NCBI GenBank assembly: GCA_001548435.1
Contig: AP017308.1
Location: 5,465,030-5,529,029 of the forward strand
Reading direction: 5' to 3'
Source of the DNA: Leptolyngbya sp. NIES-3755
Lineage (GTDB): Bacteria; Cyanobacteriota; Cyanobacteriia; Leptolyngbyales; Leptolyngbyaceae
Length of the DNA: 64,000 nt
Below are positions 1-64,000 of this stretch, one piece after another. The notes below the pieces were generated by a model that searched no databases, was not told the origin of the DNA, and saw only the letters and a list, made by a program, of their open reading frames with translations. Each line of letters opens with the position of its first letter. Positions within the stretch are counted from its first letter, which is position 1. The position numbers and the translations under genes are program-made.

Positions 1-477
1 GCCCTTCGAGAAGCGGGAATATTCGAGCAAGATACGGTGATTGTCGCGATCGGGAATTACGTTCAAGAAAGCATCATCACCACCATGAACGTAAAAGAAG
101 GCGGTGTACGGCACGTGGTCGCAAAAGCATCGTCAGAGATTCATGAAAAACTGCTCAAAAAAGTCGGTGCAGATCATGTTGTTTTCCCAGAACACGAAAT
201 GGGCTGCACATTAGCTCGATCGCTGACGAAACCTGGAATTCTAGAACGCTTCGAGCTTGATCCAGAGAACAGCATTGTCGAGCTAATCGCACCCGAAAGT
301 TTCCACGGAAAAACGATCGCAGAATTGAGATTGCGATCGCACTTTGGATTAAACCTACTTGCCTTCAGCCACAAGGGTAAGTTTGTGATCAATCCTGATC
401 CAAATACACATCTCACAAAAGGAACCGCGATCGTAGTGATTGGCGCAAATCGAGATATCGATCGATTACCGATCTAA
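1..477 (+). CDS. TrkA/KtrA-family K+ channel gating subunit (5' end outside window)
   Basis: The frame is open from base 1, so this is the C-terminal 158 residues of a longer gene. The visible part holds the end of a Rossmann-type RCK_N domain (region around VIVAIGNYVQ and the following helix) and a complete RCK_C/TrkA_C domain of about 70 residues starting near VELIAPESFHGKTIAELRL. Proteins of this kind are cytosolic, bind nucleotide, and gate a membrane partner of the KtrB/TrkH type for K+ uptake. The partner would have to lie to the left and is not seen. The stop overlaps the convergent xisI gene by 4 bp. Family assignment is solid; whether it is KtrA or another RCK protein cannot be settled from a fragment. 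Confidence 0.85.
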   Translation, partial: ALREAGIFEQDTVIVAIGNYVQESIITTMNVKEGGVRHVVAKASSEIHEKLLKKVGADHVVFPEHEMGCTLARSLTKPGILERFELDPENSIVELIAPESFHGKTIAELRLRSHFGLNLLAFSHKGKFVINPDPNTHLTKGTAIVVIGANRDIDRLPI

Positions 478-815
478 CCCACTGCAAATTCTGTCAGTTT
501 ACGAACAGAAGGCGGATGAAATCCCAAGACGATATCTTCTTTCGGAACACCCTGTTCCACAAGCTCTTGAGCAATTCCACCTTCTGTTCCATCGTATTGA
601 ATCCAGATTTTTCCATCTCTTAAATCAAGATGAATGAGGCAACCATAGTCCCGATCGCCGTTCCGCTTCCACCCCACATAAACAAGTTGGTAATGATCAC
701 GTTCGGTATCAAAGATCGTTTGTGCTTCGACTTGAGAATTAGAACGCTGCGATCGTTCTGCTCGATCGCTCAATAACTTCTGAATGATTTGCCGATAGTG
801 TTCTACAGATTCCAC
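474..815 (-). CDS. xisI: XisI family protein (fdxN-element excision controlling factor)
   Basis: A 113-residue protein with the XisI pattern: N-terminal helix ESVEHYRQIIQKLL, the DTERDHYQLVYVGW strand, and a C-terminal ...GVPKEDIVLGFHPP.R stretch close to the end. XisI was named in Anabaena as a factor controlling excision of the fdxN element, but it is a very common cyanobacterial family, usually encoded directly after XisH, and its molecular role is not established. The start is GTG, overlapping the TAG of the remnant xisH frame by 13 bp, the usual xisH-xisI arrangement. Length is normal for the family. No excision element or recombinase is visible nearby. Confidence 0.85.
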   Translation of the reverse strand: MESVEHYRQIIQKLLSDRAERSQRSNSQVEAQTIFDTERDHYQLVYVGWKRNGDRDYGCLIHLDLRDGKIWIQYDGTEGGIAQELVEQGVPKEDIVLGFHPPSVRKLTEFAVG

Positions 816-930
816 TGAACAATCACTTCCTGATTTGGATCATAGATCAAGAGATCGATTTGACTTCGTTGAATCACAGTTTGAATAAAATTAGAGCGAT
901 CGTACTCCACAGCACGATCGCATTTCTCTA
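803..930 (-). pseudogene. xisH: xisH remnant (3' end only)
   Basis: Between dcd and xisI the minus strand encodes, without its own start, the C-terminus of an XisH protein: a run of about 27 residues from FIQTVIQRSQIDLLIYDPN to a final VQWNL and stop. XisH normally has about 135-140 residues; here only about 40 remain, because the dcd stop codon and coding region directly abut it. The TAG at 803-805 overlaps the xisI start, as in intact pairs. The upstream part was probably lost by a deletion that joined dcd to the end of xisH. Identification rests on the IQ..Q..L.IY.P..EVI..W ending typical of XisH. Confidence 0.7.
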
Positions 931-1509
931 AACCCGTGCCAATGTCACCCGCTCAGTTTGATCCTGATACTTACCGCGTCGATCGTCGTAACTCACCGCA
1001 CAAGGCGCACCTTCGAGGAACAACAACTGCACAATCCCTTCATTGGCATAAATCCGACAGTCAGCACTTGATGAATTCGAGAATTCAAGCGTCAAATGTC
1101 CTCGCCATCCTGCTTCCGCTGGAGTCAGATTTGCAATCAATCCAATCCGTGCATAAGTCGATTTTCCGATACAAATCACGGTCACATTGTCTGGCACTTC
1201 CAACCGCTCTAATGCAACACCCAAACCATACGAATGAGCAGGCAGGATGAAGAAGCTGCCATTGTCATCTTGATGTAACGGCGCAGGCTCTAGGTTTGCG
1301 TCGCTAAAATTCTTCGGATCAACGACTGTTCCAGGGATGTGTTTGAAGATGCGAAACTCAGACGGAGACAGACGCAAATCATAACCGTAGCTGCTCAACC
1401 CATACGAGATCACAGGCAAACCATGAATCCGGCGTACAAGCTGAGGCTCAAATGGCGCAATCATTCCCTGCTGTGCCATTTGCGTAATCCAGGTATCATT
1501 CTTGATCAT
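928..1509 (-). CDS. dcd: dCTP deaminase
   Basis: Deaminates dCTP to dUTP, feeding dTMP synthesis; a cytosolic trimer of the dUTPase fold. The 193-residue protein shows the family core: SYGLSSYGYDLRL near the N-terminus, GKSTYARIGL, and the signature TPAEAGWRGHLTLEFSNSS containing the catalytic Glu region, then EGIVQLLFLEG. Length matches the family. It follows the cobO-like gene by 15 bp on the same strand and may be cotranscribed with it. The upstream Shine-Dalgarno is weak. The 3' end abuts the xisH remnant. Confidence 0.95.
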   Translation of the reverse strand: MIKNDTWITQMAQQGMIAPFEPQLVRRIHGLPVISYGLSSYGYDLRLSPSEFRIFKHIPGTVVDPKNFSDANLEPAPLHQDDNGSFFILPAHSYGLGVALERLEVPDNVTVICIGKSTYARIGLIANLTPAEAGWRGHLTLEFSNSSSADCRIYANEGIVQLLFLEGAPCAVSYDDRRGKYQDQTERVTLARV

Positions 1510-1524
1510 GATGTTTCGCGTGTT

Positions 1525-2061
1525 TTAGGGTTGGTGAGTGCGACGAAGTTCCGTAATTTGATCCGCTACATCTAAGATCGCTTCAGGCATATCGGGACCT
1601 GTAAAAATCACATCCACATGACGCGGACGCGATCGCAGAAATTCCAAGACTTCCGCTTCAGGAATCAGTCCAAAGTGAATTGCCAAACTCAACTCGTCCA
1701 GCACGACTAGATCGTATCGATTCTGCTCGACCACACGGCGCGTATGTTGCCAGAGATCCAACAACGATCGAGCTTCTTCTTCACTAATCTGAGGACTATC
1801 AATACAGCGATCGATCCTGCACCGAATCCAATCGAGATTTTGGCTCAATTGCATCGGTCGATCGTATCCTTGACCAATCCCGCCTTTGAGAAACTGCACC
1901 ACTAAAACGGGCGTTCCTTGTGCTGCAATCCGCATCGCCTGAGCCATCACACCCGTGAAAAAGCTGCGGTGAAACGAGGTAAACACCTGCACTAATCCTT
2001 CTACGCTGAGATTACGAGAGCGGGGAGCATCAAACACAGGCGTTTCAACTTGCGAAACCAT
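1525..2061 (-). CDS. CobO/CobA-like corrinoid adenosyltransferase homologue lacking the P-loop
   Basis: The 178-residue sequence aligns along its length with ATP:cob(I)alamin/cobyrinic acid adenosyltransferases of the CobA/CobO type: VLVVQFLKGG after strand 2, the DLVVLDELSLAIHFGLI Walker B region, RPRHVDVIFTGPDMPEAILDVADQITE and a C-terminal R-x-x-H-x-P. The P-loop normally found at the first strand (GNGKGKTT) is replaced by SFHRSFFTG (about residues 29-37), with no Lys-Thr. I recall the same replacement in other cyanobacterial members, so it looks like a family trait, not decay. Enzymatic activity is therefore uncertain. Starts with ATG and heads a run with dcd. Confidence 0.75.
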   Translation of the reverse strand: MVSQVETPVFDAPRSRNLSVEGLVQVFTSFHRSFFTGVMAQAMRIAAQGTPVLVVQFLKGGIGQGYDRPMQLSQNLDWIRCRIDRCIDSPQISEEEARSLLDLWQHTRRVVEQNRYDLVVLDELSLAIHFGLIPEAEVLEFLRSRPRHVDVIFTGPDMPEAILDVADQITELRRTHQP

Positions 2062-2380
2062 AGGACTGTCTCAGATAGGGCAATTCACTGTTTAGATGTA
2101 GCGTCTCTGTTTGAGTCGCTTCACTATGAAACACTAGATGTAGAAAAGCGTCAAGATCAATTTTGACGGATCGCTCTAGATCTCGCCTCTGACTTGCAAA
2201 TGATTTTTCCCTGAATGCCAATACGATACAAAAGAACTGCTCAAAAGTACAGGTGTTCTGAGAAGAAAATTATTAGATGTAATCGATCGCGCTTCAGGAT
2301 GAAGTGTTTTGTAATTTAGGGCTTATTTTTGTTGTCTCGATCGGCATCTTTGCGCTTCAAGCATAAACAGTAAGAGAATT
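2062..2380. other. Intergenic region upstream of the cobO-like gene
   Basis: No convincing gene. Two short inverted repeats are visible: CGTCAA (2149-2154) with TTGACG (2163-2168), and CGCTTCA (2290-2296) with TGAAGTG (2300-2306) followed by TTTT on the plus strand. I looked for a cobalamin riboswitch because of the cobO-like neighbour and found no conserved box. Confidence 0.4.
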
Positions 2381-2578
2381 CTAGATTTGCGATCGCTGAG
2401 CCAACAAACAATCCTCAAAACTAAAGGCTTCTTCATCCAAAAAAGACGCGATCGCCATCTCAACTACAGACTCGATCGAGCAGTCCAATTCAGTCGATTT
2501 CTCAAATAGAGCAGCTTTTACATAAGCAGGCATCTCTTCTAAGACTCGCTGAACTGTATCTGATGAAAGATGTTGCAT
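2381..2578 (-). CDS. Small acidic hypothetical protein (antitoxin-like size)
   Basis: A 65-residue helical protein, acidic in its second half (SFLDEEAFSFEDCLLAQ). A GAGG sequence lies 8 bases before the ATG, which supports translation. Size and predicted fold (N-terminal strand-less, three helices) resemble small antitoxin-like proteins, but no toxin partner lies downstream, where there is a 320-bp gap. I do not recognise the family. It follows the MlaE gene on the same strand with about 120 bp between, part of which is a possible 40-residue reading frame. Confidence 0.5.
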   Translation of the reverse strand: MQHLSSDTVQRVLEEMPAYVKAALFEKSTELDCSIESVVEMAIASFLDEEAFSFEDCLLAQRSQI

Positions 2579-2661
2579 TGACAGTCCTCAAACGGTGTAA
2601 AAGCAAGAGCATCGAGAATTTCCCGTGCCTCGCGTTGAATCTCAGTACGATCGCTGGTCAT
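2539..2661 (-). CDS. Possible 40-residue peptide overlapping the next gene
   Basis: ATG at 2661 opens a 40-codon frame (begins MTSDRTEIQREAREIL) that overlaps the start of the 65-residue gene by 40 bases. AGG sits 8 bases upstream. Composition is protein-like (amphipathic N-terminal helix), but the frame is short and there is no family match I can name. It could be a leader peptide coupled to the downstream gene, or chance. Confidence 0.25.
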   Translation of the reverse strand: MTSDRTEIQREAREILDALAFTPFEDCQCNIFHQIQFSES

Positions 2662-2694
2662 TATCACATCCTGGCACGGAGAAGAACAAAAAGA

Positions 2695-3498
2695 TTACAA
2701 ACCGCGACCAAGAGCGCTTCCTGGACCCTGGAACATCAGCCACGATAAAAAGAAATTCACGATAAAAATCGCCAGCAGCGAAGTCACAACCGCTGTCGTA
2801 GTCGATTGTCCAACCCCTTTTGCCCCACCTGTCGTCGTCAGTCCCCAACTCGATCCGATCACCGCAATCATTGATCCAAATACGAATCCTTTAATCGGTG
2901 AACTACAAAGATCCCAAACGCTAAGAAAGTTCTTGGCTGAATTGAGAAAGACGGTATTCGAGATGCCATACAGCAAGTCTGCAACGACCATTCCGCCCGC
3001 CATTCCCGTCACCAGTGAGAGCAGCGTCAGAATCGGCAACATCACACAGCAAGCCACGACACGAGGAATCACTAAGAAATCGATCGGGTCAGTCCGCAGC
3101 ATATACAGGGCATCAATCTGCTCTGTCACCTTCATCGTTCCAAGCTCCGCCGCAAACGCCGATCCCACTCGTCCCGCCAAAACCACCGCTGTCAGCACCG
3201 GAGCCAACTCACGCGAGAGAGAAATCGCCAACACTCCCCCGACCGCCGTTCCCGCCCCTAAATTGATAAACTCACGCGAAACCTGAATTGTGAACACTGC
3301 CCCTACAAACATCGCCGTGACTAGCGCGATCAAAAGTGATTCGGGTCCTGCCGTTGCCATTTGCTCGATCGTATTTCGACGATGAATCTTCCCAGACAGC
3401 AAATGCACAATCACCTGCCCCCCTAATAGAATGGCGGCAATTAAACGACGACTCCAATTTCCAAGAGCAGAGGGAGAAGGCTGGGGCGATTCAGTCAA
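2695..3498 (-). CDS. MlaE-family ABC transporter permease
   Basis: A 267-residue integral inner-membrane permease of the MlaE (DUF140) family, which works with an ATPase and an MCE substrate-binding protein to move lipids between membranes. Family features: AMFVGAVFTIQ, the ...SRELAPVLTAVVLAGRVGSAFAAELGTM cytoplasmic coupling segment, EQIDAL, and VIPRVVACCVMLPIL. About five membrane segments. The start appears to be TTG (3496-3498); the next in-frame ATG lies about 46 residues further and would cut the conserved region. ATPase and MCE genes are not adjacent, as is usual in cyanobacteria. Divergent from corA. Confidence 0.9.
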   Translation of the reverse strand: MTESPQPSPSALGNWSRRLIAAILLGGQVIVHLLSGKIHRRNTIEQMATAGPESLLIALVTAMFVGAVFTIQVSREFINLGAGTAVGGVLAISLSRELAPVLTAVVLAGRVGSAFAAELGTMKVTEQIDALYMLRTDPIDFLVIPRVVACCVMLPILTLLSLVTGMAGGMVVADLLYGISNTVFLNSAKNFLSVWDLCSSPIKGFVFGSMIAVIGSSWGLTTTGGAKGVGQSTTTAVVTSLLAIFIVNFFLSWLMFQGPGSALGRGL

Positions 3499-3607
3499 AG
3501 GGACACTACCTGTTTCAAACTCGATAAGAGCATATCAAATTTCGTTTATAACTAATTGTGACAGGCTCGTCGTCAAATCGTCCGTAAATTGTTTAAGGGG
3601 ACTTCTC

Positions 3608-4765
3608 ATGGTCGGAAAGCGCCTTCAGCCTTCTAGTTTCATCGCTCAGCCCAACGATGATTCTTCGATCGATTATCACTACGATGTTCCCGGTACAATT
3701 CCCGGCACACTCACCATTCCCAAAGATGCCGAACCGCCTGTGATCGTCCTAATCGATTACAACAACGGGAAAGCGGTTCGTCTCCAAATTGAAGAACCTG
3801 AAGAATGCGCTCCTTATCTCGATACAGAGTCGGTGTCTTGGGTCGATGTGAAAGGGTTGGGCAGCGAAGATATTTTACTGAGATTAGGACGAGTTTTTGA
3901 CCTGCATCCACTCGTTCTAGAAGATGTGGTGAATGTGCCTCAACGTCCGAAAGTCGAAGAATATGGGGATCAGCTTCTCATCATTGCTCGGATGGTGGTG
4001 CTGAAAGAATCGGGTTCAGGGTTTTACTCAGAGCAAGTGAGCTTTATTCTGGGCAAACATTATTTGCTGACGGTACAAGAAGAGCCAGAACATGATTGTT
4101 TTGATGTGGTCCGCGATCGTATTCGCACGGCAAAAGGCACAATCTGTAAACGCAAAGCCGACTATCTCGCGTATGCCTTGTTAGATGCGATTATTGACGG
4201 CTTTTTCCCGATTCTCGAAGTGTATGGGGAGAATATCGAAGAGCTTGAGGATGAAGTGGTCGCAAGTCCGACACGACAGACTTTAGAGAAGATTCATGCG
4301 ATTAAGCGGGAACTGTTGGCGTTACGTCGATCGATTTGGCCCCTTCGCGATGCGATCAATTCTTTAGTGCGTGACAGTAGCTCAGATTTGGTGAGCGATG
4401 ATGTGCGAATCTATCTACGCGATTGTTACGATCACACGGTTCAAGTTCTGGATATGGTGGAGACTTATCGAGAATTGGCTGCGAGTTTGATGGATGTGTA
4501 TCTGTCTTCAGTGAGCAATCGCATGAATGAAATCATGAAGGTACTAACCGTGATTTCAACGATCTTTATTCCCCTGACTTTTGTGGCTGGAATCTATGGA
4601 ATGAACTTTAATCCGGATGCGTCCCCTTTAAATATGCCCGAATTAAATTGGTATTGGGGGTATGTCATGTGCTGGGCGGTTATGATTGCGATCGCACTCA
4701 GCCTAATCTTATTCTTCAAACGAAAAGGCTGGTTCGAGGACTTTTCCACAACAGTTAAAAAATAA
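3608..4765 (+). CDS. corA: CorA family Mg2+/Co2+ transporter
   Basis: A 385-residue CorA protein: large cytosolic N-terminal domain (SVSWVDVKGLG, HPLVLEDVVNVPQRPKVEEY), long stalk helix, and two C-terminal membrane helices with the pore signature GMNF in FVAGIYGMNFNP, followed by a basic tail. It forms pentameric Mg2+ channels in the inner membrane. The frame is open further upstream, but ATG at 3608 with a GGGG/AAGG-rich stretch just before it gives the usual family length; the upstream extension overlaps the divergent mlaE promoter and gene. Confidence 0.93.
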   Translation: MVGKRLQPSSFIAQPNDDSSIDYHYDVPGTIPGTLTIPKDAEPPVIVLIDYNNGKAVRLQIEEPEECAPYLDTESVSWVDVKGLGSEDILLRLGRVFDLHPLVLEDVVNVPQRPKVEEYGDQLLIIARMVVLKESGSGFYSEQVSFILGKHYLLTVQEEPEHDCFDVVRDRIRTAKGTICKRKADYLAYALLDAIIDGFFPILEVYGENIEELEDEVVASPTRQTLEKIHAIKRELLALRRSIWPLRDAINSLVRDSSSDLVSDDVRIYLRDCYDHTVQVLDMVETYRELAASLMDVYLSSVSNRMNEIMKVLTVISTIFIPLTFVAGIYGMNFNPDASPLNMPELNWYWGYVMCWAVMIAIALSLILFFKRKGWFEDFSTTVKK

Positions 4766-4800
4766 CCCCGACGAATTGCGATCGTCGAGGCTTGAATCCG
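4766..4800. terminator. Possible bidirectional hairpin between corA and the phasin-like gene
   Basis: CCCCGACGA and TCGTCGAGG form a 9-bp stem with one mismatch around a HIP1-like ATTGCGA loop, between two convergent genes. T-runs are poor on both sides, so termination is only suggested by position. Confidence 0.3.
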
Positions 4801-4801
4801 T

Positions 4802-5164
4802 TTAATTCTTTTTCAACCGCCGCAATTCTTCCTGCAAATCTGCCACCTGTTGTCGCATTGCTTCCACACTGGTTTGCGTTGGAGTCGGCTCTTCCTCGTC
4901 CAAAATCTCAATCTTACGTGGCTCAGTCGGGCGTTCTTCCGTTGCGGTGACATTCGGATTCGCCTGCTGTGCCCGTCGCATCATGTCATCGACAAACTTG
5001 CGGGCTTCCTCTGCGTTCATCTCGCCTCGATCGACCATTTCATCGGCAACTTTCTGCACCTGTGCTCGAAGTTCGGTCAATTTCTCGCCAGCCTTCTCAC
5101 CTGCATAAGAAGCGACCCCAATTCCTAGATACATTGCCTTTTGAACTAAATCTCCCAAACCCAT
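4802..5164 (-). CDS. Phasin-family / PHA-granule-associated-like protein
   Basis: A 120-residue protein with an N-terminal helix GLGDLVQKAMYLGIGVASYA, a long charged amphipathic helical middle (EKLTELRAQVQKVADEMVDRGEM...EEARKFVDDMM), a Pro/Thr-rich linker and a C-terminal coiled coil (VEAMRQQVADLQEELRRLKK). This is the layout of the short phasin-like proteins annotated in many cyanobacteria. Some phasins coat polyhydroxyalkanoate granules; whether this one does is not known. No PHA synthase gene is nearby. Confidence 0.7.
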   Translation of the reverse strand: MGLGDLVQKAMYLGIGVASYAGEKAGEKLTELRAQVQKVADEMVDRGEMNAEEARKFVDDMMRRAQQANPNVTATEERPTEPRKIEILDEEEPTPTQTSVEAMRQQVADLQEELRRLKKN

Positions 5165-5275
5165 AACAATCGCGCTCCTGGTACTCTTTCCTCCAAGATA
5201 TGCAGAAATTCATGAGTTGCCCAGTGTAGAACTTCCCGTTCTTCGGTGTAGAAAACCGACCTTTAAAACAAAGGT

Positions 5276-5369
5276 GACCCGGAGACTACGCCTATCATAA
5301 GCATCCCGTATTGCTGCTACCTTCCGGTCCTGACAAAGTTTGGGCGTTACGATCGCATAGATCCGAGTC
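5276..5369 (-). ncRNA. ffs: Signal recognition particle RNA (4.5S type)
   Basis: The minus strand carries the invariant domain IV core GTCAGGACCGGAAGGTAGCAGC, read in two parts as GTCAGGACCGGAAGG and TAGCAGCAATACGG. The flanks pair: the 5' end GACTCGG (5363-5369) with the 3' end CCGGGTC (5276-5282), using one G-U pair, giving a 94-nt hairpin of the short bacterial type. The RNA binds Ffh and targets nascent membrane proteins. Ends are set from the pairing and may be off by a few bases. Confidence 0.92.
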
Positions 5370-5418
5370 ATTTACTAGAATAACACTCTTGTCGATCGAG
5401 TGATGACAATTTCTCAAG

Positions 5419-5685
5419 TCATTCCACCACGACTTTCCATTCGTATAGCTTGTAATCCACACAGTGATTGCGGATCAGCGGATCTTGTTTGATAATTTTT
5501 TCGGCTTCATCCATCGATGTCGCCTTAAACATCAACATCCCACCGCCAAAACAGCCCCAATATCCAGTTTTTGCCTCATAACCCTTATCGATTAGGTCTT
5601 TGACAAATGCTTTATGGGCTGGAACGTACTGATCAAACGTCGCTTTATCTACGATTCCTTCTTCAATTTTGACGAACCAAGGCAT
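5419..5685 (-). CDS. YciI-like protein
   Basis: An 88-residue ferredoxin-like-fold protein of the YciI family: N-terminal WFVKIEEG strand, a central helix with AHKAFVKDLIDKGYEAKTGYW, a Gly-rich GCFGGGMLMFKATSMDEAEKII and the typical DPLIRNHCVDYKLYEWKVV ending. The family's reactions are mostly unknown. It stands alone between ffs and the ligT-like gene, with its own promoter region. Confidence 0.8.
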   Translation of the reverse strand: MPWFVKIEEGIVDKATFDQYVPAHKAFVKDLIDKGYEAKTGYWGCFGGGMLMFKATSMDEAEKIIKQDPLIRNHCVDYKLYEWKVVVE

Positions 5686-5817
5686 TGACCCATTTCCTCT
5701 ATCTTTTTATCAACAGGAACCAATGCTGTAGCTTAAAACGGATTACCACAGCATTGGAGTAAAGTTTTACAGGACTTAAGGGGCGTAAATCTAATTTTTT
5801 CGTATCCGAAGCAACCT

Positions 5818-6375
5818 ATGAACACAGAGCCACTTTTCTTTATCGCGCTGCTTCCCCCACAAGCAATTCAAGAATATGCTACCGAAGTTAAATGCCATTT
5901 TGATCAGTACTATGCCAGTCGTCACGCATTCAAATCGCCTCCGCATATCACGCTAATGCCTCCGTTTCGATGGAAACATGAGTATTTTGCGGTACTGAAA
6001 GAATCTATCGAAGCTTTTGCGCTGTCCCAATCGCCAATCTCGATTATTCTCGATGGTTTCGGTGCATTCCCACCACGGGTGATTTACATCAATGTCGATC
6101 GTACTGATGCTCTTCTGACACTCCATCGCCGTTTGATTGAACACTTAGACACGTCGATCGGGCTAATTGATGCAAAAGAAAAATCTCGTCCGTATGCGCC
6201 TCACCTGACGGTGGCGTTCCGGGATCTGACCAAGCAGAACTTTAAGATGGCATGGCAGGAATTCAAAGATCGATCGCTTCACTTTGAATTCGTCGCCTCG
6301 AATCTGACATTACTCAAACACGATGGACAACGTTGGCAAATCCACGCTGAGTTTCCCTTTAAAGTAGAGATATGA
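5818..6375 (+). CDS. LigT-like 2'-5' RNA ligase / cyclic phosphodiesterase family protein
   Basis: A 185-residue 2H phosphoesterase. Both catalytic H-x-T motifs are present: PHITLMPPF (about residue 42) and PHLTVAFR (about residue 130). The family cleaves or forms 2',5' or 2',3'-cyclic phosphodiester bonds in RNA or nucleotides; the native substrate of the cyanobacterial members is unknown. The TGA overlaps the ATG of the next gene by 4 bases, so the pair is probably translationally coupled. Confidence 0.85.
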   Translation: MNTEPLFFIALLPPQAIQEYATEVKCHFDQYYASRHAFKSPPHITLMPPFRWKHEYFAVLKESIEAFALSQSPISIILDGFGAFPPRVIYINVDRTDALLTLHRRLIEHLDTSIGLIDAKEKSRPYAPHLTVAFRDLTKQNFKMAWQEFKDRSLHFEFVASNLTLLKHDGQRWQIHAEFPFKVEI

Positions 6376-7244
6376 AGCAACTAAACAAAACCCAGTTTTA
6401 TCAATGGAATCAGTATCGGTGTGCGTATGACTTTCACGAGGGTCAAGGCGTACCATTACTGTTAATTCACCCGATCGGGGTGGGTCTTTCGCGGCAATTC
6501 TGGCAGCGATTCATCCATTCCTGGCAACCGAATCCGATTTACAACCCAGATCTACTCGGCTGTGGTGAGTCTGATATGCCGAGAATGGCTTATGCGCCGA
6601 TCGATTGGGCAAGACAACTGCAATTCTTTCTGCAAACGGTGATTCAAACACCTGCGATCGTCATTGCTCAAGGCGCATTATCTCCGGTCGCGATCGAGCT
6701 TGCCAACATCGAACCGGATCTCGTTAAAGCGATCGTGCTCAGCGGTTCCCCTGCCATGTCGCTGTTAAGTCGAGACACTTCAGAGCGATCGCATCGAATC
6801 GCCTGGAATTTGTTCGATTCTCCGTTCGGAAATGCCTTTTATCGATATGCCCGTCGCACAGAATTTCTGAGACGATTTTCGATTCGCCAATTGTTTGCCG
6901 ATGAAGCTCAGGTCGATTCTGAATGGTTATCAATGTTGAAACAAGGAGCGGACAATTTAGAAAGTCGTCATGCGGTGTTTGCCTTTCTATCGAGTTTTTG
7001 GCGGCAAGATTACACGGAAAGAATGGCGAAGATTCATCCGCCTGTTTTGGCAGTATTTGGTGACAAGGCTTCGAGTATTAGTCGCGAAGGGAAAGGGGAA
7101 AAGGTTAGCGATCGCTTAAATGATTACCTGGCAAAATTTCCGAACTCTGAAGGTGTGATTATTCCCGGTCGAAATGTGTTGCCTTATGAATCGACGAAGG
7201 AATTTGTAGAAAGTATTGGAAAATTTGTTCGATCGGACTTCTAA
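6372..7244 (+). CDS. Alpha/beta-hydrolase-fold protein without the nucleophile serine
   Basis: A 290-residue alpha/beta-hydrolase fold: oxyanion-side LLLIHPIGVGLSRQFW, NPDLLGCGESDMP, and a C-terminal VLAVFGDKAS strand. At the nucleophile elbow the expected G-H-S-x-G reads A-Q-G-A-L (residues 99-103), so the serine is replaced, most simply by Gly101. I recall related cyanobacterial proteins with the same elbow. It may be a non-enzymatic member or use another residue. Coupled by a 4-bp overlap to the LigT-like gene. Confidence 0.75.
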   Translation: MKQLNKTQFYQWNQYRCAYDFHEGQGVPLLLIHPIGVGLSRQFWQRFIHSWQPNPIYNPDLLGCGESDMPRMAYAPIDWARQLQFFLQTVIQTPAIVIAQGALSPVAIELANIEPDLVKAIVLSGSPAMSLLSRDTSERSHRIAWNLFDSPFGNAFYRYARRTEFLRRFSIRQLFADEAQVDSEWLSMLKQGADNLESRHAVFAFLSSFWRQDYTERMAKIHPPVLAVFGDKASSISREGKGEKVSDRLNDYLAKFPNSEGVIIPGRNVLPYESTKEFVESIGKFVRSDF

Positions 7245-7338
7245 TCCAGCAAAGCGCCATACAAACAAAATCTAAGCTAGCCTTATTTAGCTTTCTTGAG
7301 TGCATCAAGTTTGCTACTGGTTCGATCTGCCAATGCCC

Positions 7339-10020
7339 CTAATTTTCCGCCACTGCAACAGGGGTCGCTACCACAGGCTGAGGATTCGTCACCAGTTCCT
7401 TTTTGCTGAACTTGAGTTTGCCATCGACTAAATCGATCGAGATCGTATCGCCTTCGACAAACGCATTTTCGAGGAGTTTGGTTGCGATCGGGTTTTGTAG
7501 TTCCCGCTGAATTGCCCGTTTCAGTGGACGCGCTCCATAAGTCGGGTCGTAGCCGACATCTGCCACATATTTCTGTGCAGCAGACGAAAGCTCTAGTGAA
7601 ATCTTCTGATCGCTCAACAATCCTTGAATGCGTTGAATCTGGAGTCGGACAATTTCGCCCAGTTCCGCACGGTTCAAAGGATGGAACAGAATTGTATCGT
7701 CGATTCGATTGAGAAATTCCGGGCGGAAATGCTTACGAAGTGCTTTCATTACTCGTTTTTGCATTTCCTCGTATCGGGCATCATCACCAGCGACATCGAG
7801 AATGTGTTCACTGCCGATATTGCTCGTCATCACAATCACGGTGTTGCGAAAATCGACGGTGCGACCTTGAGAATCGGTAATGCGTCCATCATCTAGCACT
7901 TGCAGCAAGATATTGAACACATCAGGATGAGCTTTTTCCACTTCATCGAGGAGTACGACCGAATAAGGCTTGCGGCGAATCGATTCTGATAACTGTCCGC
8001 CTTCGTCGTAGCCCACATATCCGGGAGGCGCACCGACTAAGCGCGAGACCGAATGCTTCTCCATGTATTCGGACATATCGAGACGCACGATCGCATCATC
8101 CGAATCAAACAGAAATTGAGCTAATGCGCGGGCGAGTTCTGTTTTTCCGACTCCGGTGGGTCCCATGAATAGGAAAGAACCGATCGGGCGACTGGGATCT
8201 TTCATCCCCGATCGCGCTCGTCGAATCGCGGCTGATACTGCTTCAACGGCATCGTGCTGTCCGATGACTCTTTCGTGCAGATGTTTCTCCAAGTTCAGGA
8301 GTTTCTGACGCTCAGATTCGAGGAGCCGGGTGACGGGAATGCCTGTCCAACGGGCAACGATTTCGGCAATGTCCGCTTCGGTGACTTGTTCGCGCAGAAG
8401 AGCGGTTCCGCCTGCTTGGAGTTCGAGCAGTTGGGCTTCTTGTTTTTCTCGATCGTGCTGTAGTGCCTCAAGCCGTCCGTACTTCAATTGTGCGGCTGTG
8501 TTGAGATCATACGCCCGTTCCGCTTGCTCGATTTGAACTCGAAGCTGATCTTCTTCCATTTTGAGCGATTTGATCGTTTCGAGAATTTGCTTCTCATTTT
8601 GCCATTGGGAATCGAGCGCGTCTTTTTTCGGCTGGAGTTCTGCAATCTCTTGTTCGAGTCGTTCGAGTCGATCTTTGGAATTGCGGCTTAGACCGGATAA
8701 GCCCGTAAGTTTGTCCTCGCTCTTGACTGAGAGTTTTTCCATTTCAAGCTGTCTGAGGCGACGCTCGATTTGTTCTAACTCGGTCGGCTTTGAGGTGATT
8801 TCCATTCGGAGTTTTGCAGCGGCTTCGTCTACAAGGTCGATCGCTTTATCGGGAAGGAATCGATCGCTAATATATCGACTCGATAAAGTTGCCGCAGCCA
8901 CTAAAGCAGAATCGGTAATATTTACCCCGTGGTGAACTTCGTAGCGCTCTTTTAACCCGCGCAAAATTGAAACTGTATCTTCGACGCTCGGCTGATCGAT
9001 CACGACTTGCTGGAATCGTCGCTCTAATGCCGCATCTTTTTCGATGTATTTCCGGTATTCATCGAGCGTTGTTGCTCCGATACAGCGCAATTCTCCCCGT
9101 GCCAGCATTGGTTTAAGGAGGTTTCCGGCATCCATATTGCCTTGACCACCTGCGCCTGCTCCAACAACCGTGTGAAGCTCATCAATGAATAGAACGATCT
9201 GTCCATCCGAATCGATCACTTCTTTCAGAACGGCTCTGAGTCGATCCTCAAATTCGCCTCGGTATTTTGCACCTGCAATCAGCGATCCCATATCCAAAGA
9301 GATCAGCTTGCGGTTTTTGAGGGATTCGGGGACATCTCCGTTTACGATTCGTTGGGCGAGACCTTCCGCGATCGCGGTTTTCCCGACTCCCGGTTCGCCA
9401 ATCAAAACCGGATTATTTTTAGTCCGTCGAGACAGAACTTGAACGACCCGACGAATTTCGCCATCGCGTCCGATCACTGGATCGATCTTGCCTGCTTTGG
9501 CGCGTTCGGTCAGATCCAAGCCGAATTTTTCTAACGCAGAATAGCGTGATTCGGGAGCTTGATCGACCACTTTTTGACTCCCGCGAATATCGCGAATGGC
9601 TGTGTCTAGTCGGGCTGTATCGACGTTGAAACTGCGGAAGATTTTTAATCCGAGGCGGGGATCATTCGCAAACGCCTGGACAATGTGTTCGATCGAAATA
9701 AAATCGTCCTGCATCGAAGCTCGCGCTGCTTCGGCTCGATCGAGCATCGTATCGAGATACCGTCCTAAGTAAAGCTGTTCGGTGCTACCGACTTTGGGCT
9801 GGCGGCGGGTAAAGTCGTCCACCTGTTGAAACAGCCGATTCGGTTCGATGCCCGCTTTGCTCAGAATTTTTCCTGCCAAGCCCTCTTCTTGCTCTAGCAG
9901 GCTGATCATTAAATGTTCGACTTCTAAATTCTGGTGTCGATAGCGTCGAACGACATCCTGTGCCTGTACGATCGCTTCCCAGGCTTTATCTGTAAATTTG
10001 CTGGGGTCTGTGGGTTGCAT
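7339..10020 (-). CDS. clpB: ATP-dependent chaperone ClpB
   Basis: A 893-residue Hsp100 disaggregase that works with DnaK to rescue aggregated proteins after heat stress. Domains in order: N-terminal ClpN repeats (about 1-145), NBD1 with GEPGVGKTA near residue 205 and Walker [14 protein letters not shown], the long coiled-coil M domain (about 400-530, [18 protein letters not shown] onward), and NBD2 with [11 protein letters not shown] and [14 protein letters not shown], then the ClpB D2-small domain. The C-terminus has a short Pro/Val tail ([15 protein letters not shown]) beyond the usual end. M-domain presence separates it from ClpC. Start ATG is unambiguous. Confidence 0.97.
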
Positions 10021-10134
10021 GTATTCCGATAAGATTTTGTCATCGCTCTTCTTGAAACTTTACTCTAACAGGTCTGATGACTTCTTTCATTCCGCTTTTA
10101 GAGATGCTTTGACAATTGAGAGATTTTTGAAAAG

Positions 10135-10169
10135 GGGGTGCGGGGTGTGGGGTGTGAGGTGCGAGGTGA
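10135..10169 (+). repeat. Tandem heptamer repeat (STRR-like), five units
   Basis: Five consecutive 7-bp units: GGGGTGC, GGGGTGT, GGGGTGT, GAGGTGC, GAGGTGA. Short tandemly repeated repetitive (STRR) heptamers are known from filamentous cyanobacterial genomes; this fits that class. Confidence 0.75.
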
Positions 10170-10283
10170 GATGCAGGCAACCTCGCAGATTTTGATTGTT
10201 TGACGAGTTTTCTCGCGATATTGCAGTACACATTGTGGTTAAAACAAATCGCAACCCTAAAACCCTCACAACACCAATCTTTT

Positions 10284-10313
10284 CACCCTCGCACCCCGCA
10301 CCCCGCACCTGCA
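10284..10313 (-). repeat. Tandem heptamer repeat, inverted copy
   Basis: On the minus strand the units read GCAGGTGC, GGGGTGC, GGGGTGC, GAGGGTGA, i.e. the same heptamers as at 10135-10169 in the opposite orientation. Together they make a long imperfect inverted repeat between clpB and the TM2 gene. Confidence 0.7.
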
Positions 10314-10386
10314 ACATCAAGAATGTCGATCGCGGCGAAATTCACAAGATTCGTTATATTGAAGTCCACCGATTCGCAGTGGGATT

Positions 10387-10776
10387 ATGTTGGGGAAACC
10401 GAAAAGTCGAAGAGTTGCAGCGTTATTGGCGATCGCTGGAGCCGTTCCGGTGTTCGGAGGGTTTCATTTGGTCGGTTTACATAAGCTCTATTTGGGGCAG
10501 CGCTGGTGGTGCTTGATTTATCTGGCGTTGGCACTCACAGGAAGTAAAATTGCCTGGATCGCAGCGCTGTTTGATGCGGTGTTTTACCTGATTCAAAATC
10601 CTGATGAGTTCGATGTGAATTTTAACGATGAAGTGGCTACGGTGGGACTACCTGCGAATCCGGTGGTGACTGTTTCGGAAAGTTTGCGAGAACTCGATCA
10701 GCTTCGAGAAGATGGTTTAATTTCAGAATACGAATTTGAACAGAAACGACGGAAATTGCTCGATCGTATTAAATAG
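10387..10776 (+). CDS. TM2-domain membrane protein with C-terminal SHOCT-like helix
   Basis: A 129-residue protein with a TM2 domain (two hydrophobic helices separated by the GLHKLYLGQRWW turn and ending in the DAVFYLI segment), then a soluble tail finishing in LRELDQLREDGLISEYEFEQKRRKLLDRI, a SHOCT-type oligomerisation helix pair. Function of such proteins is unknown. Its stop is directly followed by the ATG of the helix-hairpin-helix gene, so the three genes up to trm1 look like one operon. Confidence 0.8.
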   Translation: MLGKPKSRRVAALLAIAGAVPVFGGFHLVGLHKLYLGQRWWCLIYLALALTGSKIAWIAALFDAVFYLIQNPDEFDVNFNDEVATVGLPANPVVTVSESLRELDQLREDGLISEYEFEQKRRKLLDRIK

Positions 10777-11295
10777 ATGCTCAACTGGTTGTCTTCTGCA
10801 CTGCTGAAATCTAAGATTCAAAACGATCCGTATTATCGATTTCAATCTTTAGCGGAAATTCGGATCGCGGCGGATTTGGGCATTCAAATCGATGTGAATC
10901 AGGCAAGTGTGGACGATTGGTTACGATTGCCAGGATTATCGATTCATCAGGCGAAAACATTGACACAGTTGAGCGAATTCGGGGTGCAATTTCTCTGTAT
11001 TGAAGATGTCGCGGCAGCGTTAGGGGTTTCACTTCAACGGATGAAACCATTAGAACCTGTGATGAAATTCTGTTATTACGATCCAGAAAGTTTGCATCAG
11101 ATTCAGCGAGTGAATTTGAATACGGCAACGGTGAATGAATTAACGCAGATTCCAGAGATTCGATCGGTATTGGCAAGAGCGATCGTGAGAAATCGTCAAA
11201 ACCAGGGCAACTACAAGAACTTAGTCGATTTACAACAGCGGCTCTCTCTTCCCAGTTCGGTGATTGCTGAATTGATGCACTATTTACGCTTTTGA
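10777..11295 (+). CDS. Helix-hairpin-helix (ComEA-like) domain protein
   Basis: A 172-residue protein with two helix-hairpin-helix units: one around IDVNQASVDDWLRLPGLSIHQAKTL and a second around VNLNTATVNELTQIPEIRSVLARAIVRNRQ, the latter being the ComEA-type DNA-binding motif. No signal peptide is visible, unlike classical ComEA, so it is likely cytoplasmic. Starts immediately after the TM2 gene and ends just before the trm1 ATG. Confidence 0.75.
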   Translation: MLNWLSSALLKSKIQNDPYYRFQSLAEIRIAADLGIQIDVNQASVDDWLRLPGLSIHQAKTLTQLSEFGVQFLCIEDVAAALGVSLQRMKPLEPVMKFCYYDPESLHQIQRVNLNTATVNELTQIPEIRSVLARAIVRNRQNQGNYKNLVDLQQRLSLPSSVIAELMHYLRF

Positions 11296-11297
11296 AT

Positions 11298-12401
11298 ATG
11301 ACGATCGAAGGAAAAGCGACATTCACGATCGGCAGTGCGTTCTACAATCCCAATGCAGAAACGGTGAGAGATTTAGCGGTGTTGGCGGCTGCGGTGTATC
11401 GACGCGATCGCGGTCGTTTACGAGTTTTGGATGCGATGGCGGGTTGTGGAGTGCGATCGCTGCGATACAGTCTCGAAAGTCAAGCTGATTTTGTTTGGGC
11501 AAATGATAGCAATACCGACATTCAATCGGTGTTAAGTGAGAACTTGAAGACGTTAAATCGTGAACGATATCAAGTCAGCGATCGAGATGCAATCCGAGTC
11601 TTTTTCGATTGCTATAGCCGCCAAGATTATTACGATTTGGTCGATGTTGATAGCTTTGGCTCTCCCGTTCCGTATGTTCATGCGAGTTTGAGTGCTTGTG
11701 CGATCGGGGGATTAATCTACCTCACCAGTACAGACGGGCGAACTGTCACCGGACGCGCTTCAGAAAATTGTGTTGCAGACTACGGCGCGGTTGCTCGAAT
11801 TCATCCATCTGCCCATGAACAAGGATTGCGCTTGATTCTGGGAAATGTGCAACAACAAGCAGCTTCACGTGGGATGGGAATTGTTCCTGTGTTTTCTTAC
11901 TTCACGGGGCAAACCTATCGGGTGATGGTGCGATTAGTTTCCTCGATTCAATTAACTGAGCAGAACTATGGATTTCTGGGCTTTTGTCACGAGTGTGGAA
12001 CTTATCAGAAAGTTGAATGGCGAAAATTAGGTCGATCGAATTGTTCGATCGATCAGCGATCGCTCGTTTTAAGTGGTGCAATGTGGTTGGGAAATCTGCA
12101 TGATTCAGCACAAATCGCAGAAATGATTAAAGTGGCAACCGACTGGAATTGGACATCACAAATTCGATTGCTGGAATTAATGCAAGCAGAGGCAGAAATG
12201 CCACCGTACTTCTATACTTTGGGCGAGATTGGACGGCGAGGAAAATTGGACATTCCCAAATCGAATTATTTGATTCAAACGTTGCAAGATTGGGGACACC
12301 GAGCGAGTTTGACCCATATCGATCGAGAAGCGATCAAAACCGATGCCGGTTTACCGACTTGTATTCGAGCCGCAAAATCATACTCCTTTGGTCGGAGTTA
12401 A
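11298..12401 (+). CDS. trm1: tRNA (guanine-N2,N2)-dimethyltransferase, Trm1 family
   Basis: Methylates N2 of G26 (and in some bacteria G27) of tRNAs using SAM. The SAM-binding motif VLDAMAGCGVRSLRY, the acidic WANDSN strand end, and the catalytic-region DVDSFGSPVPYV identify Trm1, a family mainly of archaea and eukaryotes but also found in Aquifex and some cyanobacteria. Cys pairs in FCHECGTYQK fit the C-terminal metal-binding region. A TTG six bases upstream is in frame, but ATG at 11298 is preferred; it lies 2 bases past the previous stop. Confidence 0.88.
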   Translation: MTIEGKATFTIGSAFYNPNAETVRDLAVLAAAVYRRDRGRLRVLDAMAGCGVRSLRYSLESQADFVWANDSNTDIQSVLSENLKTLNRERYQVSDRDAIRVFFDCYSRQDYYDLVDVDSFGSPVPYVHASLSACAIGGLIYLTSTDGRTVTGRASENCVADYGAVARIHPSAHEQGLRLILGNVQQQAASRGMGIVPVFSYFTGQTYRVMVRLVSSIQLTEQNYGFLGFCHECGTYQKVEWRKLGRSNCSIDQRSLVLSGAMWLGNLHDSAQIAEMIKVATDWNWTSQIRLLELMQAEAEMPPYFYTLGEIGRRGKLDIPKSNYLIQTLQDWGHRASLTHIDREAIKTDAGLPTCIRAAKSYSFGRS

Positions 12402-12812
12402 GTTGACTAAACTGCGGGGGACAGATTACCCTGGAGATAGGAATAGCCAAAATTTGGAAGTTTTGGATTCCGATCGCTCTAAAGCAGAGAAGCAATTCTA
12501 GTTTGGTTTTTGGAATTGCTATCCGCGCCCAAAGGCAGTAAACACGGTGATTTTATGCACTATCTAAAAGAAGTTCCAGACATATAGCGGGCATTGTCAG
12601 GAAGCACAATTTAGTGATTTGCAATTGGAATTTAAACAATCTGAATCGTTGTTTGCTGATGTGTTCTGTATAACATATCGGAATTGATGGTTTTTAGTGT
12701 TTGGTCTGATTCGGTGTAATGTTGTATTGCATCCGACGCTTTGTTGTGCGATCGAGTAATTTTCACGTTTCAAGTTCGATTTTTTGTCGCATTTCAAAAG
12801 GAAAAATTTTGC
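12402..12812. other. Intergenic region upstream of a GNAT gene
   Basis: No gene recognised. An 8-bp perfect inverted repeat AGCAATTC (12491-12498) / GAATTGCT (12513-12520) with a 14-base T/G-rich loop is the only clear structure. It has no downstream T-run, so a terminator is doubtful. Confidence 0.4.
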
Positions 12813-13277
12813 ATGTTATCCGTTGATGTAAATGTTGCGTACCGTACTGCAACATCCAAAGACGTAGATGTTTTACTTGAATTGGTCGAAGAGTTTCACA
12901 AAATTGAAAAACTCCCATTCGACCCAGTTCTCGATCGCGTTTCACTCCAGCAATTTCTCAGTACTCCCGCACTAGGAAGAGTCTGGCTAATCACTGAACG
13001 CGATCTAGTAATCGGTTATGTTGCCGTTACTTTCAGCTACAGTATTGAATTTCGTGGTCTGGGCGCTTATATCGATGAGTTGTATTTGCGTTCTGCTTAT
13101 CGAGGACAAGGCATTGGAAGTCGCACCCTGAAATTCGTTGAACAGGTTTGCCGATCGCTGAATATTCCCTCACTTGCGCTGTCTGTACATGAGGATAATG
13201 AGCGGGCATACAAGGTTTATCGCAAGGCAGGATACAGCGATCGAGGGTATCAAGTGATGATGAAATCGATCGCGTAA
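12813..13277 (+). CDS. GNAT family N-acetyltransferase
   Basis: A 155-residue GNAT protein. The acetyl-CoA-binding motif A is RSAYRGQGIGSRTLKFVEQ (R/Q-x-x-G-x-G/A), preceded by the IDELYLR strand, and the C-terminal NERAYKVYRKAGYSDRG matches motif B. Substrate unknown. ATG at 12813 is preceded by AAAGGAAAAAT, a good ribosome binding site, which rejects the longer upstream frame. Ends one base from the convergent acyltransferase gene. Confidence 0.85.
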   Translation: MLSVDVNVAYRTATSKDVDVLLELVEEFHKIEKLPFDPVLDRVSLQQFLSTPALGRVWLITERDLVIGYVAVTFSYSIEFRGLGAYIDELYLRSAYRGQGIGSRTLKFVEQVCRSLNIPSLALSVHEDNERAYKVYRKAGYSDRGYQVMMKSIA

Positions 13278-13278
13278 T

Positions 13279-14658
13279 TTACTTCACTTGCAATGCCAGA
13301 TCTCGTTTCAAATCGTTTTGGTTCACCCAAACCGTCTTTTGACCATTCGAGATCCGGCATAGGTAGAACGCTTTATCGTGGACAACCTGCTCGACTTTCT
13401 GAATGATCCAGCCTGGTTTTCCACGATAAACCACAGCTTCACCGACTTTAGGAATCCAACCGATTTTCGCGATCGGAGTCAATCTCGCATCCGTATAGTG
13501 CCAAAGCGCGATCGCAGTTTTCTCAATCCAAGGGGTAATGAGATCAGCAACTATCGCTAATGCCAATGTTCCAAACACCATCCAGGGCAGCACTTGATAG
13601 TACAAAGGAAGCTGATTCTGCACATAGAGATTCAAAGTCCGATCGACGACGAAATTATGAATCAGAAAATAGCTGTAGCTGTGGAGTCCAAGCCACACCA
13701 TGACAGACCCAAGATTTAGTCGATCGCTCAAAAATCGGAACACAACCATACAGCAGAGTGTTAATCCGACTGCCAGGAAGAAATCATCAAAGATCCAGCC
13801 GAATCGGTAGAACTGAGCAACAAAGCCGATCAAATAAAGTCCAAGTCCGACTAGCAATGCTCTCGAAGATCTCCAGAAGATCACGCCTTTTCCTTGTGAA
13901 TACTGACGTGCAATCACCATTCCTAAAACAAAGGTGCTGAGTTTAGAAATGAAGTGAACAAACGGTTGCCAACCTGCCGCCGCAGATACGATCGCATAAG
14001 TCGGATGTCCCTGAAAGATATAAACTGCGAACGCACGATACACAAAAGTAATCACAATACTCACAATCAATAAATTGCGAGATCCCCAACGGTTGATCAA
14101 ATACCAAAGAACCGGAAAAATTAAAGCAAAACTAATAATCAGCGGTACAAACCACCAGGGTCCGCTCGTCGGAAGTAACAAATCGCCACCATAATCAAAC
14201 AAAATCGGAAAAGACATTCCTGCGAACGTATGCCACGCATCGGGAATGTAACTATTTGTCGATTTTCCAATCAGCCACAGAATCGGATACGACAACCAAG
14301 CCACCGTCCAGAACGGCAGCAAAATTCGTAACAATCTGCGTTTGAGAAAGCGACCCACCTCGATCGGCTTTCCTTTCAGCGACAGCACCAAACTAAAGCC
14401 GCTCACCAGCACAAACACATCGACAAACTGGTATCCAAACCAGACAGGCAGACTCAGCACTTGAGTGATCCAACTGTCCCCAAGTTGGCGAGTCGCTGAA
14501 AACAACTGTTGAAGATTCGCAACCAATCCCGTTGGCTGAGGCGTAAAGGCGTACTTCGTGAATAGAAGTTGCGCGTGATAGAACAGCAGAAATACCGCTG
14601 CAAAAATGCGAATTCCTTCTAACCACGCTAATCGTCTTAGCTTTTTCGAGTCAGCCAT
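13279..14658 (-). CDS. Acyltransferase 3 family membrane protein
   Basis: A 459-residue multi-spanning O-acyltransferase of the Acyltransferase_3 type, which modifies exported glycans or lipids: the N-terminal WLEGIRIFAAVFLLFYHAQLLF holds the conserved R..A...F..H signature, followed by about ten membrane helices. After the last helix there is a soluble extension of about 65 residues (from GWIPKVGEAVVYRGKPGW) that is not part of the core family. AGAGGAGAG about 9 bases upstream of the ATG at 14658 decides this start over a longer upstream frame. Confidence 0.85.
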   Translation of the reverse strand: MADSKKLRRLAWLEGIRIFAAVFLLFYHAQLLFTKYAFTPQPTGLVANLQQLFSATRQLGDSWITQVLSLPVWFGYQFVDVFVLVSGFSLVLSLKGKPIEVGRFLKRRLLRILLPFWTVAWLSYPILWLIGKSTNSYIPDAWHTFAGMSFPILFDYGGDLLLPTSGPWWFVPLIISFALIFPVLWYLINRWGSRNLLIVSIVITFVYRAFAVYIFQGHPTYAIVSAAAGWQPFVHFISKLSTFVLGMVIARQYSQGKGVIFWRSSRALLVGLGLYLIGFVAQFYRFGWIFDDFFLAVGLTLCCMVVFRFLSDRLNLGSVMVWLGLHSYSYFLIHNFVVDRTLNLYVQNQLPLYYQVLPWMVFGTLALAIVADLITPWIEKTAIALWHYTDARLTPIAKIGWIPKVGEAVVYRGKPGWIIQKVEQVVHDKAFYLCRISNGQKTVWVNQNDLKRDLALQVK

Positions 14659-14790
14659 GCGTACTATCTCTCCTCTGGTCAATCGTTGCCTTGACGAATT
14701 CCCCGTATGAGTGTGGCATCCGAGCAACGTAATTTTCTAAAAATCAGCCAATTTATAGATTTATGGCTGTGAAATGATCAAGTTTTCTAA

Positions 14791-15207
14791 TCAGCCTATC
14801 ACCTTAGCATGAGAGTAGCGAACCGCTTCATAGAATTTCATCTCACACAAGAAAGACTGGTGAGAAACTAAAGAAATATCACTGAGAGCGATCGATCTTA
14901 AAGCAACGCGCTGCCTCTGGCTAAGCAAAGCTTTCCGCAGACTCAAAGTATCCGGAATTGCGAACAGAATCGCTGTAAATGGACTGTAGCTTCCGTACAA
15001 GTCGATCGTAGAATCCGCACATTTACGCAATTGTGTCCGCAGTAGAAAATAAAAATCCCAGATCTTACCGTATAGATCGTTGGGCAAATCCGATTCAATC
15101 TGTGCAACACATATCAAATTTAAGTTATGAAAATGAAATTCACGACTCGCGACTTGTCGATGCTCGAAGACTTTCGCATCAATCGCCTTAAAGACCTCTA
15201 TGCTCAA
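14791..15207 (-). CDS. Hypothetical protein, uncertain
   Basis: A 138-residue frame with protein-like composition but no family I recognise. The nominal start is TTG, and its first 27 codons overlap, antisense, the 15127-15417 gene; a true start further in is likely if the gene is real. An internal stretch (RKALLSQRQRVAL, 14905-14945) looks like the translation of a repeated AAGCTTTGCTTAGCC-type element seen in other cyanobacteria, which weakens the case for coding. Confidence 0.35.
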   Translation of the reverse strand: MSIEVFKAIDAKVFEHRQVASREFHFHNLNLICVAQIESDLPNDLYGKIWDFYFLLRTQLRKCADSTIDLYGSYSPFTAILFAIPDTLSLRKALLSQRQRVALRSIALSDISLVSHQSFLCEMKFYEAVRYSHAKVIG

Positions 15208-15417
15208 ACATTTTCCGGCTGTCTTTTAGAGACGAAATTCGATTCGCTCTTGGTGCATTGCTCCGAACCCTGGTGCGTTGATCAAGTGATGGAAGAACTC
15301 GATCGCATCGTCAAAGCTGCCTGGGTCGTTCTCGGCGTGAAAGCAGTTTCAGTTTGTTACGCCAATGAGGAAGTTTGCCGAGTCAAAGCGAACGGACTGC
15401 CCTGTACATCAAGATAA
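15127..15417 (+). CDS. Conserved-looking hypothetical protein
   Basis: A 96-residue (90 from the second ATG) soluble protein, alpha/beta in predicted layout: N-terminal helix FTTRDLSMLEDFRINRLKDLY, strand LETKFDSLLVHCSEPW, helix VDQVMEELDRIVKAA, strand AVSVCYANEEVCRV. Composition and pattern look real, but I cannot name the family. No clear Shine-Dalgarno precedes either ATG. It lies just upstream of thiD (51 bp gap) on the same strand. Confidence 0.55.
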   Translation: MKMKFTTRDLSMLEDFRINRLKDLYAQTFSGCLLETKFDSLLVHCSEPWCVDQVMEELDRIVKAAWVVLGVKAVSVCYANEEVCRVKANGLPCTSR

Positions 15418-15468
15418 GTGAATCCGCCGTTTACCATAGAACATAGACTTACTGGGTAAACGACAGCA

Positions 15469-16278
15469 ATGACACTTCCTTCAATCCCGATCGCATTAAC
15501 GATCGCAGGTTCTGACAGCGGCGGCGGTGCAGGAATTCAAGCCGATTTACGAACGTTTGCGTTTCATTGTGTGCATGGAACCAGCGCCCTCACCTGTATC
15601 ACAGCACAAAATACGATCGGTGTGATGCGCGTAGATGCCTTACCTCCCGAAGCGGTGACGGCTCAAATTGAAGCGGTCATGCAGGATACCGGAGTCCAAG
15701 CGGCAAAAACCGGAATGCTGTTAAACGAAGGCATTATTACAGCCGTCTCTGAACAAGCCGCGAACCTTCCAAATTTAGTCGTTGATCCCGTGATGGTGTC
15801 TCGAACGGGAGCACAACTGATTGATAATGCTGCGATCGCGGCTCTAAAAAGTCTTCTGATTCCCCAAGCGCTGATTCTCACGCCGAATCGCTACGAGGCT
15901 CAACTCTTGAGCGGCATTGAAATCAGTACATTACAGGATATGCAGAAAGCGGCTCAGCGAATCTTTGAACTGGGCGCAAAATCAGTTCTGGTGAAAGGCG
16001 GCGGAATGCGAGATGAACTGCGCGGAGTCGATGTCTGGTTTGATGGTTCTCAGTGTGAAACTTTTGCGATCGAGCGCGTCGATACGAAACATACCCATGG
16101 AACTGGATGCACATTAGCAGCAGCGATTACAGCAAATTTGGCATTGGGAAAAGATCTACGATCGGCAATTCAATCCGCGAAACACTATGTCACGAAAGCC
16201 TTGGAACATTCATTAGCGATCGGGCATGGACAAGGTCCAGTCGGTCATTTTTTCCCATTGTTACAACGCAATGAGTAA
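15469..16278 (+). CDS. thiD: Hydroxymethylpyrimidine/phosphomethylpyrimidine kinase
   Basis: Phosphorylates HMP and HMP-P in thiamine biosynthesis. The 269-residue ribokinase-fold protein has the N-terminal TIAGSDSGGGAGIQADLRTF signature, VVDPVMVSRTGA, LTPNRYEAQLLSG, and the anion-hole/catalytic HGTGCTLAAAITANLA near the C-terminus. No thiamine riboswitch is visible in the 51-bp gap upstream. Confidence 0.96.
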   Translation: MTLPSIPIALTIAGSDSGGGAGIQADLRTFAFHCVHGTSALTCITAQNTIGVMRVDALPPEAVTAQIEAVMQDTGVQAAKTGMLLNEGIITAVSEQAANLPNLVVDPVMVSRTGAQLIDNAAIAALKSLLIPQALILTPNRYEAQLLSGIEISTLQDMQKAAQRIFELGAKSVLVKGGGMRDELRGVDVWFDGSQCETFAIERVDTKHTHGTGCTLAAAITANLALGKDLRSAIQSAKHYVTKALEHSLAIGHGQGPVGHFFPLLQRNE

Positions 16279-16498
16279 TCGATCGAATTCACCCAAGCGG
16301 TGTTTTCTCCAATATGGATACGGTTTTCCCCCTGTCTTAGAATTTGCGTGAATCTAAAAAACCGAGACAATAAAGAAAAATAAATCAAAAATTATTCACC
16401 GTTCGCTTTGAGAATTCACCTTGACACAGGAACTAGCTAAATCTACTTCTTGTGGGTAGCTGATCTCGCTTACGCGCAGCTATCTCTGGAGTATTCTC

Positions 16499-17221
16499 AT
16501 GTCTTCGATCGCGGCTTCTAGTGCGCTAGAAAATCGCCTGCTTGCATCGCTTCCTGAAGAAATTTATCACCGATTGTCAGTTCATTTAGAACCTGTCACG
16601 CTAACGGCTCAGCAAATTCTCCATCCGATTGGAGAAGCGATTTCGTATGTTTATTTTCCGATCCGATCGCTGATTTCGCTCACAACCCTGCTATCGAATG
16701 GATCAGTTCTAGAAGTTGGATTAGTCGGGCAAGATGGCTTTATTGGAGCTTCTACAATTTTGGGACGGCGTGAAAGTGTCCAACAAGCGATTGTACAAGT
16801 GGGGGATTCTGCTCTTCGTTTGCCGATTCAACCTCTATTAGATGAATTCGAGCAAAGTTCCGAATTACAGGCAATTTTATTAGAATACGTTCAAGTTTTA
16901 CTATTACAAACTTCTCAATTAGCAGCCTGCCATCGGTTTCATTCGATCCGAGAACGATTGGCGCGACAGTTATTGCTGATTCAAAATGCTTTACAAGTGA
17001 ATGAATTTACGATCACACACGAAGCCCTAGCACAAATGTTAGGAACTCGTCGATCGGGGATCACGGTCGCGATCGGAGAACTGACTCGATCGGGAGCGAT
17101 TCAATCTAGACGGGGACGAATTACGATCGTGCAGCGATACATCCTAGAAGCAATTTCCTGTGAATGCTATGCGGTGATTCGGGCAGAAAGCGATCGATTT
17201 CACCGCAGAAGCACTCTATGA
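16499..17221 (+). CDS. Crp/Fnr family transcriptional regulator
   Basis: A 240-residue regulator: N-terminal cyclic-nucleotide-binding-like beta-roll (about 20-130; YVYFPIRSLISLTTLLSNG, VGLVGQDGFIGASTILG) and a C-terminal winged helix (about 155-220; FTITHEALAQMLGTRRSGITVAIGELTRSGAI). The phosphate-binding cassette of true cAMP binders is not evident. TGGAG sits 8 bases before ATG. Overlaps the 3' end of convergent ictB by 6 bases. Target genes unknown. Confidence 0.88.
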   Translation: MSSIAASSALENRLLASLPEEIYHRLSVHLEPVTLTAQQILHPIGEAISYVYFPIRSLISLTTLLSNGSVLEVGLVGQDGFIGASTILGRRESVQQAIVQVGDSALRLPIQPLLDEFEQSSELQAILLEYVQVLLLQTSQLAACHRFHSIRERLARQLLLIQNALQVNEFTITHEALAQMLGTRRSGITVAIGELTRSGAIQSRRGRITIVQRYILEAISCECYAVIRAESDRFHRRSTL

Positions 17222-18625
17222 ATCGGCTGCAAATTCTGGCGTTTGAACAACTTTTTCCTCCGCATGAGGCACATAGAAGCTGGCAACAAGCGCCACACTC
17301 AGCCACCAAAGGACGCTCACTTCTGGGCGATACCAAACGGTGTCTACAATTCCATGTCCCATCATGCCTGCCATCGTCGTGATAGCGCCAATTAGCCAGA
17401 ATCCATCCGGATCGCCGATCGCTCTCAATCTGCGTAATTGCAAGAATCCTTGATTGAACGTGACCAGCAATAACCACAAAAATGCTGTAAGTCCAATCAA
17501 TCCAGATTCGACTGCAATTTCTAGCAAAATTGAGTAAGCACTCAGAGCGCTAAATCGGGCTGCGGAATAAAGCGGATAGATGCGTTTGAATACCAGATCA
17601 CCGGGTCCAAAGCCAAAAATCGGTCGATCGCGAATCATATCGATGACCGATCGCCAAACATTCAACCGAAACGCATTACTACTATCTCGACTTCCCACAA
17701 AGATGCTGCTTACCCGGAATCGGAATGGCTCAACGAAGAGCACTCCCAGGACTAAAACTGCTGCAAATCCGCCGTACAGAAGCGGAACTGCCCACACTCT
17801 AAGGAATCTTGGTAAGTAAGCACTCCACCAATACCGTAACAGGACAATCAGCACTAGAGCCGCAACTACCAATCCAATCCAAGCGCCTCGGCTCTGAGTG
17901 AGCAGCAGACACGCCGTATTCATGCCGAACATGACGATCGCTAAAAATTTCGGCATCCAGCGTTTCCAAACAAAGATCGCGCTAAAGGACAGCCACACCG
18001 CAGGCATGAGGTATCCAGCGAGTAGATTTGGATTACCTAAGTAGCTATACACCCGCGTCGATTGTGCAGTCGGAGATTCTGGATCAACCCAAGTCGCTAA
18101 CGCATCCGCACCAAAAATCGCTTGTTGAATTCCATAGGTGCTTACTGCTAAAGCGGTCAGGAGAAAAGCTGTAATCGAGAACGATCGTAGTTTTGGCGAT
18201 CGTAAAACTCGTGCCATCAAAATGAAAAACATCAGATACAGCGAGAGTTTTCCCAATCCCACGAAAGCAAGCCGTTTGAGTGGAGACAGTCCAGCCGCGA
18301 TCGAGGCAATTCCCCAAAACGTCATGACGAGCAAATGAATCGGCGTAAACCCAGCACGAGGATCGGTATCAGAAACGGTGAGCAGCAACCACATCAGAAT
18401 AGATGTCGCCAGCAACCAGCCGATCAAATCCGTGGGAACGAAGGGAGAAAGTGCGAACACAAGACTGATTAACAGAGCCGCGATCGCATCTCCGTGTCGC
18501 ATCAGCCAGCTTTGTTGTCGCCAGCTAGAGAGCGATCCCACGACCCATTGATAGACATAACTCACCGATCGCCATTCTCGAAGGGGAAGCGTCGTTAATG
18601 TCACCTGTTGCCAAACCGAATTCAT
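17216..18625 (-). CDS. ictB: IctB family membrane protein (putative inorganic-carbon related, O-antigen-ligase-like)
   Basis: A 469-residue protein with about ten membrane helices and the Wzy_C/O-antigen ligase-like core: YSYLGNPNLLAGYLMPAVW, LTQSRGAWIGLVVAALVL, and the periplasmic loop RDRPIFGFGPGDLVFKRIYPLY. This combination matches cyanobacterial IctB, first linked to HCO3- accumulation; direct bicarbonate transport has been questioned, so the role is best called unproven. The gene follows the GAF pseudo-kinase but is separated from it by a good terminator, so it is probably transcribed separately. Confidence 0.88.
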   Translation of the reverse strand: MNSVWQQVTLTTLPLREWRSVSYVYQWVVGSLSSWRQQSWLMRHGDAIAALLISLVFALSPFVPTDLIGWLLATSILMWLLLTVSDTDPRAGFTPIHLLVMTFWGIASIAAGLSPLKRLAFVGLGKLSLYLMFFILMARVLRSPKLRSFSITAFLLTALAVSTYGIQQAIFGADALATWVDPESPTAQSTRVYSYLGNPNLLAGYLMPAVWLSFSAIFVWKRWMPKFLAIVMFGMNTACLLLTQSRGAWIGLVVAALVLIVLLRYWWSAYLPRFLRVWAVPLLYGGFAAVLVLGVLFVEPFRFRVSSIFVGSRDSSNAFRLNVWRSVIDMIRDRPIFGFGPGDLVFKRIYPLYSAARFSALSAYSILLEIAVESGLIGLTAFLWLLLVTFNQGFLQLRRLRAIGDPDGFWLIGAITTMAGMMGHGIVDTVWYRPEVSVLWWLSVALVASFYVPHAEEKVVQTPEFAADS

Positions 18626-18651
18626 ACGCGAATTTTCCTATGCTTTGAAGC

Positions 18652-18679
18652 AAAAAGCCCCAGCGAATGGGCTAGGGCT
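18652..18679 (-). terminator. Intrinsic terminator after the GAF pseudo-kinase gene
   Basis: On the minus strand AGCCCTAGC and GCTGGGGCT pair over 9 bp (one G-U) around the loop CCATTC, followed by TTTTTG. It lies 30-58 bases after the stop of the GAF gene and before ictB. Confidence 0.8.
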
Positions 18680-18709
18680 ATTATCCGCGATATTGGTCTT
18701 TTGGCAAGG

Positions 18710-20137
18710 TTATTGGGTTAATCGAGGCAGCGTAATCACATATCGATAGCCTGGTTCTGATGCGCCTTGAATCAGAATTTGTCCGCCGTGCATCTCTGCC
18801 AGTTGCCGACTCAGGAGCAATCCAAGATTTTTCCGAACGGCATCCGCATCAGGAATTTCTGGAGAATCATCGAGGTCGGTGAATTTCGTGGCACTCAGAG
18901 CAGCCGCAACGGGCATCAATCCGGCTCCTGCACGATGATGACCATTACTGCTTGGAGCATCGTAGTTCGCAGCAATTGAACTCGTCTGAGGAACCATCAT
19001 TTCCCCGTATCCGCCCATTCCGTCTCCAAGGCAAGGATGCGATGCCCAAACCGTTAGGCGCAATCCGCTACTTTTCTGAGAGACATGGAGCCGAACAATA
19101 CTGCCTGCATTCGAGGACTGAATCACACTAAAAATCAGGTGATACAGCATTTGGCGAATCTTCTCTTTGTCGAGCATCCAGATTCGATTACCCGGTTCGA
19201 CTGAGAGACGGATCTGTTGTTCGCGACGATTTGCCGCTTGTTCTAGAGTGCTGATTGCCTGTTGGCAGAGCATTTCAATATCGATCGAGGCTAAATTCAA
19301 TGCTCGACTACTATCATCAAGCTGCGACAGTTCCAGAATCTCTTTCACCAGCGATAACAAGTACTGTCCGCTGTGGTGAATGATGTCCAAATACTCTTTC
19401 TGCTTGCTCGTCAGCGGTCCATAAATCTCACGATTCAGAACGCTTGCCATTCCCATTACTGAAGTCAGCGGAGTGCGTAACTCTTGAGTCAGTTGAGCCA
19501 GCAGTTCAAACTTCACCGGATTCGCGGGAGCAACTGAAGCCGGAGGTTGAATTGTCGGGATCGGAGTGCCAGCGGCTTGAGACTTGAGTAATTGCAGACG
19601 TTCATACTCACTCATGCTCAAACGCGCCGTCAGCATGAGAAATTCCGCGTCGCGCTCAGTGAAGTTACGGGGGCGGGAATCCATCACACAGAGCGTTCCA
19701 ATGCAGTCCCCACTGACCGTAAGCAGTGGCGCACCGAGATACGCACGAATTCCATACTGTTGACACAACAAAGAATTTGCGAATGTCGGATGATCCAGCG
19801 TGTCATCGATCGCTAAAACTTGCTGACTGTCAACTACATACGTACAGAACGATTCTTCACGCGGCAGTTGGCGAGAAAGTGCGAGATCATTCATGATCCC
19901 CAAGCGAGACAGACCCACAGCGGACTTGAACCACTGTCGCGACTGGTCTATCAGACCGAGCAAACTAATTGGCGCACCGAGTGAGTGAGCCACGGTCTGG
20001 GTCGCTTCTTCAAAGATCGGTACAATTTCGGAATCGAGCAGTCCGAGTTCCGTCAGTACCAACGATCGCTGCTGCTCACGGGCGGCAGTCGTTAACCCAT
20101 CTAATCGACAAAAGAGCCTGTTTTCGGGGATTCCCAT
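18710..20137 (-). CDS. GAF domain, histidine-kinase-like protein lacking the phospho-acceptor His
   Basis: A 475-residue cytosolic protein: N-terminal GAF domain (about 35-180; ISLLGLIDQSRQWFKSAVGL, REESFCTYVV, LGAPLLTVSGDCIGTLCVMD) and a HisKA/HATPase-like region. In the dimerisation helix the H-box reads LTQELRTPLTSV with Gln218 where His is expected, and the N-box (IRQMLYHLIFSVIQSS) has lost its Asn, while the late G-box LGLLLSRQLAEMHGGQI is kept. It is therefore likely a pseudo-kinase or scaffold. ATG at 20137 is favoured over an upstream frame; GAGG lies about 14 bases before. Next to gun4 on the same strand. Confidence 0.85.
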   Translation of the reverse strand: MGIPENRLFCRLDGLTTAAREQQRSLVLTELGLLDSEIVPIFEEATQTVAHSLGAPISLLGLIDQSRQWFKSAVGLSRLGIMNDLALSRQLPREESFCTYVVDSQQVLAIDDTLDHPTFANSLLCQQYGIRAYLGAPLLTVSGDCIGTLCVMDSRPRNFTERDAEFLMLTARLSMSEYERLQLLKSQAAGTPIPTIQPPASVAPANPVKFELLAQLTQELRTPLTSVMGMASVLNREIYGPLTSKQKEYLDIIHHSGQYLLSLVKEILELSQLDDSSRALNLASIDIEMLCQQAISTLEQAANRREQQIRLSVEPGNRIWMLDKEKIRQMLYHLIFSVIQSSNAGSIVRLHVSQKSSGLRLTVWASHPCLGDGMGGYGEMMVPQTSSIAANYDAPSSNGHHRAGAGLMPVAAALSATKFTDLDDSPEIPDADAVRKNLGLLLSRQLAEMHGGQILIQGASEPGYRYVITLPRLTQ

Positions 20138-20330
20138 TCCAACCCCAATCCTCGATTTAAAGAACTTCTCAAACGGTCTTACCAGAGTGTGGCGGAATCC
20201 ACAGCGGTTAAACCGTCTGTAACTATACAAAGATTGCCCTGAGTTGCGGAGGGATCAACGTTCGCGCACAGGGAAGATTACGGAAGTTTAAGCGATCGAG
20301 AAGATGTGACCTGATGAGACTACGGATATT

Positions 20331-21047
20331 CTACTGGTTCCAGGCGGAATGATTCAGCAAGGCAGCGATCACCCGAACGCCACGTAATTGATTTGACAGT
20401 GGTAAATGTCCTCTGGGAGCGGTCAAACTCCAGGTGAATCCATCTGGGTAGCGTGTCCAGGTATATCCAGATTTCCACCCGATCTTTTCCCAAAGTTTTT
20501 CCCATTTTTTGCCGACACTAAGCCAGATTTGACGCTGTACTGAGAAGCCGTACTGATAATCAGAATGAGCTAACCAGAGGGCATCGATCGTATGCAGATC
20601 GGTAACGGGGAAATGCTCAACCTCGGTGAAATATAGCCATTTTCGTAAGACAGCCGATTCGCCTGCCAGTTCGCAGAGTTTCTGAATCGTGAGTCGATCG
20701 GCTTCTTGGAATTTCTGCTGTGCGAGCAACTGTTGAAGTTCAGTGTAATCAATATTTTTCTCAGACTTCAGCGGTACGGTTCCAGTCGGGAAATGCTGCT
20801 GAAGGAACTCTAAAACTCTCGGTACTTGAGAGCGATATAACGTTTGATAAATCTTTGCGGTGACTCGACCGGGTTCATGCTGACCCAATAGGAATTCCAT
20901 CAGGGCGGGCAAACCATCTTCACCCAGCGCAGTTAATTCGTCGATCGTTTGGAGTTGCACCTTTTCGGAATCCGATCGGAGCTTCAGTTGGAGAGCCGCG
21001 ATACTGTTGGGTAGATCGAGGGCTGAAGAAGTCTCTAAATTAGTCAT
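20331..21047 (-). CDS. gun4: GUN4 domain protein
   Basis: Binds protoporphyrin IX and Mg-protoporphyrin and stimulates Mg-chelatase in chlorophyll synthesis. The 238-residue protein has the N-terminal helical-repeat-like domain typical of cyanobacterial GUN4 (about 1-85) and the porphyrin-binding GUN4 core (about 95-230): DYTELQQLLAQQKFQEADRLT, FPVTDLHTIDALWLAHSDYQYGFSVQRQIW, and RGHLPLSN...GVRVIAALL. Upstream on the same strand lie the heptose-phosphate adenylyltransferase gene (16 bp away) and a response regulator. Confidence 0.94.
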   Translation of the reverse strand: MTNLETSSALDLPNSIAALQLKLRSDSEKVQLQTIDELTALGEDGLPALMEFLLGQHEPGRVTAKIYQTLYRSQVPRVLEFLQQHFPTGTVPLKSEKNIDYTELQQLLAQQKFQEADRLTIQKLCELAGESAVLRKWLYFTEVEHFPVTDLHTIDALWLAHSDYQYGFSVQRQIWLSVGKKWEKLWEKIGWKSGYTWTRYPDGFTWSLTAPRGHLPLSNQLRGVRVIAALLNHSAWNQ

Positions 21048-21063
21048 GTAAACCGTTAGGGTG

Positions 21064-21555
21064 TTAAGGGTTCTGGGAGTTGCCCCTCAAAATCCGATCG
21101 ACGATCGCGCTAGTCGATGACGGGACTTCGATCTCGATTAATCGAACTTGTCCGCCATAGGAGTGAACGATCGAGGCTTCGGGCAGGGTTTGTAAATCAT
21201 AATCGCCACCTTTAGCATAGATCTCTGGGTGAAGCGCTTCAACCAGTTCACAAGCAGTTTTTTCAGAAAAAATCACTACTCCATCGACAGATTTCAGTGC
21301 TGCAAGGACTTCTGCACGTTCTACCTCTGGAATGATTGGACGAGACGGAAGGCGATCAGGCTTAATCATTCGTATTGAATCGTCACTGTTTAAGCCCACG
21401 ATTAACGATCGTCCTAATTTCCTCGCTGAATTGAGATAGCGCACATGACCGCAATGTAAGAGATCAAAACATCCATTCGTGAGAACGAGCGGTCGCCAAC
21501 GATCGGGATCATTCGCGATCGCGCTCCTTAACTCACTTAATGAATAGACACTCAT
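21064..21555 (-). CDS. rfaE2: D-glycero-beta-D-manno-heptose-1-phosphate adenylyltransferase-like protein
   Basis: A 163-residue nucleotidyltransferase equal to the C-terminal half of E. coli HldE: TNGCFDLLHCGHVRYL (HxGH motif), IVGLNSDDSIRMIK, RAEVLAALKSVDGVVIF, and KGGDY. It would activate heptose-1-phosphate with ATP to ADP-heptose for LPS. The kinase half is not in the window. Overlaps the upstream response-regulator gene by 4 bases, indicating coupling. Confidence 0.88.
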   Translation of the reverse strand: MSVYSLSELRSAIANDPDRWRPLVLTNGCFDLLHCGHVRYLNSARKLGRSLIVGLNSDDSIRMIKPDRLPSRPIIPEVERAEVLAALKSVDGVVIFSEKTACELVEALHPEIYAKGGDYDLQTLPEASIVHSYGGQVRLIEIEVPSSTSAIVDRILRGNSQNP

Positions 21556-22232
21556 GCTTTTTCTTCAGTTGCCACAGATTCAACAGGCAGCCGATACCCT
21601 TTCTCAAACGCATATCGAACTAACTGCGATCGATTCTCCAATTGCAGTTTGCTTAAGATATTACTTAAATGCGTTTGAACCGTTCGCGGACTCACAAATA
21701 AATGATCCCCGATCTGTTTATTCGTATGACCTTGAATCACTTCCCAAAACACTTTCTCTTCGGCTGGGGTGAGCGGCAATGGGACAGTTGTAGGTGTAGC
21801 TTGTGGCTCTGGAGTGCTACTACCGGATTGCTGCATCAAACGAATCATTTCCGAGTGCGTTCGGCGCGATCGCTCCAGTTGCGATTCGATTTTTGCCAAT
21901 AGCTCTCTCGGTTCAAACGGCTTGATCAGATAGTCATCGGCTCCGATCGAATGTCCCTGAACGCGATCTTCAACTTCACCGCGACTCGATAGAAAAATGA
22001 ATGGAACCAATTGTCCAGTTCTTAGCGATCGTAGACGACGACAAAACTCCAGACCATCCATTTCCGGCATGATTACATCCGACACCACCAAATCTGGGGG
22101 ATCTTGTTCAAACAAAGATAAACCCTCAATTCCCGAAGCTGCGTCTCGAACCGCGTAGCCACGTTTTTCCAGATATCGGATCAATGCTGTTCTCAGTGCC
22201 GTATCATCATCCACGATCAAAATCTTCTTCAT
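21552..22232 (-). CDS. LuxR/NarL-type response regulator (Ycf29-like)
   Basis: A 226-residue two-domain regulator. Receiver domain (about 1-120) has the acidic pocket ILIVDDD, the phospho-acceptor Asp in LVVSDVIMPEMDG, and the Lys of DYLIKPF. After a Pro/Thr-rich linker, a LuxR-type HTH (about 160-215; LTPAEEKVFWEVIQGHTNKQIGDHL, VSPRTVQTHLSNILSKL). This layout matches the Ycf29-like regulators of cyanobacteria and red-algal plastids. No cognate kinase is adjacent; the nearby GAF protein lacks its His. First gene of a minus-strand run with rfaE2 and gun4. Confidence 0.85.
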   Translation of the reverse strand: MKKILIVDDDTALRTALIRYLEKRGYAVRDAASGIEGLSLFEQDPPDLVVSDVIMPEMDGLEFCRRLRSLRTGQLVPFIFLSSRGEVEDRVQGHSIGADDYLIKPFEPRELLAKIESQLERSRRTHSEMIRLMQQSGSSTPEPQATPTTVPLPLTPAEEKVFWEVIQGHTNKQIGDHLFVSPRTVQTHLSNILSKLQLENRSQLVRYAFEKGYRLPVESVATEEKA

Positions 22233-22498
22233 GCGCGTCTCCAGAGCCTAAGACGAAACTATTCCATTGTGCGATCGCAGCCAGCCATCCAACTCATCCA
22301 ATGCGTTCACCCAATTAGGTCAACTTTTTAACCGAAACTTTTCTCTCATCATGCTATCCCAGTGATTGATCATTCCGACAGCCTAGACTTATCTTTATGT
22401 TCGATTCACCAGCGTGAAACGAGAAAAGTGACTGCGAAATTTGGTAGCCTATCTAGCGCATTGTCGCCCAACCTATCCTACTTGAGAACGATTTGACT

Positions 22499-23920
<1,422 letters not shown>

Positions 23921-23955
23921 GCATCAGACGGTCGCAGTTCGGAAAACAATTAGTG

Positions 23956-23987
23956 TCAGCCGAATTTTGTAGATATGATTCGGCTGA
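23956..23987 (+). repeat. 10-bp perfect inverted repeat downstream of icd
   Basis: TCAGCCGAAT (23956-23965) and ATTCGGCTGA (23978-23987) with a 12-base loop, 36 bases after the icd stop. There is no T-run after it, so it could protect the icd 3' end or be an operator; a third partial copy (AATCGGCT) follows near 24023. Confidence 0.6.
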
Positions 23988-24155
23988 GTCGATCGTGCAA
24001 GTCCGAAATCGCTACCGCAATGAATCGGCTAAAACTTTTCAGCAGCAGAGTTCCGCTCAGATCACCGCGCTCATGTTAGGATGACTACTCCGGGAAGTAT
24101 GGCAACTTCGCCATATCACTTTGTAATTACTGATAAGGAGTCCTCGGTTTTAGTT

Positions 24156-24413
24156 ATGCTCAAATTGAGATTAAAGCGCTTCGGGAAAAAACGCGAAGCT
24201 AGTTATCGGATTGTGGTCGCTCAAAGCACCACCCGCCGCGATGGTCGTCCGTTGGCAGAAGTCGGATTTTATAATCCGCGATCGGATGAAGTCCGGTTAG
24301 ATGTCCCTGTGATTCTCGATTGGTTAAAGAAAGGCGCACAGCCAACCGATACCGTTCGTGATATTCTCTTCAAGAACAACGTGCTTGAGCAATTGAAATC
24401 TGATTCCGTTTAA
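24156..24413 (+). CDS. rpsP: 30S ribosomal protein S16
   Basis: An 85-residue S16 protein: [39 protein letters not shown] and the [18 protein letters not shown] segment. ATG at 24156 gives the conserved N-terminus; the open frame upstream is leader. AAGGAG lies rather far upstream (about 17 bases). A short leader hairpin TATGGC/GCCATA (24098-24115) precedes it. Followed after 5 bases by khpA, the usual bacterial pair. Confidence 0.96.
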
Positions 24414-24418
24414 AGCCT

Positions 24419-24769
24419 GTGAAATCTGCAACTCCTGATTATGCCGGACTGATCCGGTTTCTCGTTCAACCCTTTTTAGAAACGCCTGATGCGCTGCGGG
24501 TCGATTGTGAAGTGTTAGTCAATGGATCGCGTATTTGGGTGCGAATGGCGTTTGAAGGGACGGATAAAGGGCGCGTCTTTGGGCGTGGGGGTCGAAATGT
24601 TCAGGCAATTCGGAGCGCGATCGAGGGAGTGGCGAAGGCAGCAGGGCAAACGGTGAGTTTAGATATTTATGGGGGTGGACAGCATCGGGATAACGACGAT
24701 GACCGCCCACCCCGTCAGCCTCGGTCTTCACCCCGTCCCGATGCTCCTAGAAGACCGATGAAAAATTAG
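24419..24769 (+). CDS. khpA: KH-domain RNA-binding protein KhpA
   Basis: A 116-residue protein with one type-II KH domain: LIRFLVQPFLETPDALRVD, then the GRGGRNVQAIRSAIEG nucleic-acid-binding loop. The C-terminal 35 residues are a disordered Asp/Pro/Arg-rich tail absent from the short Firmicute proteins. KhpA binds RNA and often partners with KhpB/Jag. GTG start 5 bases after the rpsP stop indicates cotranscription. Confidence 0.88.
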   Translation: MKSATPDYAGLIRFLVQPFLETPDALRVDCEVLVNGSRIWVRMAFEGTDKGRVFGRGGRNVQAIRSAIEGVAKAAGQTVSLDIYGGGQHRDNDDDRPPRQPRSSPRPDAPRRPMKN

Positions 24770-24776
24770 TGTTTTG

Positions 24777-24806
24777 AAGGCATCTCGATCGCGGGGTGCT
24801 TTTTTA
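24777..24806 (+). terminator. Intrinsic terminator of rpsP-khpA
   Basis: AAGGCATCTC (24777-24786) pairs with GGGGTGCTTT (24793-24802) over 10 bp, including G-U pairs, with the loop GATCGC, and runs into a T-tract. It sits 8 bases after the khpA stop. Confidence 0.85.
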
Positions 24807-24865
24807 TTGAGTCATTCAGCGGCGAAACTTCTAGACTAGAAAGAGAATCCTTCTTTGGGTATTGC

Positions 24866-25819
24866 ATGGTCGAAACATTTACGCTGCCTTTACCAAGTCC
24901 TGAAAGCGCGATCGCACTCTCTGGAGATCGCGAAGATAATTTGAAAACACTTGCCCGTCAAACTGGAGCTTCGATCGTTCTACGCGGACAAGATTTGATG
25001 ATTACTGGAACACCAAATCAGATTGATCTCATTAAGCGGTTGATCGGTGCGCTGGAATCTTCTTGGAGTAAAGGACAGGCGATTTCGAGTGTGGATATTC
25101 TAACGGCTCGTCATGCACTCGATACACAGCAAGAAGGCGAATTAGAAACGATTCAACAGGATGTGCTGGGACGGACACGCCGAGGGGAAGCGGTTCGGGC
25201 AAAAACATTTCGGCAACGGCAATATATTCAAGCGGTGCGATCGCATGATTTAACGTTCTGTATTGGTCCCGCTGGAACGGGAAAGACTTATCTCGCAGCA
25301 GTTTTGGCGATTCAGGCTTTGTTGTCAAATCAGTATGAACGGTTGATTTTGACTCGTCCAGCGGTGGAAGCAGGAGAAAGATTAGGATTCTTGCCGGGAG
25401 ATTTGCAGCAGAAGATTGATCCTTATCTGCGTCCGCTTTATGATGCGCTTTACGAATTTGTCGAGCCTGAGAAAATTAGCGGATTGATGGAGCGTGGAAT
25501 TATTGAAGTTGCACCGATCGCTTATATGCGCGGACGAACTTTAAACAATGCGTTTGTGATTATTGATGAAGCGCAGAATACAACGCCTGCACAAATGAAA
25601 ATGTTGCTGACTCGGATTGGGTTTAAATCCAAAATGGTCGTCACTGGGGATTTAACACAAACAGATTTACCATCACAGCAGGAATCAGGATTGGCAATGG
25701 CGCAGAAGATTTTGAAATCGATCGATACGATCGCATTCTGCAATCTCTCGAAAGCTGATGTCGTTCGCCATCCACTCGTGCAAAGAATTGTGGAAGCTTA
25801 TGAACAGTATGAACGCTGA
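24866..25819 (+). CDS. phoH: PhoH family ATPase
   Basis: A 317-residue protein of the PhoH-like family (phosphate-starvation-inducible ATPase in E. coli; RNA-related role suggested for others). N-terminal KH-like region (NLKTLARQTGASIVLRGQDL), then the ATPase with GPAGTGKTYLA (about residue 135), TRPAVEAGERLGFLPGD, and the Walker B AFVIIDEAQNTTPAQMKMLLTR, GDLTQTDLP. The next small gene starts inside its last codons, so the group downstream is probably cotranscribed. Confidence 0.93.
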   Translation: MVETFTLPLPSPESAIALSGDREDNLKTLARQTGASIVLRGQDLMITGTPNQIDLIKRLIGALESSWSKGQAISSVDILTARHALDTQQEGELETIQQDVLGRTRRGEAVRAKTFRQRQYIQAVRSHDLTFCIGPAGTGKTYLAAVLAIQALLSNQYERLILTRPAVEAGERLGFLPGDLQQKIDPYLRPLYDALYEFVEPEKISGLMERGIIEVAPIAYMRGRTLNNAFVIIDEAQNTTPAQMKMLLTRIGFKSKMVVTGDLTQTDLPSQQESGLAMAQKILKSIDTIAFCNLSKADVVRHPLVQRIVEAYEQYER

Positions 25820-25994
25820 TACGTGGTCGGTGATTTTCAAAGTAATGGGAGCGTCTTTAGCAATTGCGATCGCGATTAAATATTTCGCTCCTTTTGCAGA
25901 GATTGAACCGACGACTTTTAACGTACTGTTGGCAGTACTATCGCCTACCACGATTCTGGCAACGATTCTTTTGGTCACTCTCAAAAATGGTTAG
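25800..25994 (+). CDS. Small two-helix membrane protein
   Basis: ATG at 25800 (a second at 25809) overlaps the end of phoH and opens a 64-residue frame with two membrane helices (VIFKVMGASLAIAIAIKYF and LLAVLSPTTILATILLVTL). No family recognised, but similar short membrane proteins follow phoH in other cyanobacteria as far as I recall. Its stop overlaps the GH1 start by 8 bases. Confidence 0.65.
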   Translation: MNSMNADTWSVIFKVMGASLAIAIAIKYFAPFAEIEPTTFNVLLAVLSPTTILATILLVTLKNG

Positions 25995-27357
25995 CTATCA
26001 ATTTCCCGATGATTTCCAATGGGGCACTGCGACTTCTGCGTACCAAATCGAAGGAGCCGTGAACCGAGATGGACGTAAGCCGAGTGTTTGGGATACATTT
26101 AGCGCGAAAAAGGGCAGTACGCTTGGAGGAGACACAGGCGAGATTGCTTGCGAACACTACGATCGATACAAGGATGACATCAAATTGATGGCGGAATTGG
26201 GCGTGAAACACTACCGATTCAGTCTTTCTTGGTGTCGAATCGTTCCCGATGGACGTGGAGCAGTCAATGAAGCAGGAGTCGATTTCTACCGTCGATTAGT
26301 CGATTGCTTGCTCGATCATGGGATTACACCCTGGGCAACCTTGTTTCACTGGGACAGTCCGCAAGCGTTGGAAAATCGATACGGCTCTTGGCGGAGTCGG
26401 GAAATGGCGCAAGATTTCGCTGATTATGTGAGTGCAGTGGTTTCGCGATTGGGCGATCAGATTACGAACTGGATGACGCTGAACGAAATTACCTGCTTTA
26501 CACACATGGGATACGACGTGCTGGAAAAGCCGAAACACGCTCCAGGAACGTATGTGGGTTCAAGAAAAGAAGTTTGGCAGACTTCACATCATGCGTTACT
26601 CGCTCATGGATTGGCGTGTCAGGCGATTCGATCGAACTCGATAAAATCGTCGATCGGGTTAGTAGATAACTTTGGTGTCACTGTTCCGATCGATGAATCT
26701 CCTGAAAATATTGAAGCGGCTAAGAAAGCCTTTCAGTATCACTGCCAAAATGGTGGAATTATCTATCCAGCATTAACAGGTGAATACAATTCAGCGTTTC
26801 TAGAACAGTTGAAAAATGATACTCCAGAGATTCAACAAGGGGATCTCGAAATCATTCATCAACCTTTAGATTTTGTCGGATTAAATATCTACACTGGAAC
26901 TTATATTCGAGCGGCAGACAATTGGCAGGGATGTGAATGGATTGATTTTCCGTCATCTTATCCAGCGTTAAATATGCCGTGGTTGCAACTGGTTCCAGAA
27001 TCGTTGTATTGGGGAATTCGTCACGTTAGCGAAACTCTAAATCGTCCGGATCTAAACGTTTATATTACTGAGAACGGATGTGCTGCTCAGGATCAATTAA
27101 AACGGTCTGGAGAAGTGTTGGATCTCGATCGTATTCTTTATCTCCGTCAGCATCTTCAAGGTGTTCATCGTGCTGCTACAGAAGGCTATCCGATCAAAGG
27201 CTATTTTGTTTGGAGCTTTATGGATAACTTTGAATGGGCATGGGGATACGATCGACGATTTGGCATCACGTATGTCGATTACAAAACTCAAAAGCGCATC
27301 CCGAAATCAAGTTATCACTGGTACGCTGAGTGTATTCGCCAAAATCGCGTCGTATGA
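25987..27357 (+). CDS. Glycoside hydrolase family 1 beta-glucosidase
   Basis: A 456-residue GH1 enzyme hydrolysing beta-linked glucosides or related sugars. FQWGTATSAYQIEGA marks the N-terminus; the acid/base Glu is E167 in NWMTLNEI; the nucleophile lies in NVYITENGCA; the aglycone-end FVWSFMDNFEWAWGYDRRFG is conserved. No signal peptide, so cytosolic. ATG at 25987 gives the family N-terminus and overlaps the preceding gene by 8 bases. Its TGA overlaps the next ATG (ATGA). Confidence 0.93.
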   Translation: MVSYQFPDDFQWGTATSAYQIEGAVNRDGRKPSVWDTFSAKKGSTLGGDTGEIACEHYDRYKDDIKLMAELGVKHYRFSLSWCRIVPDGRGAVNEAGVDFYRRLVDCLLDHGITPWATLFHWDSPQALENRYGSWRSREMAQDFADYVSAVVSRLGDQITNWMTLNEITCFTHMGYDVLEKPKHAPGTYVGSRKEVWQTSHHALLAHGLACQAIRSNSIKSSIGLVDNFGVTVPIDESPENIEAAKKAFQYHCQNGGIIYPALTGEYNSAFLEQLKNDTPEIQQGDLEIIHQPLDFVGLNIYTGTYIRAADNWQGCEWIDFPSSYPALNMPWLQLVPESLYWGIRHVSETLNRPDLNVYITENGCAAQDQLKRSGEVLDLDRILYLRQHLQGVHRAATEGYPIKGYFVWSFMDNFEWAWGYDRRFGITYVDYKTQKRIPKSSYHWYAECIRQNRVV

Positions 27358-27770
27358 AGAGATTTCCCTGGCTATCTTCAGCTTTATTGTTCGCTGCGTA
27401 TGCCACCTTCGGCAGAATCGTCATTTCTACCGCTCATGTTTGGACTTCGATCGCATCTGCGGCAGGTCTTGGGCTTGTACTAGCAATCATTCTGATGCAC
27501 CCACTGACCAGTTCTGAGAAAATGCTGGCGAAATGGTTTCGCTCCGATACGGTTGCCTTTATGAGTTTGCTTGCCTTTGCCGCCTTTGCCTCTATTCTGC
27601 TCAACTGGTTTAAAATCTTCATGCCAATCATCATGGTACTGAGCGCAGAAGCATTAGTACGATTGGATTTGCAAACCGCAGAATACACCCAGACCCAAGC
27701 ATTAGGAATTCTTGTTGTGGTCGCTTGGCTCGGTCTGGGAGCGGGATGGGCACTGTCAACGATCAGCTAA
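27354..27770 (+). CDS. Hypothetical four-helix membrane protein
   Basis: A 138-residue protein with about four hydrophobic helices (FPWLSSALLFAAYATFG, SIASAAGLGLVLAIILM, VAFMSLLAFAAFASILL, ALGILVVVAWLGLGAGWAL). Starts at the ATGA overlap with GH1. Family not recognised; possibly a cyanobacterial-specific membrane protein. Ends 4 bases into the convergent SPOR-domain gene. Confidence 0.7.
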   Translation: MKRFPWLSSALLFAAYATFGRIVISTAHVWTSIASAAGLGLVLAIILMHPLTSSEKMLAKWFRSDTVAFMSLLAFAAFASILLNWFKIFMPIIMVLSAEALVRLDLQTAEYTQTQALGILVVVAWLGLGAGWALSTIS

Positions 27771-28450
27771 CGATCGTAAAACAATCGCGCATCCAAACTA
27801 CCTTGCTCCCGCAGATATTGAACGACTTGCTCTGCCTCTCGCTGTTGAGAAAATGGACCCACTGCTAAATGCAATCCACGAGGTCGATCGCGAATTCGTA
27901 ACAGCGAAGGAGTCACACCTAAACGAATGGCTCGATCGCGATATTCTTGCACTTCACGAGCATTGCCTGGAACGACTGCATAATACCCGCGTTCAGCATT
28001 GCCAAATTCCGGCGATCGACCTGTGATCTGAGCGCTAATTCCTTGTGAAGCTAATCGGGAAACTTGCTGACGGGCGTTCAATTCATCGCCATATAATCCC
28101 GCCTGAATGACTCTGCGCCCACCGAAGTTTTGAATAAACGCATCTGGTTGAATTGATCGGACTTGCTGCAACACAAAGGGACTATCACTATCCACAATCA
28201 CCCGATATCCGCCATTCACCGGACGAGCCACTGGATTGGGTTGAGGCGCGGTAAACACTCGTTCATTCGGGGAATCGATCGGAACATTCGGCGCGGGCAC
28301 AACAGAGGGTAGTGGCGCACTCGGTGGAACAAGGGGAACATTGGGCGGCGGCGGTAAGGGTTGTTGTGCTGTCACAACGCTGATTTGACCCAATCCCATC
28401 ACTAAGCCAATCGCAATGTTCGTTCCAACCCGTTTCATTTGACCTCGCAT
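27767..28450 (-). CDS. Secreted SPOR-domain-like protein
   Basis: A 227-residue exported protein: signal peptide ending near VVTA/QQ, a Pro-rich linker of about 50 residues (PPPPNVPLVPPSAPLP), then two SPOR-like repeats (YRVIVDSDSPFVLQQVRSIQPD...RRVIQAGLYGDELNARQQVSRLASQG; and RGLHLAVGPFSQQREAEQVVQYLREQG). SPOR domains bind denuded peptidoglycan glycans at division sites. ATG at 28450 or the Met four codons on (28438) could be the start; the latter gives a cleaner signal peptide. Confidence 0.82.
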   Translation of the reverse strand: MRGQMKRVGTNIAIGLVMGLGQISVVTAQQPLPPPPNVPLVPPSAPLPSVVPAPNVPIDSPNERVFTAPQPNPVARPVNGGYRVIVDSDSPFVLQQVRSIQPDAFIQNFGGRRVIQAGLYGDELNARQQVSRLASQGISAQITGRSPEFGNAERGYYAVVPGNAREVQEYRDRAIRLGVTPSLLRIRDRPRGLHLAVGPFSQQREAEQVVQYLREQGSLDARLFYDR

Positions 28451-28588
28451 AGATGCCCTAGCAACGACTGAATTGCGGTCAGTGTACCATGTTGAATCTC
28501 GATCGCTTCACCTTTGTAAACTTGCTCAGAATCACCGCAAACCGCTAGAATGTTACGTAACTTCACAATTTATCTAGAGGTTTGAATC

Positions 28589-29317
28589 TTGCAGTCTGCT
28601 TACCTCCTCGTTACGCATGGCAGTCGAGATATTCGTCCCCAGATCGCGATCGATCAATTACGCGATCGAATCGAACAGCGTTTATCTGTTCCTGTTGGAG
28701 CCGCCGTTTTAGAATGTGCCCCAACTGAATTGCACGAGCAAATCGAAGAGTTCAGCCGCCAGCATCCAATCCTTTCAGAAATCAAAATTGTGCCGCTGTT
28801 TCTGTTACCTGGGGTTCATGTCAAAGACGATATTCCAGAACAGATTGCGATTGCACAGTCCCGTATCACTCCAAAACTCGAACTCCTTCCACATCTAGGA
28901 AGCCACTCTGGAATGGTGGAAGTTCTTGCTTCAAGAATTGCTCAAATTCCCGCAGATGCCCGAATTCTGATGTCTCATGGCAGTCGTCGCGCAGGTGGAA
29001 ATGCTCCGATCGACCGAATAGCAACTGAGATCGATGCTGTTGCTGCTTATTGGTCAGTTGAGCCAAAATTGGAAACGCGCATTCTAGAATTGAAGCAGCA
29101 AGGATGTCAGGAAATCGCAATCTTGCCGTACTTTCTCTTCTCAGGCGGAATTACAGATGCGATCGCCCAATCGATTCAAGCTTTGTCCGAACAGCATTCC
29201 GATCTGACACTGCAATGGTTAGCTCCGTTTGACTTTTGTGAAGATCTGGTGGGTTTAATTATCGACTTTATCGCGGTGCAAACTTCAGCCGAATTGCTAA
29301 CGCGATCGAGCAAATAA
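28589..29317 (+). CDS. Sirohydrochlorin chelatase (SirB/CbiX family)
   Basis: Inserts Fe2+ or Co2+ into sirohydrochlorin for siroheme or cobalamin. A 242-residue two-lobe chelatase: LLVTHGSRD with the metal-binding His in lobe one, VPLFLLPGVHVKDDIPEQI, and a second ARILMSHGSRRAGGN with ILPYFLFSGGITDAI. Both His sites present. The start is apparently TTG at 28589. Next gene is cobA, the enzyme two steps earlier in the same pathway, 127 bp downstream. Confidence 0.9.
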   Translation: MQSAYLLVTHGSRDIRPQIAIDQLRDRIEQRLSVPVGAAVLECAPTELHEQIEEFSRQHPILSEIKIVPLFLLPGVHVKDDIPEQIAIAQSRITPKLELLPHLGSHSGMVEVLASRIAQIPADARILMSHGSRRAGGNAPIDRIATEIDAVAAYWSVEPKLETRILELKQQGCQEIAILPYFLFSGGITDAIAQSIQALSEQHSDLTLQWLAPFDFCEDLVGLIIDFIAVQTSAELLTRSSK

Positions 29318-29444
29318 CCGCATATTCTCAAATCAAGCATGACAAGCTTTACAATCTTTTCAATTGTCATGTATCAAAAGTAGCAAATTTGATCATTCAG
29401 AATCGTTACCGTGAGGAGTTCAGTTCTCACTCGTTTCTCCCTTC

Positions 29445-30242
29445 ATGATGAATTCAACAGAAACAGCTTGCGTTGGTAAGGTTTATTTAGTTGGTGCGGG
29501 ACCTGGCGATCCGGGTCTTATGACCTTAAAAGGAAAAGCATTGCTCGAATGTGCAGATGTTGTTGTTTACGATGCCTTAGTCAGTGAGCCGATTTTAGCG
29601 ATGATTAACCCGATCGCTGAAAAGATCGATGCGGGAAAACGACGCGGACGACATTCAATGGCACAGGATGAAATTAATCAGCTATTGATTGATAAAGCTC
29701 ATGAAGCGGCGATCGTCGTTCGATTAAAAGGGGGCGATCCGTTCATCTTCGGGCGCGGTGGCGAGGAAATGCTCGATCTCGTTGCAGCAGGCGTTTCCGT
29801 CGAAATGGTTCCAGGCATCACTTCTGGAATTGCAGCCCCAGCTTATGCAGGAATTCCGTTAACTCATCGATCGTATAGTTCCTCTGTCACTTTCGTCACC
29901 GGACACGAAGAAGCTGGAAAATATCGCCCTGCGGTGAATTGGAGTGCGATCGCTCATGGGTCAGAAACGATCGTCATTTACATGGGCGTTCACAATCTGC
30001 CGCAGATTATTGAACAACTGCACCAAGCAGGAATGAGTTTAGAAACGCCGATCGCAATGGTGCGTTGGGGAACTCGTCCGGAGCAAGAAGAACTGATTGG
30101 AACCCTCGAAACGATTTGCGCTCAGATGGAAGCTGCGAACTTTAAAGCGCCAGCGATCGCGGTTATCGGAAATGTGGTGAATCTGCATGAGATCTTGTCT
30201 CAATGTCGCCCCCAGTTTCTAGATGTGAGTAATCCTGTGTAA
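29445..30242 (+). CDS. cobA: Uroporphyrinogen-III C-methyltransferase
   Basis: Makes precorrin-2 from uroporphyrinogen III with two SAM, the branch to siroheme and B12. The 265-residue protein shows VYLVGAGPGDPGLMTLKGKALL, VVYDALVSEPIL, VRLKGGDPFIFGRGGEE, and VPGITSGIAAPAYAGIPLTHR. Only the methyltransferase domain is present (no CysG oxidase/chelatase half), consistent with a separate SirB upstream. Confidence 0.96.
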   Translation: MMNSTETACVGKVYLVGAGPGDPGLMTLKGKALLECADVVVYDALVSEPILAMINPIAEKIDAGKRRGRHSMAQDEINQLLIDKAHEAAIVVRLKGGDPFIFGRGGEEMLDLVAAGVSVEMVPGITSGIAAPAYAGIPLTHRSYSSSVTFVTGHEEAGKYRPAVNWSAIAHGSETIVIYMGVHNLPQIIEQLHQAGMSLETPIAMVRWGTRPEQEELIGTLETICAQMEAANFKAPAIAVIGNVVNLHEILSQCRPQFLDVSNPV

Positions 30243-30338
30243 TCCAAATCGGAACAACTGCTTGAAATTGCTAAAACAAGAGCAGAAAGCGACAGTGAAA
30301 CCGATATAAGCGATCGCAACGACCTAGTTGGAGGCTCA

Positions 30339-30575
30339 ATGAAAGCACTAAAAGTCATGGCAACGATCGACGATCAAGGACAGTTAACCTTAGATCAGCC
30401 ACTTTTACAGGAAAAGAATAGCCGTGTAGAGGTAATCGTTCTCATTTCAGCGGAGGCAGACACAGACGATAAAACTCAAACAGAGCTGTTAGCCGATTTT
30501 CGCCAAGCTTGGCATGAAGCAATGACGGGACAAACTATTCCTGTAAGTCAGCTTTGGGAAGGACTTGAGAAATAA
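30339..30575 (+). CDS. relN: RelN-family antitoxin, without adjacent toxin
   Basis: A 78-residue protein: KALKVMATIDDQGQLTLDQPL (AbrB/strand-rich N-terminal DNA-binding half) and the C-terminal ADFRQAWHEAMTGQTIPVSQLWEGLE typical of cyanobacterial RelN antitoxins (partner of RelE in Synechocystis). GGAGG upstream of ATG is a good ribosome site. Neither side carries a RelE-like toxin: the next gene starts 81 bases downstream and is rluD. It is likely an orphan antitoxin or it acts with a distant toxin. Confidence 0.75.
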   Translation: MKALKVMATIDDQGQLTLDQPLLQEKNSRVEVIVLISAEADTDDKTQTELLADFRQAWHEAMTGQTIPVSQLWEGLEK

Positions 30576-30656
30576 TTAGCAATGCTTGGGTAGATTCAGC
30601 AACGCGAAATCTGAACGGTAAAATAGGCTTTGATTATCTAGGCGAGTGAGTTCAAA

Positions 30657-31574
30657 TTGATTGAATTTTATGTGGAAGAAAGTGGGGAGCGGATCGATCG
30701 ATATCTTGCGGATCAGCTTCCAGAGTTGTCTCGATCGCGCCTTCAAAAATTAATCGAACTCGGTCACGTCCAAGTCAACGGCGAACTCTGCAAATCCAAA
30801 AAAGCCGAAGTCGAAGACGGTGATTTAATCCAAATCGAACTTCCAGAAGTCCAACCACTTGAACTCAAACCCGAAGCGATTCCATTGGATGTCCTCTACG
30901 AAGATGATTCACTGATTGTTGTTAATAAACCCGCTGGAATGGTCGTACATCCTTCAGCCGGACATGAATCAGGAACATTAGTGAATGCTTTATTAGCACA
31001 CTGTGAAACCCTACCGGGAATCAATGGAATACAACGTCCAGGAATTGTTCACCGATTAGATAAAGATACAACAGGCGCGATCGTAGCTGCCAAAACTGAG
31101 CAAGCCTTTCACCATTTGCAAGAGCAATTTCGTACCAAAACGGCAAGGCGGGACTATTACGCGATCGTATACGGCGCACCAAAACAAGAGAGCGGCACGA
31201 TCGATCAACCGATTGGGCGGCATCCAGTCGATCGACAAAAACAAGCGATCGTCCCTGAAGAAAAAGGCGGCAGACATGCGATCACTCATTGGCAAGTCAA
31301 AGAGCGATTAGGAAATTACTCGCTGCTGCAATTCGAGCTAGAAACGGGAAGAACCCATCAAATTCGCGTTCATAGCGCCTTTATCGGGCATCCAGTTGTT
31401 GGCGATCCGGTTTATAGCTCTGGTCGATCGATTGGTGTGAATCTTCCTGGACAAGCGCTTCATGCTTGGCGACTTAGATTAATTCATCCAGTGACAGAAG
31501 AATGGATCGAAGCGATCGCGCCTGTGCCTAAGTATTTCACAACCTTATTAGAGATTTTGAGAAAGCGATCATGA
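30657..31574 (+). CDS. rluD: RluA/RluD family 23S rRNA pseudouridine synthase
   Basis: A 305-residue protein with N-terminal S4 RNA-binding domain (ERIDRYLADQLPELSRSRLQKLI..GHVQVNG) and the catalytic RluA domain; the active-site Asp is in GIVHRLDKDTTGAI, with VNKPAGMVVHPSAGH and FELETGRTHQIRVH. Modifies uridines in 23S rRNA; RluD-type by domain content. Start is TTG at 30657 (or GTG at 30669). Ends 6 bases into the convergent Uma2 gene. Confidence 0.9.
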   Translation: MIEFYVEESGERIDRYLADQLPELSRSRLQKLIELGHVQVNGELCKSKKAEVEDGDLIQIELPEVQPLELKPEAIPLDVLYEDDSLIVVNKPAGMVVHPSAGHESGTLVNALLAHCETLPGINGIQRPGIVHRLDKDTTGAIVAAKTEQAFHHLQEQFRTKTARRDYYAIVYGAPKQESGTIDQPIGRHPVDRQKQAIVPEEKGGRHAITHWQVKERLGNYSLLQFELETGRTHQIRVHSAFIGHPVVGDPVYSSGRSIGVNLPGQALHAWRLRLIHPVTEEWIEAIAPVPKYFTTLLEILRKRS

Positions 31575-32285
31575 ACCTTCGAGAGTGTCTGGATCGATGC
31601 CAAGTTCTCTCAATTTAGTGGCGAGAATCTGCGATCGCTGTCGCTCCTGTTCTACTTGCTCCGAACTCCAGAGCAGAAGATTTCCCTCGCTATCCCACCA
31701 ACGCAACCAGTTCGTTCGTTGACACAATCGTTCGCCGTTCCAAATTCCCAGAAATAGCTGAAGCTCTGGAATCCAAAAGCGCCCATCCTCATTCGCGGAT
31801 TGCAGTTGATAGCGCTGATCCTGGAGACAACGAACCTCTAAACTTGGCTCGTATGGGTCATACGTAACATAAGTGGGAACCTGAAGAATTTGCTCGTAAT
31901 AGTAGAGCTTGCCGTAAGGAGGAGTCGATCGAATCGATAACTCGCCGCCGTCCTCATTCGAGAGAAATTCCATGACGATCGCGACGGGTGATCCCTCTGA
32001 ATTTTGGGTGTAGCTGCGGCGAATCACGTCCGCGGACACGGGTTGCACTTGCGGGACGTAAAACCAGTCTGGGGCTTTGAGTACGATTTTGTTGCGAACG
32101 GTCGCGACTAGAGCAAAATTGGAGCCGATGAGCATTTCGGGTCGAATACGATCGTTGGCTCCTAACACATCGGTTAATGCGGCAGCAAGAGAAGGTTGTT
32201 GGAGATTTTCCACGGGGTCATCAGGGAGCGGGTAATCGTCGGGGAGTGGCTCCCATTTGACGAGCGGTGGAACTTGAAGAACCAT
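31569..32285 (-). CDS. Uma2 family endonuclease-like protein
   Basis: A 238-residue Uma2/DUF820 protein, a PD-(D/E)xK nuclease-fold family greatly expanded in cyanobacteria, role unknown. Visible: KAPDWFYVPQV, AIVMEFLSNEDGGELSI, GKLYYYEQILQVPTYVTYDP, and the C-terminal coil ending KLRELGIDPDTL. AGGA 5 bases before ATG at 32285 favours this start over GTG at 32300 or ATG at 32291. A close paralogue lies at 60889-61662. Confidence 0.82.
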   Translation of the reverse strand: MVLQVPPLVKWEPLPDDYPLPDDPVENLQQPSLAAALTDVLGANDRIRPEMLIGSNFALVATVRNKIVLKAPDWFYVPQVQPVSADVIRRSYTQNSEGSPVAIVMEFLSNEDGGELSIRSTPPYGKLYYYEQILQVPTYVTYDPYEPSLEVRCLQDQRYQLQSANEDGRFWIPELQLFLGIWNGERLCQRTNWLRWWDSEGNLLLWSSEQVEQERQRSQILATKLRELGIDPDTLEGS

Positions 32286-32314
32286 AGCCATCCTAAGCAC
32301 AGGTACTCTTTATT

Positions 32315-34012
32315 TTAGAACGGGGTGTAGTTCACCGAGAAATAAAGTCCGCGTTCTTGCAGCGATCGCTTTTCGCCACTGGTTGAAGTTAACGGAAGCC
32401 CCCAATCGAGTCGAACCGAAACGCGATCGCTCTGTCTCCAAATCAATCCTAATCCCGCACCGACTAAAGTATTCGAGCTTGGGGTATCGCTACCAATGTT
32501 CCATCCCGTTCCGACATCAATGAATGGTGCGAGTTGGAAGGTTCCGATATTGCGCGATCGGACAATGGGAAAGCGAAATTCAGCCGACATCAAAGCGCCA
32601 CTATCGGTCAGGAGCGCATCTTGCCGAAATCCGCGCACTGTCACCTGTCCACCAAGTCCGAATTGTTCAAGCGGAACCATCGAATCGCCTGCGAGTTGAA
32701 CATCGCCACGAACTAAGAAAACAGTTTCGGGAGCAACTTGACGCAGCCATTGTGCTTGACCGCGCCACGAGAAAAAGCGACTATCCGGAGCATTCTCGTT
32801 TACCGTTGCATTGAGCCAATTCACACCGAGACTGAACTGCGATCGTAAAGCAAAAACGTGCTGCGTACTGCGCTGAGTATATTCCTGGAAAAATCGGAGC
32901 GCAGAGACTTTGGTGCGACCTTCTGAATCGGCTCCAGGGGACAGCGGAAAGCCTCCAATGTTGTCAAGTCCGAGTGCAGTTTGGCTTTCTTGGCGGGAAA
33001 AAAGGAAGCCGATCGCGAAATCCGTTGAAGTTCTTTGGATCAAGGGTTGGCGGAATCCGAGTTCGTAATAGCGCGATCGAGATTGAATATCCAATACGGT
33101 AAACGGTTCTTCAATTACATTGTTGCGACCGGAACCATAGCTCAACCAAGCTGCACCATTTCGAGCATTGATTGGAACCGTGTAGTTTAAATCAATCGTA
33201 TTACTGCCTCTGGTATTCGAGTAGGCAAAAGTCAGTGCATCTCCAAATCCGAATAGATTGCCTTCTCGTAGTTCGAGCTTGCGGCGGAAGCTTCCAACAC
33301 TGGGCGATCGACCATTATCGAATGAGCTTCCAATGCTAAAGGTATCCGCTTCTCGAACATCGACTTGAAGCAAGTTTGTGCCGGGGCGAACTCCCGATTG
33401 AAGATCCGCAGAAACATTGCTAATTCGTGGATCGAGGCGGAGTTGCTGGAGATTTTCGAGCAAGCGGGAAACATTTAGCGGCGTTCCCACTCCGAGTTTG
33501 ATGCGATCGCGAATATATTTCGGATTCAGACGATGGTTTCCGGTCACTTTAATGTCTTCGAGTGTTCCTTCCACGACTTGAACTTTGACCACTCCATCTT
33601 CGATCGTTTGCGGCGAAATCATTGCGCCCGTAGTGGTATAGCCTTGATCAACATAGAGTTTTGTAATTGCCGATCGCGCTTCGAGCAGTTGAGCAAACGT
33701 TAAATCTTTGCCGATATAAGGGGCTGTGACTGTCTTGAAATCTTCAGGCTTGAAGCGGGTACTGCCTTCGACTTCAAAGCGATCGACGCGAAACGTTCCG
33801 GTTGCTACTTCTGTTGCCTCTGGCAGGTTGGGAGTTGGAAGCGTTGAAAGTTCGGAAGATTTTGGCTCGGTATCTTTGAGTTTGAGTGGTTCTAAAGATA
33901 GCTCACCCGCGAATTTACCAAGATCTGCGGCAGGATTGGCGAGAGCGGGAGTTTGAAGACTGATACCAGCGAGTGCGACTAAGCCAAGCGTCCAGGGGGT
34001 TTTTGGAGACAT
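32315..34012 (-). CDS. TpsB/ShlB-type outer-membrane protein (Omp85 superfamily)
   Basis: A 565-residue outer-membrane beta-barrel transporter. Signal peptide to about ALA/NP; POTRA_2 domain (about 75-150; FRVDRFEVEGSTRFKPEDF, AITKLYVDQGYTTTGA), a second POTRA (IKVTGNHRLNPKYIRDRI), then a 16-strand barrel with the QVTVRGFRQD motif (VRGF/Y of Omp85 loop 6) and a final aromatic residue (YTPF). Two-partner secretion proteins normally neighbour their TpsA substrate; none is in the window. Confidence 0.87.
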   Translation of the reverse strand: MSPKTPWTLGLVALAGISLQTPALANPAADLGKFAGELSLEPLKLKDTEPKSSELSTLPTPNLPEATEVATGTFRVDRFEVEGSTRFKPEDFKTVTAPYIGKDLTFAQLLEARSAITKLYVDQGYTTTGAMISPQTIEDGVVKVQVVEGTLEDIKVTGNHRLNPKYIRDRIKLGVGTPLNVSRLLENLQQLRLDPRISNVSADLQSGVRPGTNLLQVDVREADTFSIGSSFDNGRSPSVGSFRRKLELREGNLFGFGDALTFAYSNTRGSNTIDLNYTVPINARNGAAWLSYGSGRNNVIEEPFTVLDIQSRSRYYELGFRQPLIQRTSTDFAIGFLFSRQESQTALGLDNIGGFPLSPGADSEGRTKVSALRFFQEYTQRSTQHVFALRSQFSLGVNWLNATVNENAPDSRFFSWRGQAQWLRQVAPETVFLVRGDVQLAGDSMVPLEQFGLGGQVTVRGFRQDALLTDSGALMSAEFRFPIVRSRNIGTFQLAPFIDVGTGWNIGSDTPSSNTLVGAGLGLIWRQSDRVSVRLDWGLPLTSTSGEKRSLQERGLYFSVNYTPF

Positions 34013-34129
34013 AGAAGTAACTTGAGTTCGATCGAGATTACTGGCAGTGTTCCCCGGACAAATGGCGAAGAATCAGCAACAACGGTGCGATCGCGCTACG
34101 ATCGATCACACGAATTTTGAGAATAAATC

Positions 34130-36346
34130 ATGGCGCAAGATAAACTTCCTCAGTCGGGCGGTGGAATGGCAGTCGTGCAATATTGGGCGAAACAGACCTT
34201 ATCGCCTGATGGAGTCAAAATTTGGCAGACGCTATTTCATAAAAGTGCGTGTTTGTCCTGTGCGTGGGGAACAGGCGGACAGAAGGGCGGCTTTGTGAAT
34301 GAGGATGGAGAAGTGTTGCAGCGATGCGCGAAAAGTGTGGAAGCGATCGCATCAGAATTACAGCCTGCGACAACGTTTGAACAGAACTATACGATCGACC
34401 AATTACAAGCTTTAACTTCTCAAGAAGCAAATAGTTTAGGGCGTTTGAGCCATCCGCTGATTTTGAGAAAAGGAAGTGATCGTTATGAGCGCATCAGTTG
34501 GGATGAAGTGTACCGGATTGCAGAAGAAGCCTTTCAGAAAGCTCCAGAACGAGTTGCTTCCTATAGTTCTGGGCGTTCCTCGAATGAGGCAGCTTATCTA
34601 TTGCAGTTGATGATGAGGGCATTTGGATCAAACAATTTGGCGGATTGTTCAGATCTATGTCATTCTGCTTCGACAGTCGGGCTAAAGAATATGTTTGGAT
34701 CGGGCACTTCGATGGTCAGTTTAGAAAGCCTGAAACAAGCAGATTGCGTGGTGCTGATTGGATCGAATGCGCCTGCGAACCATCCGCGATTGATGAATGA
34801 ATTGATCCAATTGCGCGATCGAGGTGGCAAAGTGATTGTGATCAATCCAGCGATCGAGGTTGGCTTAGTCAAATTCGGTTCTCCCGCTTTCCCAATCAAA
34901 TCAATGCTAAGCGGTGGTTCTGAGATTTCCTCACTATACTTACAACCGATTCCAGGGAGTGATGTTGCATTGTTCGTCGGATTGCAGAAAGCATTGATCG
35001 AACAAAATCTAGTGCAGCAGAATTTTCTCGAAGCACATGTAGAACAATGGGAAGCTGTAATTAACTATGCAAAATCAATTTCTTGGGAAGTGATTACAGA
35101 AGCTTGTGGCGTTTCTAAACCTGAGATTGATCTCGCAGCGAACATCATTGGAACTTCAGAAGGAGTCGTATTCGCTTGGGCAATGGGTGTTACTCAGCAA
35201 GTAAATGGAGTGGATAACATCTATAGCATTGCAAATACGGCTTTACTGAGCGGCAATGTGGGGAAAGAAGGTGCAGGAACAATGCCCATTCGGGGACACT
35301 CAAATGTTCAGGGATTCGGTTCGATGGGTGTTACGATTCGCTTGAAAAAAGAAATTCAGCAAGCCTTAGAGAAACTATTACAAAAGCCGCTGAGTCGTGT
35401 TCAGGGCTATGATACTCGCGCTTTGATCGATGCTGCTGATGCGAATCAAGTTGATACTTTGATCTGTTTGGGTGGCAATCTGTATGCTGCGAATCCTGAT
35501 CTGACTCAGGCGAAACGGGCTTTAGGAAACATTGAAACAATCTTCTATGTTGCAACTAAGCCGAATCTAGGACATTTTCATGGGCTTGCTAAGCACAATA
35601 CCATCATCGTTCCAGTGTTAGCTCGGTTTGAGAACCCGCACAAAACAACAGCGGAATCTGGTAATAACTTTGTGCGATTGAATGATGAAGGTCAAACGCA
35701 TTTGAAGAATGCCGACTTAGTTTCTGAAGTGGAATTTTTGACTGAAATTGCCGATCGCATTCTCCCTGATTCCCCAGTTGAATGGCGCAAGCTGCAAGAT
35801 ACAAAATACGTCCGCAAGCTAATTGCTCAAACGATTCCGGGGTATGAAAAGATTGGCTCGATCGACGAAACTGAAGAGGAATTTACGATCAAGAATCGAG
35901 TTTTTACGTCTCCTCATTTTCCAACTCCAACCGGAAAAGCTTCAATGTTCGTCACACCTTTACCAGAACTGACAATGCCCACTAAAGCTGATTTTGGTCT
36001 ATCTGAATCTGCACCAGGAATTGTTCTAATTCTAGGAACCGGACGCAGTTACACTCAGCACAATACTGTGGTGTATAAGCCTGGGGATAAATATCGAGCA
36101 ATGCCGCACCGCAATTGTATTTGGATGAACCAAGAGGACGCAGAACGAGCTGGATTCCGAGAGCATCAACGGGTCACAGTCCAAGGAGATGCAGGAAAGA
36201 TGGAGAACGTTGAAGTTATTTATGGAATGATTCGATCGGGGGCTGCGATGATGTTTTATCCAGAGGTAAATGCGATTTTCAAAGCCAAGGTCGATCCTCG
36301 ATCAGGCACTCCTGCTTACAAGCGCGTTCCGGTTGTGGTTTATTAA
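34130..36346 (+). CDS. FdhF/YdeP family molybdopterin oxidoreductase
   Basis: A 738-residue molybdopterin-bis-MGD enzyme of the FdhF/YdeP type: KSACLSCAWGTGGQKGGF at the N-terminus, SYSSGRSSNEAAYLLQLM, CSDLCHSASTVGL, NAPANHPRLMNEL, AIRGHSNVQG-like MPIRGHSNVQGFGSMG, and the C-terminal molydop-binding barrel with TGRSYTQHNTVVYKPGDKYRAMPH. E. coli YdeP is linked to acid resistance; the substrate of cyanobacterial members is unknown. There is no adjacent Fe-S or membrane subunit. Ends 36 bases before the CHAT gene. Confidence 0.85.
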   Translation: MAQDKLPQSGGGMAVVQYWAKQTLSPDGVKIWQTLFHKSACLSCAWGTGGQKGGFVNEDGEVLQRCAKSVEAIASELQPATTFEQNYTIDQLQALTSQEANSLGRLSHPLILRKGSDRYERISWDEVYRIAEEAFQKAPERVASYSSGRSSNEAAYLLQLMMRAFGSNNLADCSDLCHSASTVGLKNMFGSGTSMVSLESLKQADCVVLIGSNAPANHPRLMNELIQLRDRGGKVIVINPAIEVGLVKFGSPAFPIKSMLSGGSEISSLYLQPIPGSDVALFVGLQKALIEQNLVQQNFLEAHVEQWEAVINYAKSISWEVITEACGVSKPEIDLAANIIGTSEGVVFAWAMGVTQQVNGVDNIYSIANTALLSGNVGKEGAGTMPIRGHSNVQGFGSMGVTIRLKKEIQQALEKLLQKPLSRVQGYDTRALIDAADANQVDTLICLGGNLYAANPDLTQAKRALGNIETIFYVATKPNLGHFHGLAKHNTIIVPVLARFENPHKTTAESGNNFVRLNDEGQTHLKNADLVSEVEFLTEIADRILPDSPVEWRKLQDTKYVRKLIAQTIPGYEKIGSIDETEEEFTIKNRVFTSPHFPTPTGKASMFVTPLPELTMPTKADFGLSESAPGIVLILGTGRSYTQHNTVVYKPGDKYRAMPHRNCIWMNQEDAERAGFREHQRVTVQGDAGKMENVEVIYGMIRSGAAMMFYPEVNAIFKAKVDPRSGTPAYKRVPVVVY

Positions 36347-36382
36347 TTTGAAAGTTTGACAATTTTCCTTGAGGAACTTGCC

Positions 36383-37360
36383 ATGACTGAGAGACAGCGT
36401 GAAGACTACTTGAGACTCATCCAGGCATTACTAGAATGTTCGCCTAGTCAAGTGCTTTCGGTTCTAAGCAATCACTTAGAGTTAGTTGATACTGAATTAA
36501 TTTCAGTCATGGTAGAAGTTTTAAGCTTTCTACAAACCAGAGAAGCATATCAAGAAGCTCAATATCTAGTTGAGTTAATCGCTTATTTGAGCAACGAACT
36601 AGCAAGAGGAAACAAAATTCCCTATGCAAGATTAGCTGAAGAGATTCTTCGTTGTGACCGAGGAGAAGAACGTAAGATCTTAAATGCTCATTCAACTCTA
36701 ATCGATGCGAAGTTAGTTCAAATTATGAGGGAACTTGCTGGCTTCCTCAAAGGGCAGGGCGATCAAAACTATCTTTGGCTACAAGATTTTGCGAATCAAG
36801 TTAATGAGGAACTGAAGAATGATTCACCCTACTTGAAGCTTGTTCACGACATTTTGAATTGCCCTACTGGTGAAGAGCAGAAGTTGTTGGCTTCTCATTC
36901 AAGTCTGATGAACGATGCTCTGCTTGAGGCAGTTGAAGAGGTAGCAGATAGGCTGGAGCTTCAGGGGGAGCACGAGCAAGCTCAATCCTTACAACAATTT
37001 CACGACTATCTCTTTACTCGCATAAGGGAAGAAGCTAGAAGCGCAGAACTGGCGGCTAAGGGGATTCCTGAGATCAGTTTAAACGTTTTGCTAACCTACT
37101 CTGCTGAGAGAGCCTTCGAGTGGATGGTCACAACTTTGTCTGTCCGTCATACAATTGCAACTTTTCATAAAGATGTTGACCTTTGCCGAAAGACTCGCAC
37201 AGAAGAGTCCTCCAACTTATCCCTCTCAGCAGTCGAATATAAGCGACAAGGGGATTTTTGTGCTGCGGTAGAAGCCTATAATCGAATTTTTCAAAATGCT
37301 CCAACCGATCCGGATGTTTACTGGGGAGTCTATAAAGCTGGGAGCGTGTCACCTTCTTGA
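36383..37360 (+). pseudogene. 5' part of IS-interrupted TPR-CHAT gene
   Basis: Codons 1-319 of a larger gene. ATG at 36383 has GAGGA 8 bases upstream. Three tandem repeats of about 68 residues (about 8-73, 80-147, 149-217) share a pattern: LxLxxxxLxCxxxxxxxxLxxHxxLxDxxLxxxxxxxAxxLxxQG, e.g. ILRCDRGEERKILNAHSTLID and ILNCPTGEEQKLLASHSSLMN. A TPR-like segment follows (YKRQGDFCAAVEAYNRIFQ). At 37340 the frame runs into an insertion sequence and stops at 37358 after seven foreign codons. The in-frame continuation is at 38525. Confidence 0.85.
37332..37339 (+). repeat. Left copy of IS target duplication
   Basis: ATAAAGCT, repeated exactly at 38517-38524 on the far side of the IS; an 8-bp duplication made on insertion. 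Confidence 0.95.
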
Positions 37361-38242
37361 GAGAATAGATGTCGTGGGATTCAGTTGCTCATTGAGATAA
37401 GCACAGCGTTGTGCCAGCACTTTCGGAATATGCTCCGCTTTCCACCGACCTCCAACAATCTGCAACCGTTGATCAATTTGTTTGACCAACGATTCCACGG
37501 CTCCTGACCCAATCGAACATAGCTCCTCAGCCGCGTAGTAGTCGTAGTTCACAATCCGATGTTGATGCTTCAGCAGATAGTTGCAAAACCGCTCTGCCTC
37601 ATCGGAGGGACACGCCGCTAATTGGGCTAGAGCAGCGCTCACATCTCCTTTCCATAACTGAGCTTCTATCTGTTCTCGGTCGATTTCGTCGCTCGATAAC
37701 TTGAACAAGTTCTCCTTGAGATGATACCAATCGAGAATCTCAATCCGTTGCTCGCTCAACGCGACGATCTGCTGATGCAAGTTCCAGATGCCGTCGTGTC
37801 CATCGCCCAGACAGACAACGACCTCTGCCATCGGACGCGCGCTCACTGTTGCGACCAATGCCTCATTGTCCTGAAACCAAGCTCGACTTTCTCCCTTGCC
37901 ATTGATGCGAACGGCTTTGTACTGTCGCCAGTCCGGTTCGTCTTGAGTGCCACTGGTTAACTTCACATTGCCGCCATCAATACTGATTTCCAGAATCGGC
38001 TCTGGCGCTTCGGGTTCAAGTTCTTCCCACGGTTGTCGCTGGACTAATCGTTGTTGCGTTTTGGCGCTGACGCGCATTCCTGTATACACCGCGATGTCTC
38101 GTTCTGCGCGGGCATAGGAAACCGTTGCACTCGCTCTCAAACAGCACGCTTCCAAGTAAGGACTCATTTGGCTTCTCGCAGATACCCCTAATCGTGTCGC
38201 TTGTTCACTCGTCAATTGCAGTTCTCCTAAGATACTTTTCAA
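37349..38242 (-). CDS. ISKra4-family transposase, catalytic part (ORF B)
   Basis: A 297-residue frame with the catalytic triad region of ISKra4 transposases: first Asp in LEISIDGGNVKL, second in VVCLGDGHDGIW, and Glu in SIGSGAVESLVKQIDQR. WYHLKENLFKL is also typical. The likely entry codon is TTG inside the TTGA overlap with ORF A, or a -1 frameshift from ORF A at that site. Total length of both frames, about 366 residues, equals a full-length family member. Confidence 0.88.
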   Translation of the reverse strand: MKSILGELQLTSEQATRLGVSARSQMSPYLEACCLRASATVSYARAERDIAVYTGMRVSAKTQQRLVQRQPWEELEPEAPEPILEISIDGGNVKLTSGTQDEPDWRQYKAVRINGKGESRAWFQDNEALVATVSARPMAEVVVCLGDGHDGIWNLHQQIVALSEQRIEILDWYHLKENLFKLSSDEIDREQIEAQLWKGDVSAALAQLAACPSDEAERFCNYLLKHQHRIVNYDYYAAEELCSIGSGAVESLVKQIDQRLQIVGGRWKAEHIPKVLAQRCAYLNEQLNPTTSILSRR

Positions 38243-38448
38243 CCGTCGCGGGTAGCCTTCAGTTGTGGCGGTAACTGCTGTGATAAAAAACTCCCTAATC
38301 CTGGTGTGACGTGCTGTTGCACTTGAGTTCGCACCATCGCTTCGATTTCTGCCAAATTCGTTATCTGGCTTTTGTCAGCATCGTTGTACAAGATTTTTGC
38401 AATCGCTTGAACATGGGCATTCAGCGCTTGTTGGTCTTCAGGAGTCAT
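38239..38448 (-). CDS. ISKra4-family transposase, N-terminal part (ORF A)
   Basis: A 69-residue frame starting at ATG 38448 (GAGG about 11 bases upstream), all-helical: DQQALNAHVQAIAKILYNDA...LAEIEAMVRTQVQQHV. It corresponds to the N-terminus of single-frame ISKra4 transposases. Its TGA overlaps the ORF B TTG by 4 bases. Confidence 0.8.
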   Translation of the reverse strand: MTPEDQQALNAHVQAIAKILYNDADKSQITNLAEIEAMVRTQVQQHVTPGLGSFLSQQLPPQLKATRDG

Positions 38449-38503
38449 CGCGGGAACCTCTTCAGGAATCGGTTTCCTTTATTCTCATTTTTCTCCTCAG
38501 AAG

Positions 38504-41500
38504 GTGACACGCTCCCATAAAGCTCATGCCAGTGCTAGAAATTTTGAGCAAGCAGAGCGAGCAATTCAAATTAATGCCTTATTGTTGGCATTCAAATACG
38601 CCTCATTGGGCACTCCGATGTGGCTTCCAGACAACTTTGTTGAGTTGATTCAAACAATGCCTTGTGCATTTATGGCTTTTTGGTTGAAAGCAGATCCTAA
38701 TTTGTTAAAGCATATTGGAGCGATCGCGCTATTACGAAATGGAAGGCTAGATCAGGAAACTGTAGAATCCTACTTGAGCGGTGTTCAGGGACGATGGAAC
38801 GGTAGAGGAAATATCAAAAAGGAAGAAGAGCTTTTTCAGCAGGAAGGACTAACGGCTCTATTTACGCTTCCTTGGAAGGTAATTAAAGATGCAAAACTGC
38901 CTAATTCCTTCTCAGAATGGGTGAACAATTTCACAACATTATTACTAAACGAGGTCAATGAACTACCGCCCAGTCAGAAGCCAGAAGATATAGAACGAAA
39001 CAAAACATATTTAGTCGCAAAGATTTTAGGACGCTCCAAAACGATTCTTAAAGAGAGTTCAAGGAAAAGTAATCATCCAGTCGTAGCAGCCGATAAAAAT
39101 TATGGGGAACTGGTCGTAGTTTTGTTTGTAAATCTAATGATGGAGAAAAAAGATGAGCAAAGTATCTACCCATTGCTACTGGCTCATTTGGATAAGCTGG
39201 ATCAGCACTTTGTTGAAATCTGGCGCACTGCTGTAGTCGAAGATATGCCAGCTTGTATGGAAGCTGTTTGGCACTTCAGTCAATTAATTGCAAAATTTCC
39301 ACACGGTAGTAGAGCAATTAATTTAGAAATTGCGCTTGCTGGTTATGAATCCATACTTCCTTTCTTGTCGGCTGACTCAGCCCAAATTAATGCAGGCTTA
39401 AAGACAATGCTTGGTGATTTATATCGCTGTCGGGTGCTAGGAGACCGAGCAGCGAATGTAGAAACAGCGATTCGCTATTATGAAGAATCGCTTGATGTCT
39501 TCACACATGAAAGTTCTGCTAAGCTATGGGCTGAGGCAAATCTTGGTTTGGGTCTGTCTCTTTGTGCTCGAACTTTCGGTAAACCAGCCGACAACATAGA
39601 ACGCGCCCTCCAGAATTTGAAGTCAGCATTGACCGTTTTTTCATTTGAGGAATCACCAGAAGCATGGGCTGAGTGCTTAAGATGGTTGGGGAATGTTTAC
39701 TGCGATCGACGTGTAGGAAAGAAAAAAAGCAATTTAGAGCAGGCACTTTACTGCTACAACGAAGCGTTACGAGTTCAGACTCGACACACACATCCAGTGC
39801 AGTGGGCAACGCTACAGAACAGTTTAGGAGATGTTTATTTAGATGTAGCTCAGATTGCATTTTTTCAGAATTCCGAAGACGATCCTGCTCCCTCTAGGTA
39901 CAGCCTAACAAGAAATTATCGTAAGCATACAATTGGGCATTATGAGGCTGCACTCACTGTTCTGACTCACGAAGCATTTCCTGAGTATTGGGCTGATATC
40001 CAGCTTAACTTGGGGCTAACCTACTATCTCTTGGATCTGAATGACTGGGTAGAGAGCATTGATCGACAGATTTTCCATTACAGCCAAGCTCTGCAAGTTT
40101 TTACTCGCGAAGCCTTTGCTCACAAATATGTAAAAGCTCATGCTGGTCTAGGTATTGCGTATCGTAATGCAGATTACTACCAAATCAAACCCAGTCAACC
40201 TCTAAATCAGAACTCTGTAAATGAGAGTGCTGATAGCTTAATTTCTCGATCGTATCAAAGCTTCACCACTGCGATTGAAGTCGTAGAAACCCTGCGACGG
40301 GATATTACCTCTGGAGACGAAGTTAAGCATAAATTTGCTGAAAAGTGGAACCCGCTTTATGAGAATGCTGTAGAAACTGCTTTAGAGTTAGGAAAACTCG
40401 CTGAGGCGGTAGAATATATCGAACGGAGTAAAGCTCGAAATCTTGTCGAACTACTAACACACAAAAGTCTTTTTCCCAAACGTGACCGATATTCTCATTC
40501 AAAGCAATATGAGACAGTGTGTGAACAGCTTGAGCAATTCCGCCGAACAATTCTAGCCAAACAGCGAACTCTAGCGAGTGTATTGAGAGATCAAGGCGAC
40601 GAACGTTCGCATCATCTTTACGTTAATGAGTTGCGACAAGAGTTAGATAGACTACAGCAACGGCAAGCGGATCTACTCAGAAGCATTAATCTGAGAGATC
40701 CGTCCTTCAAGTTCACTCAAGAAGTTGCGCCAATCCCTTTCAATCAGATTAGAGAGCGGATCGATGACACTACGACGATCGTGGAGTGGTTTGTTACTGA
40801 TACATCAGTCCATACACCCGACCGTATGCTAGCTTTCCTCATCTCTCGTGATTCACAGCCAGTAGTTCTCTGCTCTGAACAAGCCGACCAACTGAAGAAC
40901 TTATATCGGAAATACCAGAAATGTCCACCCACATCTTCCGAGGATTTTGAGAACAACCTTCAAAAGTTTTCTGAAATTCTTCAAATCGACCAAATCTGCT
41001 CTGAAATTGAGAAGATTTTTGAGAAACAGGGACGCATCTGCGATCGCTTAATCCTGATTCCCCATCGTCAGCTTCATCTGCTGCCGCTTCATGCCCTGCC
41101 ATGCGCTGATGGTAAACTTTTGATTGATCGGTTTGCAAAAGGAATCAGCTATGCTCCTAGTTGTCAACTTTTGCAGATGGCTCAAGAGCAGGCGCGACAT
41201 CGTTCAGGATTTGATCGGCTTTTTGCCATTCAAAATCCTTATCCCACTGACAAGGGAACATTACTCAGTTCTCAGCTTGAAGTCACTCAGATCCTTCAGG
41301 ATTTTGATACTGACAGTAGTACTGTCCTGGCTGAACAGGAGGCAACGATGACAAATTTAATGGTGAGTCAGCAAGAACCATTAAATTTAGCTCATTGCGT
41401 CCACTTCTCATGTCATGGTGAGTTTGATGCTCAAGCTCCACTCCAATCTAGACTCTATTTAGCCAATTCAGAAAATCAATCAGATTCAAGCTGCGACTTA

Positions 41501-41962
41501 ACCTTAGAAGACATTTTTGAGAAGCTTGATTTGAGCCACTGCCGTCTGGTCACACTTGCTGCATGTGAAAGTGGAATGACCGATGCAAGTAGCCTGAGCG
41601 ATGAATACATCGGCTTGCCAAGCGGATTTTTGTATTCAGGTAGCCCAACTGTTGTGAGTTCTCTATGGAGAGCACCAGATTGGGCGACAGCACTTCTGAT
41701 GATTCAGTTTTATAAACGATTGAAGCAAGCTAGAGAAATTGAATTTGGAACGATCGCCACGGTTCTGAAGGAGTCGCAAAACTGGTTACGGCAAATAACG
41801 TTAGAAGGACTAGAACAGTTTGTCGAGGAATTAAATCCCGAATTACGTGGACGGCTTGAGAGGTATCTAAAGAAAAAGCGCGAATCTATAGGTATAGATC
41901 ACAGTCAACCGCTGTATTGTCATCCTTACTATTGGGCTGCATTTACCGCGATCGGATTTTAA
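38504..41962 (+). pseudogene. 3' part of IS-interrupted TPR-CHAT gene (TPR region and CHAT protease domain)
   Basis: The native gene resumes at 38525 and runs 1145 codons. It holds a TPR region (repeats around VETAIRYYEESLDVF, IERALQNLKSALTVF, LEQALYCYNEALRVQ, GHYEAALTVLTHE) and a C-terminal CHAT domain: RLILIPHRQLHLLPLHALP, VHFSCHGEFDAQ with the His (codon 41414-41416) and TLAACESGMTDAS with the Cys (codon 41564-41566), residues about 1283 and 1333 of the restored 1464-residue protein. CHAT domains are caspase/separase-like Cys proteases. The IS right end supplies an in-frame GTG (38504), so a 1152-residue product is conceivable. Confidence 0.88.
38517..38524 (+). repeat. Right copy of IS target duplication
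   Basis: ATAAAGCT, identical to 37332-37339. In the intact gene one copy encodes part of ..Y-K-A-H-A.. across the junction. Confidence 0.95.
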
Positions 41963-41964
41963 GA

Positions 41965-42327
41965 CTAAGAATTGAGCGGCGCACAAAACTTCTTAATACC
42001 CATTTTGTAAGCAGATAAAACGACGGCTGTTGCAACACCTGGCGGAATGCCGACACTCATTGAAACTGGCTCGATCGCAACGGGTATTAGTCCGGTCATC
42101 AAATCGTTTCTAATCTCTTCTTGACAGATTACTTTACGACACTTTTGGATGACATCATTAAAGCCTCGGTCTGGTTCAATGCCCATTTCCTGCACCATGA
42201 GTAATACGATTGCCTCTTCTAAATCCCCTTCACATTCCGCAATCACATCAAGCGCCACGATCGCCTCTGGACGGTCTGCAAGCTGAAGACGAAATTGAGC
42301 AATTTCTTCTGCTGTAGGAATACTCAC
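41965..42327 (-). CDS. Conserved-looking hypothetical protein next to the CHAT gene
   Basis: A 120-residue protein: helical N-terminal half (AEEIAQFRLQLADRPEAIVALDVIAECEGDLEEAIVLLM) with an UBA-like look, then a hydrophobic Gly/Pro-rich C-terminal segment (VSMSVGIPPGVATAVVLSAYKMGIKKFC) that could be a membrane-associated helix. Family not recognised. Its stop lies 2 bases from the convergent stop of the CHAT gene. Confidence 0.7.
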   Translation of the reverse strand: MSIPTAEEIAQFRLQLADRPEAIVALDVIAECEGDLEEAIVLLMVQEMGIEPDRGFNDVIQKCRKVICQEEIRNDLMTGLIPVAIEPVSMSVGIPPGVATAVVLSAYKMGIKKFCAPLNS

Positions 42328-42387
42328 GGTTAAAACTCCACTCTATAAAGCGTTGTCTTCGATTAATTTTATCCTTTCTGAACAAGG

Positions 42388-42987
42388 CTACTTCATCGCG
42401 CCCATTGTATTCTTCCAGGCAAGCTCTTTACAGAGGACAATTAACGCCCGTTCCTCGGCTCCCTGAAAGAGTTGTGACTTGATCAATTCCTCTAAAACCT
42501 GATGCGTTAACTGCACTGAAAAAGTTCCGCCACAGTGCAGTAAATGGCTGTAGTAACAAAACTGCGATCGACCCATTTGATTCAGATGAAAATGGTAAAC
42601 CTCTTCTGGACTCATCCTCTGTACAGGTGTATTCACCGGAACCACAACTTTTGGAATGCCTTGAATCCCGTAAGGCTTACCGTTGTGAGTATTCAATGCT
42701 CCCACTAACACAGTCCAAAGCAATGTCCGAACTTCTTGAACTTGGTCTGGAGTGAACAATGGATCAGGTTCACTGGTCAATCGAATCCCGGTATTGAGAA
42801 ACAGCGGATTAAATAGCTGTGAGTTGTAGACAATTCCGACTGCCCAGTGTCGATCGTCTTCTAATTTCACGAATGTCCCGAAGCCATAGTCATCAGGAAG
42901 TGGAGCGTGAACAAAATCCATTGCATCATCCACTTGCACAATGTAATCACAATGCGAATTCGATTTAACTACTTTTCCCAATCGCAT
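42388..42987 (-). CDS. Conserved cyanobacterial protein with HAS-barrel-like start
   Basis: A 199-residue soluble protein I recognise as widespread in cyanobacteria but without known function. The first 60 residues (RLGKVVKSNSHCDYIVQVDD, DDYGFGTFVKLEDDRHWAVGIVYNSQLFNP) resemble the HAS-barrel found at the start of HerA-type ATPases, then a helical half including RSQFCYYSHLLHCGG. GGAG 9 bases before ATG at 42987 decides against the upstream GTG. Stands alone between the 120-residue gene and rpiA. Confidence 0.72.
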   Translation of the reverse strand: MRLGKVVKSNSHCDYIVQVDDAMDFVHAPLPDDYGFGTFVKLEDDRHWAVGIVYNSQLFNPLFLNTGIRLTSEPDPLFTPDQVQEVRTLLWTVLVGALNTHNGKPYGIQGIPKVVVPVNTPVQRMSPEEVYHFHLNQMGRSQFCYYSHLLHCGGTFSVQLTHQVLEELIKSQLFQGAEERALIVLCKELAWKNTMGAMK

Positions 42988-43160
42988 GACTATCACTCCG
43001 CTAATTCACTCGCATTTTACAGTGCTGCGAGTTTTTGTACTACTAATTTGTGATGATCCATCCCTGGATTAAATTTTTAGTGAATCGTCGATCGCGGATC
43101 GTGGGTGTCCCCAAAGTTGATAGAGTGAAAAACGAATGATTCTAACAGGAACGATCCGCG

Positions 43161-43865
43161 ATGAAGGCAGACCCCGTCACTCTCATGAAGCAGCAGGTTG
43201 GTTATGCTGCGGCAGCAAAAGTCCAATCTAATTCAATCGTTGGATTAGGAACAGGTTCTACGACTGCTTACGCGATTCAAGCGATCGGAGAACGATTACA
43301 GTCCGGTGATCTGCAAAATATTAAAGGAGTTCCGACTTCGTTTCAAGCGATCGTGCTTGCTCGTCAGTTTGGAATCCCGTTGACGACTTTAGATGAGATC
43401 GAAAAGATTGATGTTGCGATCGATGGTGCAGACGAAGTTGATCCGCAAAAGAATCTGATCAAAGGGGGCGGCGCGGCTCACACACAAGAAAAGATTGTGG
43501 ATAGCTTGGCAGACCAATTCATTGTGGTCGTTGATAGTGGAAAATTAGTCGATCGATTGGGTTCTACGTTTTTGCTGCCTGTTGAAGTAATTCCGATGGC
43601 AGTGACTCCGGTGATGAAAGCGATCGAGAAATTAGGCGGTAAACCTCAGTTGAGAATGGGCGTGAAAAAAGCAGGTCCCGTTGTTACGGATCAAGGGAAT
43701 TTAGTCATTGATGTGAAGTTCGATCAGATTGATAATCCTGGTGAACTAGAGAAGACGCTGAACAATTTGCCAGGAGTTTTGGAGAATGGCTTATTTGTCG
43801 GTGTTGCCGATGTGATTATGGTTGGGGAAGTGAAAGACGGACAACCGAGCGTTAGAGAGTTCTAA
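43161..43865 (+). CDS. rpiA: Ribose-5-phosphate isomerase A
   Basis: Interconverts ribose-5-P and ribulose-5-P in the Calvin-Benson and pentose phosphate pathways. The 234-residue protein has [14 protein letters not shown], the catalytic [29 protein letters not shown], and [15 protein letters not shown]. Length is standard. AGGAAC near the ATG acts as ribosome site. Monocistronic by context. Confidence 0.97.
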
Positions 43866-43868
43866 GTT

Positions 43869-43927
43869 TTAGTCGGGCGGTGGATGCCAACCACTTGCAA
43901 CCCATCGCCTTCTAGTTGACGTGATCG
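43869..43927 (-). pseudogene. Remnant of an HNH endonuclease C-terminus
   Basis: Directly after the stop of the 43928-44329 gene, in another frame, the minus strand reads AITSTRRRWVASGWHPPPD and stop. A (N/S).RR.WV..GWHPP ending is typical, as I recall, of the cyanobacterial HNH endonucleases usually encoded right after this kind of gene. About 19 codons remain, with no start. Short length makes this an inference. Confidence 0.45.
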
Positions 43928-44329
43928 CTACAACTGGGGAACAAGATGACCCCGCCAGCGCAAGAGTGCCGCAGCTTGAGCTTTACGGAGCATGAGTCGA
44001 TCGGCTTCCATTCTGAGGGTGACAAGTTCTGAATGTTCTATTTCTGTCAGTGTTCCTTCTCGATTGCGATCGAGCAATTCATCATACCGAGTCATTTCAA
44101 CAGCCGATTTGCGATCGCGGACAATTGCCCAAAGTGTTGTGTCATCAAGTCGATCGAGCGCTTCCAAATCGGCTCGAAATTCTTCCGGTACATCGTCCCA
44201 ATCAGGAGGACTGCCTACTTCTAGCGCATGAAGAATCACGTCTTCGATCGGACGTTGTATGGCACGAGCCGTATTGACAAGGCGTTGATAAAGTCGATCG
44301 GGTAATTGAAGTGTGATGGATGCAGTCAC
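43928..44329 (-). CDS. Ribbon-helix-helix-like conserved cyanobacterial protein
   Basis: A 133-residue protein: N-terminal TASITLQLPDRLYQRLVNTARAIQRPIEDVILHALEVGSPP resembles a ribbon-helix-helix DNA-binding motif; the rest is helical (EEFRADLEALDRLDDTTLWAIVRD, LLDRNREGTLTEIEHSELVTLRMEADRLMLRKAQAAALLRWRGH). The family is frequent in cyanobacteria and commonly followed by an HNH endonuclease, so it may be the antitoxin-like half of a two-gene unit. Here only a fragment of the partner remains. Confidence 0.75.
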   Translation of the reverse strand: MTASITLQLPDRLYQRLVNTARAIQRPIEDVILHALEVGSPPDWDDVPEEFRADLEALDRLDDTTLWAIVRDRKSAVEMTRYDELLDRNREGTLTEIEHSELVTLRMEADRLMLRKAQAAALLRWRGHLVPQL

Positions 44330-44424
44330 AACAAATTCACAGTGATTTGCTTAACAGATTACCAAAAATGTTAAAACCTATCTCTTAGTTTGATTGGAAG
44401 TGGGCAAAGGATATCTAACCATTG

Positions 44425-46104
44425 CTATTTTTTGGTATTCCTAACAGTTGCACCTCTAGTTTTGCGTTTTGCGGTCACGGTTGTTTTTACCATCGGAGCA
44501 CGACGCACGAGAACCCATTCGTCCGTGATGCCTAAGAACTGCATTTGTTTCTGAGGAATCTTTTCTAAAGTGGGTCGATCGACTAACAAATGAGGATGAG
44601 GATCTTCGCGCCAGTGTTTTAACAGTGTTTCGGGAGGAGCGGGAATGATCGATCGCTCACTGTAAAAGTTCAACGACGGACGGAAATAAGGATAAGACGT
44701 ATAGATTGTTTGTCCTTTCGCGGTTGCTCGTTGAATCATGACTCCAACGGGTTTCGCTGCGAAGGTTTCTTGCAGTTCCCACAGCCAAAGATTCGACATC
44801 ATCAGCACTAATAAAGTAAGGTAAGTTCCCCAAATGAGAACAACGACGAATTGAATATCTTGACGGGCAATCAGAATCGCGGTGACGGTTAGTGTTAATG
44901 CCAGCGTAGAGAAGATTAACTGTGAATCTGGTTCTTTTAATCCAACGGTGTAGTAGATTGCACCTGCCCAAGCCACAATCGACAAAATCGCAAACACTGT
45001 TACCCAAATCCGCACTTTCTGAACAGGTTTCGCATTGAGCGGAGGTTGCCAAAATCTCTGCAACTGTGAGCCGATCATTAATGCAAACGCAGGATAAAGC
45101 GGCATCGCATACCAGGGAAGTTTCGTCTGCATGAGCGAAATGACAATGAAATAAATTCCGCTCCAGACTAAAGAGAGTTTTGCCCATCCGAGATTTCTGT
45201 TTTCCCAAGCATTCCGAAGTGCGATCGGCAAAAATACAACCCAAGGAACGCCATGCTTGAGAATTTCCCAAAGGTAATATGTAATAAAGCCGTAATTGTC
45301 CTCAACCGAATCCGACACGCGCTTTAAAGACTGATCCCAGAAGTGCGCCTGTACAAACGCATTGCCGTATTCATAAATCTGTGCGCCATACCACATTGCT
45401 ACTGGAAAACAGCCGAGTCCGAAACCCGCCCAGAGATACGGCGAAGCGAATAATCGCGGAGTGTCCCAAATCATGAATGCGATCGCGATCGCCAATAGCA
45501 AAATTCCGAGGATTCCCTTGGTCAAGCAGAGACAGCCAAACGCAAAACCGATTCCCAGTCCCCAGCGCAAATCACGACGCGATCGCAGTAAGCAAAATAC
45601 CAACGCCAAGAAAAAGCACAGGACTGCCCCGTCCAGCATGGCTAACCGTCCCTGACGCACGACCGGCAGCGAAGTCAAATACACCAATGCTGCAAACACA
45701 GCCGTACTCCGCTGGAAAAAGATCTCTCGACCAATTCCATACAAGAGAGGAACGGAAGTTGCTGTTAATAGCGCTCCAGGTAGGCGAGCCGTCCACTCGT
45801 TCACGCCCCAGAAATGGAAACACAGAGCAACCATCCAATGAATGAGCGGCGGTTTATTAAAATAGGGTCCACCATTCGGATCGCGTGGAAAAAGCCAGGT
45901 AAATGAATCAAACGGATTACTGGCAATTTCGCGGGCAATTTGAGCCACAATGCCTTCGTCCCAATCGCGCAGGGGAAGACCGCCTAGATTGATTGTGAAC
46001 AGAACGATCGCAGCAATCCACAGTCCGATCGTCCATCCTGGGTCAATCCACGTTTGATACCGGGACGTGCTTGATTGATTTCCGGTTGAAATCTCGCGAT
46101 CCAT
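44425..46104 (-). CDS. Glycosyltransferase family 39 (ArnT/PMT-like) membrane protein
   Basis: A 559-residue polytopic glycosyltransferase that uses a lipid-linked sugar donor. The N-terminal loop GGLPLRDWDEGIVAQIAREI holds the catalytic Asp-Glu, followed by NKPPLIHWMVALCFHFWG, about twelve membrane helices and a short basic C-terminal tail (KRKTRGATVRNTKK). Acceptor unknown (LPS, protein or other glycan). GGAG 6 bases before the ATG at 46104 selects this start over the GTG at 46119. Divergent from the ClC gene. Confidence 0.88.
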   Translation of the reverse strand: MDREISTGNQSSTSRYQTWIDPGWTIGLWIAAIVLFTINLGGLPLRDWDEGIVAQIAREIASNPFDSFTWLFPRDPNGGPYFNKPPLIHWMVALCFHFWGVNEWTARLPGALLTATSVPLLYGIGREIFFQRSTAVFAALVYLTSLPVVRQGRLAMLDGAVLCFFLALVFCLLRSRRDLRWGLGIGFAFGCLCLTKGILGILLLAIAIAFMIWDTPRLFASPYLWAGFGLGCFPVAMWYGAQIYEYGNAFVQAHFWDQSLKRVSDSVEDNYGFITYYLWEILKHGVPWVVFLPIALRNAWENRNLGWAKLSLVWSGIYFIVISLMQTKLPWYAMPLYPAFALMIGSQLQRFWQPPLNAKPVQKVRIWVTVFAILSIVAWAGAIYYTVGLKEPDSQLIFSTLALTLTVTAILIARQDIQFVVVLIWGTYLTLLVLMMSNLWLWELQETFAAKPVGVMIQRATAKGQTIYTSYPYFRPSLNFYSERSIIPAPPETLLKHWREDPHPHLLVDRPTLEKIPQKQMQFLGITDEWVLVRRAPMVKTTVTAKRKTRGATVRNTKK

Positions 46105-46344
46105 TGCTCTCCGATCCACTACACCGACTCATTGTGCATCATAAGCAGGCACTTGATGGATTTCATGGACAAGAAGCACGATCGCACACCAAATTTTTCT
46201 ACCTTTCGATCGATTAATTTCAGCGATCAGGAATGCTGAAAAATCATTTGTTGAGAAGATGTCAAATTACTTGTCTAGTCTGGCTTTGATCGCCCACAAT
46301 GAGAATGAGAAATAAAAATTAACTTTACTGTTACCCTCCCTGCC

Positions 46345-48273
46345 GTGCCCTCCATTCTGCCACCCAAAGTCCTTCTGCCCGATTCCGCGTCTGCTCCTCA
46401 ATCTCGCTTTTCTGGTCTGTTTTCTCGCTTTCAACCCCACCCGGACACGATCGTTCTCATTTTGGCGGTCGTGATTGGGGGTGGGGCTGGCTTAGGTGTC
46501 CTTGCATTTCGATTTCTCATTGAATGGATTCACCGTCTCACGCTCGAAGACCTGATGGGAACGATCGGGCATTTTGGCGCGTGGACGTTAGCTTGTGTCC
46601 CCACGCTTGGGGGTGTGTTCGTTGGCTTGATCCGCTGGCTGACGAAAGAATTTAGCCCCGGTATTTCTAAGCTGATTGCGAATGTACAGGCTGGGCAGGA
46701 AATGTCGGCAACTCGCCCGATCGCGAAAACGATCGCGGCAGCAATTTCACTGGGAACGGGGGCTTCGCTGGGTCCTGAAGGTCCGAGTGTGGAAGTTGGC
46801 GCAAATTTTGGTTTGTTCGTGGGGCAGATGTTGAAAGTGTCCCGCGATCGACAACGGTTGTTACTGGGCGCAGGAGCCGCAGCGGGTTTGGCAGCGGGAT
46901 TTAATGCCCCGATCGCAGGCGTGTTCTTTGCGCTGGAAGTTGTTTTAGGAACCACGTTTGAGACTTCTGCGGCAAGTATTGTTTTACTTTCTGCGGTTGT
47001 GTCTGCGCTGATTGCTCAGATTGGATTGGGTGGACAGCCTGCATTTGATCTGCCTGCGTATGAAGTGCGGAGTCCGTTGGAATTGCCGCTTTATTTGGGA
47101 TTGGGATTGTTTGCTTGTGTGGTGTCGATCGCTTATACGAATTCTCTCAAGTGGTCGAGCGACTTTTTTAAGGGCAATATTCCTGGCTCGACTTGGATTG
47201 CAAAAGTTCCACGCGAAGTTCAACCAATTCTGGGTGGATTGTGTGTAGGATTAGTTGCGCTGAAACTGCCGCAAATTTTGGGTGTGGGATATGACACGGT
47301 AGAAGCAATGCTGAGAGATGTTAAATTCTCGTTGGTGTTACTAATCACTTTGCTAATCACAAAACTGCTGCTCACTGCGATTAGTTTGGGAAGTGGTTTA
47401 GTGGGTGGAATCTTTGCACCTGCAATGTTTTTGGGAGCATCACTCGGAGCGGCTTACGGGAAAGTCCTACCTTCGGTGTTTCCGATGTTTGCGGGGAGTA
47501 TTGCGGCTCCCCCTGCTTATGCGATGGTGGGAATGGCGGCAGTATTGGCAGCGAGTGTGAATGCACCTTTAACGGCGATTTTGCTGCTGTTTGAAATGAC
47601 GCGGGATTATCGGATTGTTTTGCCGTTGATGGCTGCGGTGGGGTTAAGTGTGTGGCTGGTGAATTTGTTCAAATCGAGTCCAGAACAGCCCTCGAACTTA
47701 GAGCAAATTGAAGCGAAACGCGATCCTGATTCGATTCCGAATTCTGCAATTCACCAGCAAGAAATTCTCAGAAATCTATCAGTTGCGGAAGCGATGCAGC
47801 CTGGATTCTTACAAATTTCTGATTCACTTCCATTGTTAGAGGCTGGATTGCAACTGATTCAGAATCAATCTCATAGTGCATTAGTCGTGAATGACGATCG
47901 ACAATTTGTCGGTATCATCACACTCCAAGACATCAATCGCTCGATCGCTCGTTGGGAAACAGAACCCAATCACTCAGATCACGGATTGAATCAACGCACG
48001 ATCGCTGAAGTTTGCACGACTGAGATTCTGTATGCTTATCAGGATGAACCCTTGACCGATGCACTCGATCGCATGGCAACTCGTGGATTGCATCAGTTAC
48101 CTGTGATCGATCGAGACAATCCGAATCATATTTTGGGACTGTTAGAGCAAGAAGGCATTACGCTTGCTGCGAATCTTGCCTTAACGCGAGTGCGATTGAT
48201 GCCCTACCTTCACACAGAAAAGGCAAGCCCGACCGAAACCGAACTTGCCTCACACATTGGTGCATTAAACTAA
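46345..48273 (+). CDS. ClC-type chloride channel/antiporter with C-terminal CBS pair
   Basis: A 642-residue ClC protein in the inner membrane: about 40-440 channel core with the gating-Glu motif GASLGPEGPSVEVGA (G-x-E-G-P), GGIFAPAMFLGASLGAAYG (GxFAP), and AAGLAAGFNAPIAGVFFALE. A cytosolic CBS-domain pair follows (about 480-610; SVAEAMQPGFLQISDSLPLLEAGL and IAEVCTTEILYAYQDEPLTDALDRM), likely for nucleotide regulation. Start is GTG at 46345. Unrelated in detail to the second ClC at 55 kb. Confidence 0.9.
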   Translation: MPSILPPKVLLPDSASAPQSRFSGLFSRFQPHPDTIVLILAVVIGGGAGLGVLAFRFLIEWIHRLTLEDLMGTIGHFGAWTLACVPTLGGVFVGLIRWLTKEFSPGISKLIANVQAGQEMSATRPIAKTIAAAISLGTGASLGPEGPSVEVGANFGLFVGQMLKVSRDRQRLLLGAGAAAGLAAGFNAPIAGVFFALEVVLGTTFETSAASIVLLSAVVSALIAQIGLGGQPAFDLPAYEVRSPLELPLYLGLGLFACVVSIAYTNSLKWSSDFFKGNIPGSTWIAKVPREVQPILGGLCVGLVALKLPQILGVGYDTVEAMLRDVKFSLVLLITLLITKLLLTAISLGSGLVGGIFAPAMFLGASLGAAYGKVLPSVFPMFAGSIAAPPAYAMVGMAAVLAASVNAPLTAILLLFEMTRDYRIVLPLMAAVGLSVWLVNLFKSSPEQPSNLEQIEAKRDPDSIPNSAIHQQEILRNLSVAEAMQPGFLQISDSLPLLEAGLQLIQNQSHSALVVNDDRQFVGIITLQDINRSIARWETEPNHSDHGLNQRTIAEVCTTEILYAYQDEPLTDALDRMATRGLHQLPVIDRDNPNHILGLLEQEGITLAANLALTRVRLMPYLHTEKASPTETELASHIGALN

Positions 48274-48293
48274 CAAAGAACAAGCAGGAATCT

Positions 48294-48404
48294 TTATTTA
48301 TTTCTGCTTGTCCAAATTCCCGTAAACATCATCAGCATTCCGCCTAGAAAAATCGCGATCGCGAGACCTGCCGGAACTGCGGTTGACCAATCAATATTTT
48401 CCAT
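48294..48404 (-). CDS. 36-residue single-helix membrane peptide downstream of cyAbrB
   Basis: ATG at 48404, four bases after the cyAbrB stop, opens a 36-codon frame: short polar start MENIDWSTAVPAG, one hydrophobic helix LAIAIFLGGMLMMFTGIW, then TSRNK. Size and layout resemble the small single-helix subunits of photosynthetic or respiratory complexes, but it matches none I can name. Position right after the regulator gene suggests cotranscription. No strong Shine-Dalgarno. Too short for most gene finders. Confidence 0.5.
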   Translation of the reverse strand: MENIDWSTAVPAGLAIAIFLGGMLMMFTGIWTSRNK

Positions 48405-48408
48405 TTCA

Positions 48409-48798
48409 TTAAGCCGAGAGTTCTTCTCGATCGAGTTGTTTCAAATGGATATGTTTACGACCGAGAGAAATTTCAAATTCATCTCCAGGTTTCAACTCCA
48501 TTTGTTTAGTATACGCTGCTCCAATGAGTAGATTTCCGTTGGATTGAACACTAATTCGGTAGCTGGCACTTCGTCCGCCGCGCCCGTTCGTTCCTTGTTT
48601 TCCGTCTAACTGAATTCCTTCTGCATCAATCAACGCATTCAGGAACTTCATCATATTCACGCGCTCTACACCGTTTTTTGTCACCGTGTAATAGCCACAC
48701 TCTTTAGCCTTTTCTTCTTTATTGAGATGATCGAGTTCCTTCACCTTTTTCAGCAAGGATTCTCCAACCAATGGCTCAATCTTTTTCTTTTTAGTCAT
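48409..48798 (-). CDS. cyAbrB-type transcriptional regulator
   Basis: A 129-residue cyanobacterial AbrB protein: conserved N-terminal region (EPLVGESLLKKVKELDHLNKEEKAKECGYY, GVERVNMMKFLNALIDAEGIQLDG) and a C-terminal AbrB-like DNA-binding part (SYRISVQSNGNLLIGAAYTKQM, PGDEFEISLGRKHIHLKQL). cyAbrB proteins regulate carbon/nitrogen balance and redox genes in Synechocystis and Anabaena. Start ATG at 48798, after TTG that is also in frame. Confidence 0.9.
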   Translation of the reverse strand: MTKKKKIEPLVGESLLKKVKELDHLNKEEKAKECGYYTVTKNGVERVNMMKFLNALIDAEGIQLDGKQGTNGRGGRSASYRISVQSNGNLLIGAAYTKQMELKPGDEFEISLGRKHIHLKQLDREELSA

Positions 48799-48988
48799 CA
48801 ACCCGAAATCTGAATGATGTGGACAGCAATCGCATTTTGGGATACTTACAGACCCGCTAAATTACGACAATTCAGCCTCCTGCCAGTCGCCCCATACATA
48901 TTACACTGGCATTGCAGATTTTTGACACGAAAATGTTGTGCGATCGTGCCTTATTTCTGACAACTTCGATTCAGTTCTTTAAATAGAT

Positions 48989-49014
48989 AAAAAAAGAAGC
49001 AGATCCTCTGCCTT
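48989..49014 (-). terminator. Intrinsic terminator in the cyAbrB-Deg gap
   Basis: On the minus strand AAGGCAGA and TCTGCTT pair (one bulged base) around GGA, followed by C and seven T. No annotated gene ends here, so it implies a transcript from the right, on the minus strand. Confidence 0.65.
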
Positions 49015-49115
49015 GAGCGATGGTGGCGATCCTGACGGCATCATCAATTTCGACACCAGATAGATCAAAAACCTTTAATTCGCTCTAGCAGCAACCTGCT
49101 CTTACCATTCATTCA
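48989..49115 (-). ncRNA. Candidate small RNA, about 125 nt
   Basis: Bounded on the 3' side by the terminator at 48989-49014 and on the 5' side by a sigma70-like promoter at 49122-49150. No convincing reading frame: one frame is open for 38 codons (ELKVFDLSGVEIDDAVRI onward) but has no start codon after an in-frame TAG and runs through the terminator. It matches no known cyanobacterial RNA that I can recognise by eye. Confidence 0.35.
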
Positions 49116-49121
49116 CCTGTG

Positions 49122-49150
49122 ATAATTAAGTTATCAATGGGACTTGTCAA
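49122..49150 (-). promoter_or_regulatory. Sigma70-like promoter for the candidate small RNA
   Basis: Minus strand TTGACA (49145-49150, perfect -35) with 17 bases to AATTAT (49122-49127, 4 of 6 matches to the -10). Expected start near 49115. Confidence 0.35.
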
Positions 49151-49372
49151 CGCTGTGTGTTCCTCATGAAGTTCAAATGACAAGTTGGAAGTGCCGTGTG
49201 GAGCACTGATTGGGGCGAATCTGAAACTAAATTGCCGTCTCATCGTCATACAGACTCATTACATTAGAGATACGAAGCTGCTCATCTTGCGTCTGGTTCT
49301 CGAACCGTTGAGAATAAGGATGAAGGCTTCTGAATCGACTGGGGACGCACCATAAAGGAGAGTGACACACCA

Positions 49373-50563
49373 ATGACGACACCTGGAAAGACTTGGAAAC
49401 AATCTGCTATCTATTTCATGCTGCCGCTGGTGGGAGCGGGCACAGCACTTGTAGGAAACCGTTTGCTCTCTGAGAATCCGATTACGCCACCTGCAATCGC
49501 ACAAACGACAAATCGCACAAGTACGATCGCTGATCCAAACTTTATTGCCGCAGCGGTCGATCGTGTGGGTCCAGCGGTTGTGCGGATCAATGCGTCTCGA
49601 ACGGTTCAAACCCGCGTTCCTGAGATTTTCAATGATCCGTTCTTTCGACAGTTCTTTGGTGCAGATGTGCCAAACCAACAGCGTCGAGTCGAACGGGGGA
49701 CTGGATCGGGATTCATTATTAGTGCTGATGGTCTGATTTTGACGAATGCTCACGTGGTCAGTGGTGCAGATACCGTGAGTGTGACGATGAAAGATGGACG
49801 TGAGTTACGTGGACGAGTGGTGGGACAAGATCCACTAACCGATGTCGCAGTGATTCGGGTGCAAGCGAATAATCTACCGACTGTGGCGCTTGGGAATTCC
49901 GAGACGCTGAAACCGGGAGAATGGGCGATCGCAATCGGAAACCCGCTCGGACTGGATAATACGGTGACAGCAGGAATTATCAGTGCAACAGGTCGATCGA
50001 GTTCTGAAGTTCGTGTTCCTGATAAGCGGGTGAGCTTTATTCAAACCGATGCGGCAATTAATCCTGGAAACTCTGGCGGTCCATTGCTGAATCAGCGGGG
50101 TGAAGTGATCGGGATGAATACCGCGATCATTGGTGGAGCGCAAGGATTAGGATTTGCAGTTCCAATTAATACGGCTCAGCGGATTGCTCAACAGTTGATT
50201 ACTAAAGGTCGCGTGGATCATCCATATTTGGGGATTCAGATGCGAGGATTGAGTGCAGAATTGCGCGATCAAATTAACAGCGATCAACAACTCGGTTTCC
50301 GGGTGCAGGATGATCAGGGTGTCGTCATCTTCCGCGTGATGCCGAATTCTCCAGCCGCGAGAAGTGGGTTACGTGCAGGTGATGTGATCAAGCGAGTGAA
50401 TGGTCAAGCTGTCACTAAAGCGGATCAGGTTCAACAAGCAGTTGAGCAAGCTTCAGTCGGTGGAAATCTGCAACTTGAGGTGAATCGCAATGGTCGATCG
50501 ACCACAATCAGTGTTCAACCGGGAGCATTCCCCACTCAGACGGCTCAAGGCAACAATGAATAA
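49373..50563 (+). CDS. Deg/HtrA family serine protease with one PDZ domain
   Basis: A 396-residue trypsin-fold protease for periplasmic or thylakoid-lumen quality control, like HtrA/HhoA/HhoB of Synechocystis. An N-terminal membrane anchor or signal (IYFMLPLVGAGTALVG) precedes the protease; the triad is H127 (LTNAHVV), D157 (PLTDVAV) and S234 (NPGNSGGPLL). A single PDZ follows (about 295-385; VMPNSPAARSGLRAGDVIKRVNG). Which of the three paralogues it is cannot be told by eye. AAGGAGAG gives a strong ribosome site; a terminator follows. Confidence 0.94.
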   Translation: MTTPGKTWKQSAIYFMLPLVGAGTALVGNRLLSENPITPPAIAQTTNRTSTIADPNFIAAAVDRVGPAVVRINASRTVQTRVPEIFNDPFFRQFFGADVPNQQRRVERGTGSGFIISADGLILTNAHVVSGADTVSVTMKDGRELRGRVVGQDPLTDVAVIRVQANNLPTVALGNSETLKPGEWAIAIGNPLGLDNTVTAGIISATGRSSSEVRVPDKRVSFIQTDAAINPGNSGGPLLNQRGEVIGMNTAIIGGAQGLGFAVPINTAQRIAQQLITKGRVDHPYLGIQMRGLSAELRDQINSDQQLGFRVQDDQGVVIFRVMPNSPAARSGLRAGDVIKRVNGQAVTKADQVQQAVEQASVGGNLQLEVNRNGRSTTISVQPGAFPTQTAQGNNE

Positions 50564-50589
50564 TTCACGTTAGCGATTGAGTACGATCG

Positions 50590-50617
50590 AACTCCGGATG
50601 AGTCATTCGGAGTTTTC
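50590..50617 (+). terminator. Intrinsic terminator after the Deg protease gene
   Basis: AACTCCGGAT (50590-50599) pairs with ATTCGGAGTT (50605-50614) over 10 bp, one G-U, with a 5-base loop and TT-T-C tail, 27 bases after the stop. Confidence 0.75.
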
Positions 50618-50635
50618 TAATTTAAGGAGGTAGAA

Positions 50636-51169
50636 ATGACTGAAATTCTTGACATCATTGAATTAGGACATCCGATTCTGAGGCAGCAAGCACGACCGAT
50701 CGATAACATCAAAGACGATCGCTTCCAAACCCTAATTGACAACTTGATGGCAACTGTTCAAAACGCGAATGGAGTTGGAATTGCTGCTCCACAAGTTGCC
50801 GAATCTTATCAATTAATGATTGTGGCATCGCGTCCGAATCTTCGTTATCCGAATGCTCCAACAATGGAACCGATGCCGATCATTAATCCGAGAATTTTGG
50901 CACATTCCAATGAAACGGTGAAAGGTTGGGAAGGTTGTCTAAGTATTCCGGGAATTCGTGGAAATGTCCCTCGATATCAAGCGATCGAATTGGAATTTAC
51001 CGATCGTTTTGGCAAACTTCAGAAGATGGAAATGACCGATTTTGTTGCTCGAATCTTTCAACACGAATACGATCACTTTAATGGAATTGTGTTTGTCGAT
51101 CGAGTCGAAAGTACCAGAGATTTGATCACTGAAAAGGAATACCAAAAGATTATCTTCACGAAAGAGTAG
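50636..51169 (+). CDS. def: Peptide deformylase
   Basis: Removes the N-formyl group from nascent proteins. The 177-residue metalloenzyme has all three motifs: GVGIAAPQVAE (motif 1, GxGxAAxQ), EGCLSIPG (motif 2 with the metal Cys), and QHEYDHFNG (motif 3, HExxH). TAAGGAGGT 8 bases upstream of ATG is a near-perfect ribosome site, the strongest in the window. Confidence 0.96.
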   Translation: MTEILDIIELGHPILRQQARPIDNIKDDRFQTLIDNLMATVQNANGVGIAAPQVAESYQLMIVASRPNLRYPNAPTMEPMPIINPRILAHSNETVKGWEGCLSIPGIRGNVPRYQAIELEFTDRFGKLQKMEMTDFVARIFQHEYDHFNGIVFVDRVESTRDLITEKEYQKIIFTKE

Positions 51170-51221
51170 TCACCCAATCTCACAATGTTGCCGCCAGAGT
51201 GCAGATATTTGCAGTGATCAA

Positions 51222-51587
51222 TTATTGATGGCAAACGGCTTCGATACGATAGCCATCAGGATCGATCACGAAAGCCGCGTAATAGTTTGGGTGATACTGC
51301 GATCGTACTCCAGGTTTTCCATCGTCAGTCGCTCCAGCAGCGATCGCAGCTTGATAAAAAGCATCCACAGAAGCGCGATCAGTTGCTTGAAAGGCTAAAT
51401 GAAATCCAGCGAATGAATTGTTACCTTCTCGATGATTAATCCAAAACATTGGATGAGAATCAGTTCCGTAAGCGGCAACATTCGGTAAATTGAACAATCT
51501 CTTGATTCCTAGCGGTGACAGGGTAGCATCATAGAAAGCAATGCTTTGAGCGATCTGTGAAACACCGAGTGAAAGATGATCGAACAT
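51222..51587 (-). CDS. VOC (glyoxalase/bleomycin-resistance fold) family protein
   Basis: A 121-residue vicinal-oxygen-chelate protein: FDHLSLGVSQIAQSIAFYDATLSPLGI at the N-terminus, GFHLAFQATDRASVDAFYQAAIAAGA, and the C-terminal YYAAFVIDPDGYRIEAVCH with the usual metal-ligand Glu. Substrate unknown. Monocistronic. Confidence 0.87.
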   Translation of the reverse strand: MFDHLSLGVSQIAQSIAFYDATLSPLGIKRLFNLPNVAAYGTDSHPMFWINHREGNNSFAGFHLAFQATDRASVDAFYQAAIAAGATDDGKPGVRSQYHPNYYAAFVIDPDGYRIEAVCHQ

Positions 51588-51926
51588 AATCTAGACGAAT
51601 GAAATTCGATCGTATCCTACCGCGAAATTTGAGAGAAAATTCTCGATCGTGGTGTCTGCTATGAACGACACCCTGCCAAATCAGCCCACTGTAGCTTTGG
51701 TTTTATTTAGTTTTGCAAGCAAAATTTAGAAATGTTTCACTTCTTATCGAATTACACCTGCATCCGTATTTCTTGAAACGATTGCGTAAATCTATCTATA
51801 GAGAGATGGAAACTTGCAATTTAGGAGCTAGCGCTGTCACGGGTGAAACCATAACGTGAATCGAATTGCCATTTTCCAGTCCCTTTCTTGCACTCTTTAT
51901 CCCTACGTTCCCAAAGGTTTCTGGCT
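51588..51926. other. Intergenic region upstream of the GH65 gene
   Basis: 339 bases between divergent genes; it should contain both promoters. I see no gene, hairpin terminator or RNA. The frame of the GH65 gene is open from 51888 but the codon there is TTG without support. Confidence 0.4.
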
Positions 51927-54164
51927 ATGTTCACGGCTTCGATGTCCGAACTTGATTACGGTACTACTGATACGACAGCATGGAACATTCTCGAAACAGA
52001 ATTTAATCCAGCTAAGCTCCACGCGCAAGAAACAGTCTTTACGATCGGTAACGGTTATCTCGGTACAAGAGGCAGCTTTGAAGAAGGATTTCCAGACGAT
52101 CAAGCCGCTACATTGATTCACGGAATCTTCGATGATGCTCCGATCGTTTCCACTGAATTAGTCAATTGTCCGAACTGGCTGCCGTTGACGATTAAGTTAG
52201 ATGGCGAAGCGTTTCGGCTCGATCGAGGAGAGATTCTGCGATACGATCGACAATTAAATCTCAAACTCGGATTGCTCACTCGATCAATTCGCTGGCGCAG
52301 TCCGAACGGTCATACGTTAGAGTTCCGATTTGATCGATTTTGCAGTTTTGCCGATCAGCATGTGATGGCGATTCGGTGTCATATTTTGTCGATCGACTTT
52401 ACTGGAGAAATCTCGATCGAGTCTGGTTTCGAGCCGCATCCTACAACGATGACGATTCCCCACTGGATGACTCTGAAATCTGGAGGTTTAGAGAATTTAA
52501 TCTGGCTTTCAACCGGAACGTTGCACTCTGGACTGGAGTTGGGTTTAGCAGCAAAACTCACGGTTACAAAAGACCATCAAACTTTGAAAGTGAACAGCAA
52601 CACTACAACGTTGTTTACTTCAACGCAAATCAAACCAGAGCAATCGATTACCGCTGAGAAGATTGTTTCGATCTATAGTTCGCGTGATACTGCATATCCA
52701 CTCACGGTTGCACTTCGACGATTGATAAAAGCTCCAAGTTATACAACACTCTTCGCGGCTCATATTACCGCTTGGGGAATTGCTTGGCAAAACACGAATA
52801 TTACGATCGAAGGTGATCCCAAAGCCCAAATCAGCATCCGGTACAATCTATTTCAACTGATGATTGCGGCTCCCCGAAGAGACGATCGAGTGAGTATTCC
52901 TGCTAAAACCTTGTCTGGATTTGCTTATCGCGGGCACGTCTTTTGGGACACGGAAATTTTCATTGTGCCGTTCTTTGCACTGACGCAACCTGCGATCGCA
53001 AAAAATCTCTTAACCTATCGCTATCACACGTTAGCGGGCGCACGTCGCAAAGCAAAAGAACTCGGTTATGAAGGCGCACTGTACGCTTGGGAAAGTGCTG
53101 CTACAGGCGATGAAGTAACCCCTCGTTGGGTTCCGGGTGCGAAAGGCGAATTGATTCGGATCTGGTGCGGTGACATTGAATATCACATTGCTTCTGATGT
53201 TGCGTATGGCGTTTGGCAATACTGGCGGATCACGGGCGATGATGAATGGATGCGGGACTATGGTGCAGAAATCTTACTCGACACTGCAAAGTTCTGGGCG
53301 AGTCGAGTGGAACGCAACGGAGAACGCTACGAGATCAATGATGTGATTGGTCCTGATGAAAACCATGAGCATGTAAACAACAACGTTTTTACCAATGCAA
53401 TGGCGCAATGGAATCTCAGTGCTGCGATTATGCTCTGGGATTGGCTGGCACGATCGTATCCTTCAACCGCAGTTCGACTACAGCAACAATTGGATCTCAA
53501 TGCCGATCGCTTTTCTGATTGGACCGCGATCGCACAAAATCTCACCGTTTCTGTTGATCCTGAAACGAAGCTCATTGAACAATGTGACGGCTTCTTTGAT
53601 CTGATTGATGTGAACTTGGCAGATTATGAACCGCGATCGCGTTCGATGCAGTCTCTTCTCGGAATCGAACCGACCAATCAGCGGCAAATTCTCAAACAAC
53701 CGGATGTATTGATGTTGCTCTACCTCTTGCGGCATCAATTCGATCACGAAACGCTACAAGCAAATTGGGACTATTACACACCTAGAACGGATCATGTTTA
53801 TGGATCATCTTTAGGTCCTGCGGTTCATGCAATTCTGGCGTGTGATCTCAACAAAGTTGATGAAGCGTATGAACATTTTATGCGATCGGCATTAGTCGAT
53901 TTAGAAGACGTGCGCGGAAATGCAGCGGAAGGAATTCATGCAGCTTCAGCGGGCGGTGTTTGGCAATCGATCGTCTTTGGATTTGCTGGAATTCGGATGA
54001 CTGAATTTGGCTTAATCGCTTGTCCGAATTTGCCTAAACACTGGACACGATTGAAGTTCCGTCTCTGTTGGCAGAATCAATGGTTTGAGTTTGACCTATC
54101 CCAGAATGGTGCAGTTTGTGAGACGATCGAGGCTTCGATTCAAACAGAATTTGCACCCTTATGA
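51927..54164 (+). CDS. Glycoside hydrolase family 65 (disaccharide phosphorylase-like)
   Basis: A 745-residue GH65 protein acting on alpha-glucosides such as maltose, trehalose or kojibiose by phosphorolysis (or hydrolysis). N-terminal beta-sandwich (about 1-270; ETVFTIGNGYLGTRGSFEEGFP), then the (alpha/alpha)6 barrel with GHVFWDTEIFIVPFFALTQP, GAKGE, and the catalytic acid in NDVIGPDENHEHVNNNVFTN; C-terminal sheet. ATG at 51927 has AAAGG 9 bases before; 51942 is an alternative. No beta-phosphoglucomutase gene is adjacent, so the product sugar phosphate fate is unclear. Overlaps the next ATG by 4 bases. Confidence 0.92.
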   Translation: MFTASMSELDYGTTDTTAWNILETEFNPAKLHAQETVFTIGNGYLGTRGSFEEGFPDDQAATLIHGIFDDAPIVSTELVNCPNWLPLTIKLDGEAFRLDRGEILRYDRQLNLKLGLLTRSIRWRSPNGHTLEFRFDRFCSFADQHVMAIRCHILSIDFTGEISIESGFEPHPTTMTIPHWMTLKSGGLENLIWLSTGTLHSGLELGLAAKLTVTKDHQTLKVNSNTTTLFTSTQIKPEQSITAEKIVSIYSSRDTAYPLTVALRRLIKAPSYTTLFAAHITAWGIAWQNTNITIEGDPKAQISIRYNLFQLMIAAPRRDDRVSIPAKTLSGFAYRGHVFWDTEIFIVPFFALTQPAIAKNLLTYRYHTLAGARRKAKELGYEGALYAWESAATGDEVTPRWVPGAKGELIRIWCGDIEYHIASDVAYGVWQYWRITGDDEWMRDYGAEILLDTAKFWASRVERNGERYEINDVIGPDENHEHVNNNVFTNAMAQWNLSAAIMLWDWLARSYPSTAVRLQQQLDLNADRFSDWTAIAQNLTVSVDPETKLIEQCDGFFDLIDVNLADYEPRSRSMQSLLGIEPTNQRQILKQPDVLMLLYLLRHQFDHETLQANWDYYTPRTDHVYGSSLGPAVHAILACDLNKVDEAYEHFMRSALVDLEDVRGNAAEGIHAASAGGVWQSIVFGFAGIRMTEFGLIACPNLPKHWTRLKFRLCWQNQWFEFDLSQNGAVCETIEASIQTEFAPL

Positions 54165-54970
54165 AATCGCAATGGGATTGTTTGCTGGAGAATCTAGGCG
54201 CTTGGTACGGTTCGTTTACGCGGCTTTCCCCATCCGGTGAAATCTTAGAAGATGTTCCTTCGATCGTCTCTTTCACCGGACTGAATGACAATCAAACGAT
54301 GCGTCAAATCGTCCGCCTGTCTCCAGCGAATCAACCCGTCAGCGAGAAAGTTCTGGAATACAGTTCTCTTGGTCGAAATACGCTGTTTTTTGAAAATGGC
54401 GCATTCTCCCAAGGAACAATCCAATTTGCTCCATTCTCAGAATTTGGTGCAGAGTTGGGCTTGATTGAACGCGATCGACGACTCCGATTAGTCCAACTCT
54501 TTGACAAGCAAGGAAAGCTCGCCGGACTGACTTTGATTCGCGAAAAGCTATCCGGTTCCGAAACACCAGAACGCCCGCCACTTCAGGTAGAGGATTTGAT
54601 CGGAGAATGGAGCGGAGAAGCGACCACGATCTATCCAGATTGGCGATCGCCTGATTCGTATACAACGACTCTGAAAATTCAACGAGAAGGCGATCGCTTA
54701 CATCAGGAATTGAACTTTGGAAGGTCGATCGTTACTACTGCCCGAATCGAAGGATCAATCCTAATGTTTGACTCCTCCAATGTTCAAATTTTGCTTCTCC
54801 CCGATGGAGCCTCCTCGAACTGTCCCACACAACTCCAACCTAGAAAACCGTTCGTTCTCGAAGTCGGCTGGCTTCTACAATCCGATTTAAGACAGCGATT
54901 AATTCGCAGCTACAGCGACAGAGGCGAATGGAGTAGCCTCACATTAGTGACAGAACGCAAGATTAAATGA
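54161..54970 (+). CDS. DUF3598 family (lipocalin-like) protein
   Basis: A 269-residue protein of the cyanobacterial/plastid DUF3598 group: SQWDCLLENLGAWYGSFTRLSPSGE at the start, GLIERDRRLRLVQLFDKQGKLAGLTLIRE in the middle, and a second beta-barrel from DLIGEWSGEATTIYPDWRSP to the end. The fold is probably a double lipocalin-like barrel; ligand unknown. ATGA overlap with the GH65 gene means tight coupling. Confidence 0.83.
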   Translation: MKSQWDCLLENLGAWYGSFTRLSPSGEILEDVPSIVSFTGLNDNQTMRQIVRLSPANQPVSEKVLEYSSLGRNTLFFENGAFSQGTIQFAPFSEFGAELGLIERDRRLRLVQLFDKQGKLAGLTLIREKLSGSETPERPPLQVEDLIGEWSGEATTIYPDWRSPDSYTTTLKIQREGDRLHQELNFGRSIVTTARIEGSILMFDSSNVQILLLPDGASSNCPTQLQPRKPFVLEVGWLLQSDLRQRLIRSYSDRGEWSSLTLVTERKIK

Positions 54971-55087
54971 CGTTCACTACAACCTTCTAAGCTAATTTTG
55001 ACGATCGAATATTTCTTCACAGCTTCCTTGATCGTTCTAGCCTTATAGTGTTTGCGTAAGTTTTCACTTGAATAAAACTCCGCTGCA

Positions 55088-56449
55088 ATGGCAAACAGCA
55101 ACCTCCTTCCTCTGTTGACTAGGATAGGCACCTGGACGATCGGGGGTCTACTTGGAGGTTTGGTCGGCTCTTTAGTTGCAGTCCTGCTAACCGAATCCAT
55201 CAAGCGAGTCCTTGCTGCTGTCTCCACACTAGACACGCTCTGGCTGCTGCTGCTACCGCTACTCGGTGTTACGATCGCTGTCCTGGTACTGCATGGACTG
55301 GGTAGGGGCAAGGCTGTTCAGTCAGTCGCTCCCCGCAAAGCTACTCTCCCCAATCGGTTGCTTCCCCCATCGACCTGGTACTGTTTTCCCCGCGACGTTG
55401 CGCGAGCTGATCTGAGTGCCGATGTGGTGTCCACCGCTGGAGTAGAAGAGCATTTTCCCTGGAAGTTAGCACCGTTGCGTGCTTTAGCCATCCTGCCCAC
55501 GGTCGGGCTAGGTGCAGCGATGGGAACAGAATCTCCAGCCTCTCATCTCGGTGTTGCAGCGGGGACTTGGCTGGGTCGCACAAATCCAGCACTGCGCCAA
55601 CTGGTACGACCTGCTGCGATCGGTGGCGGTGCTGCGGGTGTGGCTGCCTTGATGGGAATTCCGCTGGTGGGTAGTTTCTTCATGCTTGAACTGAGCCAGC
55701 GACGCAAAGTTGCACTGAGTCCAGAACGGGTGTCAGCGGTGTTAGCGGGAGGACTGGTTGGATGGGCAGTCAACGTTAGCTTCAGGCTCGATCTGATCCG
55801 GTTGGTCGTGCCGCAGGTTCCCCCCAGTGATCTTTGGGATGCGGTGGGTGCGGCTCTGTTTATCGGATCGATCGCGGGAGCAGTAACTTCGTTCTCTGGT
55901 GAAGCAATTTACTGGGCACGAGGCTGGAAGGCTAGTCCAATCATTCGTCTTTTAACCGGGGCACTATTGATGTTTCCCTTAGCAGCGGTGACAGCGGTGA
56001 TTGCAACACCCGCAGCGGCTTTCGGTCCAGGAGGAGCAGCCATCATCTGGGCAGAAACCGTTCAAACGACCCCCTATCATCTGCTCGCTGTGGCGCTGCT
56101 CCGGGCGGCATCTACAACTGCTGCTGTGGCGGCGGGGGGCTGTGGCGGCGTGTTCGTGCCTTTTTTAGCGATCGGGGATTTGAGTGGTCGGGTGTTTGCG
56201 GATGCCTTTAGTGTGCCAGCGGATTTGGCGGGTGCTGCTGGAGCGGCAGCGGGGATTGCGGGTGGCTACCGATTACCGCTCACAGCCGCCGCGATGGTTC
56301 TGGGGGTCGGTGGACCAAATTCAGCGAAGCTAACTTGCCTTGCCACGGTTGTCATTGCTGCTTTCTCTGGATTAGTAACAGCACGAGTGGTCAATTATCT
56401 TTCTAGCTTGCTGATTGCAACAATTCATCGAATGCGATCGCCAGACTAG
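55088..56449 (+). CDS. Divergent ClC-family chloride channel protein
   Basis: A 453-residue membrane protein with ClC landmarks in variant form: GAAMGTESPASHLGVAAG (G-x-E-S-P; gating Glu kept) and CGGVFVPFLAIGDLSGRVF (GxFxP), with AALMGIPLVGSFFMLELSQRR between. No CBS domains. The gene is richer in GC and alanine and poorer in CGATCG sites than its neighbours, which may mean acquisition from another lineage. Transport substrate (Cl-, F- or other) unknown. Confidence 0.8.
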   Translation: MANSNLLPLLTRIGTWTIGGLLGGLVGSLVAVLLTESIKRVLAAVSTLDTLWLLLLPLLGVTIAVLVLHGLGRGKAVQSVAPRKATLPNRLLPPSTWYCFPRDVARADLSADVVSTAGVEEHFPWKLAPLRALAILPTVGLGAAMGTESPASHLGVAAGTWLGRTNPALRQLVRPAAIGGGAAGVAALMGIPLVGSFFMLELSQRRKVALSPERVSAVLAGGLVGWAVNVSFRLDLIRLVVPQVPPSDLWDAVGAALFIGSIAGAVTSFSGEAIYWARGWKASPIIRLLTGALLMFPLAAVTAVIATPAAAFGPGGAAIIWAETVQTTPYHLLAVALLRAASTTAAVAAGGCGGVFVPFLAIGDLSGRVFADAFSVPADLAGAAGAAAGIAGGYRLPLTAAAMVLGVGGPNSAKLTCLATVVIAAFSGLVTARVVNYLSSLLIATIHRMRSPD

Positions 56450-56540
56450 ACTGCTTGCGTGAATGCCCTGGCGACTAGAATTCGCGACTTGTATGTTGAG
56501 AGAAATTACCGCACAGGAAATGGCTCAAATTCATGTTTGA

Positions 56541-57119
56541 TCAAACAATCGAACAATCTCGCTCCAATGCTTGCCGCAATAAATCCTTGTAGTTCCGATT
56601 GTTGACAATATATGCCCCAAATCGTTCTAAGTGTGGGTTCATCATCTGAGCATCAAATAGAACGAAATTCCGCGATCGCAGATGTTCTACCAGTTTCACC
56701 ATCGCCACTTTCGATCCATCCGGAATCCGAAAAAACATCGACTCCCCAATAAATGCGCCTCTGAGCGACAGCCCTAAAATTCCACCTGCAAGCTGATCGC
56801 CTTGCCAAGTCTCAAAACTATGTGCCCATCCTGCTTGATGTAGCGTCCAATAAATCTCTTTTAGATCATTTGAAATCCAAGTCGTATCGCGATCGGCACA
56901 ACCTTCCACAACCTCTTTGAACGCTGTATCAATTGCAACTCTAAACCGATCTTGATTCAGGACGCGCCGCAGAGATTTAGGATACCGAAATCGATCATCT
57001 AAGGGAATCAACGTCCGTTCGCGACTCGTATACCAGGCTAAATCTTTACCTGACTCATCCGACATTAAAAAATAACCTTGTGCATAGCCTTCGAGGATCG
57101 AAGACACATCAATTTGCAT
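56541..57119 (-). CDS. aat: Leucyl/phenylalanyl-tRNA--protein transferase
   Basis: Adds Leu or Phe to proteins with N-terminal Arg or Lys, tagging them for ClpS/ClpAP-type degradation (N-degron pathway). The 192-residue protein shows [69 protein letters not shown], and FIGESMFFR. Length is near the usual but with a short N-terminus. ATG at 57119 lies beside the divergent 109-residue gene. Confidence 0.93.
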
Positions 57120-57197
57120 AAACGTAGCTCCGGGAACGTTGTAACAGGGATACTGAAACGATATAGTTTGAATAGCCTTGTCAGTTGGGGAAAAACA

Positions 57198-57527
57198 ATG
57201 GTTGAACCCATCCCACCGATTACGTTACCGCCCGCCAAGCATCCGGAGCAGGAGGCAGCTTGGCTTGAGCAAAAATTACAGCGGTGGCTTGATGAAGAGT
57301 TTCTTCCGGAGCCTGCCAACCGGAAAATTGCACAACGCGCTGCCCAAATTTTCAAACGTCACCGAATGGAAGACGAAAATGATTTGGGATCGCTCGTCAT
57401 CGCGATTATTGCAGAAATGCAGGCGTTTGATTTTTCAGATAGTTTTTATGGAGAATTCGCGATCGCCAACGCGGTCAGTGATTTACTGATGGACAGCTTG
57501 GGGATCGATCGCTGTTGTGGTCAATAA
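57198..57527 (+). CDS. Conserved cyanobacterial hypothetical protein
   Basis: A 109-residue acidic soluble protein: [13 protein letters not shown]-type Pro-rich start ([20 protein letters not shown]), helix [38 protein letters not shown], then [38 protein letters not shown]. It resembles a protein family common in cyanobacteria whose role I do not know. ATG at 57198 follows GGGGAAAAAC; the upstream open frame lies in the aat promoter region. Confidence 0.75.
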
Positions 57528-57567
57528 AATTTTGGATTCCAGACGAATCCGAAACCCAAAATTCTTT

Positions 57568-57870
57568 CTACCAGCTTGATTTGACGACACCAGGCAACAA
57601 TCCTGCGTGTGCCATTTCCCGAATACAGTGCCGTGACAGTCCAAAGTCACGATACACACCTCTTGGACGACCCGTTGCCCAACAGCGATTCCGCACCCGA
57701 ACTTTTGCACTGTTGCGGGGAAGCTGTTGAATTTGGCGATGGATTTCCAGCTTTTCAGACTGAGAGGTTGCAGCAGCGAACTGTTCCTTGAGCGCTGTGC
57801 GCTTTTCAGCATACTTTTCGACGAGGCGTTCGCGCTTTCTCTCGCGCTCAACCATGCTCTTTTTAGCCAT
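57568..57870 (-). CDS. rpsN: 30S ribosomal protein S14
   Basis: A 100-residue zinc-free S14: [20 protein letters not shown], a basic middle, [22 protein letters not shown] and [21 protein letters not shown] with the WxS.W end (VKSSW). Single Cys positions do not form the CXXC pairs of zinc-binding S14, so it is the C-minus form normal in cyanobacteria. Encoded away from the main ribosomal operon, as in other cyanobacteria. Confidence 0.97.
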
Positions 57871-57947
57871 GAACGATCTTTGAACCTTTGATAAAAGACA
57901 CTATTTTTGATTCTACTCAAAAAAGCCGCGTTCTAGTTCGTTGAATT

Positions 57948-58201
57948 TTAAAAGCTGCGGTCGGTTGTGTAAATTCGATAGCCCGGAAGTACGATCGCGA
58001 TTCCAATCCAGCTTTGCACGATTCCCAGATAATTCGCCTCCGCAGCACGTCCACCGATTCGGAGCGTAAAAATTCCAACTAAAAGTAGAGTCCTGGAATT
58101 AAGGCATCCAGGCTGTCAGCGAACACTTTGTGTAGCGAAGCTTGCGATCGAAGTGCTTCGTTTGTCGAAATTGACTCTGGCTTGTTGAGTTGAGTAGACA
58201 T
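57948..58201 (-). pseudogene. Small membrane protein gene with a one-base frameshift
   Basis: ATG at 58201 opens a frame of 40 codons that stops at 58079. Its first 37 codons (MSTQLNKPESISTNEALRS onward, to ALIPG) look N-terminal; the -1 frame then continues from TLLLVGIFTLRIGGRAAEAN to YRIYTTDRSF and a stop at 57948, a hydrophobic segment that completes a roughly 83-residue protein. Adding one A at GGACTC (GGA-ACT-CTA) near 58090 would join them as IPG-TLLLVG. It could be a real mutation, a sequencing error, or recoding. It lies 5 bases downstream of nth on the same strand. Confidence 0.6.
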
Positions 58202-58206
58202 AATCG

Positions 58207-58884
58207 CTAGGAAATTTTGATAGGAGGATCGGCAAGATGGGCGGATGGGCAAAGATCGACGAGAACACATCGATCGCATTGTGGACTGCGAGCGTTACAA
58301 ACTGCGCGACCGTGATAGACCAACCGAATCGACCAGTTTTCCCAATCCGGTTGGGGTAAGAGCTTCATCAAATCCCGCTCGACTTTCACAGGCTCAGTGT
58401 TCTTGGTTAAGCCTAATCGATAGGTTAATCGCTTGACATGAGTATCGACTGTGACTCCTAAATTGACTCCGAACGCATGAGCCGAGACGACATTGGCAGT
58501 TTTGCGGGCGACTCCGGGGAGACTGGTGAGTTCTTCCATCGATCGAGGAACTTCGCCGCCATATTTCTCCATGATCATTTGACAGGCAGCCTGAATATTT
58601 TTGGCTTTGTTGCGGTAGAAACCTGTCGATCGAACTAAAGTTTCAAGCTCAGAAACGTCAGCGCCTGCCAGTGCTGCCGCATCAGGAAAGCGGCTAAACA
58701 AGGCAGGCGTTACGGTATTGACTCGTTCATCGGTGCATTGAGCCGCGAGGATCGTTGCCACCATTAACTGAACTGGAGTTTCATAATCCAACGTGCAAGG
58801 AGCTTCTGGATAAAGCTTTTTCAGCCGCACCAGAATTTCTAATGCCCGTTGTTTTTTTGCAGAGAGTCGCCGAGTAGTAGTCAC
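58207..58884 (-). CDS. nth: Endonuclease III
   Basis: A DNA glycosylase/AP lyase that removes oxidised pyrimidines. The 225-residue protein has the helix-hairpin-helix with catalytic Lys (ELTSLPGVARKTANVV), catalytic Asp in GVTVDTHVKRL, and the [4Fe-4S] ligands C-x6-C-x2-C-x5-C in CNARSPQCDRCVLVDLC. Overlaps the upstream rseP gene by 4 bases (coupled). Confidence 0.96.
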   Translation of the reverse strand: MTTTRRLSAKKQRALEILVRLKKLYPEAPCTLDYETPVQLMVATILAAQCTDERVNTVTPALFSRFPDAAALAGADVSELETLVRSTGFYRNKAKNIQAACQMIMEKYGGEVPRSMEELTSLPGVARKTANVVSAHAFGVNLGVTVDTHVKRLTYRLGLTKNTEPVKVERDLMKLLPQPDWENWSIRLVYHGRAVCNARSPQCDRCVLVDLCPSAHLADPPIKIS

Positions 58885-59969
58885 TGGGGAATGAGATTCA
58901 CCGTGTCACGGATGATCAGAAAAACGCCTAATCCCAGTAATAGCATTAATCCGGTCTGCATCACGCCGTCTTGAATCTTGGACGGAACGGGTTTTCCACG
59001 AACGCCTTCAACGAATAGAAATGCGAGTTGTCCACCGTCAAGCGCGGGAAGCGGCAAAATGTTGATAATCGCCAGGTTAATGCTGATTAAAGCGGTGAAA
59101 TTGAATAAGCTGGCAAAATCAGTTTTGGCAATTCTCGCACCCGTCGCCACGATCGCAACAGGTCCCGCGACTTGATTTGCTGTATTGCTAAAGTTGCTGA
59201 TTAACTGACCAAAGCCCTGAACGGTTAGAACTACAATCCGCTGAAACTCGTTCGATGACATTGTGAAAACTTCGATCGGGTTCCTTGGGTGTTTGTAGTA
59301 CACGATCTTGCCATTCGGCTGAGTTTTGAAATGAGGTTGTAATTTAACTCCAATCTTTCCTTTACCGTTGTCATCTTTGGGTGTGACATTCACGGTTACA
59401 GGCTGACCTTTGCGCTCGATCGATAATTCCAGCGGTTGTCCTGGACTGGTTTCGATCTTTTGTTGCAAGGTTCGCATCGCAGTATCAGATGCACCCAGCG
59501 ACTTACCGTTAATCCCAACGATCACATCACCGCTTTGCACTCCCGCTTGAGATGCCACATCCTGCGCGATCGCTTCGGGGACAATTACGCCCGGATTGTA
59601 ATCGATCGTTGGTAATCCTACGAATGCCATTTGCCCGACGAGAATAAAGTAGGCGAATACTAAGTTTGCAATGACTCCAGCGCTGATGACGATCGCTCGA
59701 TCGAGAACCGGACGATTTTTCAATAAATTCGGATCATCTGGCGGAATCGTACTGTCTGGATCATCGTCAGGAAATCCCACAAACCCACCGAGCGGCAATG
59801 CTCTCAGCGCATACTCAGTTTGTTCGCCCTGATATTTAAACAAAATGGGACCAAACCCGATCGAGAATCGATTTGCATAGATGCCCTGAAGCCTCGCCGC
59901 CAGGAAATGACCAAGTTCATGCACGAAGATCAGAACTGCCAAAAGAAGAATAACCGCCAGAACAGACAT
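58881..59969 (-). CDS. rseP: Site-2 intramembrane metalloprotease, RseP family
   Basis: A 362-residue M50 zinc protease that cuts membrane-bound substrates such as anti-sigma factors. The zinc motif is H17-E-L-G-H21 in the first helix; a PDZ domain (about 125-200; AQDVASQAGVQSGDVIVGINGKSL) sits between membrane helices; the third ligand motif is LPLPALDGGQLAF (LDG). C-terminal helices follow. Cotranscribed with nth by 4-bp overlap, a pairing without obvious functional link. Confidence 0.94.
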   Translation of the reverse strand: MSVLAVILLLAVLIFVHELGHFLAARLQGIYANRFSIGFGPILFKYQGEQTEYALRALPLGGFVGFPDDDPDSTIPPDDPNLLKNRPVLDRAIVISAGVIANLVFAYFILVGQMAFVGLPTIDYNPGVIVPEAIAQDVASQAGVQSGDVIVGINGKSLGASDTAMRTLQQKIETSPGQPLELSIERKGQPVTVNVTPKDDNGKGKIGVKLQPHFKTQPNGKIVYYKHPRNPIEVFTMSSNEFQRIVVLTVQGFGQLISNFSNTANQVAGPVAIVATGARIAKTDFASLFNFTALISINLAIINILPLPALDGGQLAFLFVEGVRGKPVPSKIQDGVMQTGLMLLLGLGVFLIIRDTVNLIPQ

Positions 59970-60141
59970 AAGCAGTAATGTTTTAAGCCACGACGAAAAT
60001 GTTCTTCCATTCTAGAGGGTCAGCACCATCGTTACGATTCTTCATGCCACAAATCGGTTGAAAGGAGTAGTGAGGGAGTGCGCTCTGAATGAATCGAACT
60101 TCTGAACTAAAATAAAGCCAGTTCGCACAAGGAACAGTCTC

Positions 60142-60795
60142 ATGAGTCAGTTAAACACTCTAGTGCAGATGGAAACTTGGATTCCGATAACTTGGGAAGA
60201 GTTTATCCGAATCACAGACGACCCTGCTTATCAGAAGGTCAAGGCTTACTATCACAACGGACGCATGAGGCTGGAAAATACAGCAGTTATAGGAAATCCT
60301 CATTCTCGCGATCATGCTCTTCTCATCAGTGCAGTGATGCTCTTTGCGGGTGTGCAAGGTCTCGATATCGATGGTCATGATAGCTGCACCTACCGCAAAA
60401 GTGAATTGATCGAGATTCAACCGGATGCTTCGTTCTATGTATATGCGAATGCAGAGATTGTGCCTTGGGAAGCGGCGATCGTAGATCTAGATTTATACCC
60501 AGTGCCAGATTTAGTAATCGAAGTATCAGATGCTTCTCTGACCGACGATCGAGGAGAAAAACGATTACTGTATGAGTCGCTGGGTGTAAAAGAATACTGG
60601 ATCATCGATGTCCAGAATGCGAGTATTTGGGCATTTGCGATCGCGGATCGGGGGAGTCGGCGCATCGATCAGTCTCTTGTTTTGCCAGGGTTAGAAATTG
60701 CGGTATTGGAAGAAGCATTTCGTCGCAGTCGCGAAATGAATCATGGCAAGGTGAGTGCTTGGTTGATGAATCAGTTTCAGGCTGGAATGAACTAG
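60142..60795 (+). CDS. Uma2 family endonuclease-like protein
   Basis: A 217-residue Uma2/DUF820 protein with a complete PD-(D/E)xK-like core: PDASFYV, PDLVIEVSDASLTDDRGEKRLLYESLGVKEYWIID (Asp, Glu and Lys in register). Family roles are unknown; members occur in large numbers in cyanobacteria. It differs from the other two Uma2 genes in the window, lacking the C-terminal coil. AAGGAAC precedes the ATG. Confidence 0.85.
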   Translation: MSQLNTLVQMETWIPITWEEFIRITDDPAYQKVKAYYHNGRMRLENTAVIGNPHSRDHALLISAVMLFAGVQGLDIDGHDSCTYRKSELIEIQPDASFYVYANAEIVPWEAAIVDLDLYPVPDLVIEVSDASLTDDRGEKRLLYESLGVKEYWIIDVQNASIWAFAIADRGSRRIDQSLVLPGLEIAVLEEAFRRSREMNHGKVSAWLMNQFQAGMN

Positions 60796-60888
60796 AGCGC
60801 GATCGACGTTCTGACCTGTGCGAACCCTACTGAAGCTTTCTAACAAAACCTGTAAAATCAACAGTACTACCTGCGATTCGAGGATGCC

Positions 60889-61662
60889 ATGATTGCTGAG
60901 TTGAAGTCACCGATCGTCACTTGGGAAAAGCTTCCTGCGGATTATGTCCTTCCTGATGATCCTGTGGATAATATTACCCAGCCAATGTTGGCAATGGCTT
61001 TGACCGATAGCCTCGCTCAAGCCGGAAAACTCTCTGAAACGACATTGACCCCGACTAACTACGGGATTTGTGCCACGATCGATGCCAAAATCGTTGTAAA
61101 AGCGCCCGATTGGAGCTTCGTGCCTCAGATTACCGTTTCTCGATCGGAGGTTGAACGATCTTATACGCCCAACCTTCAAGGCAGCATTCCTGTGATTGTG
61201 ATGGAATTTCTATCACACACAGATGGCGAGGAGTATTCGATCAAGCCATCTTACCCGCCAGGAAAATGGTACTTTTATGAACGGATTTTGCAGGTTCCGA
61301 ACTATGTGATTTTTGAGCCTGAATCAGGCGACATAGAAATTTATCGATTGGATGCGAATGGGATTTACCGCCCAGAACTCATGGATGAGAATGGACGGTA
61401 TTGGATTCCTGAGATGGACTTGTTTTTGGGTGTGTGGCAAGGAGAAAGGGAAAATCGTTCTGGGTACTGGCTCCGCTGGTGGGATGAATCGGGACAGTTG
61501 TTGTTATGGGGAACGGAAGCAGTCGCCGCAGAACGACAACGAACAGAGCTAGAACGGCAACGGGTGGAAGAAGAACGACAGCGAGCGGAAGAAGAACAAC
61601 AGCGATCGCAGCGTTTAGCCGAAAAACTCCGAGAACTAGGAGTCGATCCAGATCAGCTATAA
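60889..61662 (+). CDS. Uma2 family endonuclease-like protein with C-terminal coiled coil
   Basis: A 257-residue Uma2 protein closely related to the one at 31569-32285: shared KAPDWSFVPQI, VIVMEFLSHTDGEEYSIKPS, WYFYERILQVPNYVIF, LRWWDESGQLLLWG. The C-terminal 50 residues are a highly charged coiled coil with repeated RQR.EEE units (ERQRTELERQRVEEERQRAEE) ending KLRELGVDPDQL. Ends 2 bases from the convergent serS stop. Follows another Uma2 gene by 93 bp. Confidence 0.85.
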   Translation: MIAELKSPIVTWEKLPADYVLPDDPVDNITQPMLAMALTDSLAQAGKLSETTLTPTNYGICATIDAKIVVKAPDWSFVPQITVSRSEVERSYTPNLQGSIPVIVMEFLSHTDGEEYSIKPSYPPGKWYFYERILQVPNYVIFEPESGDIEIYRLDANGIYRPELMDENGRYWIPEMDLFLGVWQGERENRSGYWLRWWDESGQLLLWGTEAVAAERQRTELERQRVEEERQRAEEEQQRSQRLAEKLRELGVDPDQL

Positions 61663-61663
61663 A

Positions 61664-62935
61664 TTACAGCACTTCTCGTCCCAGATAAGGCTGCAATGCT
61701 TCTGGAATTTTCACGGTTCCATCGGCTTGCTGATAGTTCTCCAGAATAGCTGCCATTGTTCGACCGACTGCTAATCCCGATCCATTCAGCGTGTGAACCA
61801 GTTGAGTGCCTTTCTGACCTGCTTCCTTCGATCGAATATTACCACGACGTGCTTGGAAGTCTAGACAGTTCGAGCAGCTAGAAATCTCGCGGTAAGTTCC
61901 CGCTGAGGGCAACCATACTTCGAGGTCATAGCACTTCGCGGCTGAAAATCCTAAATCTCCAGTGCAAAGTTCAACCGTCCGATAAGGCAGTTTCAAGGCT
62001 TCTAAAATCGCTTCTGCATTTTGCACTAGAGTTTGATGTTCCTGTTCCGAAGTTTCAGGATTAACCAGCTTGACTAATTCAACTTTATTGAACTGGTGGA
62101 GACGAATTAAGCCGCGTGTGTCTCTGCCATAGCTCCCTGCTTCCCGTCGAAAACAAGGCGTGTAAGCACAGTGATGAATCGGTAATTGTTCGGCTGGAAT
62201 GACCTCATCCCGATACATATTGGTCAAGGGAATTTCTGCCGTTGCCGCAAGCCACAAATCGTCATCAGCGCATTTGAAACCATCTTCAGCGAATTTTGGT
62301 AGCTGTCCGGTTGTGGTGAGCGATCGAGAATTAATCAACACCGGAGGAATGACTTCGACATATCCCGCTGCAATTTGCTGATTCAACATGAACTGAATCA
62401 ATGCTCGTTCCAGTGCCGCACCCGCACCCATCAAAATCACGAATCGGCTTTGAGCAATTTTTGTCGCTCGTTCGGTGTTGAGAATTCCAAGCTTCTCAGC
62501 GATTTCGTAATGGGGAAGAATGTCGATCGAAGGTTTAAATTCATCTCCCCATCGCTTCACTTCAACATTTTCGGTTTCATCTTTCCCGATCGGCGTTGTC
62601 TCACTCGGCAAATTCGGAAATGTCAACAACAGCGTTTCAATCTGATCGCGAATTTCCTTTTCTCGTGGCTCTAATTCGCTTAATTTTGCCTTGATCGAAT
62701 TTCCCTCGTCTCGAAGCGGCTGAACTTCGGGATTTTTCGGATCAGCCTTCATCATCTGACCGACCAATTTTCCGATCTCGTTACTTCTTGCTTGGAGTTG
62801 CGATCGCTCAACTTCTAATTCGCGCCGCTGACGATCAAGAGACGCGATCGCAGAAAGGTCATAATTCCCGCCGCGCTGATTCAGCTTGGTTTGCACAAGG
62901 TCAGGATTTTCACGAATTAGCTTCAGGTCTAGCAC
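61664..62935 (-). CDS. serS: Seryl-tRNA synthetase
   Basis: Charges tRNA-Ser. The 423-residue class II synthetase has the N-terminal tRNA-binding coiled coil (about 25-105; [22 protein letters not shown]), motif 2 [22 protein letters not shown], and motif 3 [18 protein letters not shown]. Length standard. Divergent from the cpc promoter region. Confidence 0.97.
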
Positions 62936-63250
62936 AATACAACATCCAAAATCGCTCCCTCACCAGGATACATCGTCGGTTGAAAGGCGAGGAACGCAAT
63001 CCAAACTTAGAGAATCTAATCCAACTTAACAAAGCGAAATAATATTTTTGATAAATTTCTTAACAACTCGTTACAGACTTGAGTTTTGCTTGTAGGTCCC
63101 AAAAGTTCTGCAAATCAATTGCAGCCTCAATTTTGAGAATCTTAAATGATCCTTAACTTTACAAAACTAAACAAACACCGCTTAAAGTTTCTCAGAAAAG
63201 CAGAAAGAATTCAGCCTTGATCCCCGTCAATCCTTGATTTAGCAACACTT

Positions 63251-63279
63251 TTGACAAATATTTCGTTGAGCGTGATACA
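63251..63279 (+). promoter_or_regulatory. Candidate sigma70-type promoter upstream of cpcB
   Basis: TTGACA (63251-63256, perfect -35) with 17 bases to GATACA (63274-63279), or 16 to TGATAC. This would give a leader of about 300 bases. A TATAAA at about 63319 is an alternative -10. Confidence 0.35.
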
Positions 63280-63445
63280 AATCAACAACTTGTAACAAAC
63301 TCAGGCACTATGGCATTGTATAAAAGGAAATCGAAGGGGAAAACAAACAAAACAAACCCGCTTAAAACACTATCTGAATAGGATTCGCGCTTTCTCATAG
63401 AAATGTGACAATCTCTCAGATTTCTTAAAAACTCAATTTGTCATC

Positions 63446-63463
63446 ACTCGATACAAATCGAGT
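63446..63463 (+). promoter_or_regulatory. Perfect hairpin followed by T-run in the cpc leader
   Basis: ACTCGAT / ATCGAGT, 7 bp, with a 4-base loop ACAA and then TTTT minus one (TTT-CC). It has a terminator-like shape about 130 bases before cpcB and could serve attenuation or mRNA stability. Confidence 0.5.
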
Positions 63464-63555
63464 TTTCCGAGAAACTGAAATTCAGAGAGTGGGGTTTAAC
63501 GCCTCTTCGGGCATTCAAACCTCCAAATGGCTTCAGAAACACCTTCCAGTTCTGA

Positions 63556-64000
<445 letters not shown>

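Follow-up and report, generated by a model that had tools for sequence, protein, structure and literature searches.

In type III-E CRISPR systems, Csx29 is described as a TPR-CHAT peptidase that cleaves Csx30, a protein encoded by a neighbouring gene (PMC10028731). HetF of the cyanobacterium Anabaena carries a CHAT domain at residues 1-555 and a transmembrane segment, and is reported to take part in cell division and heterocyst initiation (PMC8406250). The EAD and adaptor-based conflict systems of multicellular bacteria are described as combining small non-enzymatic domains with caspase-like effectors (PMC8195603, PMC10907252). Among mobile elements, ISMich2 is reported to contain two ORFs that require a -1 frameshift (PMC3942029).

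We compare these with one locus of Leptolyngbya sp. NIES-3755, located in a stretch of 64,000 nucleotides (contig AP017308.1, positions 5,465,030 to 5,529,029) that was analysed as a whole and is referred to here as the window. A gene for a TPR-CHAT protein is split there by an insertion sequence (IS), and a small gene, ORF120, lies tail-to-tail with it. Our favoured account, which we hold to be probable, is that an IS burst hit one half of a mobile module, made up of a CHAT peptidase and a small convergent partner that would set its activity. Like Csx29 (PMC10028731), the window protein has a putative TPR region, a CHAT domain with a His/Cys pair and a neighbour-encoded partner. However, membership of Csx29 was rejected, with a score of 68.9 bits against the NF041237 cut-off of 300, and the window partner is convergent. 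The setting also differs, in that the module, judged by its immediate neighbours, adjoins genes for an oxidoreductase and for a conserved protein of 202 aa rather than Cas7-11. The window protein resembles HetF (PMC8406250) in being a cyanobacterial CHAT protein with putative TPR, but its CHAT domain is C-terminal and it is partnered, whereas that of HetF occupies residues 1-555. With the EAD and adaptor-based systems it shares the pairing of a small domain with a caspase-like effector, although the strict tail-to-tail layout of the window module does not appear in the portions of the two accounts consulted (PMC8195603, PMC10907252). Assignment to a known anti-phage defence system was likewise rejected: PADLOC-DB gave 0 matches for the two CHAT pieces, ORF120 and the right flanking gene, and a defence role of the module is unproven. 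PADLOC on eight relatives returned two weak partial matches.

The preliminary description had read the locus as a single TPR-CHAT gene split by an IS with perfect ends and a target duplication, and the sequence bears this out. The 5′ piece (36383..37339, + strand) comprises 319 codons with N-terminal repeats, and the 3′ piece (38525..41962, + strand) encodes 1145 aa (1146 codons including the stop). The two pieces lie in one frame and neither contains another stop, such that the joined frame of 319 + 1145 codons has no further stop, in line with the earlier claim. Between them lies the IS (37340..38516, - strand), which is 1177 bp long with perfect 18-bp terminal repeats and is flanked by an 8-bp duplication, ATAAAGCT (left copy 37332..37339, right copy 38517..38524); together, IS and duplication measure 1185 bp, a multiple of 3. 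With the IS in place, the open frame of the 5′ piece runs into the element and stops at 37360, and the frame of the 3′ piece is open from a GTG at 38504, also inside the IS, from which the 3′ piece could be translated.

The CHAT domain occupies residues 835-1144 of the 3′ piece (41027..41956, + strand) and matches PF12770 with 161.4 bits (E = 4e-47, cut-off 24). Its putative catalytic codons are a His at 41414-41416 and a Cys at 41564-41566 (H964 and C1014 in the numbering of the 3′ piece), within the motifs HFSCHGE and LAACESG, and both residues are kept in 23/23 aligned relatives. The earlier identification as a CHAT protease thus stands at the level of domain and putative dyad, and peptidase activity of the large protein is probable on that basis. 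Simple loss of the protease, which had also been supposed, is another matter: because the 1145-codon 3′ piece retains the CHAT domain with its His/Cys pair and a possible GTG start, peptidase loss is not proven. The TPR region of the window 3′ piece scores 17.2 bits with TPR_12, under the Pfam cut-off of 30.1; one relative (L116) has 14 stretches of TPR_10. The N-terminal repeat of the 5′ piece is shared with intact relatives (L123, E=1.4e-13; L118, 3e-8; L120, 2.6e-6), where it stands in one open frame with CHAT (1353, 1020 and 1412 aa, respectively), and it is also found in some other proteins. No solved structure related to the 3′ piece by sequence was found at E<=0.01, and scans for promoters and terminators gave values at or below those of shuffles.

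How distinct this gene is from its relatives is evident in genome searches. Of 388 genomes, 17 reach E = 1e-70, the strain's own being the sole one from its family, so no close relative was found within the family at this level. The best-scoring family matches of the CHAT gene are about 28-35% identical, and a search of genome contigs for close orthologues returned 4 loci at 27-35%. At least three further places in the genome itself match the CHAT part. The window CHAT protein sits on a long branch in both trees considered below; in the larger one, the branch measures 0.78 against a median of 0.28 for its relatives, about 2.8-fold. It may therefore have diverged fast, or may already have been drifting, before the IS arrived.

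Comparison with relatives at the insertion site places both genes in a lineage-specific segment. The TPR-CHAT gene, the IS and ORF120 occupy 36347..42387, about 6 kb with the IS included, between two convergent conserved genes. The left flanking gene (34130..36346, + strand) encodes an FdhF/YdeP-family oxidoreductase (TIGR01701, 852 bits) and is 90-94% identical in 5/7 same-genus genomes, and the right flanking gene (42388..42996, - strand) encodes 202 aa and has a match in 41/42 family genomes, its own included. In three same-genus genomes (G003, G006 and G001), the flanking genes are adjacent and tail-to-tail, with about 160, 87 and 3 bp, respectively, between the matching ends. Since the flanking genes adjoin in these genomes, the segment is an insert, or was lost in the relatives. 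Neither the CHAT gene nor ORF120 lies between the flanking genes in any of these three informative genomes; in the other 4/7, the flanking genes were not found together, which makes them uninformative. In the comparison that the preliminary description had proposed, the seven same-genus genomes showed neither an uninterrupted gene nor two separate genes at this site. Base composition says little: G+C is 43% in the CHAT pieces and averages 47% across the window, but the flanking genes themselves are at 44-45%.

The broken gene belongs to a recurring two-gene module, in which a lineage-specific CHAT gene is paired with a convergent small gene. CHAT loci were picked solely by similarity to the window 3′ piece, not by pairing, in a first set of 50 and a second set of 40, the latter being the next 40 places without a prior locus, taken in order of E-value from a longer list. 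An ORF120 homologue (type A) lies downstream of CHAT in 31 of the 90 loci (17/50 and 14/40), on the opposite strand, and hence convergent, in every case. An unrelated small protein (type B) is encoded downstream in 33 (19/50 and 14/40), on the same strand in every case. Both partners together occur in 0/90 loci, and neither in 26 (14/50 and 12/40), of which one has just 350 bases of downstream sequence and another borders a run of N. Because some of the first 50 loci had gone into the HMMs for ORF120 and type B, the independent test is the second set, with 14 type A, 14 type B and 12 neither, in which 7 of the 14 type-B assignments are weak (25-49 bits) and that of L219 is the most doubtful. 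Control loci totalling 148 kb contain neither family. A relationship between the two partner types was considered and rejected (hhalign probability 0.7%). The tail of type B is variable and, judged by eye, rich in proline and serine, and in three loci (L151, L203 and L209) type B is fused to the C-terminus of CHAT. Against Pfam, the small partner families gave no match above cut-off, except for a DUF6887 domain joined to some ORF120 relatives; it precedes the ORF120 partner in frame at L125:7282-7953 (the same locus as L145) and L184:1853-2518.

Adding the window, L127 and L136 to the 31 type-A loci gives 34 pairs, of which 33 were measured, with L148 left out. In 23 of the 33 (12/19 and 11/14), the two genes overlap at their stop codons by exactly 4 bp, and the largest stop-to-stop gaps are 433 and 711 bp. 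L148 (in G372) has a CHAT frame with an internal TAG and is possibly another broken module. One type-A pair resides on plasmid AP018225.1 of Nostoc linckia NIES-25, which is typed as conjugative. The distances of CHAT and ORF120 are correlated across the 34 pairs (Mantel r = 0.81, with 0/2000 permutations as high), a correlation that would be expected from shared inheritance alone too, and near relatives among the CHAT loci are not independent. In the larger tree, a quick one of 53 rows without bootstrap, partner labels change 5 times against a mean of 13.4 in shuffles (0/500 as low), and at least 4 of the changes are forced by starred branches; the window protein groups with the type A rows at an SH-aLRT of 91, which does not reach the starred level. 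In this tree, partner type reads as inherited, but swapped. A second tree, smaller (34 rows) and built with more care, did not place the window protein and gave no clear partner clustering: labels changed 5 times where shuffles averaged 7.2, and 34 and 44 of 500 shuffles were as low. A limited search of open-licence papers did not name the pair among the matches listed, and the module is apparently undescribed.

ORF120 itself (41965..42327, - strand, 120 codons) encodes a small, predicted helical partner protein, and its stop codon lies 2 bp from that of the CHAT gene. The family is present in 126/291 genomes of the class and is usually single-copy, 119 of the 126 having one match; in the window's own genome there is also an unpaired second copy at C1:3116218-3116571. 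Among the best 30 ORF120-family loci, a CHAT gene is found within 1.5 kb in 4 (the window, G282, G160 and G148), in each case tail-to-tail, and in none of the other 26. Two cysteines are conserved, in 34/34 and 33/34 of the paired copies. AlphaFold2 run without an alignment predicts a compact, all-helical protein in its best model (pLDDT 85, pTM 0.82), the highest of five models with mean pLDDT from 45.9 to 85.2. This model, made without an alignment, has no PDB match at E<=0.001, and the window ORF120 matches no Pfam family and no NCBIfam model above cut-off. A UBA-like N-terminus, suspected from the sequence, was set aside, with UBA_4 reaching only E=0.6 in one relative. Viral carriage was also discarded: relatives in IMG/VR gave none confirmed (one short pattern), and 50,697 phage records gave no match.

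Unpaired copies of ORF120 occur in several other surroundings. At L117:4839-9787 (G266), an extra copy is head-to-head with a gene for a 1474-aa NNH5-NACHT-WD40 (NLR-like) protein and has no CHAT neighbour. At L126:6888-7652 and L099:1086-1905, small proteins with the N-terminal repeat of the CHAT genes are encoded tail-to-tail with an unpaired ORF120 copy, and are perhaps module remnants. In three genomes of one family (L119, L121 and L124), the surroundings of the unpaired ORF120 are conserved and include a gene for 519-526 aa, which we take to resemble kaiC.

How might the two proteins of the module work together? The favoured account is that the TPR-CHAT gene and ORF120 would form a horizontally moved two-gene module, in which the N-terminal helical repeats and TPR of the large protein may serve as sensor or scaffold and the C-terminal CHAT cysteine peptidase, its activity suggested by the dyad, would be the effector. 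ORF120 would bind the CHAT protein and set its activity, and possibly would be cleaved by the peptidase as well. Direct physical coupling of the two is suggested because the pairs co-diverge, partners are swapped exclusively and type B is in places fused to CHAT. Most likely, ORF120 is a dedicated regulator of the CHAT protein. In the window strain, the IS parts the N-terminal repeats from TPR-CHAT and leaves ORF120 without an intact mate. A role of the module in conflict or cell death may be proposed by analogy to Csx29-Csx30 and the adaptor-based systems (PMC10028731, PMC8195603, PMC10907252).

A close second to the regulator reading, which we hold possible but less likely than not, is that the small partner is both substrate and executioner: a CHAT peptidase triggered through TPR would cleave it and free an active fragment, as in Csx29/Csx30. 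Csx29 is described as a TPR-CHAT peptidase cleaving a neighbour-encoded protein (PMC10028731), and the variable, proline- and serine-rich tail of type B, along with its occasional fusion to CHAT, is in keeping with such a role. However, ORF120 is predicted to be compact and all-helical and, because it is convergent, it is separately transcribed, both of which count against this reading. A third possibility, which we regard as rather doubtful, is a mobile cyanobacterial conflict module in which the TPR-CHAT peptidase, locked to ORF120 through the overlap of their stop codons, guards it as a bait derived from a conserved, mostly single-copy cyanobacterial protein; tampering with the bait, or with the household paralogue that it mimics, would unleash proteolysis, and type B would replace the bait in sister modules.

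It could also be argued that the pairing means little. On this argument, to which we give a low probability, an ordinary IS hit fell in an expendable gene, one of the abundant TPR-CHAT genes, next to which the small gene is incidental. The further CHAT places in the genome and the 26/90 CHAT loci with neither partner agree with it, but 31/90 loci with a convergent ORF120, 33/90 with type B and none with both are hard to call incidental, as is the 4-bp stop overlap in 23/33 pairs. The half of this explanation that concerns the neighbour is contradicted; the half that concerns the IS, which draws on the 22 other full-length copies in the genome, is accepted, and is examined next.

The IS is a new element of a known kind. 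Its transposase scores 237.9 bits against NF033572 (ISKra4 family; cut-off 205) and is encoded by two frames on the - strand, ORF1 (38239..38448) and ORF2 (37349..38242), the latter in the -1 frame relative to ORF1 and open from 38374. The two frames overlap at 38239-38374, where a slippery heptamer, TTTTTTA, in the frame of ORF1 (38284..38290, - strand) is a candidate site of programmed -1 frameshifting. The element thus has the two-ORF layout of the ISMich2 group of the ISKra4 family (p-MULT 4 transposases), together with the terminal inverted repeats (18 bp) and short direct repeats (8-9 bp duplications) of that family, and no difference from the group is evident.

Scoring of 40 among 52 first-look candidates gave at least 23 full-length copies of the IS in the genome, the window copy included. 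Compared with that copy, 21 of the other 22 are free of mismatches and the last has just one, which upholds the earlier view that the insertion is recent. Exact duplications bound 22 of the 23 copies, measuring 9 bp in 16 of them and 8 bp in 6, the sole exception being L040; the duplication at the window copy is accordingly no chance match. Partial matches add three more rows, two of which, about 1.3 kb apart, resemble one disrupted copy; the missing duplication at L040 and a disrupted copy at L043 hint at rearrangement. No near-identical copy was found in 41 other family genomes, where the best matches are 82% identical over 202 bp and 65% over the full length.

The genes hit by these copies are varied. 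Fifteen of the 23 copies, the window's included, lie within frames that run for at least 300 codons without a stop, counted with at least 25 codons required on each side of the IS. The broken genes encode an AcrB-type transporter, histidine kinases, a TonB receptor, a class 3 lipase, and WD40, AAA, GAF/Cache, pentapeptide and cyclic-nucleotide-binding proteins. A Pfam scan of the longer broken piece at 20 of the 22 other sites (all but L036 and L040; E<=1e-5) gave matches for 14 and none for 6, with one of the 14, at L026, looking spurious. The WD40 piece (L023) and the AAA piece (L028) may come from conflict proteins, so there could be a minor bias of the IS towards such proteins. Taken together, the copies look like the outcome of a recent burst that shows no evident target preference, in which an ISKra4-family element of ISMich2-type layout placed one copy in the TPR-CHAT gene, one casualty among several, and the insertion into the CHAT gene is a clear but ordinary event.

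The remaining proposal of the preliminary description, that selection favoured losing the CHAT gene or that excision makes it a phase-variable switch, was rejected and is most improbable: the clean 8-bp duplication and preserved frame on which it could draw are shared in kind by 22/23 copies that look the same and keep their duplications, lending reversibility no support, the interrupted genes are functionally mixed, and the genome holds further CHAT-matching places. More generally, a clean duplication in a single attractive gene says little about selection until the other copies in the genome have been counted.

For the cyanobacteria, the pairing is what gives this broken gene its wider interest. 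Many of their genomes contain, as first-look candidates, dozens of CHAT-like places of unknown function. If many of these places are one half of an exclusive module with either of two small partners, the partners would give a direct handle on substrate, trigger and phenotype, which could help to assign a function to a large class of orphan proteins and to link them to the caspase-like systems of type III-E CRISPR and bacterial immunity.
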